The notes under the pieces are model-generated. The model did not search any database. It worked only from the letters and a program-made list of their open reading frames with translations, and had not been told where the DNA came from. From a virus, in the IMG/VR virus record IMGVR_UViG_3300034073_003741, positions 1-64,000 of that record: a DNA stretch of 64,000 nucleotides; one strand, written 5' to 3'. This document shows positions 1 to 64,000 of the stretch, piece after piece (positions within the stretch are counted from its first letter, which is position 1; every line of letters begins with the position of its first letter). The translations under genes and the position numbers were made by a program.

Positions 1-332
1 AGGGTACTAAATTATTTGATTTAGATTTGGTTAAACAAAATATTATAAATCATTTTAGAACAAAAAAAGGTGAAAGATTGATGAATCCATCTTTTGGTTC
101 CATAATATGGAATTTATTAATGGATCCGCTTACGCCGGAAACAACTGAACTTTTAAAAAAAGATATTAATACTATTTGTAACTACGATCCTAGAGCTACT
201 CCGATACAGATTGATTTGACTGAATATCCTAATGGTTATTTGCTGGAAATAACATTACAGATGAATGGTACTAATCAAACAGCTAATTTAAAACTTGCAT
301 TTGACCAACAATTAGGTTTAATAACACAATAA
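1..332 (+). CDS. 25: Baseplate wedge protein, gp25-like (start outside window)
   Basis: Small T4 gp25-type subunit of the baseplate wedge, which in T4 packs with gp6, gp7 and gp53. The frame is open from base 3 without a stop, so the real start lies left of the window; the first start-like codon inside is a TTG at 27. The signature GERLMNPSFGS near the visible N-terminus is the family hallmark, followed by the short alpha/beta domain. About 110 residues are visible against 132 in T4 gp25, so only a little is missing. It lies 36 bp before a gp6-like gene on the same strand, the order expected of a T4-type baseplate cluster. Confidence 0.85.
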   Translation, partial: GTKLFDLDLVKQNIINHFRTKKGERLMNPSFGSIIWNLLMDPLTPETTELLKKDINTICNYDPRATPIQIDLTEYPNGYLLEITLQMNGTNQTANLKLAFDQQLGLITQ

Positions 333-351
333 TATCCATAGTTTATTCTAT

Positions 352-359
352 AATAAATA
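352..359 (+). promoter_or_regulatory. Late-promoter-like octamer AATAAATA before gp6 gene
   Basis: Matches the T4 late consensus TATAAATA at 7 of 8 bases. It ends 9 bp before the ATG at 369, which has no purine-rich ribosome-binding site. With T4 spacing the transcript would begin about 4 nt before the ATG. Chance matches are common in DNA this AT-rich. Confidence 0.4.
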
Positions 360-368
360 TTAAAATAT

Positions 369-3300
369 ATGATTCCATCTACCCAAAATAAATTATTAGT
401 AACTGAAGATTGGAAAAAGATTTATCAATCTTTCAGAAATGCCGATTTTAAGAGTTATGATTTCGAAACTCTTAGAAGAACAATGGTGCAATATCTTCAG
501 CAAAATTATCCTGAAGATTTTAATGACTTTATAGATTCAAGTGAATATATTGCACTTATTGATTTAATTGCGTATTTGGGACAGAATTTAAGTTTTAGAA
601 TTGATTTAAACGCTAGAGAAAATTTTTTAGAAACTGCACAACGTAGAGATAGCATTTTAAGACTAGCACAATTGATAAGTTATATACCTAAAAGAAATGT
701 GCCCGCGAGTGGATTTTTAAAGTTAACATCAGTATCTACAACTGATTCAGTTATTGATGCTTCTGGAATAAATTTAGCAAATTCTTATATAAATTGGAAC
801 GATCCTTCTAATTTAAATTGGTATCAACAATTTATAACGATCCTTAATTCTGCCATGAGTGGTACTTTCTCTTTTGGTAAACCATATGATAGAAGTATTG
901 TTGGTGGTATTTTAACAGAACAATATAGAATTAATAGTTCAAATACTGATGTTCCTATATTTTCATTTACAAAAAATGTAAATGGTATTAACATGGAATT
1001 TGAAATTGTCCCATGTTCATTTAGTAATTCTACTTCAGTGTATGAAGAAACACCAAAACCAAATACTACATTCAGCTTGTTATTTAGAAATGATAATCAA
1101 GGATCAAGTAGTTCAAATACTGGATTTTTCGTATTATTTAAACAGGGTTCATTGGGATTAACCAATTTTACTTTAGATACTCCAGTCCCTAATGAAATAG
1201 TTGGAGTAAACATAACAAACATTAATGATACTGATGTATGGTTATGGCAATTAGACTCAAATGGAAATTATGATACATTGTGGAAAAAAGTGCCCGCTAT
1301 AGCAGGCAATAATATAATATACAATAGTTTAAACAAAAACGAACGAAAGATTTATAGTGTTACATCCCGTGATTTAGATCAAGTTGATTTAAACTTTGCT
1401 GATGGAAGTTTTGGTGATTTACCAAAAGGATCATTTAGAGTATTTTACAGACAAAGTAATGGTTTGACATATACTATAAAACCTGAACAAATGTCAGGTA
1501 TACAAATAGAAATTCCATATTTTAATAAATCTGGGCAAAGTCATACATTAACGATGATATTATCATTACAATATAATATTAATAACAGTTCTGGTGCAGA
1601 GAGTAATCAAAGTATACAAAATAAAGCCCCGCAGTCATATTATACTCAAAATAGAATGGTTACTGCGGAAGATTATAATATTGCTCCATTGACGGTTGCT
1701 AATGATATATTAAAAGTTAAAAGTGTAAATAGAATTTCAAGTGGAATTAGTAAATTTTATGATTTGAATGATTCAACTGGTAGATTTGGTAATACAAATA
1801 TATTTGCATCTGACGGTATAATATATAAAGATCAAAAAGAATCTAATTTTACTTTTGAATTTATTAATAGAAATGAAATTTATGAAGTAATTAAAAGTAA
1901 ATTAGCTCCTATAATTTCTTCAAAAGAACTTAGATCTTTCTATTTGGAAAATTATGATAGGATTGATTTAACATCACTTAATATTACTTGGAATCAAGTG
2001 ACAAAAACAGCTAGTGAATCTAATGGTTATTTTGAAGATACAACTCAAGTTCCTTCACCAATTAATATAGGTTCATTTGGCATAAACAATTTAAGATATA
2101 TTACTGATGGTGCGTTGGTTAAATTTATAGCACCAAAAACAAATACGGGACAAGATCAGTTTTTTTCTGCATCTGGATCTATAGTTTCTACACAAACAAA
2201 TAAAACTAAAAATTATATATGGGCTAAAGTTGTTCAAGTTATAGGTGATGGATCTAATGGTGGTCAAGGAACGTTGGATAATGGAACGGGTCCAGTAAAA
2301 TTTAGCGAAGTAATACCAACTGGTGCTATACCAACTTTAGTTATACCTAAATTTGTGGATAGTTTATCATTTGCTTTTGAAACAGAATTGATAAATCTGT
2401 GCTTAAATCAAAGAAATTTTGGAATTACTTTTAATAGAATTTCAAGAACTTGGAATATTATTTTAGATACTAATTTAGATATAGCCAATCCATTTAGTTT
2501 AGTATATCAAGGAAATATTGACAATACCAATAAAGATTCCAGTTGGGTTATAGCATTTATTTGGAATGGTATAAATTATACAGTTCGACATAGATTTATA
2601 GAATTTATTTTCGAAAGTGAAAAAGAAACAACGTTTTTCATAGATGATAGTAATACAAATTATGATTTTATAAGCAATAAATTGATTAAAGATAAAATTG
2701 ATATATTATCATTTAATAATTCAGTTACTCCGATACTTGCGGCAAATACAGCCACTTTTGGTAGTTTAGGAAAAGACTATTCATGGCAAATTGATGGGTC
2801 AATTGTAGAACCTGATGGGTATGTTAATAATAAAAAAATAAAAATAAGTTTTTATGATTTTAATAACTATGGGCAAATTCTAGATCCAGATTCATTTAAT
2901 AATGTGGTAGAACCATTAACAACCAGCACTACTACTGGGTTTAATGATAAATTTGTATATTTCAAAAAATTATCTGATGGATTAAGATATCAATTAATTG
3001 ATGAAGATATTCAGGCATATCCTACTCCAAGTGATATTATTGGTATACCAAGTACAAGTACATTATATTATTTTTATAATCCATCATACAATGTTGTCAA
3101 AAAATATGATGAGAATGTTTCAAATTTATCAGATCCATGGATATTGCAATCTGATTATTTTGCATATCCAGGAAGGACTGACTTAAAATTTCATTATGTT
3201 CATAACAGCAGCGATGAAAGAAGAATAGATCCTAGTAAGAGTAATATAATAGATATATACTTGTTAACTTCTGATTATGATAGGGAATATAGAAGTTGGC

Positions 3301-3824
3301 TACTATCCGGTCAGGGTAATGAACCATTGGCTCCTACTGTTCAAAGTTTAGAACAAAATTATTCTTCATTTTTAGAACCAATAAAAACAATTAGTGATGA
3401 GATAATTTTTCATCCAGTTAAATATAAGGTACTATTTGGTGATAAAGCAGAATCTAATTTAAGAGCGACTTTTAAAGCTGTGAGAAATTCATCTAGATTT
3501 ATAAGTGATAATGAAATAAAAACTAGAATATTAAGTGCAATGCAAGAATTTTTTAGTTTAGAAAATTGGGATTTCGGGCAAACTTTTTATTTCAGTGAAT
3601 TATCAACCTATGTTATGAATTTGCTTACTCCAGATATTTTGAATTTCATAATAGTTCCAAAAGGTAATTTTAATTTTGGAAGTTTATATGAGATTACATG
3701 TTTAAGTAATGAAATATTTGTAAATGGTGCAACAGTATTTGATATTGAAATAATTGATGCAATAACAGCATCACAGTTAAAAACTACTTCTATAATTACG
3801 GATAGCGGAATTAATAATGTCTAA
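369..3824 (+). CDS. 6: Baseplate wedge protein, gp6-like
   Basis: Baseplate J/gp6-family wedge protein; in T4 gp6 dimers form the inner ring that holds the baseplate dome together. The N-terminal block at about residues 35-115 (LRRTMVQYLQQNYPEDF, then the SSEYIALIDLIAYLGQ and RRDSILRLAQLISYIPKR stretches) and the C-terminal block near 1040-1100 (FISDNEIKTRILSAMQEFF, FSELSTYVMNLL) are typical. At 1151 residues it is far longer than T4 gp6 (660); the extra length is a Ser/Asn/Thr-rich beta-type central region, as in aquatic T4-like phages. It overlaps the next gene by 8 bp (stop TAA inside its first codons), which suggests coupled translation. Confidence 0.88.
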   Translation: MIPSTQNKLLVTEDWKKIYQSFRNADFKSYDFETLRRTMVQYLQQNYPEDFNDFIDSSEYIALIDLIAYLGQNLSFRIDLNARENFLETAQRRDSILRLAQLISYIPKRNVPASGFLKLTSVSTTDSVIDASGINLANSYINWNDPSNLNWYQQFITILNSAMSGTFSFGKPYDRSIVGGILTEQYRINSSNTDVPIFSFTKNVNGINMEFEIVPCSFSNSTSVYEETPKPNTTFSLLFRNDNQGSSSSNTGFFVLFKQGSLGLTNFTLDTPVPNEIVGVNITNINDTDVWLWQLDSNGNYDTLWKKVPAIAGNNIIYNSLNKNERKIYSVTSRDLDQVDLNFADGSFGDLPKGSFRVFYRQSNGLTYTIKPEQMSGIQIEIPYFNKSGQSHTLTMILSLQYNINNSSGAESNQSIQNKAPQSYYTQNRMVTAEDYNIAPLTVANDILKVKSVNRISSGISKFYDLNDSTGRFGNTNIFASDGIIYKDQKESNFTFEFINRNEIYEVIKSKLAPIISSKELRSFYLENYDRIDLTSLNITWNQVTKTASESNGYFEDTTQVPSPINIGSFGINNLRYITDGALVKFIAPKTNTGQDQFFSASGSIVSTQTNKTKNYIWAKVVQVIGDGSNGGQGTLDNGTGPVKFSEVIPTGAIPTLVIPKFVDSLSFAFETELINLCLNQRNFGITFNRISRTWNIILDTNLDIANPFSLVYQGNIDNTNKDSSWVIAFIWNGINYTVRHRFIEFIFESEKETTFFIDDSNTNYDFISNKLIKDKIDILSFNNSVTPILAANTATFGSLGKDYSWQIDGSIVEPDGYVNNKKIKISFYDFNNYGQILDPDSFNNVVEPLTTSTTTGFNDKFVYFKKLSDGLRYQLIDEDIQAYPTPSDIIGIPSTSTLYYFYNPSYNVVKKYDENVSNLSDPWILQSDYFAYPGRTDLKFHYVHNSSDERRIDPSKSNIIDIYLLTSDYDREYRSWLLSGQGNEPLAPTVQSLEQNYSSFLEPIKTISDEIIFHPVKYKVLFGDKAESNLRATFKAVRNSSRFISDNEIKTRILSAMQEFFSLENWDFGQTFYFSELSTYVMNLLTPDILNFIIVPKGNFNFGSLYEITCLSNEIFVNGATVFDIEIIDAITASQLKTTSIITDSGINNV

Positions 3825-6800
3825 TAAAAAAATAAAATCTGTAAATTTGTTGCCTGAATTTTTAAGAACTGATAAAAATTCAAAATTTTTATCAGGTACT
3901 ATTGATCAATTAATTCAAAAACCGGAAATTGAACGTTTAGATGGATTTATAGGATCTAAACTAACTCCTAATTTTAATTCAAATCAAGATTTTTATATTA
4001 ATGAGAAAGATGTATTAAAATCAAATTATCAATTTGAACCAGCATTAATATTAAAAGATAATTTAAATAATGTTCTTGATACAGTAAGTTATGATGATCT
4101 TATAAATGAAATTAAATTTAATAATGGTGACATTAAAAATTTAAATTCTCTTTTCAATACTGACCATTATTCATTTAATCCATTTATAGATTTTGATAAA
4201 TTTGTAAATTATCAAGATTATTACTGGTTGCCAACAGGACCACAGCCTATAAAAATAGTAGGTCTTATTGCGGATACAACCAGTACATATACAGTAGTAG
4301 ATAATGAGGCATTGACTTCATTTGTATTTACTCCCACTGGTTTAGAGGAAGATCCCATAATAACTTTGTATAGAGGTAATACATATAATTTTGATATAAA
4401 CAGCCAATATCAATTTTATTTAAAAACTCAACCTACTATAAGCGGATCTAGTAATTTGTACAATGAAGGTGTTACCAACAATGGCACTAGTACAGGAATA
4501 TTATCTATAATAATAGATGATAATACTCCAGATCTTTTATATTATGTAGGTAAAGATTCTCCTTCTACTGTAGGAAAAATCATAGTCAAGTCATTTGATG
4601 AAAATTCATTTTTGGATGTAGAAAAAGAAATAGTAGGAAAAAAATATTATAAATCTGGGAATAATATTGAGTTATCAAATGGGATGAAAGTCCGATTTGG
4701 TGGCAGAGTTTATCCTGAAAAATATAGAAATAAAGATTTCTTTGTTGAAGGTGTTGGTAACGAAATAGCTTTAGTTGATTATGAAAAGTTAATTTCAGGT
4801 GATTTTATAGCTGATATATATAATGATAATTTTGATTCAACACCGTTTGATACTTATCCATTTGATTCTTTTAAAAATCTTCCGTTAGATCCTGAATACA
4901 TAACAATAAATCGTTCTAGTAGAGATTTAAATCAATGGTCTAGATATAACAGATGGTTTCATAAAGATATAATTGAACAATCTGCTTTCTACAATAGACA
5001 ATTGCCTGTATTTCCTATTGACAAAAGAGCGGTTCGTCCTATTATTGAATTTAAACCAAATATTAAACTATTTAATTTCGGTATAAACGGAATAGATAAT
5101 GTTGATTATATAGATGTTACCACAACTGATGTCTTTAGTAATGTGGAAGGTTCTGCTGGTTATTATGTTGATCAGGAACTTCTTCAAGAAGGTAATACTG
5201 TAATTTTTAATGAAGATGCAGATCCTTTAGTTCAAGGTAAAATATTTGAAATTCACTATGATTTTGTGGATAATAAAAAAGTTTTAAATTTAATTTTAAA
5301 AGATGATTTGAGTGACAAAATTAGTCCAACAGTTTGTATAAACAGTGGTGCTGAATATACAGGATCAAGTTGGTGGTTTAATGGTACAAAATGGATATAT
5401 GGGCAGCAACATACACAGTTGAATCAAGCTCCATTATTTGATGTATTTGATAATAACGGCGAATCTTATGTTCGTGATGATTCTGACTTTAAAGGAACAA
5501 AATTATTTGGATATTCAGAAGGGAATATTTTTGATAAAATTTTAGGGCTTAACATAAAACTTGAAAATAGTGTAGGTATCGGCAGCTACGTATTCAAAAG
5601 TTATTTAATGACAGATACTTTTAATATTTTTTATAATAATGAAGTAGTAAGGCAATTAAGTACTGAAAATGGGTATCTAAAAGTTACAAATACTAATAAT
5701 ACAGAATTTAAAAATTCATGGGATTCTGCATATGAATACAAATCTCCCATAATACAAAATACGGGTGTAGCTTCTAGTACATCTTCAGTTCTTATTGATT
5801 CGGTTAATTTTATTAGTAATGAAACTATATTAGTAAATGCATACTTAAATAATAAAAAAGTAGATAAAACAGAGTATGAAATAGTAAATGTTAATAAATC
5901 AAAATATATTAATTTTACAAATACCGTATCAACAAATACAAGTCTTTTACTAAAAATATTTACGTCAGATACTCCTAAAAATAATGGATATTACGAAACA
6001 CCCCTAAGTTTATCTAATAATCCTAATAATACTGCTATTAATGAATTAACATTAAGTGAAATCAGCGATCACTTAAAATCTGCTATTGAAAATGTTAATA
6101 ACAATAGTACTTATAAATTAAGAGATATAAGTGATATTAATTTGTATGCAAATAGAATAATTGCATCTAAAAATCCTATTGTTTTTTCTGAATTTTTTAT
6201 TGGTAAAAAAGAAAATAGTATATTAGATGCGATAGATTTTTGTGATTTGCAATATTCACAATTCAAGATGGCTTTATTAAAATCAATATCTGAAATATCG
6301 GATGAAACTACGCCTAGTAAAATTTTAGATAAAGCTTTAAAAAATATAAATCAGAATAAAGATTTAAAAAGTCCTTTTTACTACTCTGATATGTTGGGTT
6401 ATGGTTCAGATGTAGTTTCAAAAAAATATAGAGTTGTGGATACAATTAATAATGTATTTCCGATACCTATAAATTTTAATTTAGATAATCTGAGTTTACA
6501 AAGTATTTTAATATATAAAAATGGAACTCAATTAATCAATGAAACAGAGTACAAATTTATTAATGATGAATCTATAGAAGTGCTAGTAGATTTAGTATCT
6601 GGTGACGAAATAGAAATAGTATTTTACAGTAATACTGAAGGGTGTTATATACCACCAACCCCAACAAAATTAGGATTATATCCTAATTTTGAACCAAAAT
6701 TTTTATATGATAGTACATATATTGATGGGGAAACAAAGGTAATTCAAGGTCATGATGGTAGTATAACAATAGCGTTTAATGACTATAGAGATGATGTATT

Positions 6801-9800
6801 AATTGAATATGAAAGACGTGTATTTAATAATATAAAATCTACATATAAAAATGAATTTTTAGACTATAATTCAATTATACCTTCAGCTTTTAGAAAAACT
6901 GATTATAATACTTTAGAAATTAATCAAGTATTGCAGAAAAATTTCTTTAAATGGGTTGGTTTATATGGTGTTGACCACACAAAAAATTCAATATTTGATA
7001 TAACAAATTCATTTACGTGGAATTATAAAGACGCATATATACAAAGTATACAAATTCCAACTTCAGGATATTGGAGAAATATATATAAATTCCTATATGA
7101 TACCGATAGACCACATACACATCCGTGGGAAATGTTAGGATTTTCTATAAAACCTTCTTGGTGGGATGAAGAATATGGTCCAGCTCCATATACATCAAAC
7201 AATGAAATTTTATGGAATGATATAGAAAATGGTATCATAAAACAGGGTGATAGACAAGGAATTGATAAACTATATATAAGAAAAAATTTAAGTTTAGTGT
7301 TACCAGTTGATGAAGGTGGAAATTTAAAAACTCCAGTTGAAATTGGTATAATTAATGTAAACCCATCCAAACAAAAATTAAATTGGGTTTTTGGTGATTT
7401 TGCTCCACCAGAAAATGTTTGGAGAAAAAGCTCTAGTTGGCCTTTTGCGGTTCAAAAATTATTAGCTTTAACTAAACCAGCCACTTATTGTAGTTTAATG
7501 TATGATGTATCTAGATTGAGTAAGAATATTGCCAATCAGGTTACATATGGAGATTTAAATAAATTTTTAAGTTTAAAAAATGTAGAAGTGCCCAATAACA
7601 CTTCCGTATTGACTAGTGGATTTAGTGTTTATATTGCTGAGTATGGGAAATATTTAAATGTTAACTACATTAGTGAAATTATTTCAAATTTAAATAATTA
7701 TGATATAAATCTCTATTATAAAATTGGCGGTTTTACTAGTAAAAATAAAATACAGATTTTAATGGATGCGTATGATCCAGTATCAAATAATCCAGGATCT
7801 ATACTACCGAATGAAGACTATAGAATTGTTTTAAATGAAAGTAATCCAACTAAGTCATTTAGAATTTCTGGAATTATAATACAAAAGCTAAATGGTAAAT
7901 TTATTGTAAAAGGGTATGATCAAACATCTCCATATTTCACTATTTTTGCCCCTCAACGAAATGTAACGACTCAATCTATAACTGTTGGTGGAATATCTGA
8001 GTCTTATATAAATTGGAGTGATGACAATTCTTCCGCATCAATAAATTTATCAAATGCAGAGACCACAACAGCCGCCACTGCGACATATGGTAAATTTTAT
8101 CAACAGGGTCAAATAGTATTTTACAAAAATAATTTTTATAGAGTTAGAGTAAATCATAGATCTGATGGTCAATTTAATACATCATATTTTCAAGTATTAC
8201 CAAGTTTACCGATAATTGGTGGTGCAACAGTTCAATTAGCGAAAAATTTTGATAATAAAGAAACCATAATTCAATATGGAACAGAGCTTCAAACAATACA
8301 AGAAGTTTATGATTTAATAGTTGGATATGGTGCTTGGTTAGAGCATAATGGTTTTGTATTTGATGATTATAATAAAAATATAAATGAAATTTTAGATTGG
8401 AATTTTTCTGCAAAGGAGTTTTTATATTGGACAACACAAAATTGGGCGGATAACAGTTTAATAAGTATTAGCCCATTTTCTAATCAAGTAAAATTTAAGA
8501 TTACTGACAGTGTTATAGATGATATCTTTAATAAGTTTTATGATTATGGTTTATTACAAGTAAATGGTCTACCATATCCTAAAAATTTTATAACTGTAAA
8601 TCGAGATGATGAATATTGTGTAATAAAAACTACAAATGATTTAAGTGGAATTTATTTTGCTAGATTAAATGCAGTTCAAAAAGAACATGCAATCGTGTTT
8701 AATAATAAAACAATATTTAATGATACTATACTTGATTTAGAAACTGGATATAGACAACAACGAGTTAAAGTAACTGGCTTTAAAACAAGTAATTGGAATG
8801 GAGATTTTAATAGCCCTGGTTTCGTGTATGATTCTGCTAAAATTTTAGAATGGACAGAATATAGAGATTATAAGTATGCTGATACTGTTTCATATGCTAA
8901 CAAATTCTATTCAGCAAAAAGAAATATAGCAGGAACTAATACGTTTGATTTTAATGATTGGGTATTGTTATCTAGTAAGCCAGATGATGATTTATTGCCA
9001 AACTTTGATTATAAAATAAATCAAATTGAAGATTTTTATAGTCTTGATATTGATAATTTTGATCAAGCACAAAATGATATGGCCCAGCACTTAACTGGAT
9101 ATACTCCTAGAGTATTCTTGAACAATATTTTCTCTGATAAAATTGCACAGTATAAATTTTACCAAGGTTTTATTAAGGAAAAAGGAACAAAAAATTCTTT
9201 AACAAAGTTAGCTAAAGCAACTTTAAAAAATTTACAAGGTGAAATTGATTTCAAAGAAGAGTGGGCTTTTAGGGTAGGAAGTTTTGGGTCATATGAAACA
9301 TTCAAAGAAATAGAATTCCCATTAGTAGAAGGTACTTTTTATGAAAATCCACAAATAATAAAATTTGTTGATCAATTTGTTAGTGTTCCGAACGATTTGA
9401 TATCATATCAAACACCATCACAGATAGTGTTGAAACCTGATGATTATGTAAGTTCAACCACTTTTATAACATTGAATTCTACATTTGATGATAATAACTT
9501 TAAATTAAAATCGGCTGGATATGTCAGATTGGATGATATAGATGCTACTGCATTAAATGAAGATAGTTTAATAGATATAGCAAATAATTCTTTAATTCAA
9601 GAAAATACTGTAATATGGATTGGTTATAAAAACTTTAGAGAATGGGATGTTTTAAGATATGAAAACACTGGAGTGCGCATTGTTTCAGCTAACTCCAATT
9701 TTGATAATACTGAAATAACTTTTAAAACAGATAAATTTCACAATTTAAAATCTGGTGATATAATATCTATAGTTCAATTTGACTCAGCATCAAATGGTGT

Positions 9801-12800
9801 TTATAAGGTAGCAAGAATTGCATCTCTTTCTGATTTTGTTATAACAAAAACTATTAATGATTATGAAATTTTAGAATCAAGTTTAGATTCTCCTGGATTA
9901 TTGTTTAAATTTGCTTCTTTAAGATTTGATAATTATAATAATATAATACCAGATTATAAACTTTTAAGTTCTCCATATGGAACTAACTATTGGATTGATA
10001 AGAATATAAATGGTAAATGGGAAGTTTACAAAAAAACTAAAAATTATAATCCTTCATTTAATAAAGTAAAGGTTGGCGCTAATACAGATCAGTTTGGTAA
10101 AAAAATATTCAAACAGAAAAATTCAAATGTATTATTAGTTAGCGCTCCACAAGAAATAAGAAATTCAAAATACGGAAGCGTTTATTTTTATGAAGTCATA
10201 AATGATAATATTGTATTAAAATTAAAATATACTTTAAACGAAAGTATAAGCTATAATGATAATAGTGTAAATTACTTCGGTGATACATTATATTATGATG
10301 ATTTGAACTTTAATAATACTGATTATGGTTTACTCTTTGTTGGAGCCCCTTATGCTAGCAGAATGAAAAATGCCGGATCAATCGGGGGTGTGCGATATTC
10401 TACTGGTACTGAAACAGCATCTGTTTTAAATGAAGAGGGTGTATTAAAGATTAGTAGTATAAACCCATTACTTTTTAAAGAAAAAACAGAATTTATATTA
10501 TTGAGCCCTACTCCTTCTAATTATCAGAGATTTGGAGCTAGCGTTTATGTTCAGTCTGATACCTCAACTAAACTATTGATAGTTGGTGCACCTAGTTCGG
10601 TTAGTACTGGGACAGGTAATGTATATGCTTATTCTTTAAATGCTGAATCTGATCAAGTAACAATAACAACTTCAACCTATGATTTAGAATTATTACCTCC
10701 TGTAGCTCTTTCTACTGGAGATCAGTGGGGTTATAGCATCTCTGGAAATAGATCTGGTTCAGTTGTTGCTATAGCGGCACCTGGAAAAAATCAAGATACC
10801 GGGGCAGTATATATTTTCAACAAAGATACTTATATACAAACACTTACTGTACCTAGTGTAATATCAACAAATTCTAGATTTGGTGAACAGCTATTAGTTT
10901 CAGAAGATGGGAATAAAATAGTAGTTTCAGCACCTTATACAAGTAATTCTAACTTATCTAAAGGTACTGTAGTTATATATGATAGAATAAATTCTAGTAA
11001 TACTTTTACAATAACACAAATAATAAGTAATCCAGTCGAATATTCTGAAATGAATTTTGGAATGTCAATAGATATAAATGAAGATAAAAATTTATTAGCT
11101 ATATCTGCATTGGGAAAAAATAATTTTGTAAAAACTACTTTTGATAATTATTCTGGATCTACCAATGTTCAATATATAAATGATAACAACAGTGTATTAA
11201 ATCAAACATTTACTACATTTGATTCAGCATCAACTGAATTTTTTGATCAAGTAGATGATACTGGAACTGTATATTTGTATGATAACAAAAATACAAGATA
11301 TGCACTATGTGATGAAGTTCGTCCTACATCACCTATAGGTCAAGATAGTTACGGTTTTTCTGTCAAAATAGACAACAATAAAATATATATCGGTGCTCCA
11401 TCTATTAACACGAATTTGAATATTAGTGGTTTCTATAATTTTGATAGAATTAATAAAAATATTTCTGGATATGAAATATATAGATCACAAGATAATTTAA
11501 TAGACGTTGATTTAATAAGAAAAAATAGTATTATTGATATATCTAAAGAACAAGTTATAGATTATCTTGATGTATTTGATCCTTTAAAAGGAAAAATAAC
11601 TGGTGTAGCAGATCAAGAATTAAGATATAAATCTTTTACCGATCCAGCAATATACACTATTGGATCATCTGATGTAATCGTTGATCCTAATAGAAATTGG
11701 CTTGATGATCAAGTTGGAAATTTATGGTGGGATTTAAGCACCGTTAAATATTTTTGGTATGAACAAGGTGAATTATCTTACAGAAAAAATGCATGGGGTA
11801 AAATATTCCCTGGATGTACAATTGATGTATATGAGTGGGTAAGATCTGAATATTTACCAAGTGAGTGGAGTTCTTTAGCAGATACACCAACAGGGTTAAC
11901 TAAAGCTATAAGTGGACAACCAAAGTATATAGATAATACTGTTGTGTCAGTAAAACAGATTGTCAATCCACTAAGTGGCAGTTATTCAAACGTTTATTAC
12001 TACTGGGTTAAAAACAAAGTAACTATACCAGATGTTACAAATAGAAGAATAAGTTCCTTCCAAGTAGCAAGTTTAATTGCTGACCCAGTGGCAAATGGTG
12101 TTAGATTAATTGAAATTTTATCTAAAGATGCAGTTGCTTTAGCTAATGTTGGAACTATTCTAAAAGATGACAAAATACATTTAAATGTTACATATGATAG
12201 TATAGATAACAGAATACCAAAACATACTGAATGGCTGTTACTTGAAGAAAATTCAGATAAGAGTTTCCCAAATACATTATTAACTAAAAAATTATTTGAT
12301 AGTTTATTGGGACATGATAATATTGGTAACTTAGTTCCTGATCCAAATGTTTCTTTTAGAAATAGATATGGTATAAGTATAAGACCAAGACAGAGTTTAT
12401 TTAAAGATAGATTTGCGGCTTTAAGAAATTTAATAGAATTTGCAAATTCAATTTTTGTAAAACATCCTATTACTGACAAATCAAGTTTTGTAAATCTTAA
12501 TAGAAAAGAAGAAATACCAAACTTTTTATTAAATCAGTACGATTTATTAGTAAGTGATAATGAATTTTTAACTTCTGGTCAAATAGAAACTAAAAAATTA
12601 GAAACAGCTGTATTAAAAGCTAATATCAACAATGGAAGAATAGTTTCTGTAACAGTGCTTAGTTCTGGATTTGGATACATAGCTCCACCTAGTGTAAAAA
12701 TATTAAGCGATGTAGCAAATAATGCTGAAATAAAAACAAATATTGATAATTTAGGTAGAGTTGTATCAGTAACTATTGTAAATGCAGGAAACAATTTTAG

Positions 12801-15800
12801 CGTAGAGCCGGAATTAATCGTTAGGCCATTTACTGTAATTGTAGAAAATGATTCCACATCAAGAAATCGCTGGGCAAAATATGAATATATAAAATCTAGT
12901 GATTCATGGGTTAAAATAGCAACACAAAAATTTAATACTCCGTTATATTGGGATTATATAGATTGGAAATCTGATAACTATAATCAATATATTGATTATG
13001 AATACACTATAAATGATGTATATGAACTTAGTAAATTACAAAATGTAAATGCAGGTGATTATATAAAAATTAATAATGGTGGAGATAATAGATTTATAAT
13101 TTTGGAAAAAACTAGCGTTGATGAAATTGGTAATTTTTCAAATGATTATAATTTAGTATATAGTCAGAATGGAACAATAAAAATAAAAGATGATGTTTGG
13201 GATTTTGAAAATAATAACTTGTCATTTGATACTAATTTATTTGATCAAACATTATATGATCAAACCCCAGACATTGAAACCGAGTATATATTAAAAGCTA
13301 TTAAAGATGATTTATTCATTAATGATTTAAAGATAAACTGGAATTTATTTTTCTTTAAAGCAATAAAATATGCATTATCTGAGCAAAAGTTTTTAGATTG
13401 GGTATTTAAAACTTCATTTATTAATGTAGTAAATAACGCTGGTAACTTAGATCAACGACCAACATATAAGTTGCAAAACTCTTCATATTATGAAGAATAT
13501 ATTAAAGAATCTAAGCCTTTCCATAGTGTAATACGTAATTTTACTGCAAAATTTGATTCACTTGATTTAAGTAATACTTATGTAACAGATTTTGATTTAC
13601 CTTCAAAATATAATGCATCTACAAATAAATTTGAGGCAATTACTCTTTCAGATGAATTAATAGATACTTATCCTTGGAAATCTTGGAAAGATAATTATAC
13701 ATATTTTGTTAATAATATAGTTATCGTAAATGCTGGATCAAATTATTTGTTTGCACCAGAAGTAACAATTGTACCTAATGAAGGCGATAGTGGTTCTGGA
13801 GCTACTGCTAAAGCATATATCAGTGATGGTAAAATATCATTTATTGAAGTAACAAATAGGGGGTCAGGATATACTAAACCGCCAAATATAATATTTTCTG
13901 GAGGTGGTACAACTGATAATTCTGCTGCTGCATATGCAGTCCTTAGAAATAATAAAGTTAGAACAAATAAAATAGGTATGAGATTTGATAGAATATCAAA
14001 AAATATTCCTGTTTTAAATAACAATATTACTGACAGATTTATATGTAATGGATTTAGAAAGCAGTTTACACTATCATGGTTATGTGATCCTAACGACTCA
14101 TCTTTTACTGTATCCTTAGATGGTAATATAGTATTACGATCTGAATATAGTTTGGTATTTGGTATAGATTCAGTAACATATAATTATAACAAAAAAGTTG
14201 CTAGGGTAGTATTTTTAAATAGAGTTCCTGAAAGTGGACAACTTCTTGTTGTTAATTATAAAAAATCATTGGATAATTTAAATGCAAATGAAAGAATTTA
14301 CACATTTTATACAGCAACTGAAAATACTAATATTGGTTTAGATTTACCGCAGTTAGTTGATGGAATAGAGTATAAAAATTTACAATTAAGTGGATTGGAT
14401 TTTAACTATTCTACTGTATGGGGATCTGATTATCAAACTTATGGAAACTCATGGTATGGAAATGATATAAATTCATATTATGTATATCAATTGACTCAAC
14501 CTGCTATTGCTGGTACTGATACTATTGTGGTGTCAACCACTACTGGTATAACAGTTGGTCAAGAACTTAATATAATTAGTTATGATCAAAGTTTATCAAC
14601 TTCTACTGTAATTTATGATCAATCTTTAATTAGTAGCGCATCTGTTTATGTATCAAATGTTAATAGTGTTAATAATACAATAAAAATTAGTTCAACAATA
14701 ACTCAAAATTTAAATCCTGTTACATATAATACATATGTTAATGGAACACAAACAACATTAACACGCATTGCACAAGTTGAATTTTGGTCTACAAATAATG
14801 ATTCTGAACCATTAGATACAATATACGAAAGTGGTTCTTGGACTAATGGTTTATTTATAAATGCATTAGGAATAAATCCAGAAGACGTTACTTTAGATGG
14901 TAGTGATTTTTATTCTAGTAATGTTATAAATTCAACTGAAGAATTTGTTCCAGGTTTAGTTGCGGATACAATTGCAATCAATGTATATACAAAAACATCA
15001 ATAAACCCACCATTAGTATTTACGGGTCATTTTAATGTAAGACCGGGCGTATTTTTTACATCACAAAAATTATCTATTGTTCCGCCTGCCGGAGAATATT
15101 TAACTGTTGTATTTAATGGTGTTATATTTAAATTTAACAGTTTTGTACGAGATTATGTTTCTGATTGGACAAGTACTGAAGAATTTACCATAAATTGGGA
15201 TACTAATGAATTGGTTATACCTGAACAATTTAGTTCTGGTATTTGTACTTATACTCTTTTGGGTATCGGTGGTGGTAGAGAAGATTTTGAGTCAGGAGTT
15301 TTAGATTTTGCTACTGCTACTGCTGAAAATACTACAACTATACAGGTGCAAAGTTTGGCTGGATATAATTCTGTCAATAGTGCATATGTTTCATTTAATG
15401 GTATTGCAATACCGGAAAAAGGAACTCCGGGTGCACAAAACTATTATGAAATAGTACCAGCATCGAATGATAATAGAAGAGCGGCAGTTAATATAACTTT
15501 TATAAATTCGCCATTCGCAAAAAACACAGCCAGCGCATGGTTCTTTTCTAATCCTTATAAGTATTTTAATGAAGTAAAAGAACAAGAATTTGTTATAACA
15601 ACTCTAGTAAATATAGTTACATTACTATATCCTCCTGGGAAATCAGAACCACATGTTGCTAACATTATAGTTGAAATCGCTGATTCAAATGGAAGAAGAA
15701 GATTAAATCCTCCTAACATTGAATATTACCAAGTTAATAGTTCATTATCTTATGTTTACGCCATAGATAATAAAACTACAAGAGCACCTGGTACATTTAG

Positions 15801-17529
15801 TATATCAAATACTAGAGTATATATTAATGGTAAAACTTTAAGACCAGGATTTGATTTTACAGTAAATTCTGTTGATAGTACAGTTAGTATAGTACCAACA
15901 TTAATATCAATTAGAGATACTGTTGCTGTTGTTGGGTTTGTAACAGGTGAATATGATTATAATGTAATTGGTGATAAATTAGTATTATCAACATCTTATG
16001 AAAACGTTGTAATTAAAGCTATAACATTTAATGACCATGATAATATGTTGGTTCAAACTGAAAAATTTGTTGGTAATCCAAATCGTAGATATAAAATTTC
16101 TAGACCTGTTTTAAACGATAATTATGTATGGGTTCAAGTAAATGGAATACCATTATCAAGTGGATTAGATTATGAAATTTTAGATGATCAAGTTACAATA
16201 CAAATTAGTGATCTACATAATCACACTACTAGTGACACAATTGTTATAATGAGTTTAACAAGTGTAAACGCTAATTCTGCTGTTTTAGGATATAGAATAC
16301 ACAATGATATATTCAATAGAACACATTTCAAGAGATTGAGTAAAAGTGGAACAACTTATTTGACTAGAGAACTTAAGTTTACTGATACTGAAATACATGT
16401 AGCAGATTCTGAAGCATTAATGACTCCAAATAAAAGAAAGAAAATACCTGGTGTAGTTATTATTGACGGAGAACGAATTGAATATTTTAAAGTACAAAAT
16501 AATGTATTAAAACAATTAAGACGTAGTACTTTAGGAACAGCGCCAAGTGAATACTGTGAAATTGGAACTAAAGTTATTGATCAAAGTATAAATCAAACAA
16601 TTCCATATAGTGAAAGAATTTTAAGACAAAAACACAAAACTATACAAAATGTTAATACATATTCGATATTGACTACTTCTACCCAATTAAATGGTGATGG
16701 TATAGTGCTATCTACTGGAACATTCTATGCGGAATTGGTAACAAGTAATTTTAATAAAACTTTAGCAAAAACTTATGGTGATTTAACTTTGAATATGGCA
16801 CAAGGTGTAATACCAAAAGATAATTCTTATGATATTGATGGTGATGGTGATGTAACATTGGTTGACGCTATTAAATATCTTGAAATAAGTAGCGGTAGTC
16901 AGTTAGATGTAATACCACCTATTGGATCTAAATTTTATGATATAGTTAAAAAAGATTATGAATTTAATTCAATAGATCAAGTGGAGATATTTTATGGTGG
17001 TAGAAAATTAAATAAACATGGGTATTATAATCAAGATATTTCATTATCGTATGATACTCCTAACTTTAATTTAATAGGAACTGTACCAACAGTAAACGAT
17101 TTACCAACAACAGCAACATTTTATGATGCATATTTGGTTACATCTACCAATCAATTATGGATGTATGAGAATTTATTAAATGAAGATTCATTTAAAGGAT
17201 TCAAATATAGAGGTGTAAATTACATAGAGCCTGAATATACTATTAATACTTCAACACAACAAATACATCTAAATATTAAGTCTGGCATACAGAATAATAT
17301 AAATTTGGTTATACTTAAAAAGGAAATAGATAAATCTAGTTTGTGGAATATAGATGAAAATAATACAACAACCGTATCAATTTTAGAATCTGTTTCTAAA
17401 CAGGCTAAGTTTCTACAAAGAGAGCCATCTGAGTTACCAAATGATTATTATTATGGTGGATCTAAATTTTTAATGGATGGTAATGGATTTATTCTAACAG
17501 ATGATGATGGAAATTCATTGGAGCAATAA
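3817..17529 (+). CDS. Giant virion protein in the gp7 (baseplate wedge) position
   Basis: A 4570-residue protein, about four times T4 gp7 (1032), directly overlapping gp6. By position it is probably the gp7-like wedge or peripheral baseplate protein; this is inferred from order, not from a clear gp7 motif. Visible parts: a conserved-looking aromatic block near residues 1090-1230 (PHTHPWEMLGFSIKPSWW, then VWRKSSSWPFAVQKLL); an FG-GAP/integrin-like propeller at about 2080-2530 with repeats such as LLIVGAPSS, VVAIAAPGKN, IVVSAPYT and IYIGAPSI; glycine-rich 'GxGYxxPPxV' repeats near 2930-3000 and 3300-3380; a dockerin/EF-hand-like loop DIDGDGDVTLVDAIKYLEI near 4340. The carbohydrate- and protein-binding character of these modules suggests host or environmental adhesion. 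A tape measure role is unlikely: there are no long helices or coiled coils. Confidence 0.7.
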   Translation: MSNKKIKSVNLLPEFLRTDKNSKFLSGTIDQLIQKPEIERLDGFIGSKLTPNFNSNQDFYINEKDVLKSNYQFEPALILKDNLNNVLDTVSYDDLINEIKFNNGDIKNLNSLFNTDHYSFNPFIDFDKFVNYQDYYWLPTGPQPIKIVGLIADTTSTYTVVDNEALTSFVFTPTGLEEDPIITLYRGNTYNFDINSQYQFYLKTQPTISGSSNLYNEGVTNNGTSTGILSIIIDDNTPDLLYYVGKDSPSTVGKIIVKSFDENSFLDVEKEIVGKKYYKSGNNIELSNGMKVRFGGRVYPEKYRNKDFFVEGVGNEIALVDYEKLISGDFIADIYNDNFDSTPFDTYPFDSFKNLPLDPEYITINRSSRDLNQWSRYNRWFHKDIIEQSAFYNRQLPVFPIDKRAVRPIIEFKPNIKLFNFGINGIDNVDYIDVTTTDVFSNVEGSAGYYVDQELLQEGNTVIFNEDADPLVQGKIFEIHYDFVDNKKVLNLILKDDLSDKISPTVCINSGAEYTGSSWWFNGTKWIYGQQHTQLNQAPLFDVFDNNGESYVRDDSDFKGTKLFGYSEGNIFDKILGLNIKLENSVGIGSYVFKSYLMTDTFNIFYNNEVVRQLSTENGYLKVTNTNNTEFKNSWDSAYEYKSPIIQNTGVASSTSSVLIDSVNFISNETILVNAYLNNKKVDKTEYEIVNVNKSKYINFTNTVSTNTSLLLKIFTSDTPKNNGYYETPLSLSNNPNNTAINELTLSEISDHLKSAIENVNNNSTYKLRDISDINLYANRIIASKNPIVFSEFFIGKKENSILDAIDFCDLQYSQFKMALLKSISEISDETTPSKILDKALKNINQNKDLKSPFYYSDMLGYGSDVVSKKYRVVDTINNVFPIPINFNLDNLSLQSILIYKNGTQLINETEYKFINDESIEVLVDLVSGDEIEIVFYSNTEGCYIPPTPTKLGLYPNFEPKFLYDSTYIDGETKVIQGHDGSITIAFNDYRDDVLIEYERRVFNNIKSTYKNEFLDYNSIIPSAFRKTDYNTLEINQVLQKNFFKWVGLYGVDHTKNSIFDITNSFTWNYKDAYIQSIQIPTSGYWRNIYKFLYDTDRPHTHPWEMLGFSIKPSWWDEEYGPAPYTSNNEILWNDIENGIIKQGDRQGIDKLYIRKNLSLVLPVDEGGNLKTPVEIGIINVNPSKQKLNWVFGDFAPPENVWRKSSSWPFAVQKLLALTKPATYCSLMYDVSRLSKNIANQVTYGDLNKFLSLKNVEVPNNTSVLTSGFSVYIAEYGKYLNVNYISEIISNLNNYDINLYYKIGGFTSKNKIQILMDAYDPVSNNPGSILPNEDYRIVLNESNPTKSFRISGIIIQKLNGKFIVKGYDQTSPYFTIFAPQRNVTTQSITVGGISESYINWSDDNSSASINLSNAETTTAATATYGKFYQQGQIVFYKNNFYRVRVNHRSDGQFNTSYFQVLPSLPIIGGATVQLAKNFDNKETIIQYGTELQTIQEVYDLIVGYGAWLEHNGFVFDDYNKNINEILDWNFSAKEFLYWTTQNWADNSLISISPFSNQVKFKITDSVIDDIFNKFYDYGLLQVNGLPYPKNFITVNRDDEYCVIKTTNDLSGIYFARLNAVQKEHAIVFNNKTIFNDTILDLETGYRQQRVKVTGFKTSNWNGDFNSPGFVYDSAKILEWTEYRDYKYADTVSYANKFYSAKRNIAGTNTFDFNDWVLLSSKPDDDLLPNFDYKINQIEDFYSLDIDNFDQAQNDMAQHLTGYTPRVFLNNIFSDKIAQYKFYQGFIKEKGTKNSLTKLAKATLKNLQGEIDFKEEWAFRVGSFGSYETFKEIEFPLVEGTFYENPQIIKFVDQFVSVPNDLISYQTPSQIVLKPDDYVSSTTFITLNSTFDDNNFKLKSAGYVRLDDIDATALNEDSLIDIANNSLIQENTVIWIGYKNFREWDVLRYENTGVRIVSANSNFDNTEITFKTDKFHNLKSGDIISIVQFDSASNGVYKVARIASLSDFVITKTINDYEILESSLDSPGLLFKFASLRFDNYNNIIPDYKLLSSPYGTNYWIDKNINGKWEVYKKTKNYNPSFNKVKVGANTDQFGKKIFKQKNSNVLLVSAPQEIRNSKYGSVYFYEVINDNIVLKLKYTLNESISYNDNSVNYFGDTLYYDDLNFNNTDYGLLFVGAPYASRMKNAGSIGGVRYSTGTETASVLNEEGVLKISSINPLLFKEKTEFILLSPTPSNYQRFGASVYVQSDTSTKLLIVGAPSSVSTGTGNVYAYSLNAESDQVTITTSTYDLELLPPVALSTGDQWGYSISGNRSGSVVAIAAPGKNQDTGAVYIFNKDTYIQTLTVPSVISTNSRFGEQLLVSEDGNKIVVSAPYTSNSNLSKGTVVIYDRINSSNTFTITQIISNPVEYSEMNFGMSIDINEDKNLLAISALGKNNFVKTTFDNYSGSTNVQYINDNNSVLNQTFTTFDSASTEFFDQVDDTGTVYLYDNKNTRYALCDEVRPTSPIGQDSYGFSVKIDNNKIYIGAPSINTNLNISGFYNFDRINKNISGYEIYRSQDNLIDVDLIRKNSIIDISKEQVIDYLDVFDPLKGKITGVADQELRYKSFTDPAIYTIGSSDVIVDPNRNWLDDQVGNLWWDLSTVKYFWYEQGELSYRKNAWGKIFPGCTIDVYEWVRSEYLPSEWSSLADTPTGLTKAISGQPKYIDNTVVSVKQIVNPLSGSYSNVYYYWVKNKVTIPDVTNRRISSFQVASLIADPVANGVRLIEILSKDAVALANVGTILKDDKIHLNVTYDSIDNRIPKHTEWLLLEENSDKSFPNTLLTKKLFDSLLGHDNIGNLVPDPNVSFRNRYGISIRPRQSLFKDRFAALRNLIEFANSIFVKHPITDKSSFVNLNRKEEIPNFLLNQYDLLVSDNEFLTSGQIETKKLETAVLKANINNGRIVSVTVLSSGFGYIAPPSVKILSDVANNAEIKTNIDNLGRVVSVTIVNAGNNFSVEPELIVRPFTVIVENDSTSRNRWAKYEYIKSSDSWVKIATQKFNTPLYWDYIDWKSDNYNQYIDYEYTINDVYELSKLQNVNAGDYIKINNGGDNRFIILEKTSVDEIGNFSNDYNLVYSQNGTIKIKDDVWDFENNNLSFDTNLFDQTLYDQTPDIETEYILKAIKDDLFINDLKINWNLFFFKAIKYALSEQKFLDWVFKTSFINVVNNAGNLDQRPTYKLQNSSYYEEYIKESKPFHSVIRNFTAKFDSLDLSNTYVTDFDLPSKYNASTNKFEAITLSDELIDTYPWKSWKDNYTYFVNNIVIVNAGSNYLFAPEVTIVPNEGDSGSGATAKAYISDGKISFIEVTNRGSGYTKPPNIIFSGGGTTDNSAAAYAVLRNNKVRTNKIGMRFDRISKNIPVLNNNITDRFICNGFRKQFTLSWLCDPNDSSFTVSLDGNIVLRSEYSLVFGIDSVTYNYNKKVARVVFLNRVPESGQLLVVNYKKSLDNLNANERIYTFYTATENTNIGLDLPQLVDGIEYKNLQLSGLDFNYSTVWGSDYQTYGNSWYGNDINSYYVYQLTQPAIAGTDTIVVSTTTGITVGQELNIISYDQSLSTSTVIYDQSLISSASVYVSNVNSVNNTIKISSTITQNLNPVTYNTYVNGTQTTLTRIAQVEFWSTNNDSEPLDTIYESGSWTNGLFINALGINPEDVTLDGSDFYSSNVINSTEEFVPGLVADTIAINVYTKTSINPPLVFTGHFNVRPGVFFTSQKLSIVPPAGEYLTVVFNGVIFKFNSFVRDYVSDWTSTEEFTINWDTNELVIPEQFSSGICTYTLLGIGGGREDFESGVLDFATATAENTTTIQVQSLAGYNSVNSAYVSFNGIAIPEKGTPGAQNYYEIVPASNDNRRAAVNITFINSPFAKNTASAWFFSNPYKYFNEVKEQEFVITTLVNIVTLLYPPGKSEPHVANIIVEIADSNGRRRLNPPNIEYYQVNSSLSYVYAIDNKTTRAPGTFSISNTRVYINGKTLRPGFDFTVNSVDSTVSIVPTLISIRDTVAVVGFVTGEYDYNVIGDKLVLSTSYENVVIKAITFNDHDNMLVQTEKFVGNPNRRYKISRPVLNDNYVWVQVNGIPLSSGLDYEILDDQVTIQISDLHNHTTSDTIVIMSLTSVNANSAVLGYRIHNDIFNRTHFKRLSKSGTTYLTRELKFTDTEIHVADSEALMTPNKRKKIPGVVIIDGERIEYFKVQNNVLKQLRRSTLGTAPSEYCEIGTKVIDQSINQTIPYSERILRQKHKTIQNVNTYSILTTSTQLNGDGIVLSTGTFYAELVTSNFNKTLAKTYGDLTLNMAQGVIPKDNSYDIDGDGDVTLVDAIKYLEISSGSQLDVIPPIGSKFYDIVKKDYEFNSIDQVEIFYGGRKLNKHGYYNQDISLSYDTPNFNLIGTVPTVNDLPTTATFYDAYLVTSTNQLWMYENLLNEDSFKGFKYRGVNYIEPEYTINTSTQQIHLNIKSGIQNNINLVILKKEIDKSSLWNIDENNTTTVSILESVSKQAKFLQREPSELPNDYYYGGSKFLMDGNGFILTDDDGNSLEQ

Positions 17530-17532
17530 CAT

Positions 17533-17766
17533 ATGACAAGAGTTACACAAACACCGGTAATAACACCCACTGAAGATACGTATTTCGTCGTAACAGACAA
17601 CAAATTAGTACGAAGGGTCAATTCAGCTGATGTTATTATAAAAACAACTGCGCCTTTAACTAGTTCAAGTACTGGTCTAACAAATAATATATCGTTTGAT
17701 TCAAATTATTTGTATATATGTATTGCGGAAAATACGTGGAAAAGAATAGCTTTAACTTCGTTTTAA
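17533..17766 (+). CDS. Small virion-associated protein (unknown)
   Basis: A 77-residue protein 3 bp downstream of the giant baseplate gene and co-oriented with the fibre genes. Its N-terminal half (PTEDTYFVVTDNKLVRRVNSADV) resembles the first 45 residues of the collagen-like fibre encoded at 53451-56987 (PTEGETLFIVADSGVEQKLTVSRA), so it may be a free-standing copy of a fibre attachment domain. The C-terminus (YLYICIAENTWKRIALTSF) reads like a single beta-hairpin domain. Function is not known; the structural role is inferred from context. Confidence 0.6.
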   Translation: MTRVTQTPVITPTEDTYFVVTDNKLVRRVNSADVIIKTTAPLTSSSTGLTNNISFDSNYLYICIAENTWKRIALTSF

Positions 17767-17772
17767 TAAATC

Positions 17773-17780
17773 AATAAATA
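17773..17780 (+). promoter_or_regulatory. Late-promoter-like octamer AATAAATA
   Basis: Ends 5 bp before the ATG at 17786, which lacks a Shine-Dalgarno sequence. At T4 late-promoter spacing the start site would fall on the ATG itself. Confidence 0.4.
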
Positions 17781-17785
17781 TTATT

Positions 17786-18424
17786 ATGAAAACACAAAAT
17801 ATAAAAAATAATGGATGTATACCAAATGAGAAGTTTGGTGTAAGTGTTCAGGGATATATAAAAATTTATGATCCAATTTCTAAAGAAATTTTCGTTGACA
17901 AAAAAAATGCAATACACTATGAAAATTTTAGTATAGCCCTAGCTAGAGGAATTAGTAATCAAGGCTTTGGTACTATTGCGGAAATGGCGTTTGGTAATGG
18001 TGGTACTAGAGTAGACCAAACTGGTATTATAACATATTTAACTCCTAATTCTATAGGCTTAAATGCAAGTTTATACAATCAAACATATTCAAAAGTAATA
18101 GATCCTAGATTGTCCTCTCAAATAGATATCTCAAGAAACTTTATGGAAGTTAGACATGTTGCGGGTGCTGTATATTCTGATATATTAGTAAGCTGTTTGC
18201 TTGATTTTGGTGAACCTTCTGGTCAAGATGCTTTTGATAATGCAACATTAATTGAAGGAGATTTTGTATTTGATGAAATTGGTTTAAAGGGTTATAACCC
18301 TGATGGGCAAGGAAGTGGTGATTTATTAACACATGTTATCTTTCATCCAGTTCAGAAGTCATTAAATAGAATGATACAAATTGATTATACTGTTAGAGTT
18401 CAATCATTGACTGTCGGGATATAA
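17786..18424 (+). CDS. Putative virion structural protein
   Basis: A 212-residue protein between the giant baseplate gene and the fibre genes. It has an N-terminal segment (KFGVSVQGYIKIYDPISKE) that sets up a beta-rich domain, a Gly-rich FGNGGTRVDQTGIITYL stretch, and no membrane segment or enzymatic motif. Position and composition suggest a baseplate or fibre-connector protein; the family is not recognised with certainty. The next gene follows after 20 bp, and the last codons contain a late-type promoter octamer. Confidence 0.6.
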   Translation: MKTQNIKNNGCIPNEKFGVSVQGYIKIYDPISKEIFVDKKNAIHYENFSIALARGISNQGFGTIAEMAFGNGGTRVDQTGIITYLTPNSIGLNASLYNQTYSKVIDPRLSSQIDISRNFMEVRHVAGAVYSDILVSCLLDFGEPSGQDAFDNATLIEGDFVFDEIGLKGYNPDGQGSGDLLTHVIFHPVQKSLNRMIQIDYTVRVQSLTVGI

Positions 18425-18427
18425 ATA
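18420..18427 (+). promoter_or_regulatory. Late promoter, exact TATAAATA
   Basis: Perfect match to the T4 late promoter octamer. It overlaps the stop codon of the preceding gene and lies 17 bp before the ATG at 18445, giving a leader of about 11 nt that would include the weak GGGAA ribosome-binding site. Likely drives the fibre genes. Confidence 0.6.
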
Positions 18428-18444
18428 TTTAACTGGGAAAAAGT

Positions 18445-20097
18445 ATGCCATATAATTTAAGATTTTCTGACCAATCAAAAATTGAAACAGTTTATGTTCC
18501 AGATATGCCACCTGGAGTCAACACGCTTGATACTAGTTTAACTTTTATTGGAAAAAACTATCCAAATTATGTTGAAAAAATAGCTCAAAATTTCTTAAAT
18601 TTATTAGAAAATTTTGCAAGTCCAATACCGCCAATTAATCCAATCGAAGGTCAATTATGGTATGACACTAGTGATCCCTTCAGTAAGGTACTGCGTATCA
18701 TGGATGGTACCGCAGATAACGCTAGATGGCCTCTAGCAAGCGGTATATACCAGCAAGGTAGCGATCCTAGAAGTTCCCCGTCTGCTGCCTTAAAGGTCGG
18801 TGATATTTGGGTTGATACTTCAAATAATCAATTAAAAATTTATAATAGTAACGATTGGACAGTTATAGGACCATTAGTAAGTTCAGGAACTTCAAAAACT
18901 GGAATTGAACCGGATGAAATTTTAGATACACAAAATAATTCTAGATTTGTTATTAAAAATTTTATTAATGGTGAAGTTGTATCTATAATTGCTAATGCAA
19001 CTTTTACCCCCAAAGTAGTAATAAGTGGTTTTAGTATATTAAGACCAGGAATAAATTTAAGTTCTAATAATTCAATATTACTTAATGGAATAGCATCAAC
19101 ATCATTAGCATTAGATGTATCAGGAAGAAGATTTACTGCAGATAAATTTTTAAGAAAGGATGATACATCTGGGCAAATTATTACTGGAAGAATTTGGTTT
19201 CAAACACCTGTTAATCAGACTAACTATTTGGCTAGAGATGGTATTGTAATTAATACTACATTAAATTCAGATTTTATTCAGCTACTCAAGTTGTCATCTG
19301 ATGCAGTTTTATTAAACAATACCGTTGGTGGAAAAATTGTATTTAAAACTAGGTCATCTCAAAGTGCTGGATTGACCAACACATTGATTTTAGATAATAA
19401 ATCAGTAGCAATTAATACTGTAACAGATACAAATTATGCTCTATCAATAAATGGAAATTTAAAAGTATCAGGAAATCTAGATTTAATATCTACGGCATCA
19501 TTTACAAATGTTGAAGTAGATAATACTTTTAAAGTTAGTGATGTATTAAATGTATCACAAGATTATACTACTATAACAAATTTAGTTACATTAGGTACAA
19601 CAAGTAGTTCTGGATTAATTTTATTGCCCGGTAATCATAATTCGTATGATATAGGCACACCTTCAGTATATTTTAGAAATTTATATGTTAGTTATATAGG
19701 AGCAGTTGGTACAGGAACGGTTATTCATGGAAATATAACTGGATCATCTAATGGATTATTAAAAAGTACCCAATTTAAGCTAACTGGTGATATAGAATCA
19801 AATACAATTAACTTTAATGGAACTGGAACCTCCGCAACTTTTGTAACTAATATAACTTCGGCTGGAATAAAATCTATAACTCCCGTAGGATCCATTATTG
19901 CGTTTTCTACTTCAACAAGTCCTTCTGGATGGTTATTATGTGATGGTTCAGCTATTTCAACTAGTACATATGATGAATTATTTGAAGTTATTGGATATAG
20001 TTATGGATCTTCGGGTGAGGATTTTAAGATACCTGATATGGTTTCAATAACTACAGCAACGGGTGGATTTCCTATACATTATATTATAAAGTATTAA
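18445..20097 (+). CDS. Tail fibre protein with C-terminal tail-collar domain
   Basis: A 550-residue fibre. The N-terminal module (about 20-75: TSLTFIGKNYPNYVEKIAQN, then NPIEGQLWYDTS) recurs in the next two genes and probably anchors the fibre to the baseplate. The middle is low-complexity beta-structure. The C-terminal 60 residues are a phage tail-collar domain (PVGSIIAFSTSTSPSGWLLC, DGSAISTSTYDELF, FKIPDM), the fold found in T4 gp12 and many receptor-contacting tips. First of three tandem paralogues, 5 bp before the second. A late-type promoter precedes it. Confidence 0.85.
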   Translation: MPYNLRFSDQSKIETVYVPDMPPGVNTLDTSLTFIGKNYPNYVEKIAQNFLNLLENFASPIPPINPIEGQLWYDTSDPFSKVLRIMDGTADNARWPLASGIYQQGSDPRSSPSAALKVGDIWVDTSNNQLKIYNSNDWTVIGPLVSSGTSKTGIEPDEILDTQNNSRFVIKNFINGEVVSIIANATFTPKVVISGFSILRPGINLSSNNSILLNGIASTSLALDVSGRRFTADKFLRKDDTSGQIITGRIWFQTPVNQTNYLARDGIVINTTLNSDFIQLLKLSSDAVLLNNTVGGKIVFKTRSSQSAGLTNTLILDNKSVAINTVTDTNYALSINGNLKVSGNLDLISTASFTNVEVDNTFKVSDVLNVSQDYTTITNLVTLGTTSSSGLILLPGNHNSYDIGTPSVYFRNLYVSYIGAVGTGTVIHGNITGSSNGLLKSTQFKLTGDIESNTINFNGTGTSATFVTNITSAGIKSITPVGSIIAFSTSTSPSGWLLCDGSAISTSTYDELFEVIGYSYGSSGEDFKIPDMVSITTATGGFPIHYIIKY

Positions 20098-20101
20098 TAC
20101 T

Positions 20102-21100
20102 ATGGCATATACAATATTAAGAGCAGATGGTTCGATTTTGTTAGAGTTAGCAGATGGTAGAGTAGATGATACTACTACTAGCTTGACACTTATTGGAAAA
20201 AACAGGGATGGGTATGGCGAACAATTAAATAATAATTTAATAAAATTGTTATCAAATTTCGCTAATACTTCTATTAATCCACCACGAAATCCAATAACTG
20301 GACAAATATGGTATGATAGAACTGCAAAAAGATTAAAAGTATATGATGGTGAATTTAGAATTTTAAGTGGCGCAATTCTATCTGGTACAAGACCAACTAA
20401 TGCTAACATTGGTGATTTATGGTTTGATACTATTAATAATCAATTAAAAATATTGAATCAAGATTCTGAGTTATTAGTGGGACCATCTTTTTCATCTTTG
20501 GTTGGAGAAAACGGGTGGTCTTTACCCGCAACATTAATAAAAGATGACAATGCAACAAGTAGAAATTTAACTTTATTAAAAAATTATGGGAAAACTATTG
20601 GAGTAATTTCTTCAGAACCTTTTGAAGTGTTTAACGTTGATTCTGCTACATATTTTGGTACATCAACATTTTCAATGGTTTCTGGCTTAAACATTTTAGG
20701 TGATATATCATATACAGGAAAAATTGAGCAAAAATATATAACAGTATCATTACCTAATAGTTCAGTTGCGGCAGGCAGTCCAGCGATTGATAATACTGAT
20801 GAATTTTTGACTCAAACCAACAATATTATAACTATACTAAATGCAACATATCCGATTAATACTACTACCAATTTATTAATATCTAACACTGTGAATAGTT
20901 CTTCTATAGAAAGAGGAGTCCCTGTTAATAGTGAGGCGAGAGTAATATTAACTGGTGGCTTTATATTAGCTGGATCTCCATTTAATGGTCTTCAAATTAG
21001 AAGATTTATAGCAAGAACGAATACTTGGGATTATTATGATATTACTGGCGGTGTATTTAATACTTTAACTAACGTTATAGCTACATTCGAAGGAACATAA
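20102..21100 (+). CDS. Tail fibre paralogue
   Basis: A 332-residue fibre-family protein. Residues 1-115 repeat the anchoring module of its neighbours (TSLTLIGKNRDGYGEQLNNN, NPITGQIWYDRTAKRLKVYDG, GDLWFDTINNQLKI). The distal part is unique and beta-rich, with no collar or peptidase motif, so this copy carries a different tip. It lies 4 bp after the 550-residue fibre and 1 bp before the next one. A short accessory fibre or an adaptor between the other two is possible. Confidence 0.75.
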   Translation: MAYTILRADGSILLELADGRVDDTTTSLTLIGKNRDGYGEQLNNNLIKLLSNFANTSINPPRNPITGQIWYDRTAKRLKVYDGEFRILSGAILSGTRPTNANIGDLWFDTINNQLKILNQDSELLVGPSFSSLVGENGWSLPATLIKDDNATSRNLTLLKNYGKTIGVISSEPFEVFNVDSATYFGTSTFSMVSGLNILGDISYTGKIEQKYITVSLPNSSVAAGSPAIDNTDEFLTQTNNIITILNATYPINTTTNLLISNTVNSSSIERGVPVNSEARVILTGGFILAGSPFNGLQIRRFIARTNTWDYYDITGGVFNTLTNVIATFEGT

Positions 21101-21101
21101 C

Positions 21102-22298
21102 ATGCCATATATTATTAATAAAACAAATGGATCTAGAATAACAATTTTAGATGACGCAGCTTTAAGTAAAACAACAAGTTTAACTTTTGTTGGTAGAAAT
21201 TTCTCTGGTTACGGGGAAATTATTAATGAAAATTTCTTAAAATTACTAGAAAGTTTTTCAAATACTACACAACCAATCACTCCTATAACTGGGCAATTGT
21301 GGTTTGATACTAGCCTTGATGTTAAAAAGTTAAATGTTTACGATGGTCTAGCTTTTAAAGGTATTGCAAGTTTAATCGTTTCCTCATCACCTCCTACGAA
21401 TGTAACTGAAGGAGATTTATGGTGGGATAATAACAATCAACAGTTGAAATTATATAGTGGATTTGAATATAAAATTATTGGCCCAGCACCAAGTACACGT
21501 GCTGCGTGGGAAGTTGGTGAAGAACAAATTGATGAAGCTCAACTAATTACAACTCCAGTTATACAAGGAACTTTCGGTGGTGATGCAATAGTTTTAGTTA
21601 GTAATGAACCAGATTTTAATCCAGTTGCTCAATCCGCACTATATGAAAAATTTCCAGTTGTAAAAAAAGGTATAACCTTATATGGTGCAAAAGAAGATAC
21701 TGGTTCATCTAAAGAATTTGGATATTATTTTTGGGGAACAGCAGCTGATGCATTAGTTGCAACAACTTCAACCAGTTTTTCAATAAATTATACAACTACA
21801 AACGCTACTTTTCATGTTCCATTTGCTAATACATCTACTGGCTTCCCTCAAATGTATTCAAATGATGGAATCACATTCAATCCATCTTCTGGTGTTCTGA
21901 CTACAATAGCATCATCATCACGATATGCAGACTTGGCAGAAAGATACAAGAGTGATAATCCCTATGATATGGGATCAGTTTTAATTATTGGTGGTTCTCA
22001 AGAAGTTACTGAAACACATAGAAGGGCAGATACATCAGTTATTGGAATAGTGTCATGTAATCCTGCATTTAGAATGAATGAAATAACTGATGATGAATCA
22101 AGAAATCCATATATTGCATTACGTGGAAGGGTGCCATGCAAAGTAATTGGCCCAATTAAGAAAGGGACCATGTTAGTAACGAGTTCATATCCAGGTTATG
22201 CAGAGGCATTTAGGTCAGGAGATGACCCAAATGCTGTATTTGCAAGAGCTTTATATGATTTTAACGGAAATAAGGGTTTAGTAGAAGTTGTTGTTTAA
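21102..22298 (+). CDS. Tail fibre paralogue with peptidase-G2-like C-terminus
   Basis: A 398-residue third copy of the fibre family (TSLTFVGRNFSGYGEIINEN, TPITGQLWFDTS, GDLWWDNNNQQLKLYSG). Its C-terminal 130 residues (RYADLAERYKSD, GSVLIIGGSQEVTET, VIGIVSCNPAFRMN, ALRGRVPCKVIGPIKKGTML) resemble the peptidase-G2/IMC-type C-terminal domain of phage fibres, which assists trimer assembly and is sometimes released by self-cleavage. The stop codon overlaps the stop of thyA on the other strand by 4 bp, with a hairpin just beyond. Confidence 0.78.
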   Translation: MPYIINKTNGSRITILDDAALSKTTSLTFVGRNFSGYGEIINENFLKLLESFSNTTQPITPITGQLWFDTSLDVKKLNVYDGLAFKGIASLIVSSSPPTNVTEGDLWWDNNNQQLKLYSGFEYKIIGPAPSTRAAWEVGEEQIDEAQLITTPVIQGTFGGDAIVLVSNEPDFNPVAQSALYEKFPVVKKGITLYGAKEDTGSSKEFGYYFWGTAADALVATTSTSFSINYTTTNATFHVPFANTSTGFPQMYSNDGITFNPSSGVLTTIASSSRYADLAERYKSDNPYDMGSVLIIGGSQEVTETHRRADTSVIGIVSCNPAFRMNEITDDESRNPYIALRGRVPCKVIGPIKKGTMLVTSSYPGYAEAFRSGDDPNAVFARALYDFNGNKGLVEVVV

Positions 22299-23179
22299 AC
22301 GGCCATGATAGCCTTTATAGGCTCATGGCAGTTATAATTTACTAACTCTACATCATTCATTGTAAAATCAGTAATTCTAGAAACTTCACTATTCATTTTT
22401 AGTGTTGGCCATGGTAAAGGCTTTCTAGCTAGCTGTTCTTTTACTTGATCAATGTGATTGTTATATATATGAGCATCACCGATAACAATAGATAATTCAT
22501 CTACTTCATAATTACATACTTGTGCTAGCATATGTGTGAATAATGCATAACTTGCTATGTTAAATGGTAATCCCAAAAACATATCAGATGACCTCTGATA
22601 CATTTGGCAGCTTAATTTACCATTGTTCACATAAAACTGAGACATAACATGACATGGTGGTAATGCCATTAGCTCAATTTCTCCTGGATTCCATGCAGTT
22701 AATATATGCCGTCTACTGTAAGGATCATTTTTTAAATTTTCAACTAATTCTAGAAGTTGATCATGATTTTGTAATACAACTTTATTGATTCTAATCAATG
22801 GTTTGCGCCAACGTCTCCATTGAACTCCATAAATTCTACCTAAATCACCAGGATGTCTTTGAAGTTTACGATTGACCCAATATGGTGCTTGTGCATTATC
22901 AGTCCATATTGTTTTTTTATCAATATATCTTTCCCCGTGTAATATTTCTTTTAGTCTAAATTCGTCATTACTTCCTTCTATAAACCATAGAAGTTCACTA
23001 ACCATGGCTTTCCATGCTAGTTTTTTGGTAGTAATTGCTGGAAATTCTTCTTTTAAATCAAAAGTTAATTGTAACCCGAATAAACTTTTAGTTCCAACTC
23101 CAGTACGATCATTTCTATTATTTCCATTATATAACACATTTTCTAACGCATTGAGATAAGTATATTCTTGATGATTCAT
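22295..23179 (-). CDS. thyA: Thymidylate synthase
   Basis: Classical folate-dependent ThyA, converting dUMP to dTMP with methylene-tetrahydrofolate. At 294 residues it is full length. Visible: NDRTGVGTKSLFG (folate and phosphate loop, near 23), the catalytic Cys176 in LPPCH, YQRSSDMFLGLPFNIASY and GDAHIYNNHIDQ at the C-terminal side. The start overlaps the end of the DHFR gene (ATGA, 4 bp), so the pair that makes dTMP and regenerates tetrahydrofolate is translationally coupled. Last gene of the operon starting with moxR; it ends against the fibre gene, sharing the TTTAAA that supplies both stop codons. Confidence 0.97.
   Translation of the reverse strand: MNHQEYTYLNALENVLYNGNNRNDRTGVGTKSLFGLQLTFDLKEEFPAITTKKLAWKAMVSELLWFIEGSNDEFRLKEILHGERYIDKKTIWTDNAQAPYWVNRKLQRHPGDLGRIYGVQWRRWRKPLIRINKVVLQNHDQLLELVENLKNDPYSRRHILTAWNPGEIELMALPPCHVMSQFYVNNGKLSCQMYQRSSDMFLGLPFNIASYALFTHMLAQVCNYEVDELSIVIGDAHIYNNHIDQVKEQLARKPLPWPTLKMNSEVSRITDFTMNDVELVNYNCHEPIKAIMAV
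22302..22329. terminator. Bidirectional hairpin between fibre and thyA genes
   Basis: GCCATG pairs with CATGGC and AGCCT with AGGCT around a TTAT loop, with a two-base bulge. It lies inside the last codons of thyA and just past the fibre stop, so it could end both convergent transcripts. U-tracts on either side are weak. Confidence 0.5.
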
Positions 23180-23655
23180 TTTGAGTATTTTTTTATAGTG
23201 TAAGATATATCACTATCAATATGAGATGATATAATTGATGTATTTTTGTAATTATTTTTTACAAAATCTAAATTAAAAAACCTATCACAATCAAAAGATT
23301 GATCTATTTCAGTAACGTAAAAATTATCTATAATATCCATACTAGAATTATAGAGTTTTTCCCCTCCAATTATGAATATTTCTTTTTCTGGGTGATGTTT
23401 TTTTGCAAAAAATATAGATGCTTCTAATGCTGAAAAGCATAAATCTGCGTCATGTTTGAATCTTGAAATCACACAATTGATTCTATTGGGCAGTTTATTC
23501 GGTAAGCTTCTCCAAGTAGTTGACCCCATTATCACAAAATTGTTTTCAGTTTGTGATTTAAAAAATTTCATGTCATTTTTTAAATGGGGCCATGGCAATT
23601 TTCCCAAAAATCCAATTCCAGATTGTTTGTCTACTGCTACTATTGAATTTATCAT
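23176..23655 (-). CDS. Dihydrofolate reductase
   Basis: A 159-residue DHFR (FolA/T4 frd type) that reduces dihydrofolate to tetrahydrofolate for ThyA. Visible: INSIVAVDKQSGIG at the N-terminus, the substrate loop GKLPWPHLKNDMKFF with the conserved acidic residue, VIMGSTTWRSLP (NADPH site) and FIIGGEKLY near 98. ATGA overlaps link it to thyA downstream and to the unknown gene upstream. Its pairing with thyA matches T4 (frd-td) and supports rapid dTMP supply during replication. Confidence 0.95.
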   Translation of the reverse strand: MINSIVAVDKQSGIGFLGKLPWPHLKNDMKFFKSQTENNFVIMGSTTWRSLPNKLPNRINCVISRFKHDADLCFSALEASIFFAKKHHPEKEIFIIGGEKLYNSSMDIIDNFYVTEIDQSFDCDRFFNLDFVKNNYKNTSIISSHIDSDISYTIKKYSK

Positions 23656-24266
23656 TCACTGACCGTTTCAACTTTTTGTCTTTTTTTTATAGGATCAAGT
23701 TCTTCAGCTTTTTTTCGTAGTTGTTGTGCCTGTTTAAACAATGCGTCTGCTTTTGACCTCAATTCAGTAGCTGACAACTTTGAAATATCAATAGATGTGT
23801 CTTCTGTTAATGTCATAGCAGCCTTTTCTGTAACTTTACTGGATTCAACTACTTGTGTTTGTTTTTCTGCTACTGATTGCTTTTTACCCTCAGAAATAGC
23901 CAAATCTTCAATGCTTACACCTTTTTGTTCAGCAATTAATCTATTTAATTCATCTAATGGTACAGATGTCTGTGGATTAGGAGTTACCAATACTTCACTA
24001 GTTGGTACTTTTTTTAGTTGATTACGATTATGTAACCATGCTAACATATTATTTCCATCTGGAAAACTTCTTACAGATAATATGTCTGCAAATTCATTAG
24101 CTTGTTGACCGCTAGGATCTTGAATCAAATTCATTAATGCATTGTGATAAGCATCACCTAAATTAGATGTTCCTACTACTAGTGCACTATTTGGATCTCC
24201 CGGTAAAGTTCTATAAACAATAACTATTTTTGCGTTATTATTTTTCATTTTTCCAACGTGTTTCAT
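23652..24266 (-). CDS. Conserved phage protein of unknown function
   Basis: A 204-residue protein. The N-terminal 85 residues form a compact domain (AKIVIVYRTLPGDPNSALVV, NALMNLIQDPSGQQANEFAD, DGNNMLAWLHNR); the rest is a Lys/Glu/Gln-rich tail likely to form a coiled coil (ALFKQAQQLRKKAEELDPIKK). No catalytic motif recognised. The ATG at 24266 is preceded by AGGAT at good spacing; an internal ATG at 24248 is possible. It overlaps DHFR by 4 bp and belongs to the moxR-VWA operon, so it may be a partner of that chaperone pair (inference). Confidence 0.65.
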   Translation of the reverse strand: MKHVGKMKNNNAKIVIVYRTLPGDPNSALVVGTSNLGDAYHNALMNLIQDPSGQQANEFADILSVRSFPDGNNMLAWLHNRNQLKKVPTSEVLVTPNPQTSVPLDELNRLIAEQKGVSIEDLAISEGKKQSVAEKQTQVVESSKVTEKAAMTLTEDTSIDISKLSATELRSKADALFKQAQQLRKKAEELDPIKKRQKVETVSE

Positions 24267-24277
24267 TGTTTATCCTA

Positions 24278-24463
24278 TTATTTTGTAGAAATTGAGCTTA
24301 AAAATGTGTTAACTCTGTCGTATACTGTTCCAACAGCCGTTAATTCATTTGCTTGGAATGCACCTCTACGAACCGCAGTTTCAACTAATGTTTTTAGTGC
24401 TTGTAAATCGGAAACAGAAAGTTCTGTCGTATTGTTTGGTTGTTGATCTTGTGTATTTTCCAT
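24278..24463 (-). CDS. Small conserved phage protein (unknown)
   Basis: A 61-residue protein taken from the ATG at 24463, which has AAAGG 8 bp upstream and begins 2 bp after the previous stop; a longer frame starting at 24499 would overlap that gene. The acidic, Gln/Asn-rich N-terminus is followed by an amphipathic helical segment (LSVSDLQALKTLVETAVRRG, then ELTAVGTVYDRVNTFL). This helix pair is the type of small protein commonly seen in aquatic T4-like phages; role unknown. Confidence 0.6.
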   Translation of the reverse strand: MENTQDQQPNNTTELSVSDLQALKTLVETAVRRGAFQANELTAVGTVYDRVNTFLSSISTK

Positions 24464-24465
24464 GT

Positions 24466-24747
24466 TTAGCCTTTCAAAAAATTTGGATATGATATACAAA
24501 AAACTGTTAAATCTTTTTCATCTTCGAATCCAACTACTACTTTTTCGCACAAACCATATGTATCTAATACGGTTATTCGTGTAATTGAATACCTACTATT
24601 TAAGTTATATTCAATCCAGTGTTCTAAAAATTCAGTAGTTATATAGTTTTCTGGCATCTGAATTTTATGAAAAGTGTCGGGCATAAAATTTATTTTTCTT
24701 ATACCCAACACATTCAATGGATTAATTGTTCCATTAGCCAATGACAT
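24466..24747 (-). CDS. Hypothetical protein
   Basis: A 93-residue protein 2 bp after the VWA gene. Sequence alternates short beta-strand and helical stretches (LEHWIEYNLNSRYSITRITV, KVVVGFEDEKDLTVFCISYP), with no membrane segment or known motif. The operon position, between the VWA protein and DHFR, is the only clue to function. Confidence 0.55.
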   Translation of the reverse strand: MSLANGTINPLNVLGIRKINFMPDTFHKIQMPENYITTEFLEHWIEYNLNSRYSITRITVLDTYGLCEKVVVGFEDEKDLTVFCISYPNFLKG

Positions 24748-24749
24748 GA

Positions 24750-26003
24750 TTACTCATCATAATATGCATGTTCGCCAAATGGTGGAACAATAGAATCATT
24801 TCCGTGGATAATAAACAATGTATCACAATAATCCTCATCACCCCAACTTCCACCCGGATATCCATCAGTGAACATAATAAATTTCTTGGGTTGAATATCA
24901 TTCTCTTGCATAAATTTCCAGTTAGCTTCAAATGCAGTTCCACCACCGCCTTTTACTTTATAAGACAAAATTTCGTCAGCATTATCGGAAGTAAAAGTTT
25001 CATAGTTATAGACTGCGGTATCAAAACACCAAAGTTTAATTTTAAAATCTTGATATTCATCCATGATTCCTTTAATTTCAGATAGGAAATCTTTGGCTTG
25101 TGTGTCACTAATACTTCCACTCATGTCAATGGCGATACTTACATCAATTGTATCTTCATTTAGTAGACCTGGTAAAATTGCTCCACTATGTTGACTTTTT
25201 CTATTCGGTCTACTGAAACTAAAATTGCTTTTTAGAATACTTTGAATGTTCATTCTAAGTAATTCTCTCCAATCCATTTTTGGTTCAGTGAAATCCTTGA
25301 TCATTCTTTGAATTCCTGCTGGAATTTTACCAGCACCTACACTTTGTGCAGAAGAAATCATTGCTTCTTTAATTTCTTCACGAATGGCATCTCTTTCCTC
25401 TTTAGTTAGACGGGGTTTTTTTGGATTATTCTGGTCATTATTTTCATCACCATTTCCATCATCTCCGTCAAGATGTTCATCAAACATATCACCTAGGTCT
25501 TGAATATTAATCTTTTTTGCTTTTGAAAAAAGTTCATCGTAAATTTCTTCAAAACTTTTATCGCGATACTTGTTATCTTGAAAAATTTTTAAGAATTTCG
25601 GTACAGCACCAATCTTTTCATCAACCAATATTTGATTTACCGCATAATCTGCTGCTACATTACTTAACATAGCATCACGGGATTCTTTTCTTCCTAGATG
25701 ATCAAATACATTGTGTAGAACTTCGTGGGCAAATCCAAACTCACATTCTTTAGCACTAAGTTTGTCAACAAAACCGTTGTTGTAATAAAATTTTCTACCA
25801 TCAGTTGCTAAAGTTGTGCACCAATCACTGGCGTCTACTAAAGTTAGACGAGTTGCCATATTACCAAAAAATGGATGCTTTAATAGCAGACCAACACGTG
25901 CAGTTGTTAGCTTTTCAACAAGCTTGTTTTTTTCAGAATTTGAAAATTGCTTCTTTGACCAATCATCTTTTGATTGCTTTGTACTAGTATTTTTAGCTGT
26001 CAT
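24750..26003 (-). CDS. VWA-domain protein with metallopeptidase-like HEVLH motif
   Basis: A 417-residue protein of the kind paired with MoxR-type AAA+ ATPases. The N-terminal domain carries a zincin-type HEVLH at 93-97. An acidic linker lies near 170-195 (DEHLDGDDGNGDENND). The C-terminal von Willebrand A-like domain has the MIDAS motif DMSGS at 293-297 and FTDGYPGGSWG near 395. Family knowledge: such pairs act as a chaperone/co-factor system that remodels or activates target complexes using the VWA metal site. Start at 26003 has AAAGGA at proper spacing. A GC-rich hairpin separates it from moxR upstream, probably lowering its expression relative to the ATPase. Whether the HEVLH is proteolytic cannot be told. 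Confidence 0.82.
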   Translation of the reverse strand: MTAKNTSTKQSKDDWSKKQFSNSEKNKLVEKLTTARVGLLLKHPFFGNMATRLTLVDASDWCTTLATDGRKFYYNNGFVDKLSAKECEFGFAHEVLHNVFDHLGRKESRDAMLSNVAADYAVNQILVDEKIGAVPKFLKIFQDNKYRDKSFEEIYDELFSKAKKINIQDLGDMFDEHLDGDDGNGDENNDQNNPKKPRLTKEERDAIREEIKEAMISSAQSVGAGKIPAGIQRMIKDFTEPKMDWRELLRMNIQSILKSNFSFSRPNRKSQHSGAILPGLLNEDTIDVSIAIDMSGSISDTQAKDFLSEIKGIMDEYQDFKIKLWCFDTAVYNYETFTSDNADEILSYKVKGGGGTAFEANWKFMQENDIQPKKFIMFTDGYPGGSWGDEDYCDTLFIIHGNDSIVPPFGEHAYYDE

Positions 26004-26029
26004 ATTAATCCTTTATTAGTTTAAGCATA

Positions 26030-26047
26030 AAGGCCCTTACGGGCCTT
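26030..26047 (-). terminator. Intercistronic hairpin between moxR and VWA genes
   Basis: AAGGCCC and GGGCCTT form a perfect 7-bp stem with a 4-nt loop, 3 bp after the moxR stop and 26 bp before the VWA start. The following bases (TATGCTTAAAC) lack a strong U-tract, so it looks like a partial terminator or mRNA 3'-end stabiliser rather than a full stop. Confidence 0.6.
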
Positions 26048-26050
26048 GTA

Positions 26051-27133
26051 TCAATTTTCCATTGCTTGGACGATGAACTTACCGTATTTTGAATGGAATT
26101 CATCAAAATTAGTAAGTTTACCGGCGTCGAATGGAAGTTCGTAAGTACTTAGTGCAGTTTTTGCCCCCATAACTACTAGCTCGGTTGGGAAATTTTTCAT
26201 CATGAACCCAAAGAAATTATCGGCCATTTCATCCCAGTTCTTAACCTTTTTAAGGTTAGCTGACTTTAGTTCATAACACAGGCTGATAGTCAAAGAATAC
26301 ATTGCTGAAATTTCCTTGATATCACACTTTTTGATCTTACCAGAAAGCACTAGTTCTGGATTTGGCATTTGTTTAGCAACCTTTCGGTGAGCCATAAACT
26401 TAACAGCTAGTCCTTCGCCTACTGCACCTGACACTAGATCATTTAGTGTTTTATCTGAAATATCATCATCGTTTAGAAGTTCACTTACGAAGCTCCATGA
26501 ACGGGGTGTTGCAAAGCTCTTGCTGGGTGACTTTGGATCAAAGTCATAAAGATCTTGTTTTGCAAACCCAATATATCCCACGACTTGTTCATGGACATTG
26601 TTAGTAACAGCCCACTTGTGCCAATCATCATAATCAACACGTAGTTCAATATGAATAAAACGGTTTGCCAAAGGAGCAGGCATTCTATAAGTTACACCCT
26701 TATCTGTTTCTCGATTTCCAGCTGCAATAATACTTACATTACGTGGAAGTTCATATGTTCCGACTCTACGATTCAGAATAAGCTGATATGCGGCAGCTTG
26801 GGTAGCGGGTGCAGCAGAATTTAGCTCGTCAAGAAATAGGATGCTGTTGTCTTCAGGGTCAGTTGGAAACTCAAGTGGTGGAGCCCACGCCATAGTATTG
26901 CTTAATGAATTATAATATGGAATTCCCTTGATATCAGTTGGTTCCCATAGAGACAAACGAACATCGATTACTTTACGATTTTGTTCGTTGCCAATCTGCT
27001 TTACGATATCACTCTTACCGATACCAGGAGGCCCCCACATAAAAACAGGACGGCTACTTTTCATACACTTTGTAATTGCTGTTTTAGCTTCATTTGGGCC
27101 AAGGGTGCGGGAAACAATGTTTTTTTCTGCCAT
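26051..27133 (-). CDS. MoxR-family AAA+ ATPase
   Basis: A 360-residue MoxR-like ATPase, usually a hexameric chaperone acting with a VWA protein, which follows it here. Visible: Walker A GPPGIGKS at 34-41, Walker B ILFLDEL at 98-104, sensor region VSIIAAGNRE, and APLANRFIHIEL carrying the Arg-finger position. The C-terminal lid domain holds LKKVKNWDEMADNFFGFMMK. First gene of the operon through thyA; a sigma70-like promoter at 27186-27214 precedes it, followed by a 5'-leader hairpin. In phages the target is unknown; head or tail assembly or host takeover are both possible. Confidence 0.88.
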   Translation of the reverse strand: MAEKNIVSRTLGPNEAKTAITKCMKSSRPVFMWGPPGIGKSDIVKQIGNEQNRKVIDVRLSLWEPTDIKGIPYYNSLSNTMAWAPPLEFPTDPEDNSILFLDELNSAAPATQAAAYQLILNRRVGTYELPRNVSIIAAGNRETDKGVTYRMPAPLANRFIHIELRVDYDDWHKWAVTNNVHEQVVGYIGFAKQDLYDFDPKSPSKSFATPRSWSFVSELLNDDDISDKTLNDLVSGAVGEGLAVKFMAHRKVAKQMPNPELVLSGKIKKCDIKEISAMYSLTISLCYELKSANLKKVKNWDEMADNFFGFMMKNFPTELVVMGAKTALSTYELPFDAGKLTNFDEFHSKYGKFIVQAMEN

Positions 27134-27164
27134 GATGTACTCTCTTTCAATAGTTAGTTAAGGA

Positions 27165-27181
27165 TTGTTGTCGTGCAACAA
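27165..27181 (-). promoter_or_regulatory. 5'-leader inverted repeat of the moxR operon
   Basis: TTGTTG-CACGA-CAACAA, 6-bp arms with a 5-nt spacer, starting 4 bp after the -10 hexamer and so covering the expected start of transcription. Either a 5'-terminal mRNA hairpin or an operator. Confidence 0.5.
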
Positions 27182-27185
27182 GGTT

Positions 27186-27214
27186 ATTGTAGCACTACTA
27201 GGATTAGGAATCAA
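27186..27214 (-). promoter_or_regulatory. Sigma70-like promoter for the moxR operon
   Basis: -35 TTGATT, 17-bp spacer, -10 TACAAT, about 50 bp before the moxR ATG. It overlaps the last codons of the upstream gene, consistent with an early or middle internal promoter read by host polymerase. Confidence 0.65.
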
Positions 27215-27581
27215 GCAACTTTTTTACGTGTGTTGTAAACTTGTGTAAATCGCCATCTAATAAAATTAGATGTATTGCAGTAGTTTCATTAAAAACGTAA
27301 ATATGGTTTTTTGTTATAAAATATGGGGATTTTAGATTTTGATCTAATATTAGTATTAGATTGTTGTTGCAAATGATATTTTTTGGAAAATTAATTTTAT
27401 ATTTTTTTATATCACATTTGCATAGAGCATTAAAGCCTTCTTCAGAAAGACCCAATCCACCTGAATCTTTTACTCTAATGCTTCTCCACCAAAGAAATAA
27501 GTATTTTTTAAAATTTTTTTCATCAGAGGGCAATGACAAATGATCTATAATAAATTTAGTTATAGCTAACTTTTGATTCAT
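27204..27581 (-). CDS. Hypothetical protein
   Basis: A 125-residue protein with a Trp/Lys-rich N-terminal helix (FKKYLFLWWRSIRVKDSGG) and hydrophobic strands towards the C-terminus (NNLILILDQ, HIYVFNETTAIHLILLDG). It reads as a soluble alpha/beta domain. Its ATG has no ribosome-binding site but has a late-type octamer 5 bp upstream. No family recognised. Confidence 0.55.
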   Translation of the reverse strand: MNQKLAITKFIIDHLSLPSDEKNFKKYLFLWWRSIRVKDSGGLGLSEEGFNALCKCDIKKYKINFPKNIICNNNLILILDQNLKSPYFITKNHIYVFNETTAIHLILLDGDLHKFTTHVKKLLDS

Positions 27582-27586
27582 TGCTG

Positions 27587-27594
27587 TATTTATT
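27587..27594 (-). promoter_or_regulatory. Late-promoter-like octamer AATAAATA
   Basis: Lies 5 bp before the ATG at 27581, which has no Shine-Dalgarno sequence; predicted start site coincides with the ATG. Confidence 0.4.
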
Positions 27595-27600
27595 GTATTT

Positions 27601-27903
27601 TTATTCCTCTGATTTTATTTCATGAACTTTTTCGCCAGTAGTCAATTTATATACTGAAAAATCATTACACTTGTATACTTTATTAAGTTTTTCAGCTAAA
27701 TTAAAAGCATGCCCTGAGTTTGAAAAAGAAATTTTTTTATATTTTGGACTTATTTTATTAGTCAGATAATTTGAAATTTTTATATTTATAGGTTTATCTT
27801 TGTAATAAACAGCCCAAATAGCTTCTGCTTCTAGGACTTCTTCTAGTTTAAAAGTTTTTTTATCTATTAGTTCAAGTAAAACTTTTGGTTTTGGGCGGCT
27901 CAC
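27601..27903 (-). CDS. Hypothetical protein (GTG start)
   Basis: A 100-residue basic protein. The GTG at 27903 is favoured because TTGGAG lies at proper distance and the next Met would delete most of the protein. Lys-rich, with EVLEAEAIWAVYYKDKPINI near 20-40 and a C-terminal VYKLTTGEKVHEI. No recognised domain. It sits in a run of small late-type genes downstream of the exonuclease. Confidence 0.55.
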   Translation of the reverse strand: MSRPKPKVLLELIDKKTFKLEEVLEAEAIWAVYYKDKPINIKISNYLTNKISPKYKKISFSNSGHAFNLAEKLNKVYKCNDFSVYKLTTGEKVHEIKSEE

Positions 27904-27933
27904 AATAATACTCCAATAAATTAATTATCGTAG

Positions 27934-27941
27934 TATTTATT
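27934..27941 (-). promoter_or_regulatory. Late-promoter-like octamer AATAAATA
   Basis: 30 bp before the GTG start at 27903, leaving room for its GGAG ribosome-binding site. It overlaps the stop of the preceding gene. Confidence 0.35.
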
Positions 27942-28161
27942 AAAATTTACCACCATTAAATGTTACAGTTATGTTATCATTTGCTTTTTCGGACACCTGT
28001 TTGTCTAGATTTCCTGCTAATCTAGTCATAACTATAGATAAACTATTTTGCAAATCGCTTACTTCTTTTAAAGAAAGAACTAAATTTTTCTGATTGGAAC
28101 GAATTGCAACCCTTGCTTTATCTAGAAAATCTTCAATCGGCAAGGTGTTGATGCTTTTCAT
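27940..28161 (-). CDS. Hypothetical small protein
   Basis: A 73-residue, mostly helical protein (IEDFLDKARVAIRSNQKNLV, LSLKEVSDLQNSLSIVMTRL) ending in a short strand NITVTFNGGKF. It overlaps the upstream gene by 29 bp. No motif recognised; a small helical-bundle binding protein is plausible but unsupported. Confidence 0.55.
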   Translation of the reverse strand: MKSINTLPIEDFLDKARVAIRSNQKNLVLSLKEVSDLQNSLSIVMTRLAGNLDKQVSEKANDNITVTFNGGKF

Positions 28162-28648
28162 AATTGTTTAACTCAATTAATTTTTGTTTTAAATCATAAT
28201 CGGATTTAAATGGTCCATGATATAAGTTATTATCTAATGTTATTAGTTTTGGACAATAATTTTTAACCCAACCCTTTTTTATCTTTATAAGATAATATCC
28301 TGCACAGTAATAACTTTTACTATTTGCTCTTTTTAGATATAATGGTAGCTTTTTCTTTATATCATATACTGGAGCTATTGGCTTATTTTTACATGGATAT
28401 CCATATATTTGTTTGATATCGTATTTAGATTGATGAAGTTTTGTGTCAGATGCTAATTTAATACCAAAATTTTTCTCAAAATCTAATAAATTTTTAATTT
28501 CTACTTTTTTGCCATTTTTTAGAAAAAAATATTTGTTTTTTTCTTTACAAATGGAGCCTATTTTATATTCATTTTGGTATAAAAGCCATTCTTTATTTTT
28601 TAATAAGGCCTTTGTTTCTATTTTTATATTATTAATTGTATTTTGCAT
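28133..28648 (-). CDS. Hypothetical Lys-rich protein
   Basis: A 171-residue, strongly basic protein rich in Lys and Tyr (YKIGSICKEKNKYFFLKNG, CAGYYLIKIKKGWVKNYC). Its start overlaps the exonuclease stop by 17 bp. The two Lys/aromatic-rich halves suggest a nucleic-acid-binding or internal protein, but no family is recognised. Confidence 0.55.
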   Translation of the reverse strand: MQNTINNIKIETKALLKNKEWLLYQNEYKIGSICKEKNKYFFLKNGKKVEIKNLLDFEKNFGIKLASDTKLHQSKYDIKQIYGYPCKNKPIAPVYDIKKKLPLYLKRANSKSYYCAGYYLIKIKKGWVKNYCPKLITLDNNLYHGPFKSDYDLKQKLIELNNYEKHQHLAD

Positions 28649-29615
28649 TTAATACTTCCACATATGGATTTGGATTTTCTGCTAGTTTTAGTAATTCATG
28701 TTTCCCACAAAACTTTAAGAATCTAACACCAACCATTGATATATTTTTATTAAGGCTAATCTCTTCATCGATTGTTTCAGAGATGATTTTTTTGATATTT
28801 TCTGGTTGATTTTTTAATCCACACAGTAGTAGGTTTCTTTCATAATCTTTACCTACAGTATGTGTGACACCCTCGTGATCAATCCACGTTTGTAACATAA
28901 AGTTATTCCATGTAAAACCTTTTGTATGACGATCTTCGAATACTTGAACTAATCCAGCTTTATTTTTTGAACCTTTTTCTCTCACACCGGGGTAAGCGGA
29001 AAACACATTATCGCTTTTGTCTCCACGAATGCATTTTTTAAATAAAAGCCATTCTGGATTTGGTGGATCTTTAATTTTTTTTGTTTTTGAATCAATTACA
29101 GGTCTGTTTTTATCATCAAAATACCCATTAATTTTAATAGTGGTGTCAGATAGACCATTATATATGGTGACATTATTAGAAATTAATTGTGCAAAATCTT
29201 CATCTGATGAACAAATAACATGATTATCATCGGGGTGTTTTTCAATCCACCCACTGATTAAATCATCTGCTTCTAGTACAGAATTTTCAAGAGTGGTACA
29301 ATTGGTATTTTCTGCAACATACTTCTTAAAAGATTCATATGTTTCCCAAAATAGATTTTCTTCTAACTCTTCATCGGGACTCATCTCTCCCTTATCTCTG
29401 TTTTGCTTATATTGTTTATAAATGTCTTTACGCCAACTTTTTCCTTCAAAGAAGAATACAACATGGGTTGCTTTGAACATTTTCCATGCTTTATTAATAC
29501 TATAAAAAATAGAGTTTACACAAAGAGCCATCTTTTCTTCTAGTGGTGCTTTAATACCATATCTATTTCTATAGAAGATATTAGCAGTATCAACTAAAAT
29601 AAAACATTTATTCAT
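28632..29615 (-). CDS. 5'-3' exonuclease / RNase H (FEN-like, T4 Rnh type)
   Basis: Flap/5'-nuclease family protein of about 327 residues (T4 Rnh is 305), which in T4 removes RNA primers during lagging-strand synthesis. Visible acidic metal-binding motifs in order: ILVDTANIFYRNRY, FFEGKSWRKDIYKQYKQNR (Lys/Arg arch), VLEADDLISGWIE, VICSSDEDFAQLI, KCIRGDKSDNVFSAYPGV. The ATG at 29615 is chosen over ATG at 29630, which lies deeper in the upstream gene; both have weak ribosome-binding sites. Neighbours are a conserved phage protein and a glycosyltransferase, downstream of the clamp gene. Confidence 0.87.
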   Translation of the reverse strand: MNKCFILVDTANIFYRNRYGIKAPLEEKMALCVNSIFYSINKAWKMFKATHVVFFFEGKSWRKDIYKQYKQNRDKGEMSPDEELEENLFWETYESFKKYVAENTNCTTLENSVLEADDLISGWIEKHPDDNHVICSSDEDFAQLISNNVTIYNGLSDTTIKINGYFDDKNRPVIDSKTKKIKDPPNPEWLLFKKCIRGDKSDNVFSAYPGVREKGSKNKAGLVQVFEDRHTKGFTWNNFMLQTWIDHEGVTHTVGKDYERNLLLCGLKNQPENIKKIISETIDEEISLNKNISMVGVRFLKFCGKHELLKLAENPNPYVEVLNAKYN

Positions 29616-29943
29616 ATTTGTCATCATCAATTCTTAGTGCTTTGTTTAAAGATCCGCTGTTTCTATTGTTCATATTGATCCCCACTTCACTGCCAATGTT
29701 TTTACACATTTCAGTGAACCACTGATCAACTATATCCTCTTCAGATGGTCCATTATATCCATTTTTTCTTAATTCTAGAATAAAATATTCATTCCAATCA
29801 AGCTCAAAAAACCCATTTTTAATATTTTCTTTATTGATTTCTGTATTGATTACAGTGACCCACGGTTGTTTTAACTTTGTTGCTTCTTCTTTTGGGGATA
29901 ATTTTTCAGCGGTATTCGATCTTTTAAAAAGGTTTTTGAACAT
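29608..29943 (-). CDS. Conserved T4-like phage protein (unknown)
   Basis: A 111-residue protein with a basic N-terminus (MFKNLFKRSNTAEKL) and a conserved-looking core PWVTVINTEI, FFELDWNEYFILELRKNGY, EEDIVDQWFTEMCKNIG. This type of small acidic protein is common in aquatic T4-like phages beside replication genes, without known function. It follows the glycosyltransferase by 4 bp and overlaps the exonuclease start. Confidence 0.65.
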   Translation of the reverse strand: MFKNLFKRSNTAEKLSPKEEATKLKQPWVTVINTEINKENIKNGFFELDWNEYFILELRKNGYNGPSEEDIVDQWFTEMCKNIGSEVGINMNNRNSGSLNKALRIDDDKYE

Positions 29944-29947
29944 ACTT

Positions 29948-30925
29948 TTATGATAAAATGAAGTTGATTGATTTGGTTTGTTGTTTATCTATTAATTCAT
30001 TGAAAATTTTAAATAAACTATCTTTTGTTTTTTCTAAACTATAAAAATTTTTTAAATAGTCTATATATTCTAAATCATCTGATGAAAAATTATCTATATT
30101 TTCTATTACAGATGGGATTTTATCAATGAAATCTATGTAATCCATAAATTGGACTTTTGTAAATATTGATTCTTTAAAATATTCTGAACCAGCATATCCA
30201 TCAAATCCTAATACCTTGCATCCACACAGTGCGGATTCTAATGGTGGTAATCCAAAACCCTCTGGACCACCAAAAGAAAAAAATAATTTTGATTTTCTGA
30301 ATACTGTAGCAGTTTCTTCTTTTGGTAAGTTTTCTATTTTAATTAATTGCCAATTTGGATATTTTCCTCGAAAATATACGTCAATAAATCTTGCAAAGTT
30401 GCCATTTTTATAGTTTAAATAGCATGCTATATTTTTTTTATTTTTTACATTTTCATTGTAATATAAATTGCTATCTACTCCAATACGAAAATTATATATC
30501 TTATCGTTTGGTAAATTAAATATCTTTTTCAAACCTGTAGTAGTATGTAGTGAATTACTTAAGATAGCAACAGCATTATCATACGTTTTCTTGTGTAACT
30601 CATATGGATTATATGAATAAAATGTTCCATGAATTCCCTGATTAATAATAATATAAGGAATTCCTAATGGTGCAAGTAAATCATTTGCAACCCAAATAAA
30701 TTCTTCACATACTATTACTAGATCATCTTTGGTAAGATGATTTAAATCTAAAATTTCATAATCGTTTTCTACTAATTTTACTATTGATTGTTGTTCTTCT
30801 CTCCAATAAACATATACACAAACATTAAAATTAAGTTCACGTAACAGTTTCATGTGAGATAACAGGACATTTACACCCCCAGAGTTGGGGTTAAAGTGAC
30901 CCATTAAATTAAAAACAAGCCGCAT
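29948..30925 (-). CDS. Glycosyltransferase, GT-B fold (GT4-like)
   Basis: A 325-residue putative nucleotide-sugar-dependent glycosyltransferase. The N-terminal half has the glycine loop of GT-B enzymes (MGHFNPNSGGVNVLLSHMKL) and NQGIHGTFY; the C-terminal half carries the E-x7-E nucleotide-sugar site in GPEGFGLPPLESALCG, then KVLGFDGYAGSEYF. Acceptor unknown: DNA bases, virion proteins or host surface sugars are all conceivable, and the position among replication genes makes DNA modification worth considering. Its ATG overlaps the stop region of the 59-residue gene upstream, with which it shares the promoter at 31170-31198. Confidence 0.8.
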   Translation of the reverse strand: MRLVFNLMGHFNPNSGGVNVLLSHMKLLRELNFNVCVYVYWREEQQSIVKLVENDYEILDLNHLTKDDLVIVCEEFIWVANDLLAPLGIPYIIINQGIHGTFYSYNPYELHKKTYDNAVAILSNSLHTTTGLKKIFNLPNDKIYNFRIGVDSNLYYNENVKNKKNIACYLNYKNGNFARFIDVYFRGKYPNWQLIKIENLPKEETATVFRKSKLFFSFGGPEGFGLPPLESALCGCKVLGFDGYAGSEYFKESIFTKVQFMDYIDFIDKIPSVIENIDNFSSDDLEYIDYLKNFYSLEKTKDSLFKIFNELIDKQQTKSINFILS

Positions 30926-31105
30926 TTATCTATTCCTAAGTTCTTTTTCAAACTTTTTATATTGTTCTGACTTGTATAGATCTCGCTCATCGAACTTGAG
31001 CATATTGTCTCTACAATATTCTTTATAATTTTCAATGTCATCAAAAATTTTAGAAACTTCGGGCTTCATACGAAGATGCTTTTCAATGAATTTTGGCTGT
31101 GCCAT
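30926..31105 (-). CDS. Small conserved phage protein, 59 residues
   Basis: Short gene starting ATG GCA CAG at 31105 with AAAGGA 11 bp upstream and ending directly against the glycosyltransferase start. The product is charged and helical (KFIEKHLRMKPEVSKIFDDI, then YKSEQYKKFEKELRNR). It is the first gene after a near-consensus promoter and leader hairpin, so it is probably well expressed early. No function recognised. Confidence 0.7.
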   Translation of the reverse strand: MAQPKFIEKHLRMKPEVSKIFDDIENYKEYCRDNMLKFDERDLYKSEQYKKFEKELRNR

Positions 31106-31148
31106 GTTTGAATATTTCCTTTAAATGTTGTTTAGAATTTTAAAAATT

Positions 31149-31165
31149 TCACCTTGCGTAGGTGA
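31149..31165 (-). promoter_or_regulatory. 5'-leader inverted repeat
   Basis: TCACCT-ACGCA-AGGTGA, 6-bp arms and 5-nt spacer, starting 4 bp after the -10 hexamer. Same geometry as the repeat before moxR but unrelated sequence, which favours an RNA hairpin over a shared operator. Confidence 0.5.
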
Positions 31166-31169
31166 TGCT

Positions 31170-31198
31170 ATTTTAGCACTGCTTGTTATAGATGTCAA
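31170..31198 (-). promoter_or_regulatory. Strong sigma70-like promoter
   Basis: -35 TTGACA (perfect), 17-bp spacer, -10 TAAAAT. It overlaps the stop codon of the sliding clamp gene and reads into the 59-residue gene, the glycosyltransferase and the exonuclease. Confidence 0.75.
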
Positions 31199-31926
31199 GC
31201 TCTCGCTGGCAATATATAATTATAAACTGCATGATTACTTGTTACAGTGATCATCATTGCGCCTTCATTGGAAAATTTTATTTTTTTACTTCCTGGTAAG
31301 TTAAACAAAGATAAAGTTTGTGAAATTGGCCATGAAAATTTGTTTCTTAATTTTTTACTAACATTTTTTTCAAAAATGTATGAGCCGTAGTAAGAACCTT
31401 GATCACCAAAATTAAATATTAAATTTCCTGCTGTGGTTGTAACACTAAAATTCTTTTCTTGATTATTCAACGCTACTTGATATTTGAATTTTTGCATACT
31501 TGTATCGGATGGTTCAAAATCAATTTCCCAATATATTTGTTTTAATCTTATTGATTTTAATTTTTCATTAATTATTTCAGTATTCATTAATCTATAATGA
31601 TTTTTAAAATCATTATTTTTATTATTAAATTCAATTGCTATTGGTAATTTTTGATCATCTTTGTCAGATTTGATAACTTTTATTATTGGATCGTCTTTAT
31701 ATTCTGGGCACTTAAGTAATGTATTTAATTTTTCTATATTACCCATTCCAAATGTATAGTTAAAATCTGGAATGGGTGAATTGGTAATTGCTTGTAATAC
31801 TACACTTTTATCTTCCGCCATTGATTCAATAATAGTTTCATTATTTTCATTGGTGTGAATTTTTAAGGCAGGAAATAAACCCATTAAATGCGTGTGCTGT
31901 ACTATATCGTCTAATATTTGTTTCAT
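31195..31926 (-). CDS. 45: Sliding clamp, gp45-like
   Basis: A 243-residue clamp of the T4 gp45 type (228 residues in T4), the trimeric ring that tethers the polymerase and, in T4, also activates late transcription. Evidence is the size, the sequence style (KQILDDIVQHTHLMGLFPAL, FNYTFGMGNIEKLNTLLKC, EGAMMITVTSNHAVYNYILP) and its place 3 bp after the family B polymerase. Clamps diverge strongly, so the call rests partly on context. It belongs to the dsbA-methyltransferase-polymerase-clamp operon. Confidence 0.8.
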   Translation of the reverse strand: MKQILDDIVQHTHLMGLFPALKIHTNENNETIIESMAEDKSVVLQAITNSPIPDFNYTFGMGNIEKLNTLLKCPEYKDDPIIKVIKSDKDDQKLPIAIEFNNKNNDFKNHYRLMNTEIINEKLKSIRLKQIYWEIDFEPSDTSMQKFKYQVALNNQEKNFSVTTTAGNLIFNFGDQGSYYGSYIFEKNVSKKLRNKFSWPISQTLSLFNLPGSKKIKFSNEGAMMITVTSNHAVYNYILPARA

Positions 31927-31929
31927 AAA

Positions 31930-34629
31930 TTATACAAATTCAAAAATGTTGCTAAATGTGTTATTTTCTTGTGTATTTTTTATCGACCAATTTAATATAC
32001 CTATCAAATTGTCTAATTTTTTATCAATGATGGCTTCTTCCATAGCTTCATGGTCAAATGGTAGTTTCTTAAACCACTCTGGTAATCTCAAATCATCTAT
32101 AGGATATGCTACTGATGTGTATCCTAACTGATTATCTTTTATTTTGCAAACTATAATTTTTGAACCATCAGTAATATTTAATGAGTATCTATCATTGTTT
32201 AATTTTTTTAGGGTATTCCAATTTAAAGATGCTCTAACATGACCAGGTAAATTTGCTTTTCCTAAGTCACTCTCTTTTTTTGCTAATGCAGTGATATTAT
32301 TAACTCTTTTTGGAGTTCCTTTCTCCCAACCTGGTTTTTTTCTAAATTCTGCTCTGAAGCTTTTTATAAGTTCTACAATTTCATGCTCTTTACTGCCAGT
32401 AAGAATTTTTTTCAAAATTGAGCTTAAAAAATTCTGCATGTAATCAGGAGTATCACTTCTTTTTAGATCTAGGCCCATTGCTTTAATTTTACCGGGAGAA
32501 CCGTCAATATCATAACGTTTGCCATCTTTATCATAATAAAGAACAGCGTATCTTTTTTTGGTTATGAACAGACCTTTTGATGCCACTATTTCCCGGCCAG
32601 CTTTAATAACTTCTCCTCTACTTGGTGGACAATGGAATTGATTTAACATAAAATCAGAAAATGAGGAATTTACATTATCTGCAACAGCATTATACAACTT
32701 AATTGCAATTTCACCATCCCATTCTATTTTTTTACTATTGATATCATCTTTTAAAATTGGATATGCTGAAAAATAACAACTATCAGTGTCAGAATAAATT
32801 ACTGATTTTCCAGTATGATCATAATCTCCACATATAATTTCATTAATTTTTGAATTCATGTGTTTGACAATTTGTCTACCAGTAAGTGTAGTTGATTGAC
32901 CAATTCTCTTATCATAAAAACGACATCCTGCATTAAGAATAGCTCCATATAATGAGTTCAAGTTAATTTTTTTTACTAATTGTCTTTTATCCCAATATTC
33001 CTCTTCTTGAGAGTTTCCATTCTCTTTTGAAATTTTAAGTTTAGCTTGTAGTTCCTTTCTTTCAACGTACCATTTTTTTAGAAGTCCCGGGATAACTCCT
33101 TCGTTCTCATAAGAAAATATAGTACCGTTGGCAGATAACATCCACGGTTTGTTACTTTCAAATATTATTTGATATACTTCAGCAGCTGAAAATGTTTGAC
33201 TTGATCCATTCTCCCAATTTATTTCAATTTCAGTTCCTATTTCTTTATTCATAACTGATTCATATTCAAAACTGCCAAATAATCCTTCCCATGCGGCGGC
33301 GAATTTTTTACCCTCTCTCATTTGAAATTTTATATATGCTTCAGTTTTTTCTTGATTTAGCTGACCAACAATAGTTTCAGGACCCATGTTTAATGCTCTA
33401 ATAACACTTGGGTATAGACTATTAATATCAACAGAACCAATCCAATCATGTAATCCTTTTTTAGGATATGCTACATACGCTCCTGCGGCTTTATCTTCGA
33501 TGTCATCTTCTTTATCTTCATCATCTACCTCTTGATCATTTGTTCTAATTCTTGATGGTACAATTAATCCTCTATAATGCGCTTCATTGATAATTGCTTG
33601 TTCAGTTACTGCTACTGCACCAAGTACCTTCGGTAACAATACTGTATTTTCATGAGCAATTGAATTAGCTAAGCTTAAAAATTTCAACTTTTTATCCAAC
33701 TTGTTTAGAAGAGTTACGTCTTGTCTATTATATTCAATAAATTTTTTGAAATCGTTGTTATATAACTGATCCAAAGAACCTTCATATTCAGTCTTTCGTT
33801 CTCCCAATTCAAATTCAGCAATTGAATCTAGACTAAAACTAGGTCTTTCTTCATACGTATATTTTCTGTATAGTTCTAGACTATCTAGATGGACTCTACC
33901 AACTAACGTATAGGTAACCGCATGTTTTCCATACTTTTCATATTCTTTTTTTACGGGATAATAATCCCATAAGCAAAATTTTCTAGTATAATCTTTACCT
34001 AGAGATTTAATAGTTCTATGTACTGTATAAGGGATATCAAAACCTGTGCTATTCCATCCACTTAATACATCTACATCTTCGATTAACTGAAGAAAAGTAT
34101 CAATAAGATCCCTTTCTTCTTCAAATATATAAGTATTTGGAAAATCTTTGGTTAATTCAACTGCTTGTTCAAGTGTCAATGTTTTAGGTGGAATTGCCAA
34201 TGTTATTAATGCATCTAAATGTTGCATATATAAAGATATTGCATTTATTGGCATAAATGCATCTTCAGGTGATGCATAACCCCGATCTGGATCAAAGTCA
34301 ACCTCAATGTCAAAAAAACATACATTAAGGTTTGGTGGTTCTTTACCTAAATAATTTTCTTCTAAACATCTTGAAATTGCAGATAGATCACTCTCGTATA
34401 GTTTATAATTATTTTTTATTCTTTCTTCTTTTTTGAAATCCTTATAGGAAGTAGTTGATACTTTATCTAACTTTTTTCCAAAAATGGATCTATACTTACC
34501 TTTGTCATTTTCATAATAAAAACAGTATTTTGCTGGATAAGTATTATAAACTCTTCCTTTTTTGGGATCTCTTTCTACTACATGGACTAAATCTTTTTGC
34601 TTATCCCAAATTGCATCAACATAACTCAT
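31930..34629 (-). CDS. 43: Family B DNA polymerase, gp43-like
   Basis: An 899-residue replicative polymerase (T4 gp43 is 898) with proofreading. Exonuclease motifs: FFDIEVDFD at 105-113, DVLSGWNSTGFDIPY near 210, YNRQDVTLL near 300. Polymerase motifs: A, DINSLYPSV near 400; B, KKINLNSLYGA near 550; C, YSDTDS near 610. All catalytic acids are present and no intein or break is seen. The C-terminal end probably binds the clamp encoded next. Transcribed from the promoter before dsbA. Confidence 0.97.
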   Translation of the reverse strand: MSYVDAIWDKQKDLVHVVERDPKKGRVYNTYPAKYCFYYENDKGKYRSIFGKKLDKVSTTSYKDFKKEERIKNNYKLYESDLSAISRCLEENYLGKEPPNLNVCFFDIEVDFDPDRGYASPEDAFMPINAISLYMQHLDALITLAIPPKTLTLEQAVELTKDFPNTYIFEEERDLIDTFLQLIEDVDVLSGWNSTGFDIPYTVHRTIKSLGKDYTRKFCLWDYYPVKKEYEKYGKHAVTYTLVGRVHLDSLELYRKYTYEERPSFSLDSIAEFELGERKTEYEGSLDQLYNNDFKKFIEYNRQDVTLLNKLDKKLKFLSLANSIAHENTVLLPKVLGAVAVTEQAIINEAHYRGLIVPSRIRTNDQEVDDEDKEDDIEDKAAGAYVAYPKKGLHDWIGSVDINSLYPSVIRALNMGPETIVGQLNQEKTEAYIKFQMREGKKFAAAWEGLFGSFEYESVMNKEIGTEIEINWENGSSQTFSAAEVYQIIFESNKPWMLSANGTIFSYENEGVIPGLLKKWYVERKELQAKLKISKENGNSQEEEYWDKRQLVKKINLNSLYGAILNAGCRFYDKRIGQSTTLTGRQIVKHMNSKINEIICGDYDHTGKSVIYSDTDSCYFSAYPILKDDINSKKIEWDGEIAIKLYNAVADNVNSSFSDFMLNQFHCPPSRGEVIKAGREIVASKGLFITKKRYAVLYYDKDGKRYDIDGSPGKIKAMGLDLKRSDTPDYMQNFLSSILKKILTGSKEHEIVELIKSFRAEFRKKPGWEKGTPKRVNNITALAKKESDLGKANLPGHVRASLNWNTLKKLNNDRYSLNITDGSKIIVCKIKDNQLGYTSVAYPIDDLRLPEWFKKLPFDHEAMEEAIIDKKLDNLIGILNWSIKNTQENNTFSNIFEFV

Positions 34630-34631
34630 AG

Positions 34632-35249
34632 TTAACAGTTTTCGTTTTCGACACCAATGACATATCCGTCGTTGTTTATAATTAATTTTCTTAAAATTTC
34701 ATCGTGTGCAGTTGTGTGACCCGCTATTAAAGCATAATGAAGTTCAACTGGTAATCTATTTCGATAGAATCCAAAAGTTTTTTTATAAACTTGAATATTG
34801 AATCTAGCAATATCACTTAACGTGAAATTACTTTTATGCATTTCGTAATAAGAGTCAAACTCAACATCTTGTGGTAAGTTTGTTGGCCAGATAATAATTA
34901 AATGTTTACATTTATATGCAAGTGCATCAATTACATTCATAGCTTCGTTTAAAAACAAATGTTCTAATATATCACCCATGATACATAAATCATAATGATG
35001 TGTTCTATCTGTTTTAACAAAATCAATTATATCTTGATAAAAAACATTTCTATATTTTGATTTTAAATCATAATCAGTAATATATTTTTCAACAGGTTCA
35101 ACTGCATCACATACAATTTCAGAACTTACTGAATTAATTATATTTTTATATTTACCTTGGCCTGGACCTACGTCTAATACAGTTTTTGGTTTTAATGCTG
35201 TTATATGGTCTATAACTTCTTTATTAAAAGCTGAAAGGGATGTAGGCAT
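34632..35249 (-). CDS. SAM-dependent class I methyltransferase
   Basis: A 205-residue methyltransferase. Motif I LDVGPGQGKY near 28 binds S-adenosylmethionine; CDAVEPVEKYI supplies the acidic ribose-binding residue; YDLCIMGDILEHL resembles motif II of small-molecule or sugar methyltransferases. No DNA methylase NPPY/DPPY motif is visible, so DNA base methylation is not supported. The ATG at 35249 is preferred over a TTG at 35255; it begins 2 bp after the dsbA stop. Lies in the replisome operon. Confidence 0.78.
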   Translation of the reverse strand: MPTSLSAFNKEVIDHITALKPKTVLDVGPGQGKYKNIINSVSSEIVCDAVEPVEKYITDYDLKSKYRNVFYQDIIDFVKTDRTHHYDLCIMGDILEHLFLNEAMNVIDALAYKCKHLIIIWPTNLPQDVEFDSYYEMHKSNFTLSDIARFNIQVYKKTFGFYRNRLPVELHYALIAGHTTAHDEILRKLIINNDGYVIGVENENC

Positions 35250-35251
35250 AT

Positions 35252-35524
35252 TCAATCTTCTTTTCTAATATGCGCATGACCACTAATATCAACGATAGTC
35301 TCCAAATCATCAAATTCACGAAATACTTGATCCCATTGATCTTTCAATGCAATTCTTATCGCTTTTCTAATTATACTTGGTTTTACTTCCAGTTCTTCTG
35401 AAACTGCTTTAATTGTTTCATTTAGCCCTTCAGTTAAATCCTGAATTTCTCGCATGACAGTTACGCCTTCTGCGATTATTTGTTTGATTTTTGCTTGTTC
35501 TGGTGCGCCATATGCTTTGCTCAT
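35252..35524 (-). CDS. DsbA-like double-stranded DNA-binding protein
   Basis: A 90-residue helical protein of the T4 DsbA type (89 residues in T4), a small duplex-DNA-binding protein that in T4 binds near late promoters. Visible: AKIKQIIAEGVTVMREIQDL, TEGLNETIKAVSEELEV, IIRKAIRIALKDQWDQVFRE. The start is fixed at 35524 by the strong ribosome-binding site AAAGGAG; a longer frame upstream is not needed. First gene of the replisome operon. Assignment is by size and pattern, not close identity. Confidence 0.72.
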   Translation of the reverse strand: MSKAYGAPEQAKIKQIIAEGVTVMREIQDLTEGLNETIKAVSEELEVKPSIIRKAIRIALKDQWDQVFREFDDLETIVDISGHAHIRKED

Positions 35525-35543
35525 AAAAACTCCTTTGCCAAAT

Positions 35544-35572
35544 ATTATACTACATGAGAAGCTATGATACAA
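35544..35572 (-). promoter_or_regulatory. Sigma70-like promoter for the replisome operon
   Basis: -35 TTGTAT, 17-bp spacer, -10 TATAAT (perfect). The expected start lies about 13 bp before the dsbA ATG, giving a very short leader that begins at the AAAGGAG site. Confidence 0.65.
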
Positions 35573-35589
35573 GTACTCGTAGCTTCTCA
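35555..35589 (-). terminator. Long inverted repeat overlapping the dsbA promoter
   Basis: TGAGAAGCTA and TAGCTTCTCA form a perfect 10-bp stem with a 15-nt loop. It lies 31 bp after the stop of the intein-bearing gene and contains the -35 hexamer of the dsbA promoter in its loop. No U-tract follows, so it may be a terminator of the upstream gene or an operator on this promoter. Confidence 0.5.
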
Positions 35590-35620
35590 CATTATAAAAA
35601 TGTTGATGAATTCTATTAAA

Positions 35621-36949
35621 TTATTTTTTTGGCAAGTCTTTAGATAAATCCATTCCCGGAGGTATAGAAGCTAAAACTGATTCAATATCGTAACCAATAC
35701 TTAGTACAAACTTTATAATATTTTTTGGATCTGCCGTCATTTCAGGTTGTTGCAAAGCTGTAGCTAACATTTGTTGTTTATCAGAATCTGATAAAGTATT
35801 ATCGGGTTTATAATCTGCACCAGCTAATTTTTTAATAAAATTTAGATTCTTTTTATCAAGAGCTTCTTGATCAACTGTTTCATTTTCTTGTATATTAGTG
35901 TAGTTCATATTTTCTTTTTTAGCTCCCCAGTTTTTAGATCCTTTTTTCCTGCATTTAACTAATGCTCCACTATTTCCAGTAATTGTAATAATTCCACATC
36001 CATCAGTTTCTTGCATCATTACCCAAGTACCATTTTCTGTTTCTGGGCACCATACGTCAGTTTTATTTTCTTTAATAATCTTGAAGTTAGTTAAATTTTT
36101 ATATCTTTTATTGCTTACATAATAACATGAATAAATCTCATGATTATAATATTCTTTCCAAGTAACAGTTCCACCGTTTAAAAATGCAGCTAAAATAAAA
36201 GCATTACGATGTTCTACATCTTTTTGCTTAAAATTAAAAGATTGCTTGCCATAATTTCCACTATATTCCCAATCCAGATTACTTATACTGTTATTATTTT
36301 CAGTAAGACGTCTAGCTTTACATTGGTTTCCATCATAAACAATTGCGCTAAATAACCAACTTTGACGTTGTTCTGGTGATATATCTAAAATATATTTTAT
36401 CCAATTATCACCATATTTAAATATTTTATCTTTTCGTATCGATTCCCCACCTTCATATGGTGCAGTAACTACTAAATGTTTTTTATGCTTGAAATCAATC
36501 ATGTCAGTAGATTCTAATAATGCCATATTATTAGTTTTTTCATATTTTCCTATTTTAGAAGTTTTTTGTTCAGGAAATTTTATTACCCATTTATGATTCG
36601 GGGTACATTCAAAAACAAATCCAGTATTACCGCTTCTAATTACATTGGTTTCGGCATTTTTGTAACGATGCAAATTTGTTATTGGTTTAAATTCCATAAC
36701 ATCTTTTTGCATATTATAAGTTAAAATGTTATCGCCTATATTTAATTCGTCTACTTTTTTCCATCCTTCTTTAGTTAACGCTTTTGATGTTTCTTCTGGA
36801 ACACAAGCATATGCGCTTGGCCACACTTTATATCTACTTTTTACTTTATAATAACATGCATCCTTTTTTTCCATCATTACTGACTCTGAAAATAATGGAC
36901 CGCCACATTCTGGGCATTTTCTGCTTTTTAAAGATTGATTATTTTTCAT
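35621..36949 (-). CDS. Conserved phage zinc-ribbon protein interrupted by an intein
   Basis: A 442-residue precursor. Residues 1-48 (CPECGG zinc knuckle at 12-17, then KDACYYKVKSRYKVWPSAYA) and 327-442 (SGALVKCRKKGSKNWG onward) join into a continuous 164-residue protein whose junction KVWPSAYA/SGALVKCRKKG matches a motif common in small basic phage proteins of unknown function. Between them, residues 49-326 form an intein (separate entry). The mature protein is Lys-rich at the join and acidic/helical at its C-terminus (IIKFVLSIGYDIESVLASIP). Ribosome-binding site AAGGAAC supports the ATG at 36949. It neighbours other basic, possibly capsid-internal proteins. Confidence 0.82.
   Translation of the reverse strand: MKNNQSLKSRKCPECGGPLFSESVMMEKKDACYYKVKSRYKVWPSAYACVPEETSKALTKEGWKKVDELNIGDNILTYNMQKDVMEFKPITNLHRYKNAETNVIRSGNTGFVFECTPNHKWVIKFPEQKTSKIGKYEKTNNMALLESTDMIDFKHKKHLVVTAPYEGGESIRKDKIFKYGDNWIKYILDISPEQRQSWLFSAIVYDGNQCKARRLTENNNSISNLDWEYSGNYGKQSFNFKQKDVEHRNAFILAAFLNGGTVTWKEYYNHEIYSCYYVSNKRYKNLTNFKIIKENKTDVWCPETENGTWVMMQETDGCGIITITGNSGALVKCRKKGSKNWGAKKENMNYTNIQENETVDQEALDKKNLNFIKKLAGADYKPDNTLSDSDKQQMLATALQQPEMTADPKNIIKFVLSIGYDIESVLASIPPGMDLSKDLPKK
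35972..36805 (-). other. Intein, 278 residues, with degenerate LAGLIDADG-like centre
   Basis: Protein-splicing element inserted between Ala48 and Ser327 of its host protein. Block A: Cys1 and CVPEETSKALTKEGWKKVDE at residues 49-68, followed by LNIGDNILTY. Block B: ECTPNHKW with T116-x-x-H119. Block F: DVWCPETENGTWVMM near 298-312. Block G: ITITGN followed by Ser+1. The penultimate residue is Gly rather than the usual His. The centre (SPEQRQSWLFSAIVYDG at 191-207 and HRNAFILAAFLNGG near 247) resembles a decayed LAGLIDADG endonuclease whose acidic active site is not clearly intact, so it probably splices but no longer homes. Confidence 0.85.
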
Positions 36950-36975
36950 ATTTGTTCCTTGGCAGGTGATGTATT

Positions 36976-38445
36976 TTAACTTGTTTTCTTTTTTGTTGCA
37001 ACATTTATCGCAGAACCTTTGCGTTCTGGATTGGGATCTTCTCTTCTTTTTCTAGAAGCAGAACTTGCTCTGCCTTTTTTGCCTAAAGAATGTGCTTTAC
37101 TTTGTGGTAAACACTTTGGTTTACCTTCACTACTTGATCCTCTTGCACAATCTCCTCGTATTTTACCATCTGGTCCAAAACGAACCCATTTTTCTTTAAA
37201 CCATTTACGAAGATCTTCTTTTATTTCATTTTCTACTTTTTTTTTTAAAATTGAAGATGTATTTTCATCAAGACTTTGATTTACACTATTCATATAATCG
37301 GCAGATTTTGTTATTTTACTTTGCTGCCATGCCATTATACCTTCAGATTCTTTATATTTTTTTATTTTAGCTAATATTTTTTTGGCATCAGCCATTATAC
37401 TTTTCAATTCACTTGAAGCCATACTTATTTCATGGTCTTGTTCTTTGTTCTCTCTCATAAATTTTTTAACTGGAAAAAATTTATGTATTTCAATATCTTT
37501 TAAATTTCTGTTTTTAAGTTCTTGTTTAACAGTATTAAAATCATTTTTAGAAATATATAAAGTATTACCTATAAGTTTTATATCATTTGAATTTAATATT
37601 CCGTCACTAACTAATTGTTTAATAAATCTATTTCCTTGTATTGTAGTTGGTATAATTAAATTATTACCATCAGTTTTTGGTAACTCTTGAGTGGTGACAT
37701 CATTATCAGTATCAGTAGTTGTGTCCGGTGATTTTTTATCTTTACTACCGATATCAATCTGACTTTTTGGATGAGTCATTAAATAATGTAAACTATCTTC
37801 TTCATCATCTTTTTTCAGACCATTATCTATATTAGGTTTTCTGAATAGTTCTATATTTTTATTATCGTCTATAATTTCGGTTTCAATCGCATCTTTAATG
37901 TCTTCTAAAATATCACTTAAGTATGATGGTATATCTATAAAAATTTTTGATTTCTCGCCAATTTCAAGTTCAGATAATACATTTTTAATTTTAAGAATGG
38001 AATCATCTGTATCTTTATAATCTATATTAACTGGACTAAAAATAGAATCTTGACGTTTTATATCTTTAGGCTTATTACCAGGGCCACCAAACATTATTAT
38101 TCTAGTTTCTTCATTTGGCATTTCGGATAGTCTGAATTTAATGAAAATTTTACTATTATCATCATCTAATTCAAAAATTTTTTTAGAATCTTTTTCGTTT
38201 TTTCTATCTGACCTAGTATGTTTCTGTGTTCCTCTACCGGGAGTAGACCCCATGCCAACTGGATTTCTAGGAGGTTTTGTTGGAACTTTTACAGTTTTTT
38301 TTAATTCTTGTACTCTGCGTTTAATCATTCCTAAATTAGACGCAACTGATCCCACATCACCAGAAGATGTGCCGCCAGCGGATGCTGTTTCAAGGATATA
38401 TCTTGTTTCAGATTTTCCAGATACTTTTTTAAATTCTTTGTTCAT
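36976..38445 (-). CDS. Possible capsid-internal basic-tailed protein
   Basis: A 489-residue protein of mixed design. N-terminus: RYILETASAGGTSSGDVGS, a (I/L)xE site followed by an Ala/Gly/Ser/Thr segment of a type that recurs in phage head-associated proteins. The middle is charged and low in complexity. The C-terminal 75 residues are basic with paired cysteines (FGPDGKIRGDCARG, KPKCLPQSKAHSLGKKGRAS). No enzymatic motif. It overlaps the 122-residue gene upstream by 4 bp. Together with its neighbours it suggests an internal head or DNA-associated protein; this is inference. Confidence 0.6.
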   Translation of the reverse strand: MNKEFKKVSGKSETRYILETASAGGTSSGDVGSVASNLGMIKRRVQELKKTVKVPTKPPRNPVGMGSTPGRGTQKHTRSDRKNEKDSKKIFELDDDNSKIFIKFRLSEMPNEETRIIMFGGPGNKPKDIKRQDSIFSPVNIDYKDTDDSILKIKNVLSELEIGEKSKIFIDIPSYLSDILEDIKDAIETEIIDDNKNIELFRKPNIDNGLKKDDEEDSLHYLMTHPKSQIDIGSKDKKSPDTTTDTDNDVTTQELPKTDGNNLIIPTTIQGNRFIKQLVSDGILNSNDIKLIGNTLYISKNDFNTVKQELKNRNLKDIEIHKFFPVKKFMRENKEQDHEISMASSELKSIMADAKKILAKIKKYKESEGIMAWQQSKITKSADYMNSVNQSLDENTSSILKKKVENEIKEDLRKWFKEKWVRFGPDGKIRGDCARGSSSEGKPKCLPQSKAHSLGKKGRASSASRKRREDPNPERKGSAINVATKKKTS

Positions 38446-38810
38446 TTTTTACCCATCCAATTTGAAACGGGACTTACAGTGTTGGTGTTATCTAACTCTT
38501 CACTATTTAAATCACCGTGATTAATATCTTTCCATTTCGCTCCAACAGCTTTATATGCTTGTTTTAGCATTTCTTGTTCTTCTTCAGAATATGGAAAGGT
38601 CACTTTTTTCTTACCAAACCAGCTTTTTGAATCAATCTTTAATGGATCTTTTCCATTGGCTCCTGCTACAGCTAGTCCCAATCTATATTCTGTGTAATCA
38701 CCGCTGGCTCGTTCACCATCAGAATAAACATGTATTCCTCTAGAAGATTTTTGTTGGCGTTTTTTTATTTTACCAATCTTTTTTTCTGTGATGAATTCTT
38801 TTAATCTCAT
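38442..38810 (-). CDS. Conserved phage protein with capsid-targeting-like N-terminus
   Basis: A 122-residue protein beginning MRLKEFITE, similar in length and pattern to the T4 internal-protein targeting sequence (MKTYQEFIAE) including the I-x-E cleavage position. The body has SRGIHVYSDGERASGDYTEY, SWFGKKKVTFPYSEEE and MLKQAYKAVGAKWKDINHG, a compact conserved-looking phage domain of unknown function. ATGA overlap with the next gene; it follows the peptidoglycan-binding gene by 6 bp. Confidence 0.62.
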   Translation of the reverse strand: MRLKEFITEKKIGKIKKRQQKSSRGIHVYSDGERASGDYTEYRLGLAVAGANGKDPLKIDSKSWFGKKKVTFPYSEEEQEMLKQAYKAVGAKWKDINHGDLNSEELDNTNTVSPVSNWMGKK

Positions 38811-38816
38811 AATATA

Positions 38817-39569
38817 TTAAGCTGTTCCAGTAGATTTTTGAATTGTTTTAATTGATCCTACTTTATATCCTTCCATTCGATTAATTGCATCAAGCATTAA
38901 ATTTTGCTGCTGTGGTGTTAATCTATTTAAGGGAGTATTTTGGCTGGTATTGGTTGCTTTTACTACTGCATCAATGTATGCTAATGTATTGTTTTCTGTA
39001 GGTGGAGCATATCTTGTTATAGCATCCTTAATGGTCATATTTACATATTTAGATGATGGACTAAATAGCAATTGTTTCTTAGCATTAAAACCATCTTCCG
39101 GTGTAGCAAATACTGCAAAAGTTCCACTAGCACCAGCATTTCCTGATCCGACATATCCAGGTTGTTTTTTTGTCCACGGAAAATCTCTTAGGTTTCCAGG
39201 GTTATTCATCCTCCAGTTAACGTTTCCTTGTCTTCGTTGAATATCCCCATCAACTGTTTCTACATCAATAAACCCAGGACCACTTTTTACAATTCTATCA
39301 ATTTCTTTTTCTTGTGCTGGTTGTTGAGTAGCTGGGGCTTGTGCCGCTGATCCGCTTGTTAATAATGCCCTCCATGTATTAGGTCCAACTATACCATCTG
39401 CTGTTAAGTTATTGCTTTTTTGAAAATTTATAACTGCTTGTCTAGTATTATTTCCAAAAATGTTATCAGATTTTATTTTTAATAATGTTTGTACTTGACC
39501 AACTGCTGGACCTCTGCTACCTATTCTAAGTGTAGGATTAGTTTGTTCAAATAATTCTAATATTTTCAT
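38817..39569 (-). CDS. Peptidoglycan-binding / transglycosylase-like protein
   Basis: A 250-residue protein. Residues 1-8 MKILELFE look like a capsid-targeting sequence. Residues 14-70 are a peptidoglycan-binding type 1 domain (LRIGSRGPAVGQVQTLLKI, VINFQKSNNLTADGIVGPNT). After a Gln/Ala-rich linker comes a domain with MNNPGNLRDFPW, FATPEDGFNAKKQLL, TIKDAITRYAPPTENNT, the pattern of phage structural transglycosylase-like proteins. Probably virion-borne and used at entry, rather than the lysis enzyme, which is encoded separately at 46721. No signal peptide. Confidence 0.75.
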   Translation of the reverse strand: MKILELFEQTNPTLRIGSRGPAVGQVQTLLKIKSDNIFGNNTRQAVINFQKSNNLTADGIVGPNTWRALLTSGSAAQAPATQQPAQEKEIDRIVKSGPGFIDVETVDGDIQRRQGNVNWRMNNPGNLRDFPWTKKQPGYVGSGNAGASGTFAVFATPEDGFNAKKQLLFSPSSKYVNMTIKDAITRYAPPTENNTLAYIDAVVKATNTSQNTPLNRLTPQQQNLMLDAINRMEGYKVGSIKTIQKSTGTA

Positions 39570-39576
39570 TTTATAA

Positions 39577-40017
39577 TTAATCTCTCTTTAAACTAGAACG
39601 TAACATCCAACCATGCTTATCATGTGCATCTATTCTAGCTGCAATAAAATCGCTAAACCCATGCTCATTTAAAGATTCAGAAAGTTTAAATAATTTAGTA
39701 AAAATTATTTTCATTTTTTCATTGTCTTTAATTAATTCTTCTATCATTTCTCTTGAAGATAATATTTTGGTTTCATCTTCAATTTGTGATAACATACTAA
39801 ATCTAGTATAACTACCTGGCATATAAGTATTTAATGATCTGATTTTTTCAGCAAACTCGTCTATACTGTCTTGGACTTCTTCATAAATTTTACCAAGAAG
39901 TTTATGATATTGATAAAAATCCGGCCCTTCAACGTTCCAATGAAAAAAATGAGCTTTTAAATAAAAACTAAATTCACTTGAAAATGCTATCTTCGCCAGT
40001 TTTTGTAAATCATCCAT
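39577..40017 (-). CDS. Dps/ferritin-like protein
   Basis: A 146-residue four-helix protein with the Dps-type ferroxidase pattern: AHFFHWNVEGPDFYQYHKLL, then VQDSIDEFAEKIRSL. Dps proteins bind DNA and oxidise iron with peroxide, protecting DNA. It is shorter than bacterial Dps (about 165) and lacks the Lys-rich N-terminal tail, starting instead MDDLQKLAKIAF, similar to the 66-residue neighbour (MDDINNLKKLAGI). A ferritin-like fold is well supported; iron or DNA binding is inferred. Confidence 0.75.
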   Translation of the reverse strand: MDDLQKLAKIAFSSEFSFYLKAHFFHWNVEGPDFYQYHKLLGKIYEEVQDSIDEFAEKIRSLNTYMPGSYTRFSMLSQIEDETKILSSREMIEELIKDNEKMKIIFTKLFKLSESLNEHGFSDFIAARIDAHDKHGWMLRSSLKRD

Positions 40018-40053
40018 GAAAGTATCCTATCTTTTTAGATATTTTATATATTT

Positions 40054-40061
40054 TATTTATC
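40054..40061 (-). promoter_or_regulatory. Late-promoter-like octamer GATAAATA
   Basis: 36 bp before the Dps-like start at 40017, upstream of a possible AGGA ribosome-binding site. Confidence 0.35.
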
Positions 40062-40072
40062 TGATAATGATT

Positions 40073-40696
40073 TTAAGTTACAGGATCAGTTAGTACTAAC
40101 TGTAATGAATTTCCGTCTTTACGTATCATCCAGTTACCAGTATGTAAATCACCTCTTGAATTAGGCAATTCATCCAATATTTCTGATACTAAATTTAAGG
40201 CTTGAAGTAGTTTTTCATCATGAACTTCCGATTTTAATATATCTAAATTTTCTTTAGTCCATAAAGTTTTTAAAAATCTAATTCTACTTTTTAGATTTAT
40301 TCCGGTATTTCTGAATAATGGTAATAATATACTATCTGGGTATTTACTTATCGGATCAAGCTTTTCCATAACAGCCAATCCTTGATATGAAATAGTGTCT
40401 TCAAATTTTGGATTAGGAAAAGAGAATACTTTAACAGATTCTATTTTTGGTAAATATGAATTTGATGAAGATAAATTTTTTATCTTATTGGTCCATTCTA
40501 AATAGGAATCAAATTTTGGATTATGTATCTTCCAAATTTTTAATATTTTATTATTTTTTTTAATATGATAAACTTTTGTTCCTCCACTAGAGGAATTATT
40601 GTTTATTTTTTTTAAAAATTTAGACTTGTCATTTACTGACAATGCAGATTTAATATCTCTAATGTCATCTTCATTGATAATTTCTAATATTTTCAT
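40073..40696 (-). CDS. Protein-kinase-like fold protein with capsid-targeting-like N-terminus
   Basis: A 207-residue protein. Kinase-like features in order: KVYHIKKNNKILKIWKI (candidate ATP-binding Lys), LAVMEKLDPISKYP (hinge-like), and SRGDLHTGNWMIRKDG followed by LVLTDPVT, matching the catalytic GDLHxxN loop and a DP metal-binding motif of aminoglycoside-phosphotransferase-type kinases. It is small and lacks a classical Gly loop. The first nine residues MKILEIINE fit the (I/L)xE capsid-targeting pattern, so it could be packaged and injected. Activity and substrate are unknown. Confidence 0.65.
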   Translation of the reverse strand: MKILEIINEDDIRDIKSALSVNDKSKFLKKINNNSSSGGTKVYHIKKNNKILKIWKIHNPKFDSYLEWTNKIKNLSSSNSYLPKIESVKVFSFPNPKFEDTISYQGLAVMEKLDPISKYPDSILLPLFRNTGINLKSRIRFLKTLWTKENLDILKSEVHDEKLLQALNLVSEILDELPNSRGDLHTGNWMIRKDGNSLQLVLTDPVT

Positions 40697-40701
40697 AGAA
40701 A

Positions 40702-40845
40702 TTATTTATTAGAATTATTTTCTGGATTTCCATCAATATGATGAATATGATAACTTATTTCATTTTCATCTTTCGGTATACTACTGTAATGATCTTCCCA
40801 TATTTTTCTGTAATTGACTTTTGCTTTTTTATGCTTTTTACTCAT
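40702..40845 (-). CDS. Truncated HNH-endonuclease-like protein, 47 residues
   Basis: Short gene overlapping the preceding stop by ATGA. The product MSKKHKKAKVNYRKIWEDHY continues to ISYHIHHIDGNPENNS, the front half of a phage HNH endonuclease (the H-H-I-D-G-N core), and stops before the second half (the Asn-Leu and His-containing helix). Either a decayed homing endonuclease or a small basic DNA-binding remnant kept in the operon. The stop codon lies inside the octamer before the kinase-like gene. Confidence 0.6.
   Translation of the reverse strand: MSKKHKKAKVNYRKIWEDHYSSIPKDENEISYHIHHIDGNPENNSNK
40703..40710 (-). promoter_or_regulatory. Late-promoter-like octamer AATAAATA
   Basis: Overlaps the stop of the HNH-like gene and ends 6 bp before the kinase-like ATG at 40696, which has no Shine-Dalgarno sequence. 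Confidence 0.4.
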
Positions 40846-41042
40846 ATCGGGGTCTCGCCCGTTAACCACGGCTTAGCAAAAAATAACCGAAACCATTCTT
40901 CCGTCCCAGGTTTTATGTTATGTTTTTTCATTAATTCTGCTTTTTCCATACCAGTATAACTGATATTAGGTTCGCCGAAGTTAATATTTGTTTTTGTAGT
41001 AGTTATACCTGCTAGTTTTTTTAAATTATTAATATCATCCAT
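40842..41042 (-). CDS. Small conserved phage protein
   Basis: A 66-residue protein: MDDINNLKKLAGI at the front, then GMEKAELMKKHNIKPGTEEWFRLFFAKPWLTGE. The C-terminal GTxEWFxLxFxxPxLTGE pattern is typical of a small conserved phage protein of unknown role. Its N-terminus resembles that of the Dps-like protein. ATGA overlap with the HNH remnant; 2 bp after the upstream stop. Confidence 0.62.
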   Translation of the reverse strand: MDDINNLKKLAGITTTKTNINFGEPNISYTGMEKAELMKKHNIKPGTEEWFRLFFAKPWLTGETPI

Positions 41043-41044
41043 AA

Positions 41045-41398
41045 TTAATTAAAATATGAATATTTTTTCAAATCATTATGGTAATGATCATATAATTTAT
41101 TACACAGTTTTTCTCTTAAATCTTTATTAAAGACTTTTCCTAATTTCCCATTTAGTTTATTTTTATCGTAAAATTCTTTACATCCCTGTTTAACCATAGG
41201 CATAAAGTATTCTATAATTTCTTCATTAGAAAAAGATTTTTTTTCATTAAAAGTTTCTGCTATATTAAAATAGTGATTTTTAAAAGTTTGATCACTGTTT
41301 AAAATGAACTCAAACAATTCATCTATTGGAATACTTGAATTACTTTCTTCCTTTTTTGAATCTAATGAATGACTACCAAAAAATTCCATTAATTTCAT
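41045..41398 (-). CDS. Hypothetical protein with MKLMEFF N-terminus
   Basis: A 117-residue protein taken from the ATG at 41398, just after the previous stop and preceded by GGTGA; a longer frame would run into the upstream gene. Starts MKLMEFFGSHS, similar to the other MK-x-x-E-F starts in this island, then acidic/helical regions (IPIDELFEFILNS, EEIIEYFMPMVKQGCKEFYD) and a basic C-terminus (KLYDHYHNDLKKYSYF). Function unknown. Confidence 0.55.
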   Translation of the reverse strand: MKLMEFFGSHSLDSKKEESNSSIPIDELFEFILNSDQTFKNHYFNIAETFNEKKSFSNEEIIEYFMPMVKQGCKEFYDKNKLNGKLGKVFNKDLREKLCNKLYDHYHNDLKKYSYFN

Positions 41399-41402
41399 GA
41401 TT

Positions 41403-41828
41403 TCACCATGCTCGACATGACCAAAATTTGGCTTTCCATCTTGGACCCGGGTTAGCACAATTATGTCTTGCTCTAAAACTCTTACGGCGTTTAGGATTAG
41501 ATTTTTTAATCCTCATTTTTTTGTCACCGAAATTTACTTTTACCACATTTCCTTTTGGTCCCTTGACGTAAACTTTGCTTTTCTTAACGTCACCTTTCAT
41601 TGGTTTACCTAAAGGTACTTTTCTTCCTTGGTACTCGGCTTCGTTAATAGTTTCCAATGGGAGGTATGATAACCCAGTATCGTCAATAGAAATGACAACT
41701 CCATCAGTAGTGAAATCTATGATGGATGTTTCTATGAGAATATTGTCTAATTCAAGATGAAATACATCACCTATAGACATAGATTCCTCTAAGGAGGATG
41801 GATCAAGTACTAAATCACTAATTTTCAT
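41403..41828 (-). CDS. Conserved phage basic protein, probable processed head protein
   Basis: A 141-residue protein. Residues 1-60 are acidic (MKISDLVLDPSSLEESMS, DGVVISIDDTGL), then LETINEAEYQG offers an I-N-E site of the kind cut by the T4 prohead protease, and the last 80 residues are strongly basic (KKSNPKRRKSFRARHNC, PRWKAKFWSCRAW). The basic end is a conserved-looking phage motif. An acidic propeptide plus basic mature part fits an internal head protein; this remains inference. Confidence 0.62.
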   Translation of the reverse strand: MKISDLVLDPSSLEESMSIGDVFHLELDNILIETSIIDFTTDGVVISIDDTGLSYLPLETINEAEYQGRKVPLGKPMKGDVKKSKVYVKGPKGNVVKVNFGDKKMRIKKSNPKRRKSFRARHNCANPGPRWKAKFWSCRAW

Positions 41829-41849
41829 AATTGTATACCCTATTACAAT

Positions 41850-41857
41850 TATTTAGT
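41850..41857 (-). promoter_or_regulatory. Late-promoter-like octamer ACTAAATA
   Basis: 21 bp before the ATG at 41828, with a possible AGGG ribosome-binding site between. Confidence 0.3.
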
Positions 41858-41871
41858 GATTTTAATATTTT

Positions 41872-42276
41872 TTAATGATTATACAATATTGACTCAACTG
41901 AACCATCATTGATATAAACATGTCCTCTTACCCAAACAAAGTTTCCGGTAAAGTTTATTATATCTACAGTAGATGTATTTCTTACATTTAACTCAGTGTA
42001 TGCCACACTTGAATTACTGACGTTGAACCAATCTGAATTGGTCGGTACTGTTGCTAGAGTGGCTTGCATTGTAATAGTACCTGAAAAGTCTTGTGTTGCA
42101 GTGTACATCACGGTATGCAAGCCATCGCTGCCACCAAAATAGCCATCACCTTTGACTTTATCGCTAATAAAAACTATAGCTTCAGTACCAGAATTTGGAT
42201 ATACCACAGCTGTTGTGCTGGTACTAGAAGGAGTATTTAACGGTACAAAGTTTAGAGTTTGACTTAATGCTGGCAT
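41872..42276 (-). CDS. Putative virion structural protein
   Basis: A 134-residue Ser/Thr-rich beta protein (FVPLNTPSSTSTTAVVYP, TQDFSGTITMQATL, FTGNFVWVRGHVYI), the style of small phage decoration or fibre-associated proteins. An exact late octamer lies 7 bp before its ATG, which has no Shine-Dalgarno sequence. Located between the island of basic proteins and clpA. No family recognised. Confidence 0.6.
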   Translation of the reverse strand: MPALSQTLNFVPLNTPSSTSTTAVVYPNSGTEAIVFISDKVKGDGYFGGSDGLHTVMYTATQDFSGTITMQATLATVPTNSDWFNVSNSSVAYTELNVRNTSTVDIINFTGNFVWVRGHVYINDGSVESILYNH

Positions 42277-42283
42277 AGTATAG

Positions 42284-42291
42284 TATTTATA
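42284..42291 (-). promoter_or_regulatory. Late promoter, exact TATAAATA
   Basis: Perfect T4 late octamer overlapping the clpA stop region and 7 bp before the ATG at 42276. It predicts a leader of about 2 nt. Confidence 0.55.
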
Positions 42292-44533
42292 CTTTTTCTA
42301 AAGCAATATCTGTTTTAGGCTGTACCAGCTTAATATAATCAAAAATTATTTCATCATTTGATGCATTAACTTCAACTGTTCCACCATTTTTAAGTTTACC
42401 AAAAAGAATTTCTTTACTTAGAGGCTTTTTAATAAATTCATCAATAGTTCTCTGTAGTGGTCTAGCACCCATTTTACTGTCAAAACCTTTATTAATCAAG
42501 AATTTAATTGCTTCTGGTAGAATTTTGATAGATATATTTTTATCTTTCATCAAACTATTAATTTCATCAATAAATTTCTTGACGATCTTTGTCATGGATT
42601 CTTGGTCTAATTTATTAAATTTAATTACACCATCTAATCTATTTCTAAATTCTGGTGCAAAGAAAGTATTTACTGCATTAGTGGGGTCAAAATCTCTTTC
42701 GATATTTCCAAATCCAACACTATTTTTTTCTGCATCAGCTGCACCTAAATTACTAGTCATGATAATTATAGCATTTTTACCATCTGCCTTTTTACCATTA
42801 CTTCCAGTAATTACTGCATTATCCATTAGCTGAAGCAAAACTGTAAAGACATCTGGGTGCGCTTTTTCAATTTCGTCAAAAAGAAAAATACCATTTGGAT
42901 TTTCTTGTAGGCTTGTAACCAGTTGACCAGCATTATCATCAAACCCAATATATCCCGGTGGGCTACCAATGAATTTACTGACACTATGTTTTTCTTGAAA
43001 TTCACTCATATCAAATCTGACAAGCTTTGTGCCCATATTGATTGATAATTGTTTTGCAACTTCAGTTTTTCCGACTCCAGTTGGTCCTACGAACAAGAAG
43101 TTTCCTACTGGTTTATTTCCATTTTTAAGTCCAGCTTGAGCAATAAATATTTTATCTAATAAAACATCGATGGACTTTTCTTGTCCAAAAACGCTTTGCT
43201 TCATATGCTTTTCTAAATTTTGAAGATTTTTACTCTCTTTTTCATTTAGATTTTCAATAGGCATCTTTACCATTTTTGAAACTTCAAAAATAATTTGGTC
43301 ATGGTCTACTGTTTTTTCTGATGAATTATTGAGTTTAAATCTAGCACATGCACAATCAATTAAGTCAATTGCCTTGTCTGGTAGTTTTTTATCAGTAATA
43401 TATTTGATACTATATTTTACAGCATCAACAATTGCTTGATTTGTGATTTTTACACCATGATGTTTTTCATAGTACTTTTTCAACCCTTTTAGGATTTTTA
43501 CAGTATCTTCTTCTGAAGGTTCATCAATTACAACTTTATGAAAACGTCGCATTAATGCTCTATCTTTTTCAAAGAATTTCCTATACTCTTCCCATGTGGT
43601 ACTTGCAATTACCTTGATATTACCTTTAGATAAGGCAGATTTTAGCATATTGCTCATATCATTGCTTCCACCATTACTAGTGCCAGCGCCGTTCATCATA
43701 TGGGCTTCATCAATGAATAATATGCAATTACCTAATTTTTCAGAGGCATTAATTACTGCTTTCAGTCTTTCTTCAAAATCTCCACGATATTTAGATCCAG
43801 CTAACATTGCACTAATATCTAAATTGTAGATAGTATAGTTTTCTAAAAATTTTGGAACTGACTTATCCACGATTTTTTTAGCTAGCCCTTCAGCAATCGC
43901 AGTTTTTCCAACTCCGGGGTCACCTACTAAAATAGCATTTGATTTAACTCTTCTAGCTAGAATCAGTTCAATATCTTCGATTTCTTTATCACGTCCAACT
44001 ACTGGATCAATATTTTTATTTTTTGCTTTTTCATTTAAATTAGTACAAAATTGATTAATAATATTTTCATATTTAGTACTATTATTTGAAGATTTATTGG
44101 ACTTATCTTCTTTATTCAAGAATTTTAAGAATTTTTCTTTATCAATATTTGCTTTTTTAAGCAAATATACAGCGTGAGTATTTTTTTCTGATAAAATACT
44201 TAAAAAACAGTCTATGGGCTCGATAATATGCTTACCAACTAGTAGAACATTGGTGAATGCTCTATTGATAACCTTATCTAAAACGTTTGTTTTTTTAGGT
44301 TTATTAATATCGGGGTTTATAATATCTTTTAAATCATACTCAATATAGTGTTGAATATCATCTTTTAAAACCTCGACGTCTGTTCCAAAATCAGTTAAAA
44401 GTGAACAGAATTCTTCATTTGATACTATACTTAAAAGAAAATGTTCCAACGTAATATATTCATGCTTATTTTTTATAGCAATCATTATTGCATTTTCAAA
44501 AATTTCTTCTAAATCTTTATCAGTATCTATCAT
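42287..44533 (-). CDS. ClpA-like AAA+ unfoldase
   Basis: A 748-residue two-ring Clp ATPase, close to E. coli ClpA (758). N-domain 1-145 (EEIFENAIMIAIKNKHEYIT, LEHFLLSIVSNEE). First AAA module: Walker A GDPGVGKT near 203 and Walker B ILFIDEAHMM. Second: GPTGVGKT near 483, FLFDEIEKAHPDV. No ClpB middle coiled coil, so it is ClpA-like, not a disaggregase. The segment NSVGFGNIERDF near 605 lies where ClpA has its ClpP-docking IGL loop; VGF fits that tripeptide. It may redirect host ClpP. Coupled to dnaJ upstream. Confidence 0.9.
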   Translation of the reverse strand: MIDTDKDLEEIFENAIMIAIKNKHEYITLEHFLLSIVSNEEFCSLLTDFGTDVEVLKDDIQHYIEYDLKDIINPDINKPKKTNVLDKVINRAFTNVLLVGKHIIEPIDCFLSILSEKNTHAVYLLKKANIDKEKFLKFLNKEDKSNKSSNNSTKYENIINQFCTNLNEKAKNKNIDPVVGRDKEIEDIELILARRVKSNAILVGDPGVGKTAIAEGLAKKIVDKSVPKFLENYTIYNLDISAMLAGSKYRGDFEERLKAVINASEKLGNCILFIDEAHMMNGAGTSNGGSNDMSNMLKSALSKGNIKVIASTTWEEYRKFFEKDRALMRRFHKVVIDEPSEEDTVKILKGLKKYYEKHHGVKITNQAIVDAVKYSIKYITDKKLPDKAIDLIDCACARFKLNNSSEKTVDHDQIIFEVSKMVKMPIENLNEKESKNLQNLEKHMKQSVFGQEKSIDVLLDKIFIAQAGLKNGNKPVGNFLFVGPTGVGKTEVAKQLSINMGTKLVRFDMSEFQEKHSVSKFIGSPPGYIGFDDNAGQLVTSLQENPNGIFLFDEIEKAHPDVFTVLLQLMDNAVITGSNGKKADGKNAIIIMTSNLGAADAEKNSVGFGNIERDFDPTNAVNTFFAPEFRNRLDGVIKFNKLDQESMTKIVKKFIDEINSLMKDKNISIKILPEAIKFLINKGFDSKMGARPLQRTIDEFIKKPLSKEILFGKLKNGGTVEVNASNDEIIFDYIKLVQPKTDIALEKV

Positions 44534-44546
44534 TTAGTTTTTCCTT

Positions 44547-45344
44547 TTATATAAAGTTTTTCAAAATTGCTTTTTGTTCATCTGTTAAATTTGTTGGTAT
44601 TGTTATGTTTATTTTTATAAACAGTCTACCTCTTGTATTTGTCGAGTTATTAAACATTCCAAAATTTGGTACACCAAAAATTTGGTTATTTTGTGCACCT
44701 GGAGGAATGTTAATTGCTAGAGTTTTATTATCTATTGTGTTAATTGTTAACTCTTTCCCCAAGATTGCTTCAAAGCATGACAATTGTACCACAGTCTCTA
44801 GGTCATCATCAAGTCGTTTAAATATAGGATGTGGTTTAATATCTACTGTTAAAAAAATATCTCCTCTTGGGATATTTTTAATACTATCATCTCCGATATT
44901 ATAAATTCGTAAGGTAGTATTATGTTGAATACCTTTTGGTATTTTAATATCTATTAATTGATCTCTGCCGGATGGTAGTTTAACATTACTTATAATATCT
45001 TTGCCGTTAAAAGCTTCTTCTAAAGTTATTTCTACTTTAAGATTTAAATTTTTATTTCTAAATTCTCTACGAAATACGTTGTTATTTTCAAAATTAAAAA
45101 AGTCTCTAAAAATATCAGATATATCTTGAAAATGGTTGTTTGTAGTCTGATTTTGGTAATTATCGTATTGAAGTTTTTTATCAGGATCGCTTAAAGTTGC
45201 ATACGCTGCTTGTATTTCTTGAAATGTCTTAGTGTCGCCACCCCGATCAGGGTGGTGTAGACTTGCTAATTTTCTATAAGCAGATTTTATCTCTTCTTTA
45301 GATGCTGACTTTTCTATTCCTAATATAGTATAATAATCGGGCAT
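44547..45344 (-). CDS. DnaJ/CbpA-like co-chaperone
   Basis: A 265-residue J-protein. J-domain 1-65 (YYTILGIEKSASKEEIKSAY, HPD at 31-33, FQEIQAAYATLSD). A short Asn/Phe-rich linker follows (NNHFQDISDIFRDFFNF), then the DnaJ C-terminal substrate-binding domain (LKVEITLEEAFNG, NLTDEQKAILKNF). No CxxCxGxG zinc repeats, so CbpA-type. It would stimulate host DnaK, possibly feeding clients to the ClpA-like protein 13 bp downstream. Expressed from a sigma70-like promoter with a leader hairpin. Confidence 0.9.
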   Translation of the reverse strand: MPDYYTILGIEKSASKEEIKSAYRKLASLHHPDRGGDTKTFQEIQAAYATLSDPDKKLQYDNYQNQTTNNHFQDISDIFRDFFNFENNNVFRREFRNKNLNLKVEITLEEAFNGKDIISNVKLPSGRDQLIDIKIPKGIQHNTTLRIYNIGDDSIKNIPRGDIFLTVDIKPHPIFKRLDDDLETVVQLSCFEAILGKELTINTIDNKTLAINIPPGAQNNQIFGVPNFGMFNNSTNTRGRLFIKINITIPTNLTDEQKAILKNFI

Positions 45345-45349
45345 ATATT

Positions 45350-45367
45350 CATGTAATGGTATACATG
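45350..45367 (-). promoter_or_regulatory. 5'-leader inverted repeat of dnaJ
   Basis: CATGTA-TACCAT-TACATG, 6-bp arms and 6-nt spacer, directly after the -10 hexamer. Comparable in geometry to the repeats before moxR and the 59-residue gene. Confidence 0.45.
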
Positions 45368-45396
45368 ATCATACTATGTTTTTGAAAAATAGTCAA
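45368..45396 (-). promoter_or_regulatory. Sigma70-like promoter for dnaJ-clpA
   Basis: -35 TTGACT, 17-bp spacer, -10 TATGAT in the 55-bp gap after the small secreted-protein gene. No Shine-Dalgarno sequence is obvious before the dnaJ ATG at 45344. Confidence 0.7.
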
Positions 45397-45399
45397 TAC

Positions 45400-45633
45400 T
45401 TATTTTTTTACTGGAACTTCTGTTCCTTCAAGTTTTCTTCTAACTTTTATCTTTTTACATTCTTCGATTACTTTACCATTTTTATCTTTTAATTCTTTAC
45501 CAGATTTGTCTTTTTTTGGATGACATACTTCTTTAATTTCACCTTTTCCGGCAGTATCTGTTTTTGGTTCATCTGCAAAAGATGGGCTTAAAAGAAATAG
45601 GCTTGTTATTATTGATAATAAAATATTTTTCAT
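45400..45633 (-). CDS. Small secreted Lys-rich protein
   Basis: A 77-residue protein with a clear signal peptide (MKNILLSIITSLFLLSPSFA, cleavage likely before DEP). The mature part of about 57 residues is very basic with two cysteines (KEVCHPKKDKSGKELKDKNG, IEECKKIKVRRKL). It probably acts in the periplasm or at the outer face. Last gene of the lysis and membrane cassette, overlapping the gene before it by 4 bp. Role unknown; interaction with the cell envelope at lysis or superinfection exclusion are options. Confidence 0.65.
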   Translation of the reverse strand: MKNILLSIITSLFLLSPSFADEPKTDTAGKGEIKEVCHPKKDKSGKELKDKNGKVIEECKKIKVRRKLEGTEVPVKK

Positions 45634-45914
45634 ACATCTTCCTTTTTATCTGAATCTTCATTTTTATTACATTTTTTATCATTGGAAGACCCTAACATTA
45701 TTCCTGATAAGGTTCCAGTTAAAAATGTAGCTATTGGAATAATTAATTCAAAGAATTTTGTATCAATTGGGCTTATAGCATCTAACGGCTGTGTTACGAA
45801 AATAATACTATATAAAACTACAAATACAATCCCCATAAGGGTTAATGCTAAACATACTCCGACGAATACTTTAAGTCTAGCAAACAATTCTTCAGAAGTC
45901 ATTCTTTCATTCAT
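45630..45914 (-). CDS. Small two-helix membrane protein, holin-like
   Basis: A 94-residue protein with two hydrophobic segments (VCLALTLMGIVFVVLYSIIF at about 18-37; FFELIIPIATFLTGTLSGIM at about 53-72) and a charged Lys/Glu/Asp tail. The size and two-helix design are holin- or antiholin-like. It overlaps the small lipoprotein gene by 8 bp, in the same operon as the endolysin and spanins. A second candidate holin lies at 46110, so which is the holin is uncertain. Confidence 0.55.
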   Translation of the reverse strand: MNERMTSEELFARLKVFVGVCLALTLMGIVFVVLYSIIFVTQPLDAISPIDTKFFELIIPIATFLTGTLSGIMLGSSNDKKCNKNEDSDKKEDV

Positions 45915-46086
45915 GGTTTCTACCTTCTTTAATTTCTGGACATTCTCTCGATATTTCGCATGTTTCTTTTTGACACTCTACATTATTAATGTTTTTTGGA
46001 TCTTGACATGGATATCTATACCTGACATCACATGAATACAACATAAAAATTGATGATAGTATTAAAATTTTAGCGACTGTATTCAT
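45907..46086 (-). CDS. Small Cys-rich lipoprotein, 59 residues
   Basis: Starts at 46086 behind TAGGAGAT. The signal sequence is short with a lipobox (ILSSIFMLYSC, lipidated Cys followed by Asp, the inner-membrane retention signal in E. coli). The mature part is CDVRYRYPCQDPKNINN, then ECQKETCEISRECPE, with four further cysteines. This type of short lipoprotein is common in aquatic T4-like phages near lysis genes. Function not known; disulfide-stabilised periplasmic anchoring is plausible. Confidence 0.7.
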   Translation of the reverse strand: MNTVAKILILSSIFMLYSCDVRYRYPCQDPKNINNVECQKETCEISRECPEIKEGRNHE

Positions 46087-46109
46087 GTTTATCTCCTAAA
46101 AATAATTTA

Positions 46110-46595
46110 TTATAATTCCTCTCTTTCTGGCTGTACCGGCATGGCTCTTCCCTTAGAGTCAGTCAACACTTGATTAGATGTTTGTGGTCTATCAAATGAT
46201 TGAAACTGCGAAGAACCTCCCATTGAATTAACAGGTTGTGGTTGCGCACTGAAAGATTGTGAAACTGGTGCTGAAAAACTTTGTGTTGGTTGAGGTGCTG
46301 GCAATGCTGGTTGATTACCACTTTGATTATTAATTCCAGCTAGCTTTTCTTGTCCTCTACTCCATGCAGTTACACCTAATACTGCACCCATTGCCATATG
46401 AAATAATCCTGCTCCTTGTAAGGTCAAAGGTTCCCATTGACGAAAAGCATCATTTTCTGGCATTACTTCCCAAAATTGAACAACTGCCCATAATATTGGA
46501 AATACTATAAAATCAAAAGCACAGACTGACATGTACATTATTGCCATCATGGGCCGCCATTTTTTCTGCATCCAATCTTCTTTATTTTCCGTCAT
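46110..46595 (-). CDS. Putative holin (class-III-like membrane protein)
   Basis: A 161-residue protein. The N-terminus KKWRPMMAIMYMSVCAFDF opens a first membrane helix, followed by FIVFPILWAVVQFW and, after a short loop, GLFHMAMGAVLGVTAWSRG, giving two or three membrane segments. The remaining 75 residues are a Gln/Pro/Ser-rich cytoplasmic tail. The WRPxMA start and the position after the endolysin and a tiny membrane protein support a holin. It overlaps the 45-residue gene by 14 bp. Confidence 0.65.
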   Translation of the reverse strand: MTENKEDWMQKKWRPMMAIMYMSVCAFDFIVFPILWAVVQFWEVMPENDAFRQWEPLTLQGAGLFHMAMGAVLGVTAWSRGQEKLAGINNQSGNQPALPAPQPTQSFSAPVSQSFSAQPQPVNSMGGSSQFQSFDRPQTSNQVLTDSKGRAMPVQPEREEL

Positions 46596-46719
46596 GGTTT
46601 TTATCCTTTAAGTTTAATATAATTTCCTTTACCTTAGTTTGTAAATTTGTTGCCCATGCTGGTTGTGGTAAATTCCATCCTATGAACATTCCAATTAATA
46701 ACCATAAAATTATTTCCAT
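46582..46719 (-). CDS. Tiny membrane protein, 45 residues
   Basis: Starts at 46719 behind GGAGTG, directly after the endolysin stop. One N-terminal membrane segment (MEIILWLLIGMFIGWNLPQP) followed by AWATNLQTKVKEIILNLKDK, a short basic amphipathic tail. The GWNxPQPAW pattern is familiar from short phage proteins beside lysis genes. Possibly a holin partner or pinholin-like regulator. Confidence 0.65.
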   Translation of the reverse strand: MEIILWLLIGMFIGWNLPQPAWATNLQTKVKEIILNLKDKNHDGK

Positions 46720-46720
46720 T

Positions 46721-47353
46721 TTACACTCCTAGCACATGTAATGCATGTTTATAATGATTTATTCTATCCTCTAAACCAATATAACCGCCATTTATCCTTC
46801 TAGTTAATTCTCTAATATCACCAGTATCTGCCCATTTGTTTAAACTATTTGTTTCCCAAAACCAACAGGCACTCTGTACTGCTCCTTCAAATGTAGCTAG
46901 ATATTCTGGTATTTCTTCAACTGGTGTTTCAATACTATCGGCAAATGCTTGATAATTATTTTTTCCAGTTAATTGAATTAAACCTCTACCGCAGTAACGA
47001 TACCCATCTCCACTATTTTCATCACCATTTCCCATTCTATTAGCATAAACTCTATTAGCTATAGCTTCTTGTTTATTTGGAAGTGATGCATATTTTTGAG
47101 CTAACTCATCTGTTGGAAAATATTTTGGAAATATTTTTCTAAGAGTGGATGATCTATAATTTAGATTTTCTTTTAAGAACTTGAAATTTGCAGATTCGTG
47201 TGCACATTGTGCAACAAATGCAGCTACTCTTTGTGGAGTATTAATATCATAATCGGGTAATAATCTTTCCATTGCATTATGCCATTGTTCAACATATGGG
47301 TTCTTTTTTATAATTAGTGCTAGTTGTTCTGCTGTAAGAATGAATTTTTGCAT
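46721..47353 (-). CDS. Endolysin, glycoside hydrolase family 19
   Basis: A 210-residue GH19 (chitinase-like) lysozyme that cuts the glycan strands of peptidoglycan at lysis. Visible: FVAQCAHESANFKFLKENL with catalytic Glu53 in AHES, NRMGNGDENSGDGYRYCGRG, LIQLTGKNNYQ (substrate loop) and a C-terminal GDIRELTRRINGGYIGLEDR. No signal peptide, so it needs a holin. The start at 47353 is fixed by GGAGGG; an upstream TTG is not needed. Spanins lie just upstream in the operon. Confidence 0.92.
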   Translation of the reverse strand: MQKFILTAEQLALIIKKNPYVEQWHNAMERLLPDYDINTPQRVAAFVAQCAHESANFKFLKENLNYRSSTLRKIFPKYFPTDELAQKYASLPNKQEAIANRVYANRMGNGDENSGDGYRYCGRGLIQLTGKNNYQAFADSIETPVEEIPEYLATFEGAVQSACWFWETNSLNKWADTGDIRELTRRINGGYIGLEDRINHYKHALHVLGV

Positions 47354-47390
47354 TTTACCCTCCAATGTTATTTACTAAATTTCGTAATTT

Positions 47391-47663
47391 TTATTTGTTT
47401 GATTTATCCATAATTTTCTTTTGGGTTGAATACCAATCTATCCAACCATCATTTTTATTAGAGCATTCATAATATAATTGATAATTGCGTATTATTACCT
47501 TTAAAAATTCACTAATGTCAGTGGCATTATCATTTGCTTGTAATAAATCGGGACATTTTTCAAGTAAAGCTTTAGGAGCTTCTGGAAATTTTTGTTTTAC
47601 TGGAACAACTGTAGTGCATGCTGATAAAAAAATGCTTGTTAATAGTATAAAAAAAATTTTCAT
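47391..47663 (-). CDS. Outer-membrane spanin (o-spanin, Rz1-like lipoprotein)
   Basis: A 90-residue lipoprotein: signal MKIFFILLTSIFLSAC with lipobox LSAC, mature CTTVVPVKQKFPEAPKALLE, then CPDLLQANDNATDISEFLKV and a Tyr-rich end. It overlaps the i-spanin by 4 bp, the usual spanin-pair arrangement. It would sit in the outer membrane and fuse it with the inner membrane together with the i-spanin. Confidence 0.8.
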   Translation of the reverse strand: MKIFFILLTSIFLSACTTVVPVKQKFPEAPKALLEKCPDLLQANDNATDISEFLKVIIRNYQLYYECSNKNDGWIDWYSTQKKIMDKSNK

Positions 47664-48136
47664 TTCTTATCTCCGTTAGGATTTTTTGCAGCTTCATTCA
47701 GTTGATTTAATGCAGCTTTATTATGTTCTTCCAAAATTATTTGTGGAACTGGACAATTTTCAACATATTTTACAACTTCTTCTTTTTCTTTTATTACACG
47801 ATCTACATATTCTATTCTAGTATCGGCTTTTTGTTTTATTATTCTATCTTTATATACTATTTTCTCTTCAATTCTTACATTTTCAGTTTGACTCTCAACT
47901 TTTGCGTTTTCTAATTGTTTTTCTAAATCTTTTACTCTTTGTTCCCATTTAGCTTCATTTGCGGCAATTCCTAAAAACCATGAACCTATTACTATACATA
48001 TTATCCCAGCAGCTTTTAATGGTACTTTATATATCCTAGTAAACCATGAAAATACTAAACATCCTAGTCCTGTTAGCAACACAATGGTCCAGAACCAAGT
48101 TGGTATTAATCCTAATAAAGCACCAATTTGCCACAT
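47660..48136 (-). CDS. Inner-membrane spanin (i-spanin, Rz-like)
   Basis: A 158-residue protein with two N-terminal membrane segments (IPTWFWTIVLLTGLGCLVFS; AAGIICIVIGSWFLGIAANE) and a long periplasmic coiled coil (VKDLEKQLENAKVESQTENV, IEYVDRVIKEKEEVVKYVEN). This topology plus the overlapping lipoprotein gene identifies a spanin pair. The ATG at 48136 has GGTGGT at proper distance and begins 2 bp after the previous stop; an upstream alternative at 48145 lies inside that gene. Confidence 0.78.
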   Translation of the reverse strand: MWQIGALLGLIPTWFWTIVLLTGLGCLVFSWFTRIYKVPLKAAGIICIVIGSWFLGIAANEAKWEQRVKDLEKQLENAKVESQTENVRIEEKIVYKDRIIKQKADTRIEYVDRVIKEKEEVVKYVENCPVPQIILEEHNKAALNQLNEAAKNPNGDKK

Positions 48137-48138
48137 GA

Positions 48139-48843
48139 TTACCACCTATCCTTTTCAATAATTATTGCGTCTTTTTCATTACGTATAATGTATTTGTCAC
48201 CAATTTTTTGAATATCATAATTTCCTAAAAATTTATTTAAAAATAATACTTTACTTTGACCACTTTCTGTTATGTCGAATGGTCCAGGTGTTGTATCAAA
48301 TACTTTATCAGACTTACCTATAGCAATAAATTTAGCGGTTAAATCATGAAAATATGGTTTTTTAAATATTAAAGTATTATTTTCTGACAAAATAACATCA
48401 ACTATTCCTTTGTTAAAGAATTTTTTGATATCATTACTTTTTGATTCAAACATAAATTTTTTATAAGAATCCACATTTAATGGAACATATTTTTTTAAAT
48501 TATCTTCATTTAAGTCATAATATTCTTTTGATTTTTGATATGAAAATTTCCAGTTTGAATTGTTTGTTAATTTTTTCAAACCATAGAATAATTCATTTAA
48601 ATTATTTGGTAAATTTTTATTTCTTTCCAACTCTACAAATACATGATAATTTCCATCAAATTCTTCACCTGCACTCATATCAGAATCAAGAATAAAATCA
48701 TAACTTTTTTCAAAAAACTCCATCAAATCTATAGCTGGCTGTTTTTCTTTTAGTTTAAATCCTAAAACGACGATATCTTCGTCTTCACCCATTTTGCTTT
48801 TAAATCGATCAATGGAAAATTTTGTATTAATAAAATGTTCCAT
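48139..48843 (-). CDS. Conserved phage protein (unknown)
   Basis: A 234-residue protein from the ATG at 48843, which has AAGGA upstream and starts 19 bp after the preceding stop; the longer frame overlaps that gene. Visible: KMGEDEDIVVLGFKLKEKQP, AIDLMEFFEKSYDFILDSD, then YHVFVELERNKNLPNNLNEL, an alpha/beta ferredoxin-like N-terminal half, and a mostly beta C-terminal half. No catalytic motif. It pairs with the gene upstream, possibly as neck or head-tail partners, which is only inferred. Confidence 0.6.
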   Translation of the reverse strand: MEHFINTKFSIDRFKSKMGEDEDIVVLGFKLKEKQPAIDLMEFFEKSYDFILDSDMSAGEEFDGNYHVFVELERNKNLPNNLNELFYGLKKLTNNSNWKFSYQKSKEYYDLNEDNLKKYVPLNVDSYKKFMFESKSNDIKKFFNKGIVDVILSENNTLIFKKPYFHDLTAKFIAIGKSDKVFDTTPGPFDITESGQSKVLFLNKFLGNYDIQKIGDKYIIRNEKDAIIIEKDRW

Positions 48844-48862
48844 GTCCTTACTTCTAAGGCTT

Positions 48863-49414
48863 TCAAATATTTGCTGGTGGGGCTGCTGGTGCTGGAGTTT
48901 GTGGGATTTCATTTGCTTCCGGTCCTTGTTGCATCGTTTCGGCTGTGGTTTCTATACTATTATATTTTAAGAATTCTGACATCCTTGCTTTCTCTTTGTT
49001 TTCTTTTCCAATTGAAATATCATGAATTAATTTTTTCGGCATTTCAATTGTTACCAACCATATTGGATGTGCTTCTATTTTTCCTTTTTTTGTACCTGGT
49101 CTAAAATCATCTGGATCTTTTATTTTTCTAGGAATTAAAATATTATTTTTTTCATATGATACTTTACATCCATACATTCTGAGTATTTTCAATCCGTGAG
49201 AATCTGGTGATTTTTTTGTCGGCCACATAAAAGTACAAGAAATCATGTATCTAGATACTTTTGGACCTTCTACCAATTCACCATCAATCCAGTTATCAAA
49301 TGCATATAAATTTAATTCATCTAATACTTTCTCAAAATCTAAAAGTATTTTTAGTGAATTATTGTTTTCATTTATGTATTGAACATTTTTAATTATATCT
49401 ATAATGTCTTTCAT
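48863..49414 (-). CDS. Conserved phage protein (unknown)
   Basis: A 183-residue protein. Core features: LYAFDNWIDGELVEGPKVSR, YMISCTFMWPTKKSPDSHGL, KILRMYGCKVSYEKNNILIP, then AHPIWLVTIEMPKKLIHDIS and a Pro/Ala-rich tail. The WxDGELVEGPxVSR and FMWPxKKxPD blocks look strongly conserved as in aquatic T4-like phages, without known function. First gene of the leftward lysis operon; a GATAAATA octamer lies 19 bp upstream. Confidence 0.65.
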   Translation of the reverse strand: MKDIIDIIKNVQYINENNNSLKILLDFEKVLDELNLYAFDNWIDGELVEGPKVSRYMISCTFMWPTKKSPDSHGLKILRMYGCKVSYEKNNILIPRKIKDPDDFRPGTKKGKIEAHPIWLVTIEMPKKLIHDISIGKENKEKARMSEFLKYNSIETTAETMQQGPEANEIPQTPAPAAPPANI

Positions 49415-49433
49415 GGTGGTCTCTTTTATTAAA

Positions 49434-49441
49434 TATTTATC
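49434..49441 (-). promoter_or_regulatory. Late-promoter-like octamer GATAAATA
   Basis: 19 bp before the ATG at 49414; it would drive the lysis cassette as a late operon. It lies back to back with the phoH promoter. Confidence 0.4.
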
Positions 49442-49454
49442 CTAAAAAGTATTC

Positions 49455-49483
49455 TTGCGATTTTTCTACTGTTTTGATATACT
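49455..49483 (+). promoter_or_regulatory. Sigma70-like promoter for phoH
   Basis: -35 TTGCGA, 17-bp spacer, -10 TATACT. An AT-only inverted repeat (TTTTATT at 49484-49490, AATAAAA at 49502-49508) follows directly. The leader of about 50 nt carries the strong TAGGAGGT site. Confidence 0.65.
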
Positions 49484-49538
49484 TTTTATTGTTTATGTTT
49501 AAATAAAAATGTAGGTCGATTCAATTAGGAGGTTACAA

Positions 49539-50297
49539 TTGCCTAGAGCCAAAAGAAAAGACAGGGAATTTTTCTTAGAAAAAGACCCAAGATTCATAAA
49601 AAAAGAGCCAAAAGATAATTTAATACAAATTAAATCTTACGTAAAAAGAAATCAAGAAGTTTTAATAATTCCGAGGAGTATAAATCAAGAAACTTATATT
49701 GAGTTACTTAAAAATCAAAAATTATACATAGTTTTTGCAATAGGGCCAGCAGGAACCGGAAAAACTATGTTGGCGGTACAAATGGCTATAAAACAGCTTA
49801 AAGAAGGTTCAATTAAAAAAATAATTGTAACACGCCCAGCTGTCAGTGTTGATGAGGAACATGGATTTTTGCCGGGGACATTAAATCAAAAAATGGAGCC
49901 GTGGACTCGCCCAATTTTTGATGTATTTGAGGAATACTATCACCCTAGAGAAATTCAAGCAATGATCGAAGATGGGATCATTGAAATTGCACCATTAGCA
50001 ATGATGCGAGGTAGAACATTCAAAAATGCATTTATAATAGCAGATGAATGTCAAAATACGTCTACTAGTCAAATGAAAATGTTACTAACTAGAATTGGGG
50101 AAAATTCTAGAATGGTTGTAACAGGGGATCTAAACCAAGCTGATAGACCAAAAGAAAATGGTCTATTAGAATTTTGTAATTTATATGCGAAAGCTACAAA
50201 TTATAAAATGATTGGAATGGTAAAATTTGACGTAAAAGACGTTGAAAGACATCCCGTAGTCAAAGAAATTCTAAAAATTTATAAAGAAGACGTCTAA
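49539..50297 (+). CDS. phoH: PhoH-like ATPase
   Basis: A 252-residue P-loop ATPase of the PhoH family, frequent in marine phages and often assumed to relate to phosphate stress; its biochemical role is not settled. Walker A GPAGTGKT at 69-76, then IIVTRPAVSVDEEHGFLPGT, MRGRTFKNAFIIADECQN (Walker B) and VVTGDLNQADRP. Start is TTG at 49539, fixed by the near-perfect TAGGAGGT 6 bp upstream. The only rightward gene between 22298 and 59497, with its own promoter and a terminator shared with the clamp-loader gene: a free-standing transcription unit. Confidence 0.93.
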   Translation: MPRAKRKDREFFLEKDPRFIKKEPKDNLIQIKSYVKRNQEVLIIPRSINQETYIELLKNQKLYIVFAIGPAGTGKTMLAVQMAIKQLKEGSIKKIIVTRPAVSVDEEHGFLPGTLNQKMEPWTRPIFDVFEEYYHPREIQAMIEDGIIEIAPLAMMRGRTFKNAFIIADECQNTSTSQMKMLLTRIGENSRMVVTGDLNQADRPKENGLLEFCNLYAKATNYKMIGMVKFDVKDVERHPVVKEILKIYKEDV

Positions 50298-50300
50298 AAA

Positions 50301-50338
50301 GTAAAAAGCGGCCATTGACCTGCTGTGCCGCTTTTTAC
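50301..50338. terminator. Bidirectional intrinsic terminator (phoH / clamp loader)
   Basis: GTAAAAAGCGGC and GCCGCTTTTTAC form a perfect 12-bp stem with a 14-nt loop. The A/T ends give U-runs in both directions. It overlaps the last codon and stop of the clamp-loader gene and ends both convergent units. Confidence 0.85.
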
Positions 50339-51255
50339 AGTCTAGATAATTTAATCAAAGTTGCTGATAAATTCAGTTCTGAATCAGCGCAGATTGCATG
50401 ATCTACTAATCCATCTTTTATGATTAAAATGGCAGAATCTTTTTTCTCTTCGGTATCACCAAATAGATCTATATTTCTATACATCCATTTGTAAATATCT
50501 TCCATTTCTTCTGGTTTAGCATTTTGACATAATAGTTTTCTGGCATCTTTTATTAATCCGTTTTTAAAAAGTTCTACCATTTTAATTTTATAGTCATCTG
50601 CAAATTTGTCACTGCTGTTTGGTAGATATAATACATTATCTATAACATTTTGTTGTACAAAGTTGATACATTTTCTTAGATCTGGGTAAGTTGCTTTTAC
50701 ATATGTATCTAACACATCCAAATTAAATTCTGTATGTTCTTCAACTAGAATAGTGGCAACCCTAGCAGTAAATTCCGTCTGGTCAGTTTTTTCGATATGA
50801 AACCCTTGACATCTACTATGAATAGCAGGGATTATCTTGTTAGAATAATTACATGTTAGAATAAATCTACTGTAATTACTATAATTTTCCATAACTCCAC
50901 GTAAAATTGCTTGTGCATTTGGAGTTAAAAAATCAGCTTCATCTAGTAATACTACTTTAAATGGACCAAATGGAATACTTTCAACAAAATTTACAATTTT
51001 ATCTCTTATAGTATCTACACTATTTTCTCTACTTGCATTCAGTTCTAAAAAATCAAAATTGTCTATTTCTAATTCATTGACTAGAATTTTTGCCAGAGTT
51101 GTTTTACCTACTCCCGGTGAACCACTGAACAAAAGGTGTGGAATATATTTTTCTTTAACCCATGCTTCAATCTGTTGTTGTTGCGCAGAATCACGAAAAA
51201 CATATTCTGAAAGTTTTGTTGGGCGATATTTTTCACACCAAAGTTTTTTTATCAT
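50335..51255 (-). CDS. 44: Clamp loader large subunit, gp44-like AAA+ ATPase
   Basis: A 306-residue clamp-loader ATPase (T4 gp44 is 319) that opens the sliding clamp and places it on primed DNA. Visible: WCEKYRPTKLSEYVF (RFC-type N-terminus), Walker A GSPGVGKT at 45-52, Walker B VVLLDEAD at 101-108, sensor 1 FILTCNYSNK and the Arg-finger SRC at 147-149. The small subunit gp62 is not recognisable in the window. Last gene of the operon from 52618. Confidence 0.92.
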   Translation of the reverse strand: MIKKLWCEKYRPTKLSEYVFRDSAQQQQIEAWVKEKYIPHLLFSGSPGVGKTTLAKILVNELEIDNFDFLELNASRENSVDTIRDKIVNFVESIPFGPFKVVLLDEADFLTPNAQAILRGVMENYSNYSRFILTCNYSNKIIPAIHSRCQGFHIEKTDQTEFTARVATILVEEHTEFNLDVLDTYVKATYPDLRKCINFVQQNVIDNVLYLPNSSDKFADDYKIKMVELFKNGLIKDARKLLCQNAKPEEMEDIYKWMYRNIDLFGDTEEKKDSAILIIKDGLVDHAICADSELNLSATLIKLSRL

Positions 51256-51259
51256 ATAA

Positions 51260-51535
51260 TTATTTTAAAAATTCCATAGTGATAATTTTTCCAATTGTCT
51301 CACCTAAATCTGATTCGGAATTTACAATATGTAGACAGGATATTTCTTCATGTTTTTTAGTATCATATCTTAATGATTCAACTATAATACCACCTTTTGC
51401 TATATAAATATTGAACCCTAAATTTCTTTGTGATGAACGGGCTAATGAAAGGTCAGCAGGCTCTGGACCGATCTCATTAAATGATTTATCTAACTTTTTA
51501 TACAGTTTGTATAATATACTTTTAATTAAACTCAT
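51260..51535 (-). CDS. Conserved phage protein (unknown)
   Basis: A 91-residue protein with a helical N-terminus (SILYKLYKKLDKSFNEIGPE) and a conserved-looking beta part GFNIYIAKGGIIVESLRYDT, ending SDLGETIGKIITMEFLK. The IYxAKGGxxVExxRYD block recurs in small aquatic T4-like phage proteins. It sits between groES and the clamp loader, close enough (2-4 bp) for translational coupling. Role unknown. Confidence 0.62.
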   Translation of the reverse strand: MSLIKSILYKLYKKLDKSFNEIGPEPADLSLARSSQRNLGFNIYIAKGGIIVESLRYDTKKHEEISCLHIVNSESDLGETIGKIITMEFLK

Positions 51536-51537
51536 TT

Positions 51538-51876
51538 TTAATTTTCTGATCTATAGATATCAGATGGTTTACTGTCAGCGGTCATCATTATTGCATTATT
51601 ATCTATCATTCGCAATTCTATAACTGAGCCGTTTGAATCCTCATATTCTATAGTTCTAGTCCATCTACCATGTTCAACTAAAACCCATTCACCGATTTTC
51701 ACATCTTGTTGATCTGGACCAATTGCCCATACTTTACCCCATCTAGGGTGGATTCCTTGATTTTTTCCATTATCGCTCGGGATATATAATCCAGAAGATG
51801 TTCTTTCGATTCCGAAATCCATATCTGAAACTAAAACTTTATCTTTTAATGGCAAAATTGTTCCTTTAACTTTCAT
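51538..51876 (-). CDS. GroES-like co-chaperonin (T4 gp31 analogue)
   Basis: A 112-residue Cpn10-fold protein that would cap host GroEL, as T4 gp31 does for capsid folding. Visible: ILPLKDKVLVSDMDFGIERT, then SSGLYIPSDNG (roof and mobile-loop region), WGKVWAIGPDQQDVKIGEWV and LVEHGRWTR. It resembles cellular GroES more than T4 gp31 does. Organised with clamp loader and small genes. Confidence 0.8.
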   Translation of the reverse strand: MKVKGTILPLKDKVLVSDMDFGIERTSSGLYIPSDNGKNQGIHPRWGKVWAIGPDQQDVKIGEWVLVEHGRWTRTIEYEDSNGSVIELRMIDNNAIMMTADSKPSDIYRSEN

Positions 51877-51888
51877 AATAACTCCGTT

Positions 51889-52089
51889 TTATTTTTTTGG
51901 TGAAGCCTTTGGATTTGTTTCGTAATAATCATTCATGATTTCATCACGCTTTTTTACGATTTTCCCACCAGGGCCTAATTCATCGCCTCTAGCATTTACC
52001 CGCATATTTCCAATAGCTGGCATTAATTCATTCTTTTTCATTAATTTTTCTAAATCAATTTCTTTACCTTGCATAGTTCTATATTTCAT
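51889..52089 (-). CDS. Small conserved phage protein
   Basis: A 66-residue basic protein, KYRTMQGKEIDLEKLMKKNE followed by PAIGNMRVNARGDELGPGGK and IVKKRDEIMNDYY. The NARGDELGPGGKIxxKRxE pattern is familiar from T4-like phages without function. Ribosome-binding site AAAGGAAC supports the ATG at 52089. Confidence 0.65.
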   Translation of the reverse strand: MKYRTMQGKEIDLEKLMKKNELMPAIGNMRVNARGDELGPGGKIVKKRDEIMNDYYETNPKASPKK

Positions 52090-52099
52090 AATTGTTCCT

Positions 52100-52618
52100 T
52101 TAATTTAAGAATTCGGATATGTCAAGCCTGTGTTTTACAGAATCTATTTTATGTATTTCCAATAAAAATAATACATAACTTGATACACTACTGCCTCTAC
52201 CAATTCCCCATGGAATTTTGTGAGTTTTCATCATATCCACTAAGTATTTAAGAAATTTTAATAAGTCTATTAAATTATATTGTTCATATAACTTTAATTC
52301 TTTGGACAGACGATTTATATTTTCTTTTGGACAAATATTATATAAATGTTCTATAATATCAAAATCTTTATAATCCGGTGGAATAAACCAATTTTTTTGG
52401 TTAAGTTTATCAAACTCTTCTTGAGATATAGATGATTCAACAAAAAAATTTAAATCGTCAAACTCGTTGTAATTGTCTTTATTACTTTTATTAAATAACT
52501 CACTTATGAATTTGTCATCAACATATACGTCTGATAATGAATCTAAAGTTTTGGTATATATAGCTTCAAAAATTTCTTTTTCAGTTAACGATACTTGACC
52601 ATATGAGTTTATCTTCAT
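52100..52618 (-). CDS. Fragment-like protein related to DNA polymerase III alpha palm
   Basis: A 172-residue protein. Its C-terminal segment IPWGIGRGSSVSSYVLFLLE followed by DSVKHRLDISEFLN matches the bacterial DnaE pattern GxGRGSxxxSLVxYxLxI-x-DPxxxxLxFERFLN. The catalytic aspartates that follow this block in DnaE are absent, so it cannot be a polymerase on its own. The N-terminal 110 residues are acidic and helical. It may bind DNA or the replisome; first gene of the clamp-loader/groES operon. Confidence 0.6.
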   Translation of the reverse strand: MKINSYGQVSLTEKEIFEAIYTKTLDSLSDVYVDDKFISELFNKSNKDNYNEFDDLNFFVESSISQEEFDKLNQKNWFIPPDYKDFDIIEHLYNICPKENINRLSKELKLYEQYNLIDLLKFLKYLVDMMKTHKIPWGIGRGSSVSSYVLFLLEIHKIDSVKHRLDISEFLN

Positions 52619-52624
52619 TCAAAC

Positions 52625-52654
52625 ATGATACCACATGTTGGTATATCTTGTCAA
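52625..52654 (-). promoter_or_regulatory. Sigma70-like promoter with internal palindrome
   Basis: -35 TTGACA (perfect), 18-bp spacer, -10 TATCAT. The start of transcription would fall at or next to the ATG at 52618. A palindrome ATACCA-ACATG-TGGTAT (52628-52644) overlaps the spacer and -10, as expected of a repressor site. Confidence 0.55.
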
Positions 52655-52893
52655 TCAATGTTAATCAAACCATCTAGATTTTTGTCTTTATTTTTTTCTA
52701 AATCTTCCATACGTTTACGATATCTAGTTTTTAGCTCATCATTTAACATATTTAATATAGAAGATATTTGTAAACACAATTGTCCTTGCCCACATTTTGC
52801 GGCTATATGATATTTTTTAGTTAAATCTTGAATTTTTAATTCAATATCATCATCTTTAAGTTTATGCAAATTGTCAATTAATGGATTAAACAT
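52651..52893 (-). CDS. Small conserved helical phage protein
   Basis: An 80-residue protein from the ATG at 52893, whose last base is the first of the preceding TAA stop. All-helical: PLIDNLHKLKDDDIELKIQD, then QLCLQISSILNMLNDELKTR and RKRMEDLEKNKDKNLDGLIN. Reads as a coiled-coil hairpin. This LxDNLxxLKDxExExKIQxLxKKY pattern recurs in T4-like phages. Function unknown; being next to virion genes, it may be an assembly factor. Confidence 0.62.
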   Translation of the reverse strand: MFNPLIDNLHKLKDDDIELKIQDLTKKYHIAAKCGQGQLCLQISSILNMLNDELKTRYRKRMEDLEKNKDKNLDGLINID

Positions 52894-53447
52894 TATATTT
52901 GCTTTAAATAAAGATTGTCTGAATCTCCATCGGACCATAATTGAAATAATGCAGGGTTTGGCCCAGTGATGGTAACGGGTAGAGATGCGCCATAATTGTA
53001 TAAATTTACTGCTGAAAATGTTACAGTTGTTGCAAATGTACTAGCAGTTGAAATTGCTAACATCATTGTGCCTGAACGATTTGTTGGGGGTAAATTTATA
53101 ACACTAAAAGAATGTGTACCACTACTAATTTTATATTTCTGAAAACCACCATTAGAATAATCTAATTCAACATCACCAGTTTGGATAGTTTCGGTTTCAT
53201 CATAAACAATATCAGAGCAATCTTTAAAAGAAGCACGTTCTATTATATTATCGCCAAAATTATTAGTTTCAGATAATTTAACCGCATTTATTTTTAAATA
53301 TTCTACATCTTCATCTGTATATATTAATGCTTGTCTTATATTTTTGAAATTATCTCTAAATCCTTGTGTGTCATTATCTCTTCCTGATACTGGAAAATTT
53401 TGATTTATTTTGTTAATAAAAACACTTGCTGTATTTAATGTTGACAC
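52893..53447 (-). CDS. Virion structural protein, fibre-associated
   Basis: A 184-residue protein. N-terminus INQNFPVSGRDNDTQGFRDN, then FKNIRQALIYTDEDVEYLK, is a common attachment motif of phage fibre and baseplate proteins; the rest is Ser/Thr-rich beta-structure (SFSVINLPPTNRSGTMMLAI, VTFSAVNLYNYGASL). Lies 3 bp after the collagen-like fibre, so it may be its connector or tip partner. Confidence 0.68.
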   Translation of the reverse strand: MSTLNTASVFINKINQNFPVSGRDNDTQGFRDNFKNIRQALIYTDEDVEYLKINAVKLSETNNFGDNIIERASFKDCSDIVYDETETIQTGDVELDYSNGGFQKYKISSGTHSFSVINLPPTNRSGTMMLAISTASTFATTVTFSAVNLYNYGASLPVTITGPNPALFQLWSDGDSDNLYLKQI

Positions 53448-53450
53448 TTT

Positions 53451-56400
53451 TTACTCCGATTTATTTTTTAAATTTTCAACTTCATTTATTAATGTTTTTA
53501 ATGCTTCTATTAATAAAGGTATTATTTGCTCATAATTAACTGCTAAGTAACCATCAGTTCTTGTAATAACTGCTTCTGGCAACACATTAACTATTTCTTG
53601 GGCAATTACACCTGCTTGCCTAGTTCTTGTATCTTTATTTACAGCATACTGATTCCAATTATATAAAATTCCGGAAATTTGTTTTATTTTTTCTTTTGCA
53701 TTTGAAATTGTTTCTATATTGGTTTTTAATCTCTTATCTGATGAATAATATGCAACTATGTCTCCACCTGCTCGAATCTCACCTGATGCATATAGGTCTG
53801 ATCCATTGAATTGTAAATTTGAAGAACTTGTTACAGTTCCACCGCTATTATATAATACTTGTCCAGATGAACCAGCGGTTCCTGGTATTCCTGGTGCGCC
53901 GTTTGGTCCTTGTGCACCTGATGGTCCTTGGAATCCTTGTGCTCCTTGGAATCCCTGTGCTCCTTGGGAACCTGGGGAACCTGGTGAACCAGAACCAGTG
54001 AACCCTTGTGCTCCTTGGATACCTTCTGCGCCGGTTGCTCCTTGAAACCCTTGATGTCCCTGTCGTCCTTGGAATCCTTGATGTCCTTGGCTTCCTTGCA
54101 ATCCTTCTGGACCTTGTAATCCTTGTGGTCCTCTAAATCCTTGATGACCCTGTGCCCCTTGGAATCCTTGATTTCCTTGGAATCCTTGATGTCCCTGGAA
54201 TCCTTGTGCCCCACGATCACCCTGAAATCCTTGATGACCTTGATTTCCTTGGAATCCTTGATGACCTTGATTTCCCTGAAATCCACGTGGGCCTTGTGCT
54301 CCTTGAAGTCCCTCTGCGCCCTGACTTCCTTGAAAACCTGCTGGACCTTGTGCCCCTGATCCCGATGGGCCTTGACTACCTTCGGCTCCTTGGAATCCTT
54401 GTGCTCCTTGACTTCCTTGGAACCCTTCTGCACCCTGAACACCTTGAACGCCTACCCCACTATCACCTTGAGTTCCTTGGAATCCTTGTGCTCCTTGACT
54501 TCCTTGAAATCCTGGTAATCCACGTGAACCCTGTGCACCTTGTAATCCTGGTGGACCATCTCCTCCTAATATACCTTGTTGTCCTTGAATTCCAGTTGAT
54601 CCTTGAAAACCCTGATGTCCTTGATTTCCTTGGAAACCTTGGTGTCCCTGGAATCCCTGTGCGCCTTGTGGGCCTTCGCCACCAGCACCTTGTGTTCCTT
54701 GGAATCCTTGTGCTCCTTGGAAACCCTGATTTCCTTGGAATCCTTGATGTCCTTGGAATCCCTGTGCACCTTGGAATCCTCCTTCGCTCGGTGCACCTTG
54801 TGTTCCTTGGAATCCCTGTGCACCTTGGAATCCCTGATGTCCTTGATTTCCTTGAAAACCTTGTGATCCTTGTACGCCATTAAAACCTTGAGCACCTTGT
54901 AACCCGGGTGCACCTCTAAGTCCTTGTGCTCCTTGGAAACCTTGATGACCTTGGAAACCTTGATGACCCTGAGTTCCTTGAAAACCTTGGTGACCTTGGA
55001 ATCCTTGGTGACCTTGAAAACCTTGTGCGCCTTGTGGCCCATCGCCCCCAGCACCCTGAGTTCCTTGAAATCCTTGTGCTCCTTGAATTCCATCATGTCC
55101 TTGGAAGCCTTGGTGTCCTTGGAAGCCTTGGTTTCCTTGAAATCCTTGCGCCCCTTGGAAACCTTGATGTCCTTGAAAACCTTGATGTCCTTGAAAACCT
55201 TGATGTCCTTGGAATCCTTGTGTCCCTTGGAAACCTTGATGTCCTTGGAATCCTTGCGCTCCCTGTCCTCCAGCGCCCTGTGTTCCTTGGAATCCTTGTG
55301 CTCCTTGGATTCCATCATGACCTTGGAATCCTTGTGCTCCTTGGAATCCCTGTGCTCCTTGGAATCCTTGTGCTCCTTGAATACCATCATGTCCTTGTGT
55401 TCCTTGGAAACCCTGATGACCTTGATGTCCTTGGAATCCTTGTGCTCCTTGAACTCCATCTACTCCTTGTGCGCCTTGTGGTCCTTCGCCTCCAGCACCT
55501 TGTGTTCCTTGGAATCCTTGGTGGCCTTGATTTCCTTGGAATCCTTGCGCCCCTTGAATGCCTTCTATTCCTTGTGCTCCTTGGAATCCCTGATGTCCTT
55601 GGAATCCTTGCGCTCCTTGAATACCTTCTACACCTTGTGTTCCCTGAAATCCCTGATGACCTTGATTTCCTTGGAATCCTTGTGCGCCTTGAATACCAGT
55701 AAATCCTAATTCTCCCTGTGATCCTTGATTTCCTTGGAATCCTTGATGTCCCTGAAAACCTTCTAAACCTTGTGCGCCCTGTGGTCCTTGTCCCCCAGCC
55801 CCTTGTGTACCTTGGAATCCTTGTGCCCCTTGAATTCCTGCTAAACCTTGATCCCCTTGAATGCCAGTTGCACCTCGAAATCCTTGCGCCCCTTGAAAAC
55901 CTTGCGCACCTTGAATTCCATCTGATCCAGGTCCACCACCTATACCCTGTGTTCCTTGAAATCCTTGTGCTCCTTGGAAGCCTTGCGCTCCTTGTATTCC
56001 TGTTTCGGCAGGTAAACCTTGTGCTCCTTCAAGTCCTTGATGCCCCTGTGTTCCTTGGAATCCTTGCGCACCTTGTGTTCCGGAACCACCACCTACGACG
56101 TATAGCTCTCCATTTTTATAGATGTCTCCACCTATATGGATATCTTTGCCTATACCAACCCCACCTGTTACAATTAATCCTCCAGTAGTAGTACTTATTG
56201 CATTGGTTGAAGTTGTTACTTTTAATATGGGTGTTAATAATGTTTTTGAATCGCTTTGAAATATTAAAGAAGAATCTGAGACTGGGGTTACATAATCATT
56301 GATTCCAATAGCCATTGTTGGATAATATTCTGAAATATTATCCGAAGAAGTTATAAATGATTTGTCTGATTTATCTGCTCTTCCAACAAAAATCGTAGAA

Positions 56401-56987
56401 GTTGACACCCATGTAGCAGTATTACCTTCTGATTTTAATATATAATTTTGTGGACCTATATTAATGAATGCAGTTACATCAGTATCTACTTGTATTGGAA
56501 TGGAGCCTTGCGAACCACCTTGAATATTTGGAAATACTGTAGCCGTTGGACCTTGTGATCCTTGTACCCCAGCTACACCTTGAGAACCTTGAACACCTTG
56601 TGCTCCTTGTACGCCTTGTGTTCCTTGTACACCCGATGTTCCCTGAACACCTTGTGCTCCTTGTACGCCTTGTGTTCCCTGAACACCTTGTGCCCCTTGA
56701 ACACCCTGTGAACCCGGTCCTCCACTTGATCCAGTTTCTCCTTGAACTCCTTGATGGCCTTGAACTCCTTGATGACCTTGAACCCCTTGTGCTCCTTGGA
56801 CTCCCTGACTTCCTTGGATACCTTGTGGACCAGCAGGACCAACTGTATCTAACAATAATCTGGCGCGTGAAACCGTTAGTTTTTGTTCAACTCCAGAATC
56901 TGCAACAATAAAAAGGGTTTCTCCTTCAGTTGGATTGGTTAAACCTGGATCTTGTAGAACTTGCGATAATGGGGCTCTTGTTGTCAT
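53451..56987 (-). CDS. Collagen-like tail fibre with S74 intramolecular chaperone domain
   Basis: A 1178-residue fibre. Residues 1-48 form an attachment domain (ETLFIVADSGVEQKLTVSRA). Residues 50-150 are Gly-X-Y collagen repeats mainly GVQGAQ/GVQGTQ, 150-300 a globular beta-domain, 300-1040 a second collagen tract of GFQGHQ/GAQGFQ units with Gln in nearly every Y position. The final 97 residues are a peptidase-S74 chaperone domain starting SSDKRLKTNIETI, with the Ser-Asp/Lys self-cleavage site at about 1082, and AGVIAQEIVNVLPEAV. Trimeric collagen-like shafts are expected to be long and thin; the S74 domain trimerises the fibre and then cuts itself off. Confidence 0.92.
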   Translation of the reverse strand: MTTRAPLSQVLQDPGLTNPTEGETLFIVADSGVEQKLTVSRARLLLDTVGPAGPQGIQGSQGVQGAQGVQGHQGVQGHQGVQGETGSSGGPGSQGVQGAQGVQGTQGVQGAQGVQGTSGVQGTQGVQGAQGVQGSQGVAGVQGSQGPTATVFPNIQGGSQGSIPIQVDTDVTAFINIGPQNYILKSEGNTATWVSTSTIFVGRADKSDKSFITSSDNISEYYPTMAIGINDYVTPVSDSSLIFQSDSKTLLTPILKVTTSTNAISTTTGGLIVTGGVGIGKDIHIGGDIYKNGELYVVGGGSGTQGAQGFQGTQGHQGLEGAQGLPAETGIQGAQGFQGAQGFQGTQGIGGGPGSDGIQGAQGFQGAQGFRGATGIQGDQGLAGIQGAQGFQGTQGAGGQGPQGAQGLEGFQGHQGFQGNQGSQGELGFTGIQGAQGFQGNQGHQGFQGTQGVEGIQGAQGFQGHQGFQGAQGIEGIQGAQGFQGNQGHQGFQGTQGAGGEGPQGAQGVDGVQGAQGFQGHQGHQGFQGTQGHDGIQGAQGFQGAQGFQGAQGFQGHDGIQGAQGFQGTQGAGGQGAQGFQGHQGFQGTQGFQGHQGFQGHQGFQGHQGFQGAQGFQGNQGFQGHQGFQGHDGIQGAQGFQGTQGAGGDGPQGAQGFQGHQGFQGHQGFQGTQGHQGFQGHQGFQGAQGLRGAPGLQGAQGFNGVQGSQGFQGNQGHQGFQGAQGFQGTQGAPSEGGFQGAQGFQGHQGFQGNQGFQGAQGFQGTQGAGGEGPQGAQGFQGHQGFQGNQGHQGFQGSTGIQGQQGILGGDGPPGLQGAQGSRGLPGFQGSQGAQGFQGTQGDSGVGVQGVQGAEGFQGSQGAQGFQGAEGSQGPSGSGAQGPAGFQGSQGAEGLQGAQGPRGFQGNQGHQGFQGNQGHQGFQGDRGAQGFQGHQGFQGNQGFQGAQGHQGFRGPQGLQGPEGLQGSQGHQGFQGRQGHQGFQGATGAEGIQGAQGFTGSGSPGSPGSQGAQGFQGAQGFQGPSGAQGPNGAPGIPGTAGSSGQVLYNSGGTVTSSSNLQFNGSDLYASGEIRAGGDIVAYYSSDKRLKTNIETISNAKEKIKQISGILYNWNQYAVNKDTRTRQAGVIAQEIVNVLPEAVITRTDGYLAVNYEQIIPLLIEALKTLINEVENLKNKSE
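53860..56090 (-). repeat. Tandem collagen-coding repeat array
   Basis: About 2.2 kb of imperfect 9- and 18-bp units (codon pattern GGN-NNN-CAA, e.g. GGATTCCAAGG on the coding strand) encoding Gly-X-Gln. The strict 3-base period keeps other frames open on both strands, creating many false reading frames. Prone to length change by recombination. Confidence 0.9.
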
Positions 56988-57014
56988 AAAATTAAATATC
57001 CATAAATTTACATG

Positions 57015-57022
57015 TATTTATT
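57015..57022 (-). promoter_or_regulatory. Late-promoter-like octamer AATAAATA
   Basis: 27 bp before the collagen-fibre ATG at 56987. Confidence 0.35.
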
Positions 57023-57033
57023 TGATTTGGTAT

Positions 57034-59115
57034 TTAATTTTTTATATCTCTTTTACCAAAAAATAAATACCGTTCTTTATTGGTGATGTTGTCTTCTTTT
57101 ACTATAACTCTATCTATATCTAGATGAATTTTTTTGAAATCAAAATTTTTCAATTTTATTCTACTTACGATTCGTTGTCCTTCATTTGGTAAGGTATAAC
57201 ATAATGGTATAAATCTCATATAATTTATAGATTTATAGCTTGAATCCTGTGAAGTCTGTAAAAATTTAGGATAGAAACTTTTATTAATAGAAATTTTTTC
57301 AGAATCTTCTAAAGTTATGTTTGATAATTGTTCTCTCATATTATCGATACTTGCTGGATAATATTGGATATTATCAAAATATACTATACTACTAACACTT
57401 GTGTTATATTGATTTACTAAATTGTCAATTACATCAGCATATACTATATCGTAAATATAATTTCCATTTGAATCTTCTGCTCTTGCAGTTTTTATATTAC
57501 CAAAATAAAATGTTCTTCTATAGAAATTTCTAACAAATGATTCTGCATATTTTTCTATATCAACTTTTTCAATGGCAAATTCTAAAATTATTTTTATATC
57601 TCGTTGAACACCAAATTCTGGATCTAAATTTCTGTAGAGTAATTTTGGATCAAAAATTTGCTCATCATTAATAAAATTACTGTAATAATCTTTTGTAGAC
57701 TTGGATAAAAATGGTTTAAAATATAATGATGTATAATTTTTAGATGCTTCTGTTACATTTATACTGAAACTTTTATTTATTGCGCTTAATTCGTATATAT
57801 CTTTAGCTTCTGCTTCAAAATTAAATGTTCCAGAAGTCCCAGTGTTTACTTTTCCAGTTATTGACCCATCTGATAATAATGTTAAACCATCGGGCAAATT
57901 TCCAGATTTTTTACTGTATTTTATATCATAATTTGAAATTGTCTGTTTTGCTTGCACATATAAATGACTTAATTCTCCAGTAGTAACTGTGCCTAAGAAT
58001 GAACTTGTTGTAACCCATTCTATAGAACTTTCTACAAGACCTTTTATAGCTAGTGTAAATGTATTTGATGCGGTTACGGACACCCCTGTTAAGCTATCAA
58101 ATTTTGTTGCGTTAATATTTAGATTATAGTTAATTGTATATGCTGGTTGATACGGTATATAACCATATAAAAATCCAGTATTTCTATCTAAATTTAAATT
58201 TTGCGGCAATCTAGTAGTAATTGTAGTACCAGTTACCAAATTATATGTTATTGTTCCTACAAAGGGTGATGGATCATAAGCAGATGCATCTAATATTTGA
58301 TAATTTTCTGCTCTTATTGTTCCTAAGCTATTACCATTAATAAATTGTGGTGGTAGCAAGTAGCTTTTTGGTTGTGTATTCAAACTTACATCTAAAATAG
58401 CAATACCAGTACTTGTTGTTAAAGGATGATACCTTAACATTTCAGAATCTAAAACCAGTAATTTGAATAATCTTTTAGATTCTGATATTCCATCAGATGC
58501 AGATACATAAAATTGATATGTTTTTGGATTATATACTGTTGCAGTAGTTACAGTTGTGTTTAAGTCTAGATCGGTAAAACAATCAATTATTCCGCTTAGT
58601 ACTCCAGAATCAGATAATACCAAGTTTGGGGGCAGCGCATCGCTTAAACCATCTACATAATAAGATATTTTAGAGTCAGGTGATTTGGTAGTTGTTGCTT
58701 CTAATTGATAGTTTATATATTGTTTATTAAACACATAGGGTTTTACGCCATCTATAGATAGATAACCTTCAATTGTACTATATGTTAGGGTAAAAGATGT
58801 ACCCGTTATGATTGTTTGTGTTTCCCACGTTGGGGAATTTATACCTTCGACATCTAGAATAAAAGTTCTATCTCTTATTCCAGAAGTATTGGTAGCTCTT
58901 ACTACAAACTTATTTGTTTTTAAATTTGAAACTACTTCAGGTGTGCCACTAATAATACCTGTGGTTGTTGTTAGTGACAAACCATCAGGTAATTTACCAC
59001 TTAAAATAGAATAGGTTATATTAGTACCAGAGGCTACTAATGTAGTTGAAGTTGATACTAATTCTGTAGCAGTAAATAAAAATCCCGATGGTGTAATCCA
59101 AATAGGTGAGGTCAT
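57034..59115 (-). CDS. Virion protein with putative-Ig (He_PIG-like) domains
   Basis: A 693-residue structural protein with several Ig/cadherin-like repeats of the He_PIG type: YSILSGKLPDGLSLTTTTGI (then ISGTPE), YVDGLSDALPPNLVLSDSGV (then LSGIID), and YSKKSGNLPDGLTLLSDGSI (then TGKVNT). The C-terminal 200 residues are different (DPEFGVQRDIKIILEFAIEK, DVIDNLVNQYNTSVSSIVYF) and may anchor it to the tail. Such domains are used for weak carbohydrate adhesion. Located before the collagen fibre in the second virion module. Confidence 0.78.
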   Translation of the reverse strand: MTSPIWITPSGFLFTATELVSTSTTLVASGTNITYSILSGKLPDGLSLTTTTGIISGTPEVVSNLKTNKFVVRATNTSGIRDRTFILDVEGINSPTWETQTIITGTSFTLTYSTIEGYLSIDGVKPYVFNKQYINYQLEATTTKSPDSKISYYVDGLSDALPPNLVLSDSGVLSGIIDCFTDLDLNTTVTTATVYNPKTYQFYVSASDGISESKRLFKLLVLDSEMLRYHPLTTSTGIAILDVSLNTQPKSYLLPPQFINGNSLGTIRAENYQILDASAYDPSPFVGTITYNLVTGTTITTRLPQNLNLDRNTGFLYGYIPYQPAYTINYNLNINATKFDSLTGVSVTASNTFTLAIKGLVESSIEWVTTSSFLGTVTTGELSHLYVQAKQTISNYDIKYSKKSGNLPDGLTLLSDGSITGKVNTGTSGTFNFEAEAKDIYELSAINKSFSINVTEASKNYTSLYFKPFLSKSTKDYYSNFINDEQIFDPKLLYRNLDPEFGVQRDIKIILEFAIEKVDIEKYAESFVRNFYRRTFYFGNIKTARAEDSNGNYIYDIVYADVIDNLVNQYNTSVSSIVYFDNIQYYPASIDNMREQLSNITLEDSEKISINKSFYPKFLQTSQDSSYKSINYMRFIPLCYTLPNEGQRIVSRIKLKNFDFKKIHLDIDRVIVKEDNITNKERYLFFGKRDIKN

Positions 59116-59155
59116 GATAAATAAGTATTTTTAATTATTTACCATATTTTTAAAA

Positions 59156-59377
59156 TTAATGAAGTACTCTGTGATCTAGCGTCTCAAAATTATCTATTCC
59201 GAATATTTCCAATATCATTTTTATTTCTTCAGGTGGGTCCTCCATTAAGTCGGGTGGATACATTATACTTTTTAATTCACCATCTGGGCCTATTATAAAT
59301 CCATAATCATTTGGATCGTATGTTTCTTCGTTTTCATCGTATGTAGTTTCGTCTACATTTGGCATGTTATTTGACAT
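59156..59377 (-). CDS. Small acidic conserved phage protein
   Basis: A 73-residue very acidic protein: DETTYDENEETYDPNDYGFI, then IGPDGELKSIMYPPDLMEDP and PEEIKMILEIFGIDNFETLD. The IGPDGELKSxMxPxDLMEDPPEE block is familiar from aquatic T4-like phages; function unknown. GGAG at good spacing supports the ATG at 59377. An extra, stronger Shine-Dalgarno-like sequence lies further upstream (59416-59428). Confidence 0.65.
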   Translation of the reverse strand: MSNNMPNVDETTYDENEETYDPNDYGFIIGPDGELKSIMYPPDLMEDPPEEIKMILEIFGIDNFETLDHRVLH

Positions 59378-59394
59378 TTTTGTACTCCATAAAG

Positions 59395-59402
59395 TATTTA
59401 GA
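59395..59402 (-). promoter_or_regulatory. Late-promoter-like octamer TCTAAATA
   Basis: 17 bp before the ATG at 59377, upstream of its GGAG ribosome-binding site. Confidence 0.35.
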
Positions 59403-59415
59403 AATAGATTAACGA

Positions 59416-59428
59416 ATCACCTCCTTTT
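59416..59428 (-). promoter_or_regulatory. Orphan perfect Shine-Dalgarno complement
   Basis: On the minus strand AAAAGGAGGTGAT is fully complementary to the conserved 16S rRNA 3' tail. No start codon follows at usable distance; the nearest gene starts 39 bp on. On the plus strand the same bases mimic the anti-Shine-Dalgarno tail itself. Confidence 0.4.
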
Positions 59429-59456
59429 AAAAATAATTTCTATATGTTTATTTAGT

Positions 59457-59464
59457 GATAAATA
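59457..59464 (+). promoter_or_regulatory. Late-promoter-like octamer GATAAATA
   Basis: 32 bp before the ATG at 59497, which has its own AAAGGA ribosome-binding site. Confidence 0.4.
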
Positions 59465-59496
59465 TTTTTATATAACTTATATAAAGGATTTATAAT

Positions 59497-59901
59497 ATGT
59501 TTTCATTTATAAAAAAACTGTTGGGGTTACCAACTGAAGAAGAAAAAAGACTTGCTGAAGAAGCAAAATCGGCTGTTCCTTATAAAGTAGAAGCACCTGT
59601 TACTCCTGTAATTAATAACAAATCGGGAGACACTGTAGATGTTCCAAAAGTTATTGTTCAGCCATTAGTAACTGAAGAAGTTGTAGTTAAATTTGTTGAG
59701 CCAGTAAAAAAAGAAGAACCCGTAATCGTTGAATTACCTAAAGAGGTAGAAGTTCCCACCTTAAAAGAAGAAGTAAAAGCTAAACCAAAAACTAAAAAAG
59801 TAAAAAAAGAAGTGGTTGAAAAAACGGTTGCTGAAAAAGAAAAAGGGGTAGAAAAATCTACCCCTAAGGTTGCAAAAAAATCTAGGTCAAAGAAGTCTTG
59901 A
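59497..59901 (+). CDS. Low-complexity Lys/Glu/Val/Pro protein with basic tail
   Basis: A 134-residue protein. N-terminus MFSFIKKLLGLPTEEEKRLA is an amphipathic helix; the rest is Val/Pro/Glu/Lys-rich disorder (PVKKEEPVIVELPKEVEVPT, KAKPKTKKVKKEVVEKTVAE) ending in a histone-like KVAKKSRSKKS. It could coat DNA or act as a membrane-associated linker; no family recognised. Its 3' part contains a terminator for the convergent operon, and the last 15 bp overlap the end of the gene on the other strand. Confidence 0.6.
   Translation: MFSFIKKLLGLPTEEEKRLAEEAKSAVPYKVEAPVTPVINNKSGDTVDVPKVIVQPLVTEEVVVKFVEPVKKEEPVIVELPKEVEVPTLKEEVKAKPKTKKVKKEVVEKTVAEKEKGVEKSTPKVAKKSRSKKS
59844..59865 (-). terminator. Intrinsic terminator embedded in a convergent gene
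   Basis: Read leftward: AGGGGTAGA-TTTT-TCTACCCCT, a perfect 9-bp stem with 4-nt loop, followed by TTTTCTTTTTC. It ends the leftward uvsE operon 22 bp past the last stop codon, yet lies inside the rightward 134-residue gene, where it encodes a KGVEKSTP stretch. Confidence 0.8.
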
Positions 59902-60099
59902 ATTTAATTTTTCAAAAGCTTGGTTGAGTTCATTGAATTTATGCGTATATAATGTTTCTAACCCAATTAGAATATTTAAAATTTGATCTTCATCGTAATC
60001 AGTATCAAAAACTCTACTGAAAGTTTTTAGATCATCAATTATATGTTCGCATGATTTAATATTATTTTTTAATTCGTTTAATAAAATTTTATTAGTCAT
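59887..60099 (-). CDS. Hypothetical small helical protein
   Basis: A 70-residue protein from the ATG at 60099 behind GGAAAAA; the frame extending to a TTG at 60132 runs through the old uvsE end and is not needed. Helical and acidic (NKILLNELKNNIKSCEHIID, DEDQILNILIGLETLYTHKF). Its start overlaps the vestigial uvsE stop (ATGACTAA), which shows it was once translationally coupled to uvsE. Function unknown. Confidence 0.62.
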   Translation of the reverse strand: MTNKILLNELKNNIKSCEHIIDDLKTFSRVFDTDYDEDQILNILIGLETLYTHKFNELNQAFEKLNSRLL

Positions 60100-60157
60100 A
60101 TAATTTTTCCTTTTTGGATAGATATGTTTCAAACAGTTTAAAGCTTGCTAAGTTTTT
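60092..60157 (-). pseudogene. Displaced original 3' end of uvsE
   Basis: Reads KNLASFKLFE then TYLSKKEKLYD and stop in one frame. The first ten codons repeat codons near the end of the intact uvsE (60874-60903) with six base differences, all silent. Bases upstream are unrelated. It is the leftover C-terminal coding end of uvsE, separated from the gene by the 746-bp GIY-YIG element; there is no start codon. Confidence 0.8.
60128..60157 (-). repeat. 30-bp diverged direct repeat, copy A (element junction)
   Basis: Left junction of the GIY-YIG element; pairs with 60874-60903 at 24 of 30 bases, encoding the identical decapeptide KNLASFKLFE. Confidence 0.8.
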
Positions 60158-60165
60158 GATAAATA
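60158..60165 (+). promoter_or_regulatory. Late-promoter-like octamer GATAAATA at element edge
   Basis: First bases of the inserted segment; points towards the endonuclease gene and predicts a leader of about 60 nt. Confidence 0.35.
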
Positions 60166-60167
60166 AG

Positions 60168-60197
60168 TGTGGGTCACGAGACTGCCATCTCTACCCA
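60168..60197 (+). promoter_or_regulatory. Leader hairpin of the GIY-YIG gene
   Basis: GTGGGT and ACCCAC pair (6 bp), with AGA/TCT pairing possible inside. It lies in the leader between the octamer and the ATG at 60232. Free-standing T4 homing endonuclease genes also have structured leaders; here it does not mask the AGGGG ribosome-binding site directly. Confidence 0.4.
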
Positions 60198-60231
60198 CTC
60201 TAATGCTAGATTTAAATAAAGGGGCATCAGC

Positions 60232-60897
60232 ATGACTATTTATACACATTACGTTTATTGGATACATTTACCAGAACATAACGACCATTATTCTCAGGGG
60301 TATATAGGTGTTTCTAACAACCCAAAACGTAGATTTAGAGAACATCTCAATGTTACAAAATTCATGAACGAGAAAAATCCATTTTTCACCCGAATTTTAC
60401 AAAAATATTCTAATATTCTTGTTCAAACTTTATTATATCAAGGTACTGAAGAGTCTTGTTATCTACTAGAAGAAGAATTTCGTCCAAATAAAAATATAGC
60501 ATGGAATGCTGCAAAAGGAGGATTTAAACCCCCTTCTAAAATAGGCTGGAAACCTACAAAAGAAACTTTATCTAAACGTAGCAACAGTCTTAAAGGAATA
60601 CCTAGAACAGAAGAATGGTGTAATAATCTTTCTTTGGCAAAGCAAGGCCCAAAAAATGGGATGTATGGGAAAAAAATACCATGTCTCGATTCAAGAAAAA
60701 TATTAATTATCCAAACAAAGAATAAAAACAAAATAGATAACTTAATTTTACTTTTTAAACTATTGAATGCAGGTGAATCTATTCGCAATATCTCTAAATC
60801 TACAGAATTCTCTACATCAACGGTTTGTTCTATAAAGAAAAATCCTAAATTACATTTTGAGGCTTTCCCAATACTCAAACAATTTGAAACTTGCTAG
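60232..60897 (+). CDS. GIY-YIG homing endonuclease
   Basis: A 221-residue endonuclease. The GIY-YIG domain spans 1-90: THYVYWIHLP (variant 'GIY'), GYIGVSNNPKRRFREHL ('YIG' and the catalytic Arg), and EEFRPN with the metal-binding Glu. C-terminal DNA-binding modules: NUMOD3-like SLAKQGPKNGMYGKK and a helix-turn-helix-like IRNISKSTEFSTSTVCSIKK. It is encoded antisense to uvsE and overlaps the uvsE 3' end by 48 bp. Flanked by a diverged repeat of uvsE codons, so it is the mobile part of an element inserted in uvsE. Confidence 0.9.
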   Translation: MTIYTHYVYWIHLPEHNDHYSQGYIGVSNNPKRRFREHLNVTKFMNEKNPFFTRILQKYSNILVQTLLYQGTEESCYLLEEEFRPNKNIAWNAAKGGFKPPSKIGWKPTKETLSKRSNSLKGIPRTEEWCNNLSLAKQGPKNGMYGKKIPCLDSRKILIIQTKNKNKIDNLILLFKLLNAGESIRNISKSTEFSTSTVCSIKKNPKLHFEAFPILKQFETC

Positions 60898-61875
60898 ATT
60901 TTTAGCCTTTGCCTCTACCATTACGTCTGCCCATTCCCAATGTGTTTTGGCCCATAAGTTCATAGCAAGATTATGCATGTAATCACTATGGGCTCTTAAT
61001 TTTTGTTTATTGATGCCTCTATCAATTAGCACATCACGGGAGGGAAGTATGTCGGTTGGATGATCAGAAAGAAATTCTTCTCTGGATTGGCTATAATGCA
61101 TAACAGGCCGTAAACCACGCCAACTATTAATAATCATTTTGATACGCGGATCATTTGATGAAATATATTCTCCTTCACGACAATAATTATGATGTATATC
61201 TAAAACAATGGGCAGTAGATCGCCTAGTGTTAGGCATTCATCTAATCCCCATGAGTTTTCTTCATTTTCAATGGTGATTGAATTACGGGCTTCTGGTGAG
61301 AGTCTTTTATAGGCTCTCCTGATACCTTCTGGACCTTCTTTACCCGAGATGTGCACGTTGATCTTGATGTCTTGAAATTGTTTACCAAACCCCATCCACC
61401 GGGCCATATCTGCATGATACTCAAACTCCTCTATACTCTTATTTACAATATCAGGATTATCACTAGCAAGAACAGTAAACTGACCTGGATGGAAAGACAG
61501 TCTAACATTACGATCACGGGCAATGCGCCCGACTTCAGCAAAATGTCTTTCCGCATATTGTTGTACGTCAGGGAGCTTCCAAAAATACCGCCAATTAGAT
61601 TCAGTGTATACAGGTAAAATATCACTTGAGAGGCGGACCATTCTAAGGTGTTGATTTAAATTTCCAACACGGGTTACAAGTTTTTTAACAGATTCGATGT
61701 TACCTTTCATCAAATCCCATAATTTTTCTTCTGCCTTAGACTTAGATTGTCTATTAAGCCATGCTACTGTAGTAGTACCAGTATTGTATTTTTTACAATC
61801 ATCTGATGATTTAATTCCATCAGTTTGATTGGGGTTATCAATCCATTTGCAAGCAAATCCAATACGTTTGATCAT
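60850..61875 (-). CDS. uvsE: UV damage endonuclease UvsE/UVDE, C-terminus rebuilt by insertion
   Basis: A 341-residue TIM-barrel nuclease that nicks 5' to UV photoproducts. Visible metal-site motifs: RIGFACKW at the start, RLSFHPGQFTVLASDNP near 125, NVHISGKEGPEG near 170, ITIENEENSWGL near 195, VLDIHHNYC near 219, PVMHYSQSREE near 255. All are intact, so it should be active. The last residues (after KNLASFKLFE) are YWESLKM, encoded by bases that also form the 3' end of the antisense GIY-YIG gene; the ancestral tail TYLSKKEKLYD lies 0.7 kb away. Ribosome-binding site AAGGAT precedes the ATG. Confidence 0.93.
   Translation of the reverse strand: MIKRIGFACKWIDNPNQTDGIKSSDDCKKYNTGTTTVAWLNRQSKSKAEEKLWDLMKGNIESVKKLVTRVGNLNQHLRMVRLSSDILPVYTESNWRYFWKLPDVQQYAERHFAEVGRIARDRNVRLSFHPGQFTVLASDNPDIVNKSIEEFEYHADMARWMGFGKQFQDIKINVHISGKEGPEGIRRAYKRLSPEARNSITIENEENSWGLDECLTLGDLLPIVLDIHHNYCREGEYISSNDPRIKMIINSWRGLRPVMHYSQSREEFLSDHPTDILPSRDVLIDRGINKQKLRAHSDYMHNLAMNLWAKTHWEWADVMVEAKAKNLASFKLFEYWESLKM
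60874..60903 (-). repeat. 30-bp diverged direct repeat, copy B (in intact uvsE)
   Basis: Right junction of the element; still codes KNLASFKLFE in uvsE. Six silent differences from copy A. Confidence 0.8.
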
Positions 61876-61891
61876 TTAAAATCCTTAGGGT

Positions 61892-62128
61892 TTATGAATA
61901 CTTTAGAATAAACCAAGTAAGTTTTTTTCCTTCACTAAAAGAAAAAGTTACATGTGATTCAGTTCCACTCTTGAGGCCATACATATAATAAGACGAAGAT
62001 GGAGTATAAGCGAAACTGAAATCTTTGTCAACTACTAAACCTGTAAGTTTCAATTCATTAACTATATCTAGCATTTTAGATGCAGACATAGCTTTTAAAA
62101 TTGATTTATGAGGAAATTTGTCTAGCAT
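61892..62128 (-). CDS. Small protein with FILKYS C-terminus
   Basis: A 78-residue protein from the ATG at 62128 that overlaps the preceding stop (ATGCTAG); the longer frame begins inside that gene. Helical front (HKSILKAMSASKMLDIVNEL), then beta strands (YTPSSSYYMYGLKSGTESHV). It ends LTWFILKYS, like two other small proteins at 63503 (MFILRYS) and 63706 (LFLLRWS), which suggests a family. Function unknown. Confidence 0.58.
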   Translation of the reverse strand: MLDKFPHKSILKAMSASKMLDIVNELKLTGLVVDKDFSFAYTPSSSYYMYGLKSGTESHVTFSFSEGKKLTWFILKYS

Positions 62129-62514
62129 ACATATTCTTTTGAAGGTAAAAACCATTCAAGTGTTTCTTGTGGACTATATTTTTCTATTAATTTAAGAAAA
62201 AAATCTGCATCTTTTTTATTAATAAATTTAATAAACATATTAACCATATTATCTGATGATTTTTCATCTATAATATAATCCCATGCTCTTGTATTGAAAA
62301 CACCTGCCCGATAAATTTTATTATATTCTCGAAATGCTGATATTTTAGTAGTTTCTGCATAATATATATTAAGCCATAATGTGCCTACTATCATTCTAGC
62401 ACATGTTTGTGTCATTGCAACACCATTCCAATATGTTATATGAGCATCATGTTTTTTTATATACATATTAAATGGGACAGGACTAATAAAACTCCAAGCC
62501 GCTGCATCATGCAT
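62122..62514 (-). CDS. Hypothetical protein
   Basis: A 130-residue protein with aromatic-rich sequence (MHDAAAWSFISPVPFNMYIK, TQTCARMIVGTLWLNIYYAE, FNTRAWDYIIDEK). It overlaps the nucleotidyltransferase-like gene by 8 bp, which points to joint expression and possibly a two-component unit. No recognised family. Confidence 0.5.
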   Translation of the reverse strand: MHDAAAWSFISPVPFNMYIKKHDAHITYWNGVAMTQTCARMIVGTLWLNIYYAETTKISAFREYNKIYRAGVFNTRAWDYIIDEKSSDNMVNMFIKFINKKDADFFLKLIEKYSPQETLEWFLPSKEYVC

Positions 62515-63085
62515 TACCGTAATCCTCTTCTGTTAATTTAGTATAATCCCATATTGTTTTAGGATTAGCAATGATGTTTTTTATTAGTTCATCGTCTGGT
62601 TGATATCCATATGACCAGTATTTAAATAATCTTTTAATACTATTTTCATTGATTTTTGTCATTCTTAAATATTTGTTTTTTAAATCATTTATGAAATTAT
62701 CAGAATAATACCATGTGTCACCATCAGTTGCAATTTGACAAACAGTTATGTCAAAATTATCTAATAAATTTAACACATTTTTTTCATCGCTTTCATCAAT
62801 GTTTGTACGATATGGTTTTTTAATAATTTGAACTTTTATATTTGAAATTAAGTAGGTAGATGCATATACTGTATCAAATTTTGGATGATAACCAATATTC
62901 ATTCTAAATTTATTCATGGATTCTACAGTTGGAAACCAAATATCTATATCATGCTCTTCTACTGCGTAATCCTGAAACCATCTTAATGCTGCTCCTCCTG
63001 CAACAATTGCATTATAATTTTCTAAATTAAGACTTCTTATTAATTCTCGATCGGTCGAATGAATTGTTAATAAATTTATTGACAT
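62507..63085 (-). CDS. Nucleotidyltransferase-fold protein
   Basis: A 192-residue protein with the pol-beta-superfamily nucleotidyltransferase signature near the start: AIVAGGAALRWFQDY followed by HDIDIWFPT, i.e. GG-x-A-x-R helix and the paired metal-binding Asp-x-Asp. A third acid may be in LDNFDITVCQIA near 113. Related folds include tRNA- or protein-modifying toxins and AbiEii/MNT-type enzymes. A helical C-terminal half (SIKRLFKYWSYGYQPDDELI) may bind substrate. Target unknown. Confidence 0.7.
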   Translation of the reverse strand: MSINLLTIHSTDRELIRSLNLENYNAIVAGGAALRWFQDYAVEEHDIDIWFPTVESMNKFRMNIGYHPKFDTVYASTYLISNIKVQIIKKPYRTNIDESDEKNVLNLLDNFDITVCQIATDGDTWYYSDNFINDLKNKYLRMTKINENSIKRLFKYWSYGYQPDDELIKNIIANPKTIWDYTKLTEEDYGNA

Positions 63086-63092
63086 GATATTT

Positions 63093-63506
63093 TTATTTTG
63101 CTAAATTTAGCAATGTTTTATAATGTTCATATGCTTTTCGTACAGATTCGTTACTGTCTCTAATACGTTTTTCGTTTAAATTCACAAAATATAGTTCTCT
63201 TAATTGCCCATAGTCATGTATGATCATCTCAACTGAGTTTAGTCCTGTGAAATTCTTTAGATTTTCGAGATCAACATGTTCGTCTGCCAACTGTTCAAAC
63301 TCCACTATTGGCATGGTAATCTCCACTGCTTCAACACTGTCAATCTTTGTAATGGCGTAGGTAGACAAATAATCTTCGTAAGGATTGTAGGTGTTAGGAA
63401 CTAATGATGGATTGTTATGCACGTACATCCTCTTATCATATTTGACGGAACCGTAATAACGATTTAAAAATGATTTAACTGATTTTGATTTTTCAATATG
63501 TTTCAT
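63093..63506 (-). CDS. Hypothetical protein
   Basis: A 137-residue protein with a basic N-terminus (KHIEKSKSVKSFLNRYYGSV), VEAVEITMPIVEFEQLADEH in the centre, and MIIHDYGQLRELYFVNLNEK. Reads as a soluble alpha/beta domain. Its ATG overlaps the stop of the gene upstream (ATGA). No recognised family. Confidence 0.55.
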   Translation of the reverse strand: MKHIEKSKSVKSFLNRYYGSVKYDKRMYVHNNPSLVPNTYNPYEDYLSTYAITKIDSVEAVEITMPIVEFEQLADEHVDLENLKNFTGLNSVEMIIHDYGQLRELYFVNLNEKRIRDSNESVRKAYEHYKTLLNLAK

Positions 63507-63709
63507 GAATACCTCAAAATAAACATTGTATATTTTTTTTCATCAACTACTTCAATACGCCCGCCAATAGCGGATGACAATTGGATTCCGTATTCTTTAA
63601 CCATATGTTCCTTAAGCGCATGAATATTAAGTAACAAACTAATAGGAGCATTTTCTTCCCATTTATTGATAGCGCGCCAGACCATATTATCATCAATAAG
63701 ATTTGTCAT
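63503..63709 (-). CDS. Small protein with FILRYS C-terminus
   Basis: A 68-residue protein from the ATG at 63709, forming an ATGA overlap with the partial gene upstream. Sequence LIDDNMVWRAINKWEENAPI, then LLLNIHALKEHMVKEYGIQL, and a C-terminal strand pair VVDEKKYTMFILRYS. Shares its ending with the proteins at 61892 and 63706. Unknown function. Confidence 0.55.
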   Translation of the reverse strand: MTNLIDDNMVWRAINKWEENAPISLLLNIHALKEHMVKEYGIQLSSAIGGRIEVVDEKKYTMFILRYS

Positions 63710-64000
63710 GACCACCTCAACAAAAACAATGTGTAATCTTTTGGATTTTTACAGGCGAAGAAAATATAATCTCCTCCACCAAGTTCATCTATTTCCCATC
63801 CATTTGATGTACTTGATGCACGATGGAAATCAAATCTAAATTTATCTGTACAGTTTTCCTTACACCATTGACTAAGCACATATATTCCGTCTATTGCTAC
63901 ATCCCAGTAATAAACATTGTGGCCACGATTTTCAAAACAGTAAACATATGGATACCCACGATAAAAATCTTTTACTCTACTAGCAGGACGATTGATATCT
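63706..64000 (-). CDS. Partial gene at window end, LLRWS C-terminus
   Basis: An open frame enters from the right edge and stops with TGA at 63708-63706, giving at least 97 codons without a start in the window. Visible: RVKDFYRGYPYVYCFENRGH, NVYYWDVAIDGIYVLSQWCK, NGWEIDELGGGDYIFFACKN, ending YTLFLLRWS. It resembles the two other small proteins with this ending and is joined to the next gene by ATGA. Truncated by the window. Confidence 0.6.
   Translation of the reverse strand, partial: DINRPASRVKDFYRGYPYVYCFENRGHNVYYWDVAIDGIYVLSQWCKENCTDKFRFDFHRASSTSNGWEIDELGGGDYIFFACKNPKDYTLFLLRWS

Follow-up and report, generated by a model that had tools for sequence, protein, structure and literature searches.

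A GIY-YIG homing cassette, inserted antisense at the 3' end of phage uvsE, probably supplies the gene with a replacement end

The window analyzed here is a stretch of 64,000 nucleotides (positions 1 to 64,000) of the 65.7-kb virus record IMGVR_UViG_3300034073_003741. Towards its end, the gene for a UV damage endonuclease (uvsE) overlaps a GIY-YIG nuclease gene on the opposite strand, and codons for the peptide KNLASFKLFE occur both within uvsE and beyond the nuclease gene. The features of the region are as follows.

59887..60099, minus strand: next gene of the original operon, 70 aa, beginning MTNKILLN; an orphan
60092..60127, minus strand: putative remnant of the resident uvsE tail, TYLSKKEKLYD and stop, overlapping the next start codon by 8 nt
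60128..60157, minus strand: copy A, KNLASFKLFE codons attributed to the resident uvsE, start-less; predicted insertion point at its 5' edge, 60157/60158
60158..60231, plus strand: element leader, conserved in all 12 of the 12 leaders, whether of GIY-YIG or of HNH elements, with covariation in the hairpin
60158-60166, plus strand: late-promoter-like box GATAAATAA, within the leader
about 60166-60201, plus strand: leader hairpin, from covariation
60218-60224, plus strand: leader ribosome site AAAGGGG
60232..60897, plus strand (antisense to uvsE): predicted GIY-YIG homing endonuclease gene, 221 aa (PF01541, E = 8.5e-5; PHROG 314; alignment)
60850..60897, both strands: dual-coding overlap of 48 nt, holding the last codons and stop of the nuclease gene and of uvsE
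60850..60873, minus strand: probable element-borne UvsE tail YWESLKM and stop (a YW[KE][ST][LV] tail is found in all carriers of orthologous nucleases)
60874..60903, minus strand: copy B, the KNLASFKLFE codons in use, probably element-carried (sequence comparison)
60850..61875, minus strand: uvsE, UV damage endonuclease of the UvdE family (PF03851, E = 1.5e-42; PHROG 8420)

The C-terminus of UvsE reads AKAKNLASFKLFEYWESLKM followed by a stop codon, i.e., KNLASFKLFE-YWESLKM. Beyond the antisense GIY-YIG gene, a start-less frame (60157-60092, minus strand) reads KNLASFKLFETYLSKKEKLYD and a stop codon, and this stop (60092-60094) overlaps by 8 nt the gene whose ATG lies at 60099. The 30-mers of copy A and copy B differ at six positions, all of them transitions and all silent (P = 0.0016 for six random transitions in the same 30-mer). 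The duplication, its six silent differences and the antisense nuclease gene in between had been described in a first-pass annotation and were reproduced exactly. Given that the coding sequence of copy A is still intact, the two copies diverged while both were coding, and such divergence between the donor and the resident uvsE accounts for the silent differences. When 39 nuclease loci, most of them in other genes, were surveyed, the peptide similarity of the two flanks scored 53 in the window and 25–36 in the other nuclease relatives, with one exception. A flank duplication was seen at two of the 39 loci, namely the window's own element and Methylophilales phage MEP301, so the trait is not general in this nuclease family.

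A second record of the same virus (IMGVR_UViG_3300036770_005354; no other was found) is 100% identical over 8 kb and is not independent, so the assembly is not independently confirmed by it; independent relatives do confirm it. The possibility that the locus is an assembly chimera or a chance peptide match is negligible in our judgment, because the same architecture recurs in no fewer than six additional, independent groups of contigs obtained from other metagenomes and the similarity of the flanks is far above background. Beyond the virus's own two records the closest UvsE is 72% identical, and a search of viral contigs with the 70-aa MTNK gene returned only itself. Accordingly, a true empty-site sister of the window virus was not found by queries with uvsE, with the 70-aa downstream gene, or in named phages, nor was an element-free allele otherwise identical to the window or an isolate phage with the element.

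The codon usage of uvsE is atypical for the genome (GC3 0.30, compared with mostly 0.13–0.23 in other genes; codon score -1.12, near the lowest). Deviant codon usage (GC3 0.27–0.31, codon score < -1.05) is common to the window genes at 60850-61875, 26051-27133, 41403-42276, and 63093-63506, which are candidates for recent acquisition. Elsewhere in the window, a 1178-aa gene (53451-56987) has 46% GC against about 30% for the genome and many diverged internal repeats, and a PhoH-like ATPase gene (49539-50297) is the sole plus-strand gene inside a minus-strand block.

The window nuclease matched PF01541 with 23.2 bits, compared with a curated cut-off of 22.6 (25–27 bits for the nucleases of L133 and L208, see below). 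An alignment of seven orthologs showed Y9, G23-Y24-x-G26, R34, H38, E80, and N92 to be invariant, and we take these residues to have the catalytic roles of their counterparts in I-TevI. Judging from this catalytic domain and the conserved positions, the product is predicted to be a GIY-YIG homing endonuclease; a profile search for relatives in the PDB gave none at E up to 1. The nuclease gene and uvsE share the DNA of their last codons, read from opposite strands, and the complete nuclease gene therefore cannot move unless a uvsE 3' end moves with it. This dual-coding overlap is kept in most carriers.

Phage group I introns often house GIY-YIG nucleases, and a group I intron or an intein with the nuclease inside was considered as an explanation. 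A search for known RNAs, introns included, gave no Rfam match at E up to 1; the nuclease gene is antisense to uvsE, and uvsE is a complete open frame ending inside the element, all of which leaves next to no probability for an intron or intein.

The 74 nt ahead of the nuclease start are conserved, with [GT]ATAAATA in most leaders followed by a hairpin, AGGAGC, and ATG. The box resembles a T4-type late promoter. Another 11 such boxes occur elsewhere in the window, and the promoter assignment is based on conservation among leaders. In the hairpin, compensatory changes were found at seven of the nine pairs, and 96% of the cells were paired; shuffles reached 78% and slid controls no more than 55%.

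A search with the 54 C-terminal residues of UvsE up to KNLASFKLFE brought up L133, whose UvsE ends in KNLASFKLFE-YWKSLEMK. Taken as a natural, element-free tail, YWKSLEMK would have spoken against an imported end. This reading was dropped and reversed, since an HMM scan of the surroundings found the same antisense GIY-YIG gene, 58% identical to that of the window and overlapping the end of uvsE. A profile built from the window and L133 nucleases then retrieved L208–L217, with orthologous nucleases (46–64% identical) in six further independent carrier groups, i.e., L208, L209/L210, L211 (the same as L133), L212–L214, L215/L216, and L217. The nuclease gene lies antisense at the uvsE 3' end in all of them, overlapping or abutting it, which bears out the proposal that the element is inserted in uvsE. 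All six groups also share the YW[KE][ST][LV] tail on uvsE 5' parts from different lineages (the first 135 residues of UvsE are 42–49% identical between L133 and the window), as expected if the new tail travels with the nuclease.

Identity profiles point to recent transfer of the element between phages. Between L209 and L211, identity is 92–100% over the leader (from its far end), the nuclease gene, and about 330 bp of uvsE; it falls to 0.6–0.87 (mostly about 0.75) over the remainder of uvsE and to about 0.5 over most of the flanks. L211 and L212 showed the same pattern, the uvsE tract here measuring about 430 bp. Such variation in tract length is consistent with co-conversion in double-strand-break repair, which is known for T4 homing genes (PMC2988022). 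In trees of 143 UvsE proteins, the carriers were scattered across the whole tree of N-terminal parts, whereas eight of them fell into one 10-member clade in the tree of C-terminal parts, the other two members being carriers of another nuclease type. The window and L208 were outside this clade, so their imported tract is short or its donor unsampled; for the window itself, the foreign ancestry of the C-terminus is supported by the short tail only.

These profiles and trees also bear on a second explanation, by which an intergenic homing gene was joined by an unrelated recombination event: a foreign uvsE replaced the whole gene, and copy A is a leftover. The foreign codon usage of the window uvsE would agree with such a replacement, as would the frequency of recombination in uvsE, exemplified by L212 and L213, which differ almost only inside this gene. 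Left unexplained are the shared 3' tail and nuclease of carriers with unrelated uvsE 5' parts, the far break that always falls at the leader end, and the dual-coding overlap in most carriers, and we consider whole-gene replacement improbable. Around 5281-5650, the near-identical phages L212, L213, and L214 have differing uvsE 5' halves (the flanks are near-identical in L212/L213), a difference that represents a separate exchange inside uvsE.

The reading of copy A as the old 3' end of the resident gene gained support from element-free alleles and from other carriers. Homology between the window and L133 stops at TTATTTATC, and copy A of the window starts at the very next base. Copy A plus TYLSKKEKLYD resembles the ends of element-free uvsE genes, and the 8-nt overlap with the next gene is the commonest spacing in element-free relatives. 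Compared with element-free KNLASFKLYDTYIKK-type ends, copy A and its tail scored 62, and none of 60 shuffles scored as high; the resident remnants of L209, L212, and L217 scored 54, 53, and 51, respectively, again with 0/60 shuffles each. Their sequences, each ending in a stop codon, are YKLYEKAKQDGII in L209 and YKLYERAKENGII in L212, compared with a natural FKLYEKAKTHGII in L143, and LYDTYINKEKTNV in L217, compared with LYNTYIKKKVTNV in L191. The L217 remnant together with the next start codon also matched element-free L168 at 50/60 nt. The same shuffle-scored comparison gave only weak remnants in L208, L215, L146, and L149 and none in L211, L139, and L135. The window is thus the freshest, best-preserved fossil among the carriers. 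Sigma-70-like promoter sequences were noted by eye in the gap between the element and the next gene in L133 (TTGACT and TATGAT), L217 (TTGATT and TACAAT), L208, L209, and L215, and seemed absent in the window, as if in older insertions a promoter had evolved to replace the lost operon transcript.

The architecture, its recurrence, its transfer, and the fossil 3' ends are established by sequence comparison, and we consider it highly probable that the element is a splicing-free, exon-carrying homing cassette, inserted in reverse at the 3' end of uvsE, which supplies the gene with a replacement end. Such a cassette would have a hard end, formed by a T4-type late promoter followed by the hairpin leader and the GIY-YIG nuclease gene, and a soft end consisting of plain uvsE homology. 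The nuclease may cut element-free uvsE near the KNLASF codons, and repair from the donor would then combine homologous recombination within uvsE, on one side of the break, with a joining event at the promoter end, on its other side. The 5' part of the recipient uvsE would be fused to the donor 3' exon (copy B and YWESLKM), giving a full-length UvsE; the window uvsE would be such a hybrid, with a resident 5' part and a 3' end brought by the element. The recipient's own 3' end (copy A and TYLSKKEKLYD) would remain behind as a dead remnant, within which the next gene still has its ribosome site and start. UvsE would stay whole because the cassette brings an end, and the dual-coding overlap would tie the nuclease gene to the exon.

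A further question is how the hybrid gene escapes its own nuclease. Copy A lacks the upstream half, so that a recognition site would be split there, whereas with copy B the coding sequence is continuous again and needs some means of escaping the cut. The first-pass annotation had proposed that the carried copy is recoded and probably protects the site from cutting. In a strong form of this proposal, the recoding arose under selection to avoid the nuclease, as in a natural gene-drive rescue copy, and six of its 10 codons do differ, all silently. This proposal did not hold up well: the KNLASFKLFE blocks of L211 and L212 match A and B equally (26/30 to each), so there is no element-specific silent signature, and the L217 block is closer to A. 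Moreover, silent-only divergence is expected of two coding uvsE lineages, and element-free phages show free variation at the silent sites of their KNLASF-type blocks. The carried tail, which is unlike resident tails, could alone be sufficient for immunity, and the silent differences could still aid against cutting, although related elements have no common silent signature. Protection by deliberate recoding need not be invoked, and we consider it unlikely.

The closest known parallels to the exon-carrying cassette are the mORFs of fungal mitochondrial DNA (Allomyces macrogynus atp6; Glomus atp6, atp9, cox2, and nad3), which create hybrid genes; in Glomus and Allomyces a foreign C-terminus is fused to the gene, followed by an endonuclease ORF, with the native C-terminus downstream (PMC3630166). 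The hybrid is the transcribed form of Glomus atp6 and its C-terminal differences from a close relative are all synonymous, and mobility of the Allomyces mORF through its endonuclease was reported biochemically (PMC3630166). As in these mORFs, an endonuclease ORF lies in the 3' part of uvsE, a foreign C-terminus is carried, and the native one is left downstream. The layout with the nuclease ORF between substitute and left-over C-terminus was found in the window, L209, L212, and L217, and a substitute C-terminus of other ancestry is indicated by the L209/L211/L212 profiles and by the N- and C-terminal trees. The mORFs differ in residing in an organelle rather than a phage, in their sense orientation (antisense here), and in their nucleases, which are LAGLIDADG in Glomus atp6 compared with GIY-YIG and HNH at uvsE. 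Their carried pieces span about 50–240 bp; in the uvsE cassette, the exon is read on the opposite strand as the final codons of the nuclease itself. We regard the uvsE cassette as a phage counterpart that would work like an mORF, with no claim of common descent. The first-pass annotation was right that the element is unlike an intron or an intergenic homing gene; the architecture nevertheless has a precedent in the fungal mitochondrial mORFs (PMC3630166).

Free-standing seg and mob homing genes of T4 share with the cassette the GIY-YIG/HNH nucleases, the T4-like phage hosts, late promoters, and flank co-conversion (PMC2988022), and segD is likewise antisense to its neighbours (PMC2988022). They are intergenic and leave the neighbouring frames whole (PMC2988022), whereas the uvsE cassette removes the gene end and supplies a substitute. 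At uvsE the resident 3' end lies cut off beyond the element, which sets the cassette apart from a plain intergenic homing gene. The T4 homing review does not mention duplicated target codons ('duplicat', 0 matches; PMC2988022).

Insertion at a 3' end with provision of a substitute end is also a likeness to integrative elements, some of which restore the 3' end of the tRNA or protein gene they enter. Those elements use an integrase and short att repeats, whereas the uvsE cassette has a homing-type nuclease, no integrase, and hundreds of bp of homology on one side. A phage element of the same kind was not described in the literature searched, which lay outside most subscription journals.

The conserved leader is not confined to the window's kind of nuclease. 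It also precedes a second kind in L139, L146, L149, and L028 (MTIYYLYVKTH proteins, called GIY-YIG-like by eye, with no Pfam match at the curated cut-off) and an I-TevIII-like HNH nuclease in L135, and all these cassettes lie antisense at uvsE 3' ends. The L135 protein is 37% identical to I-TevIII-annotated proteins; I-TevIII itself sits in the nrdB intron, whereas the L135 cassette is intron-free at uvsE and has its leader in common with the GIY-YIG elements. The surroundings of L133 and L139 are nearly identical and their far junction is the same, but their nucleases and uvsE ends differ, as if one cassette had replaced the other through recombination in leader and uvsE. We lean towards the broader reading that phages hold a whole class of homing cassettes that do without splicing and in which different nucleases (GIY-YIG of two kinds and I-TevIII-like HNH) can stand in for one another within a common frame. 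This frame would start with a late promoter and the conserved hairpin leader and have at its other end a replacement exon of the target gene, antisense and often dual-coding.

A scan for the leader returned 19 stretches, among them more uvsE insertions (L266, L275). HNH cassettes with the leader were also seen in sense orientation between two other, probably structural, genes (L264, L269, L274); the nuclease end overlaps the next ATG by 4 nt, and no carried gene end was visible in these cassettes. In L149, uvsE has a cassette with this leader on either side (1243-1945 and 2970-3785): one lies upstream of the gene, the other antisense at its 3' end. In L258 and L262 (phage contig IMGVR_UViG_3300027749_002876, 524 kb), the leader precedes what looks like an HNH nuclease gene that starts with TTG.

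The flank duplication of phage MEP301 (L088, 2968-3600) lies at a gene start. MASIKLQGDTS stands at the start of the related GIY-YIG gene and MASIKLQGDVSG at the start of the tail-fibre gene behind it; seven of the shared codons differ silently, including a TCA/AGT serine, and there is one replacement (T/V). The related phage MEP402 has a homologue of the next gene without the nuclease. The MEP301 arrangement may mirror that at uvsE, with the N-terminal instead of the C-terminal end of a gene being carried; the alternative is a tandem of paralogous tail-fibre genes.

Homing genes are thought to persist in genes by splicing (introns, inteins) or by staying intergenic. The uvsE cassettes would represent a third way in phages, in which the element brings along the piece of the gene that its insertion destroys, and if the class reading is true, a selfish nuclease can live in a useful gene without an intron or intein. 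How an intron-less nuclease spares its host gene becomes a directly testable question, with the cassettes as natural 'cut-and-rescue' examples and the fossil 3' ends as a readable record of where elements entered. Mosaic uvsE genes and overlapping antisense ORFs of environmental phages may likewise be accounted for by such cassettes.
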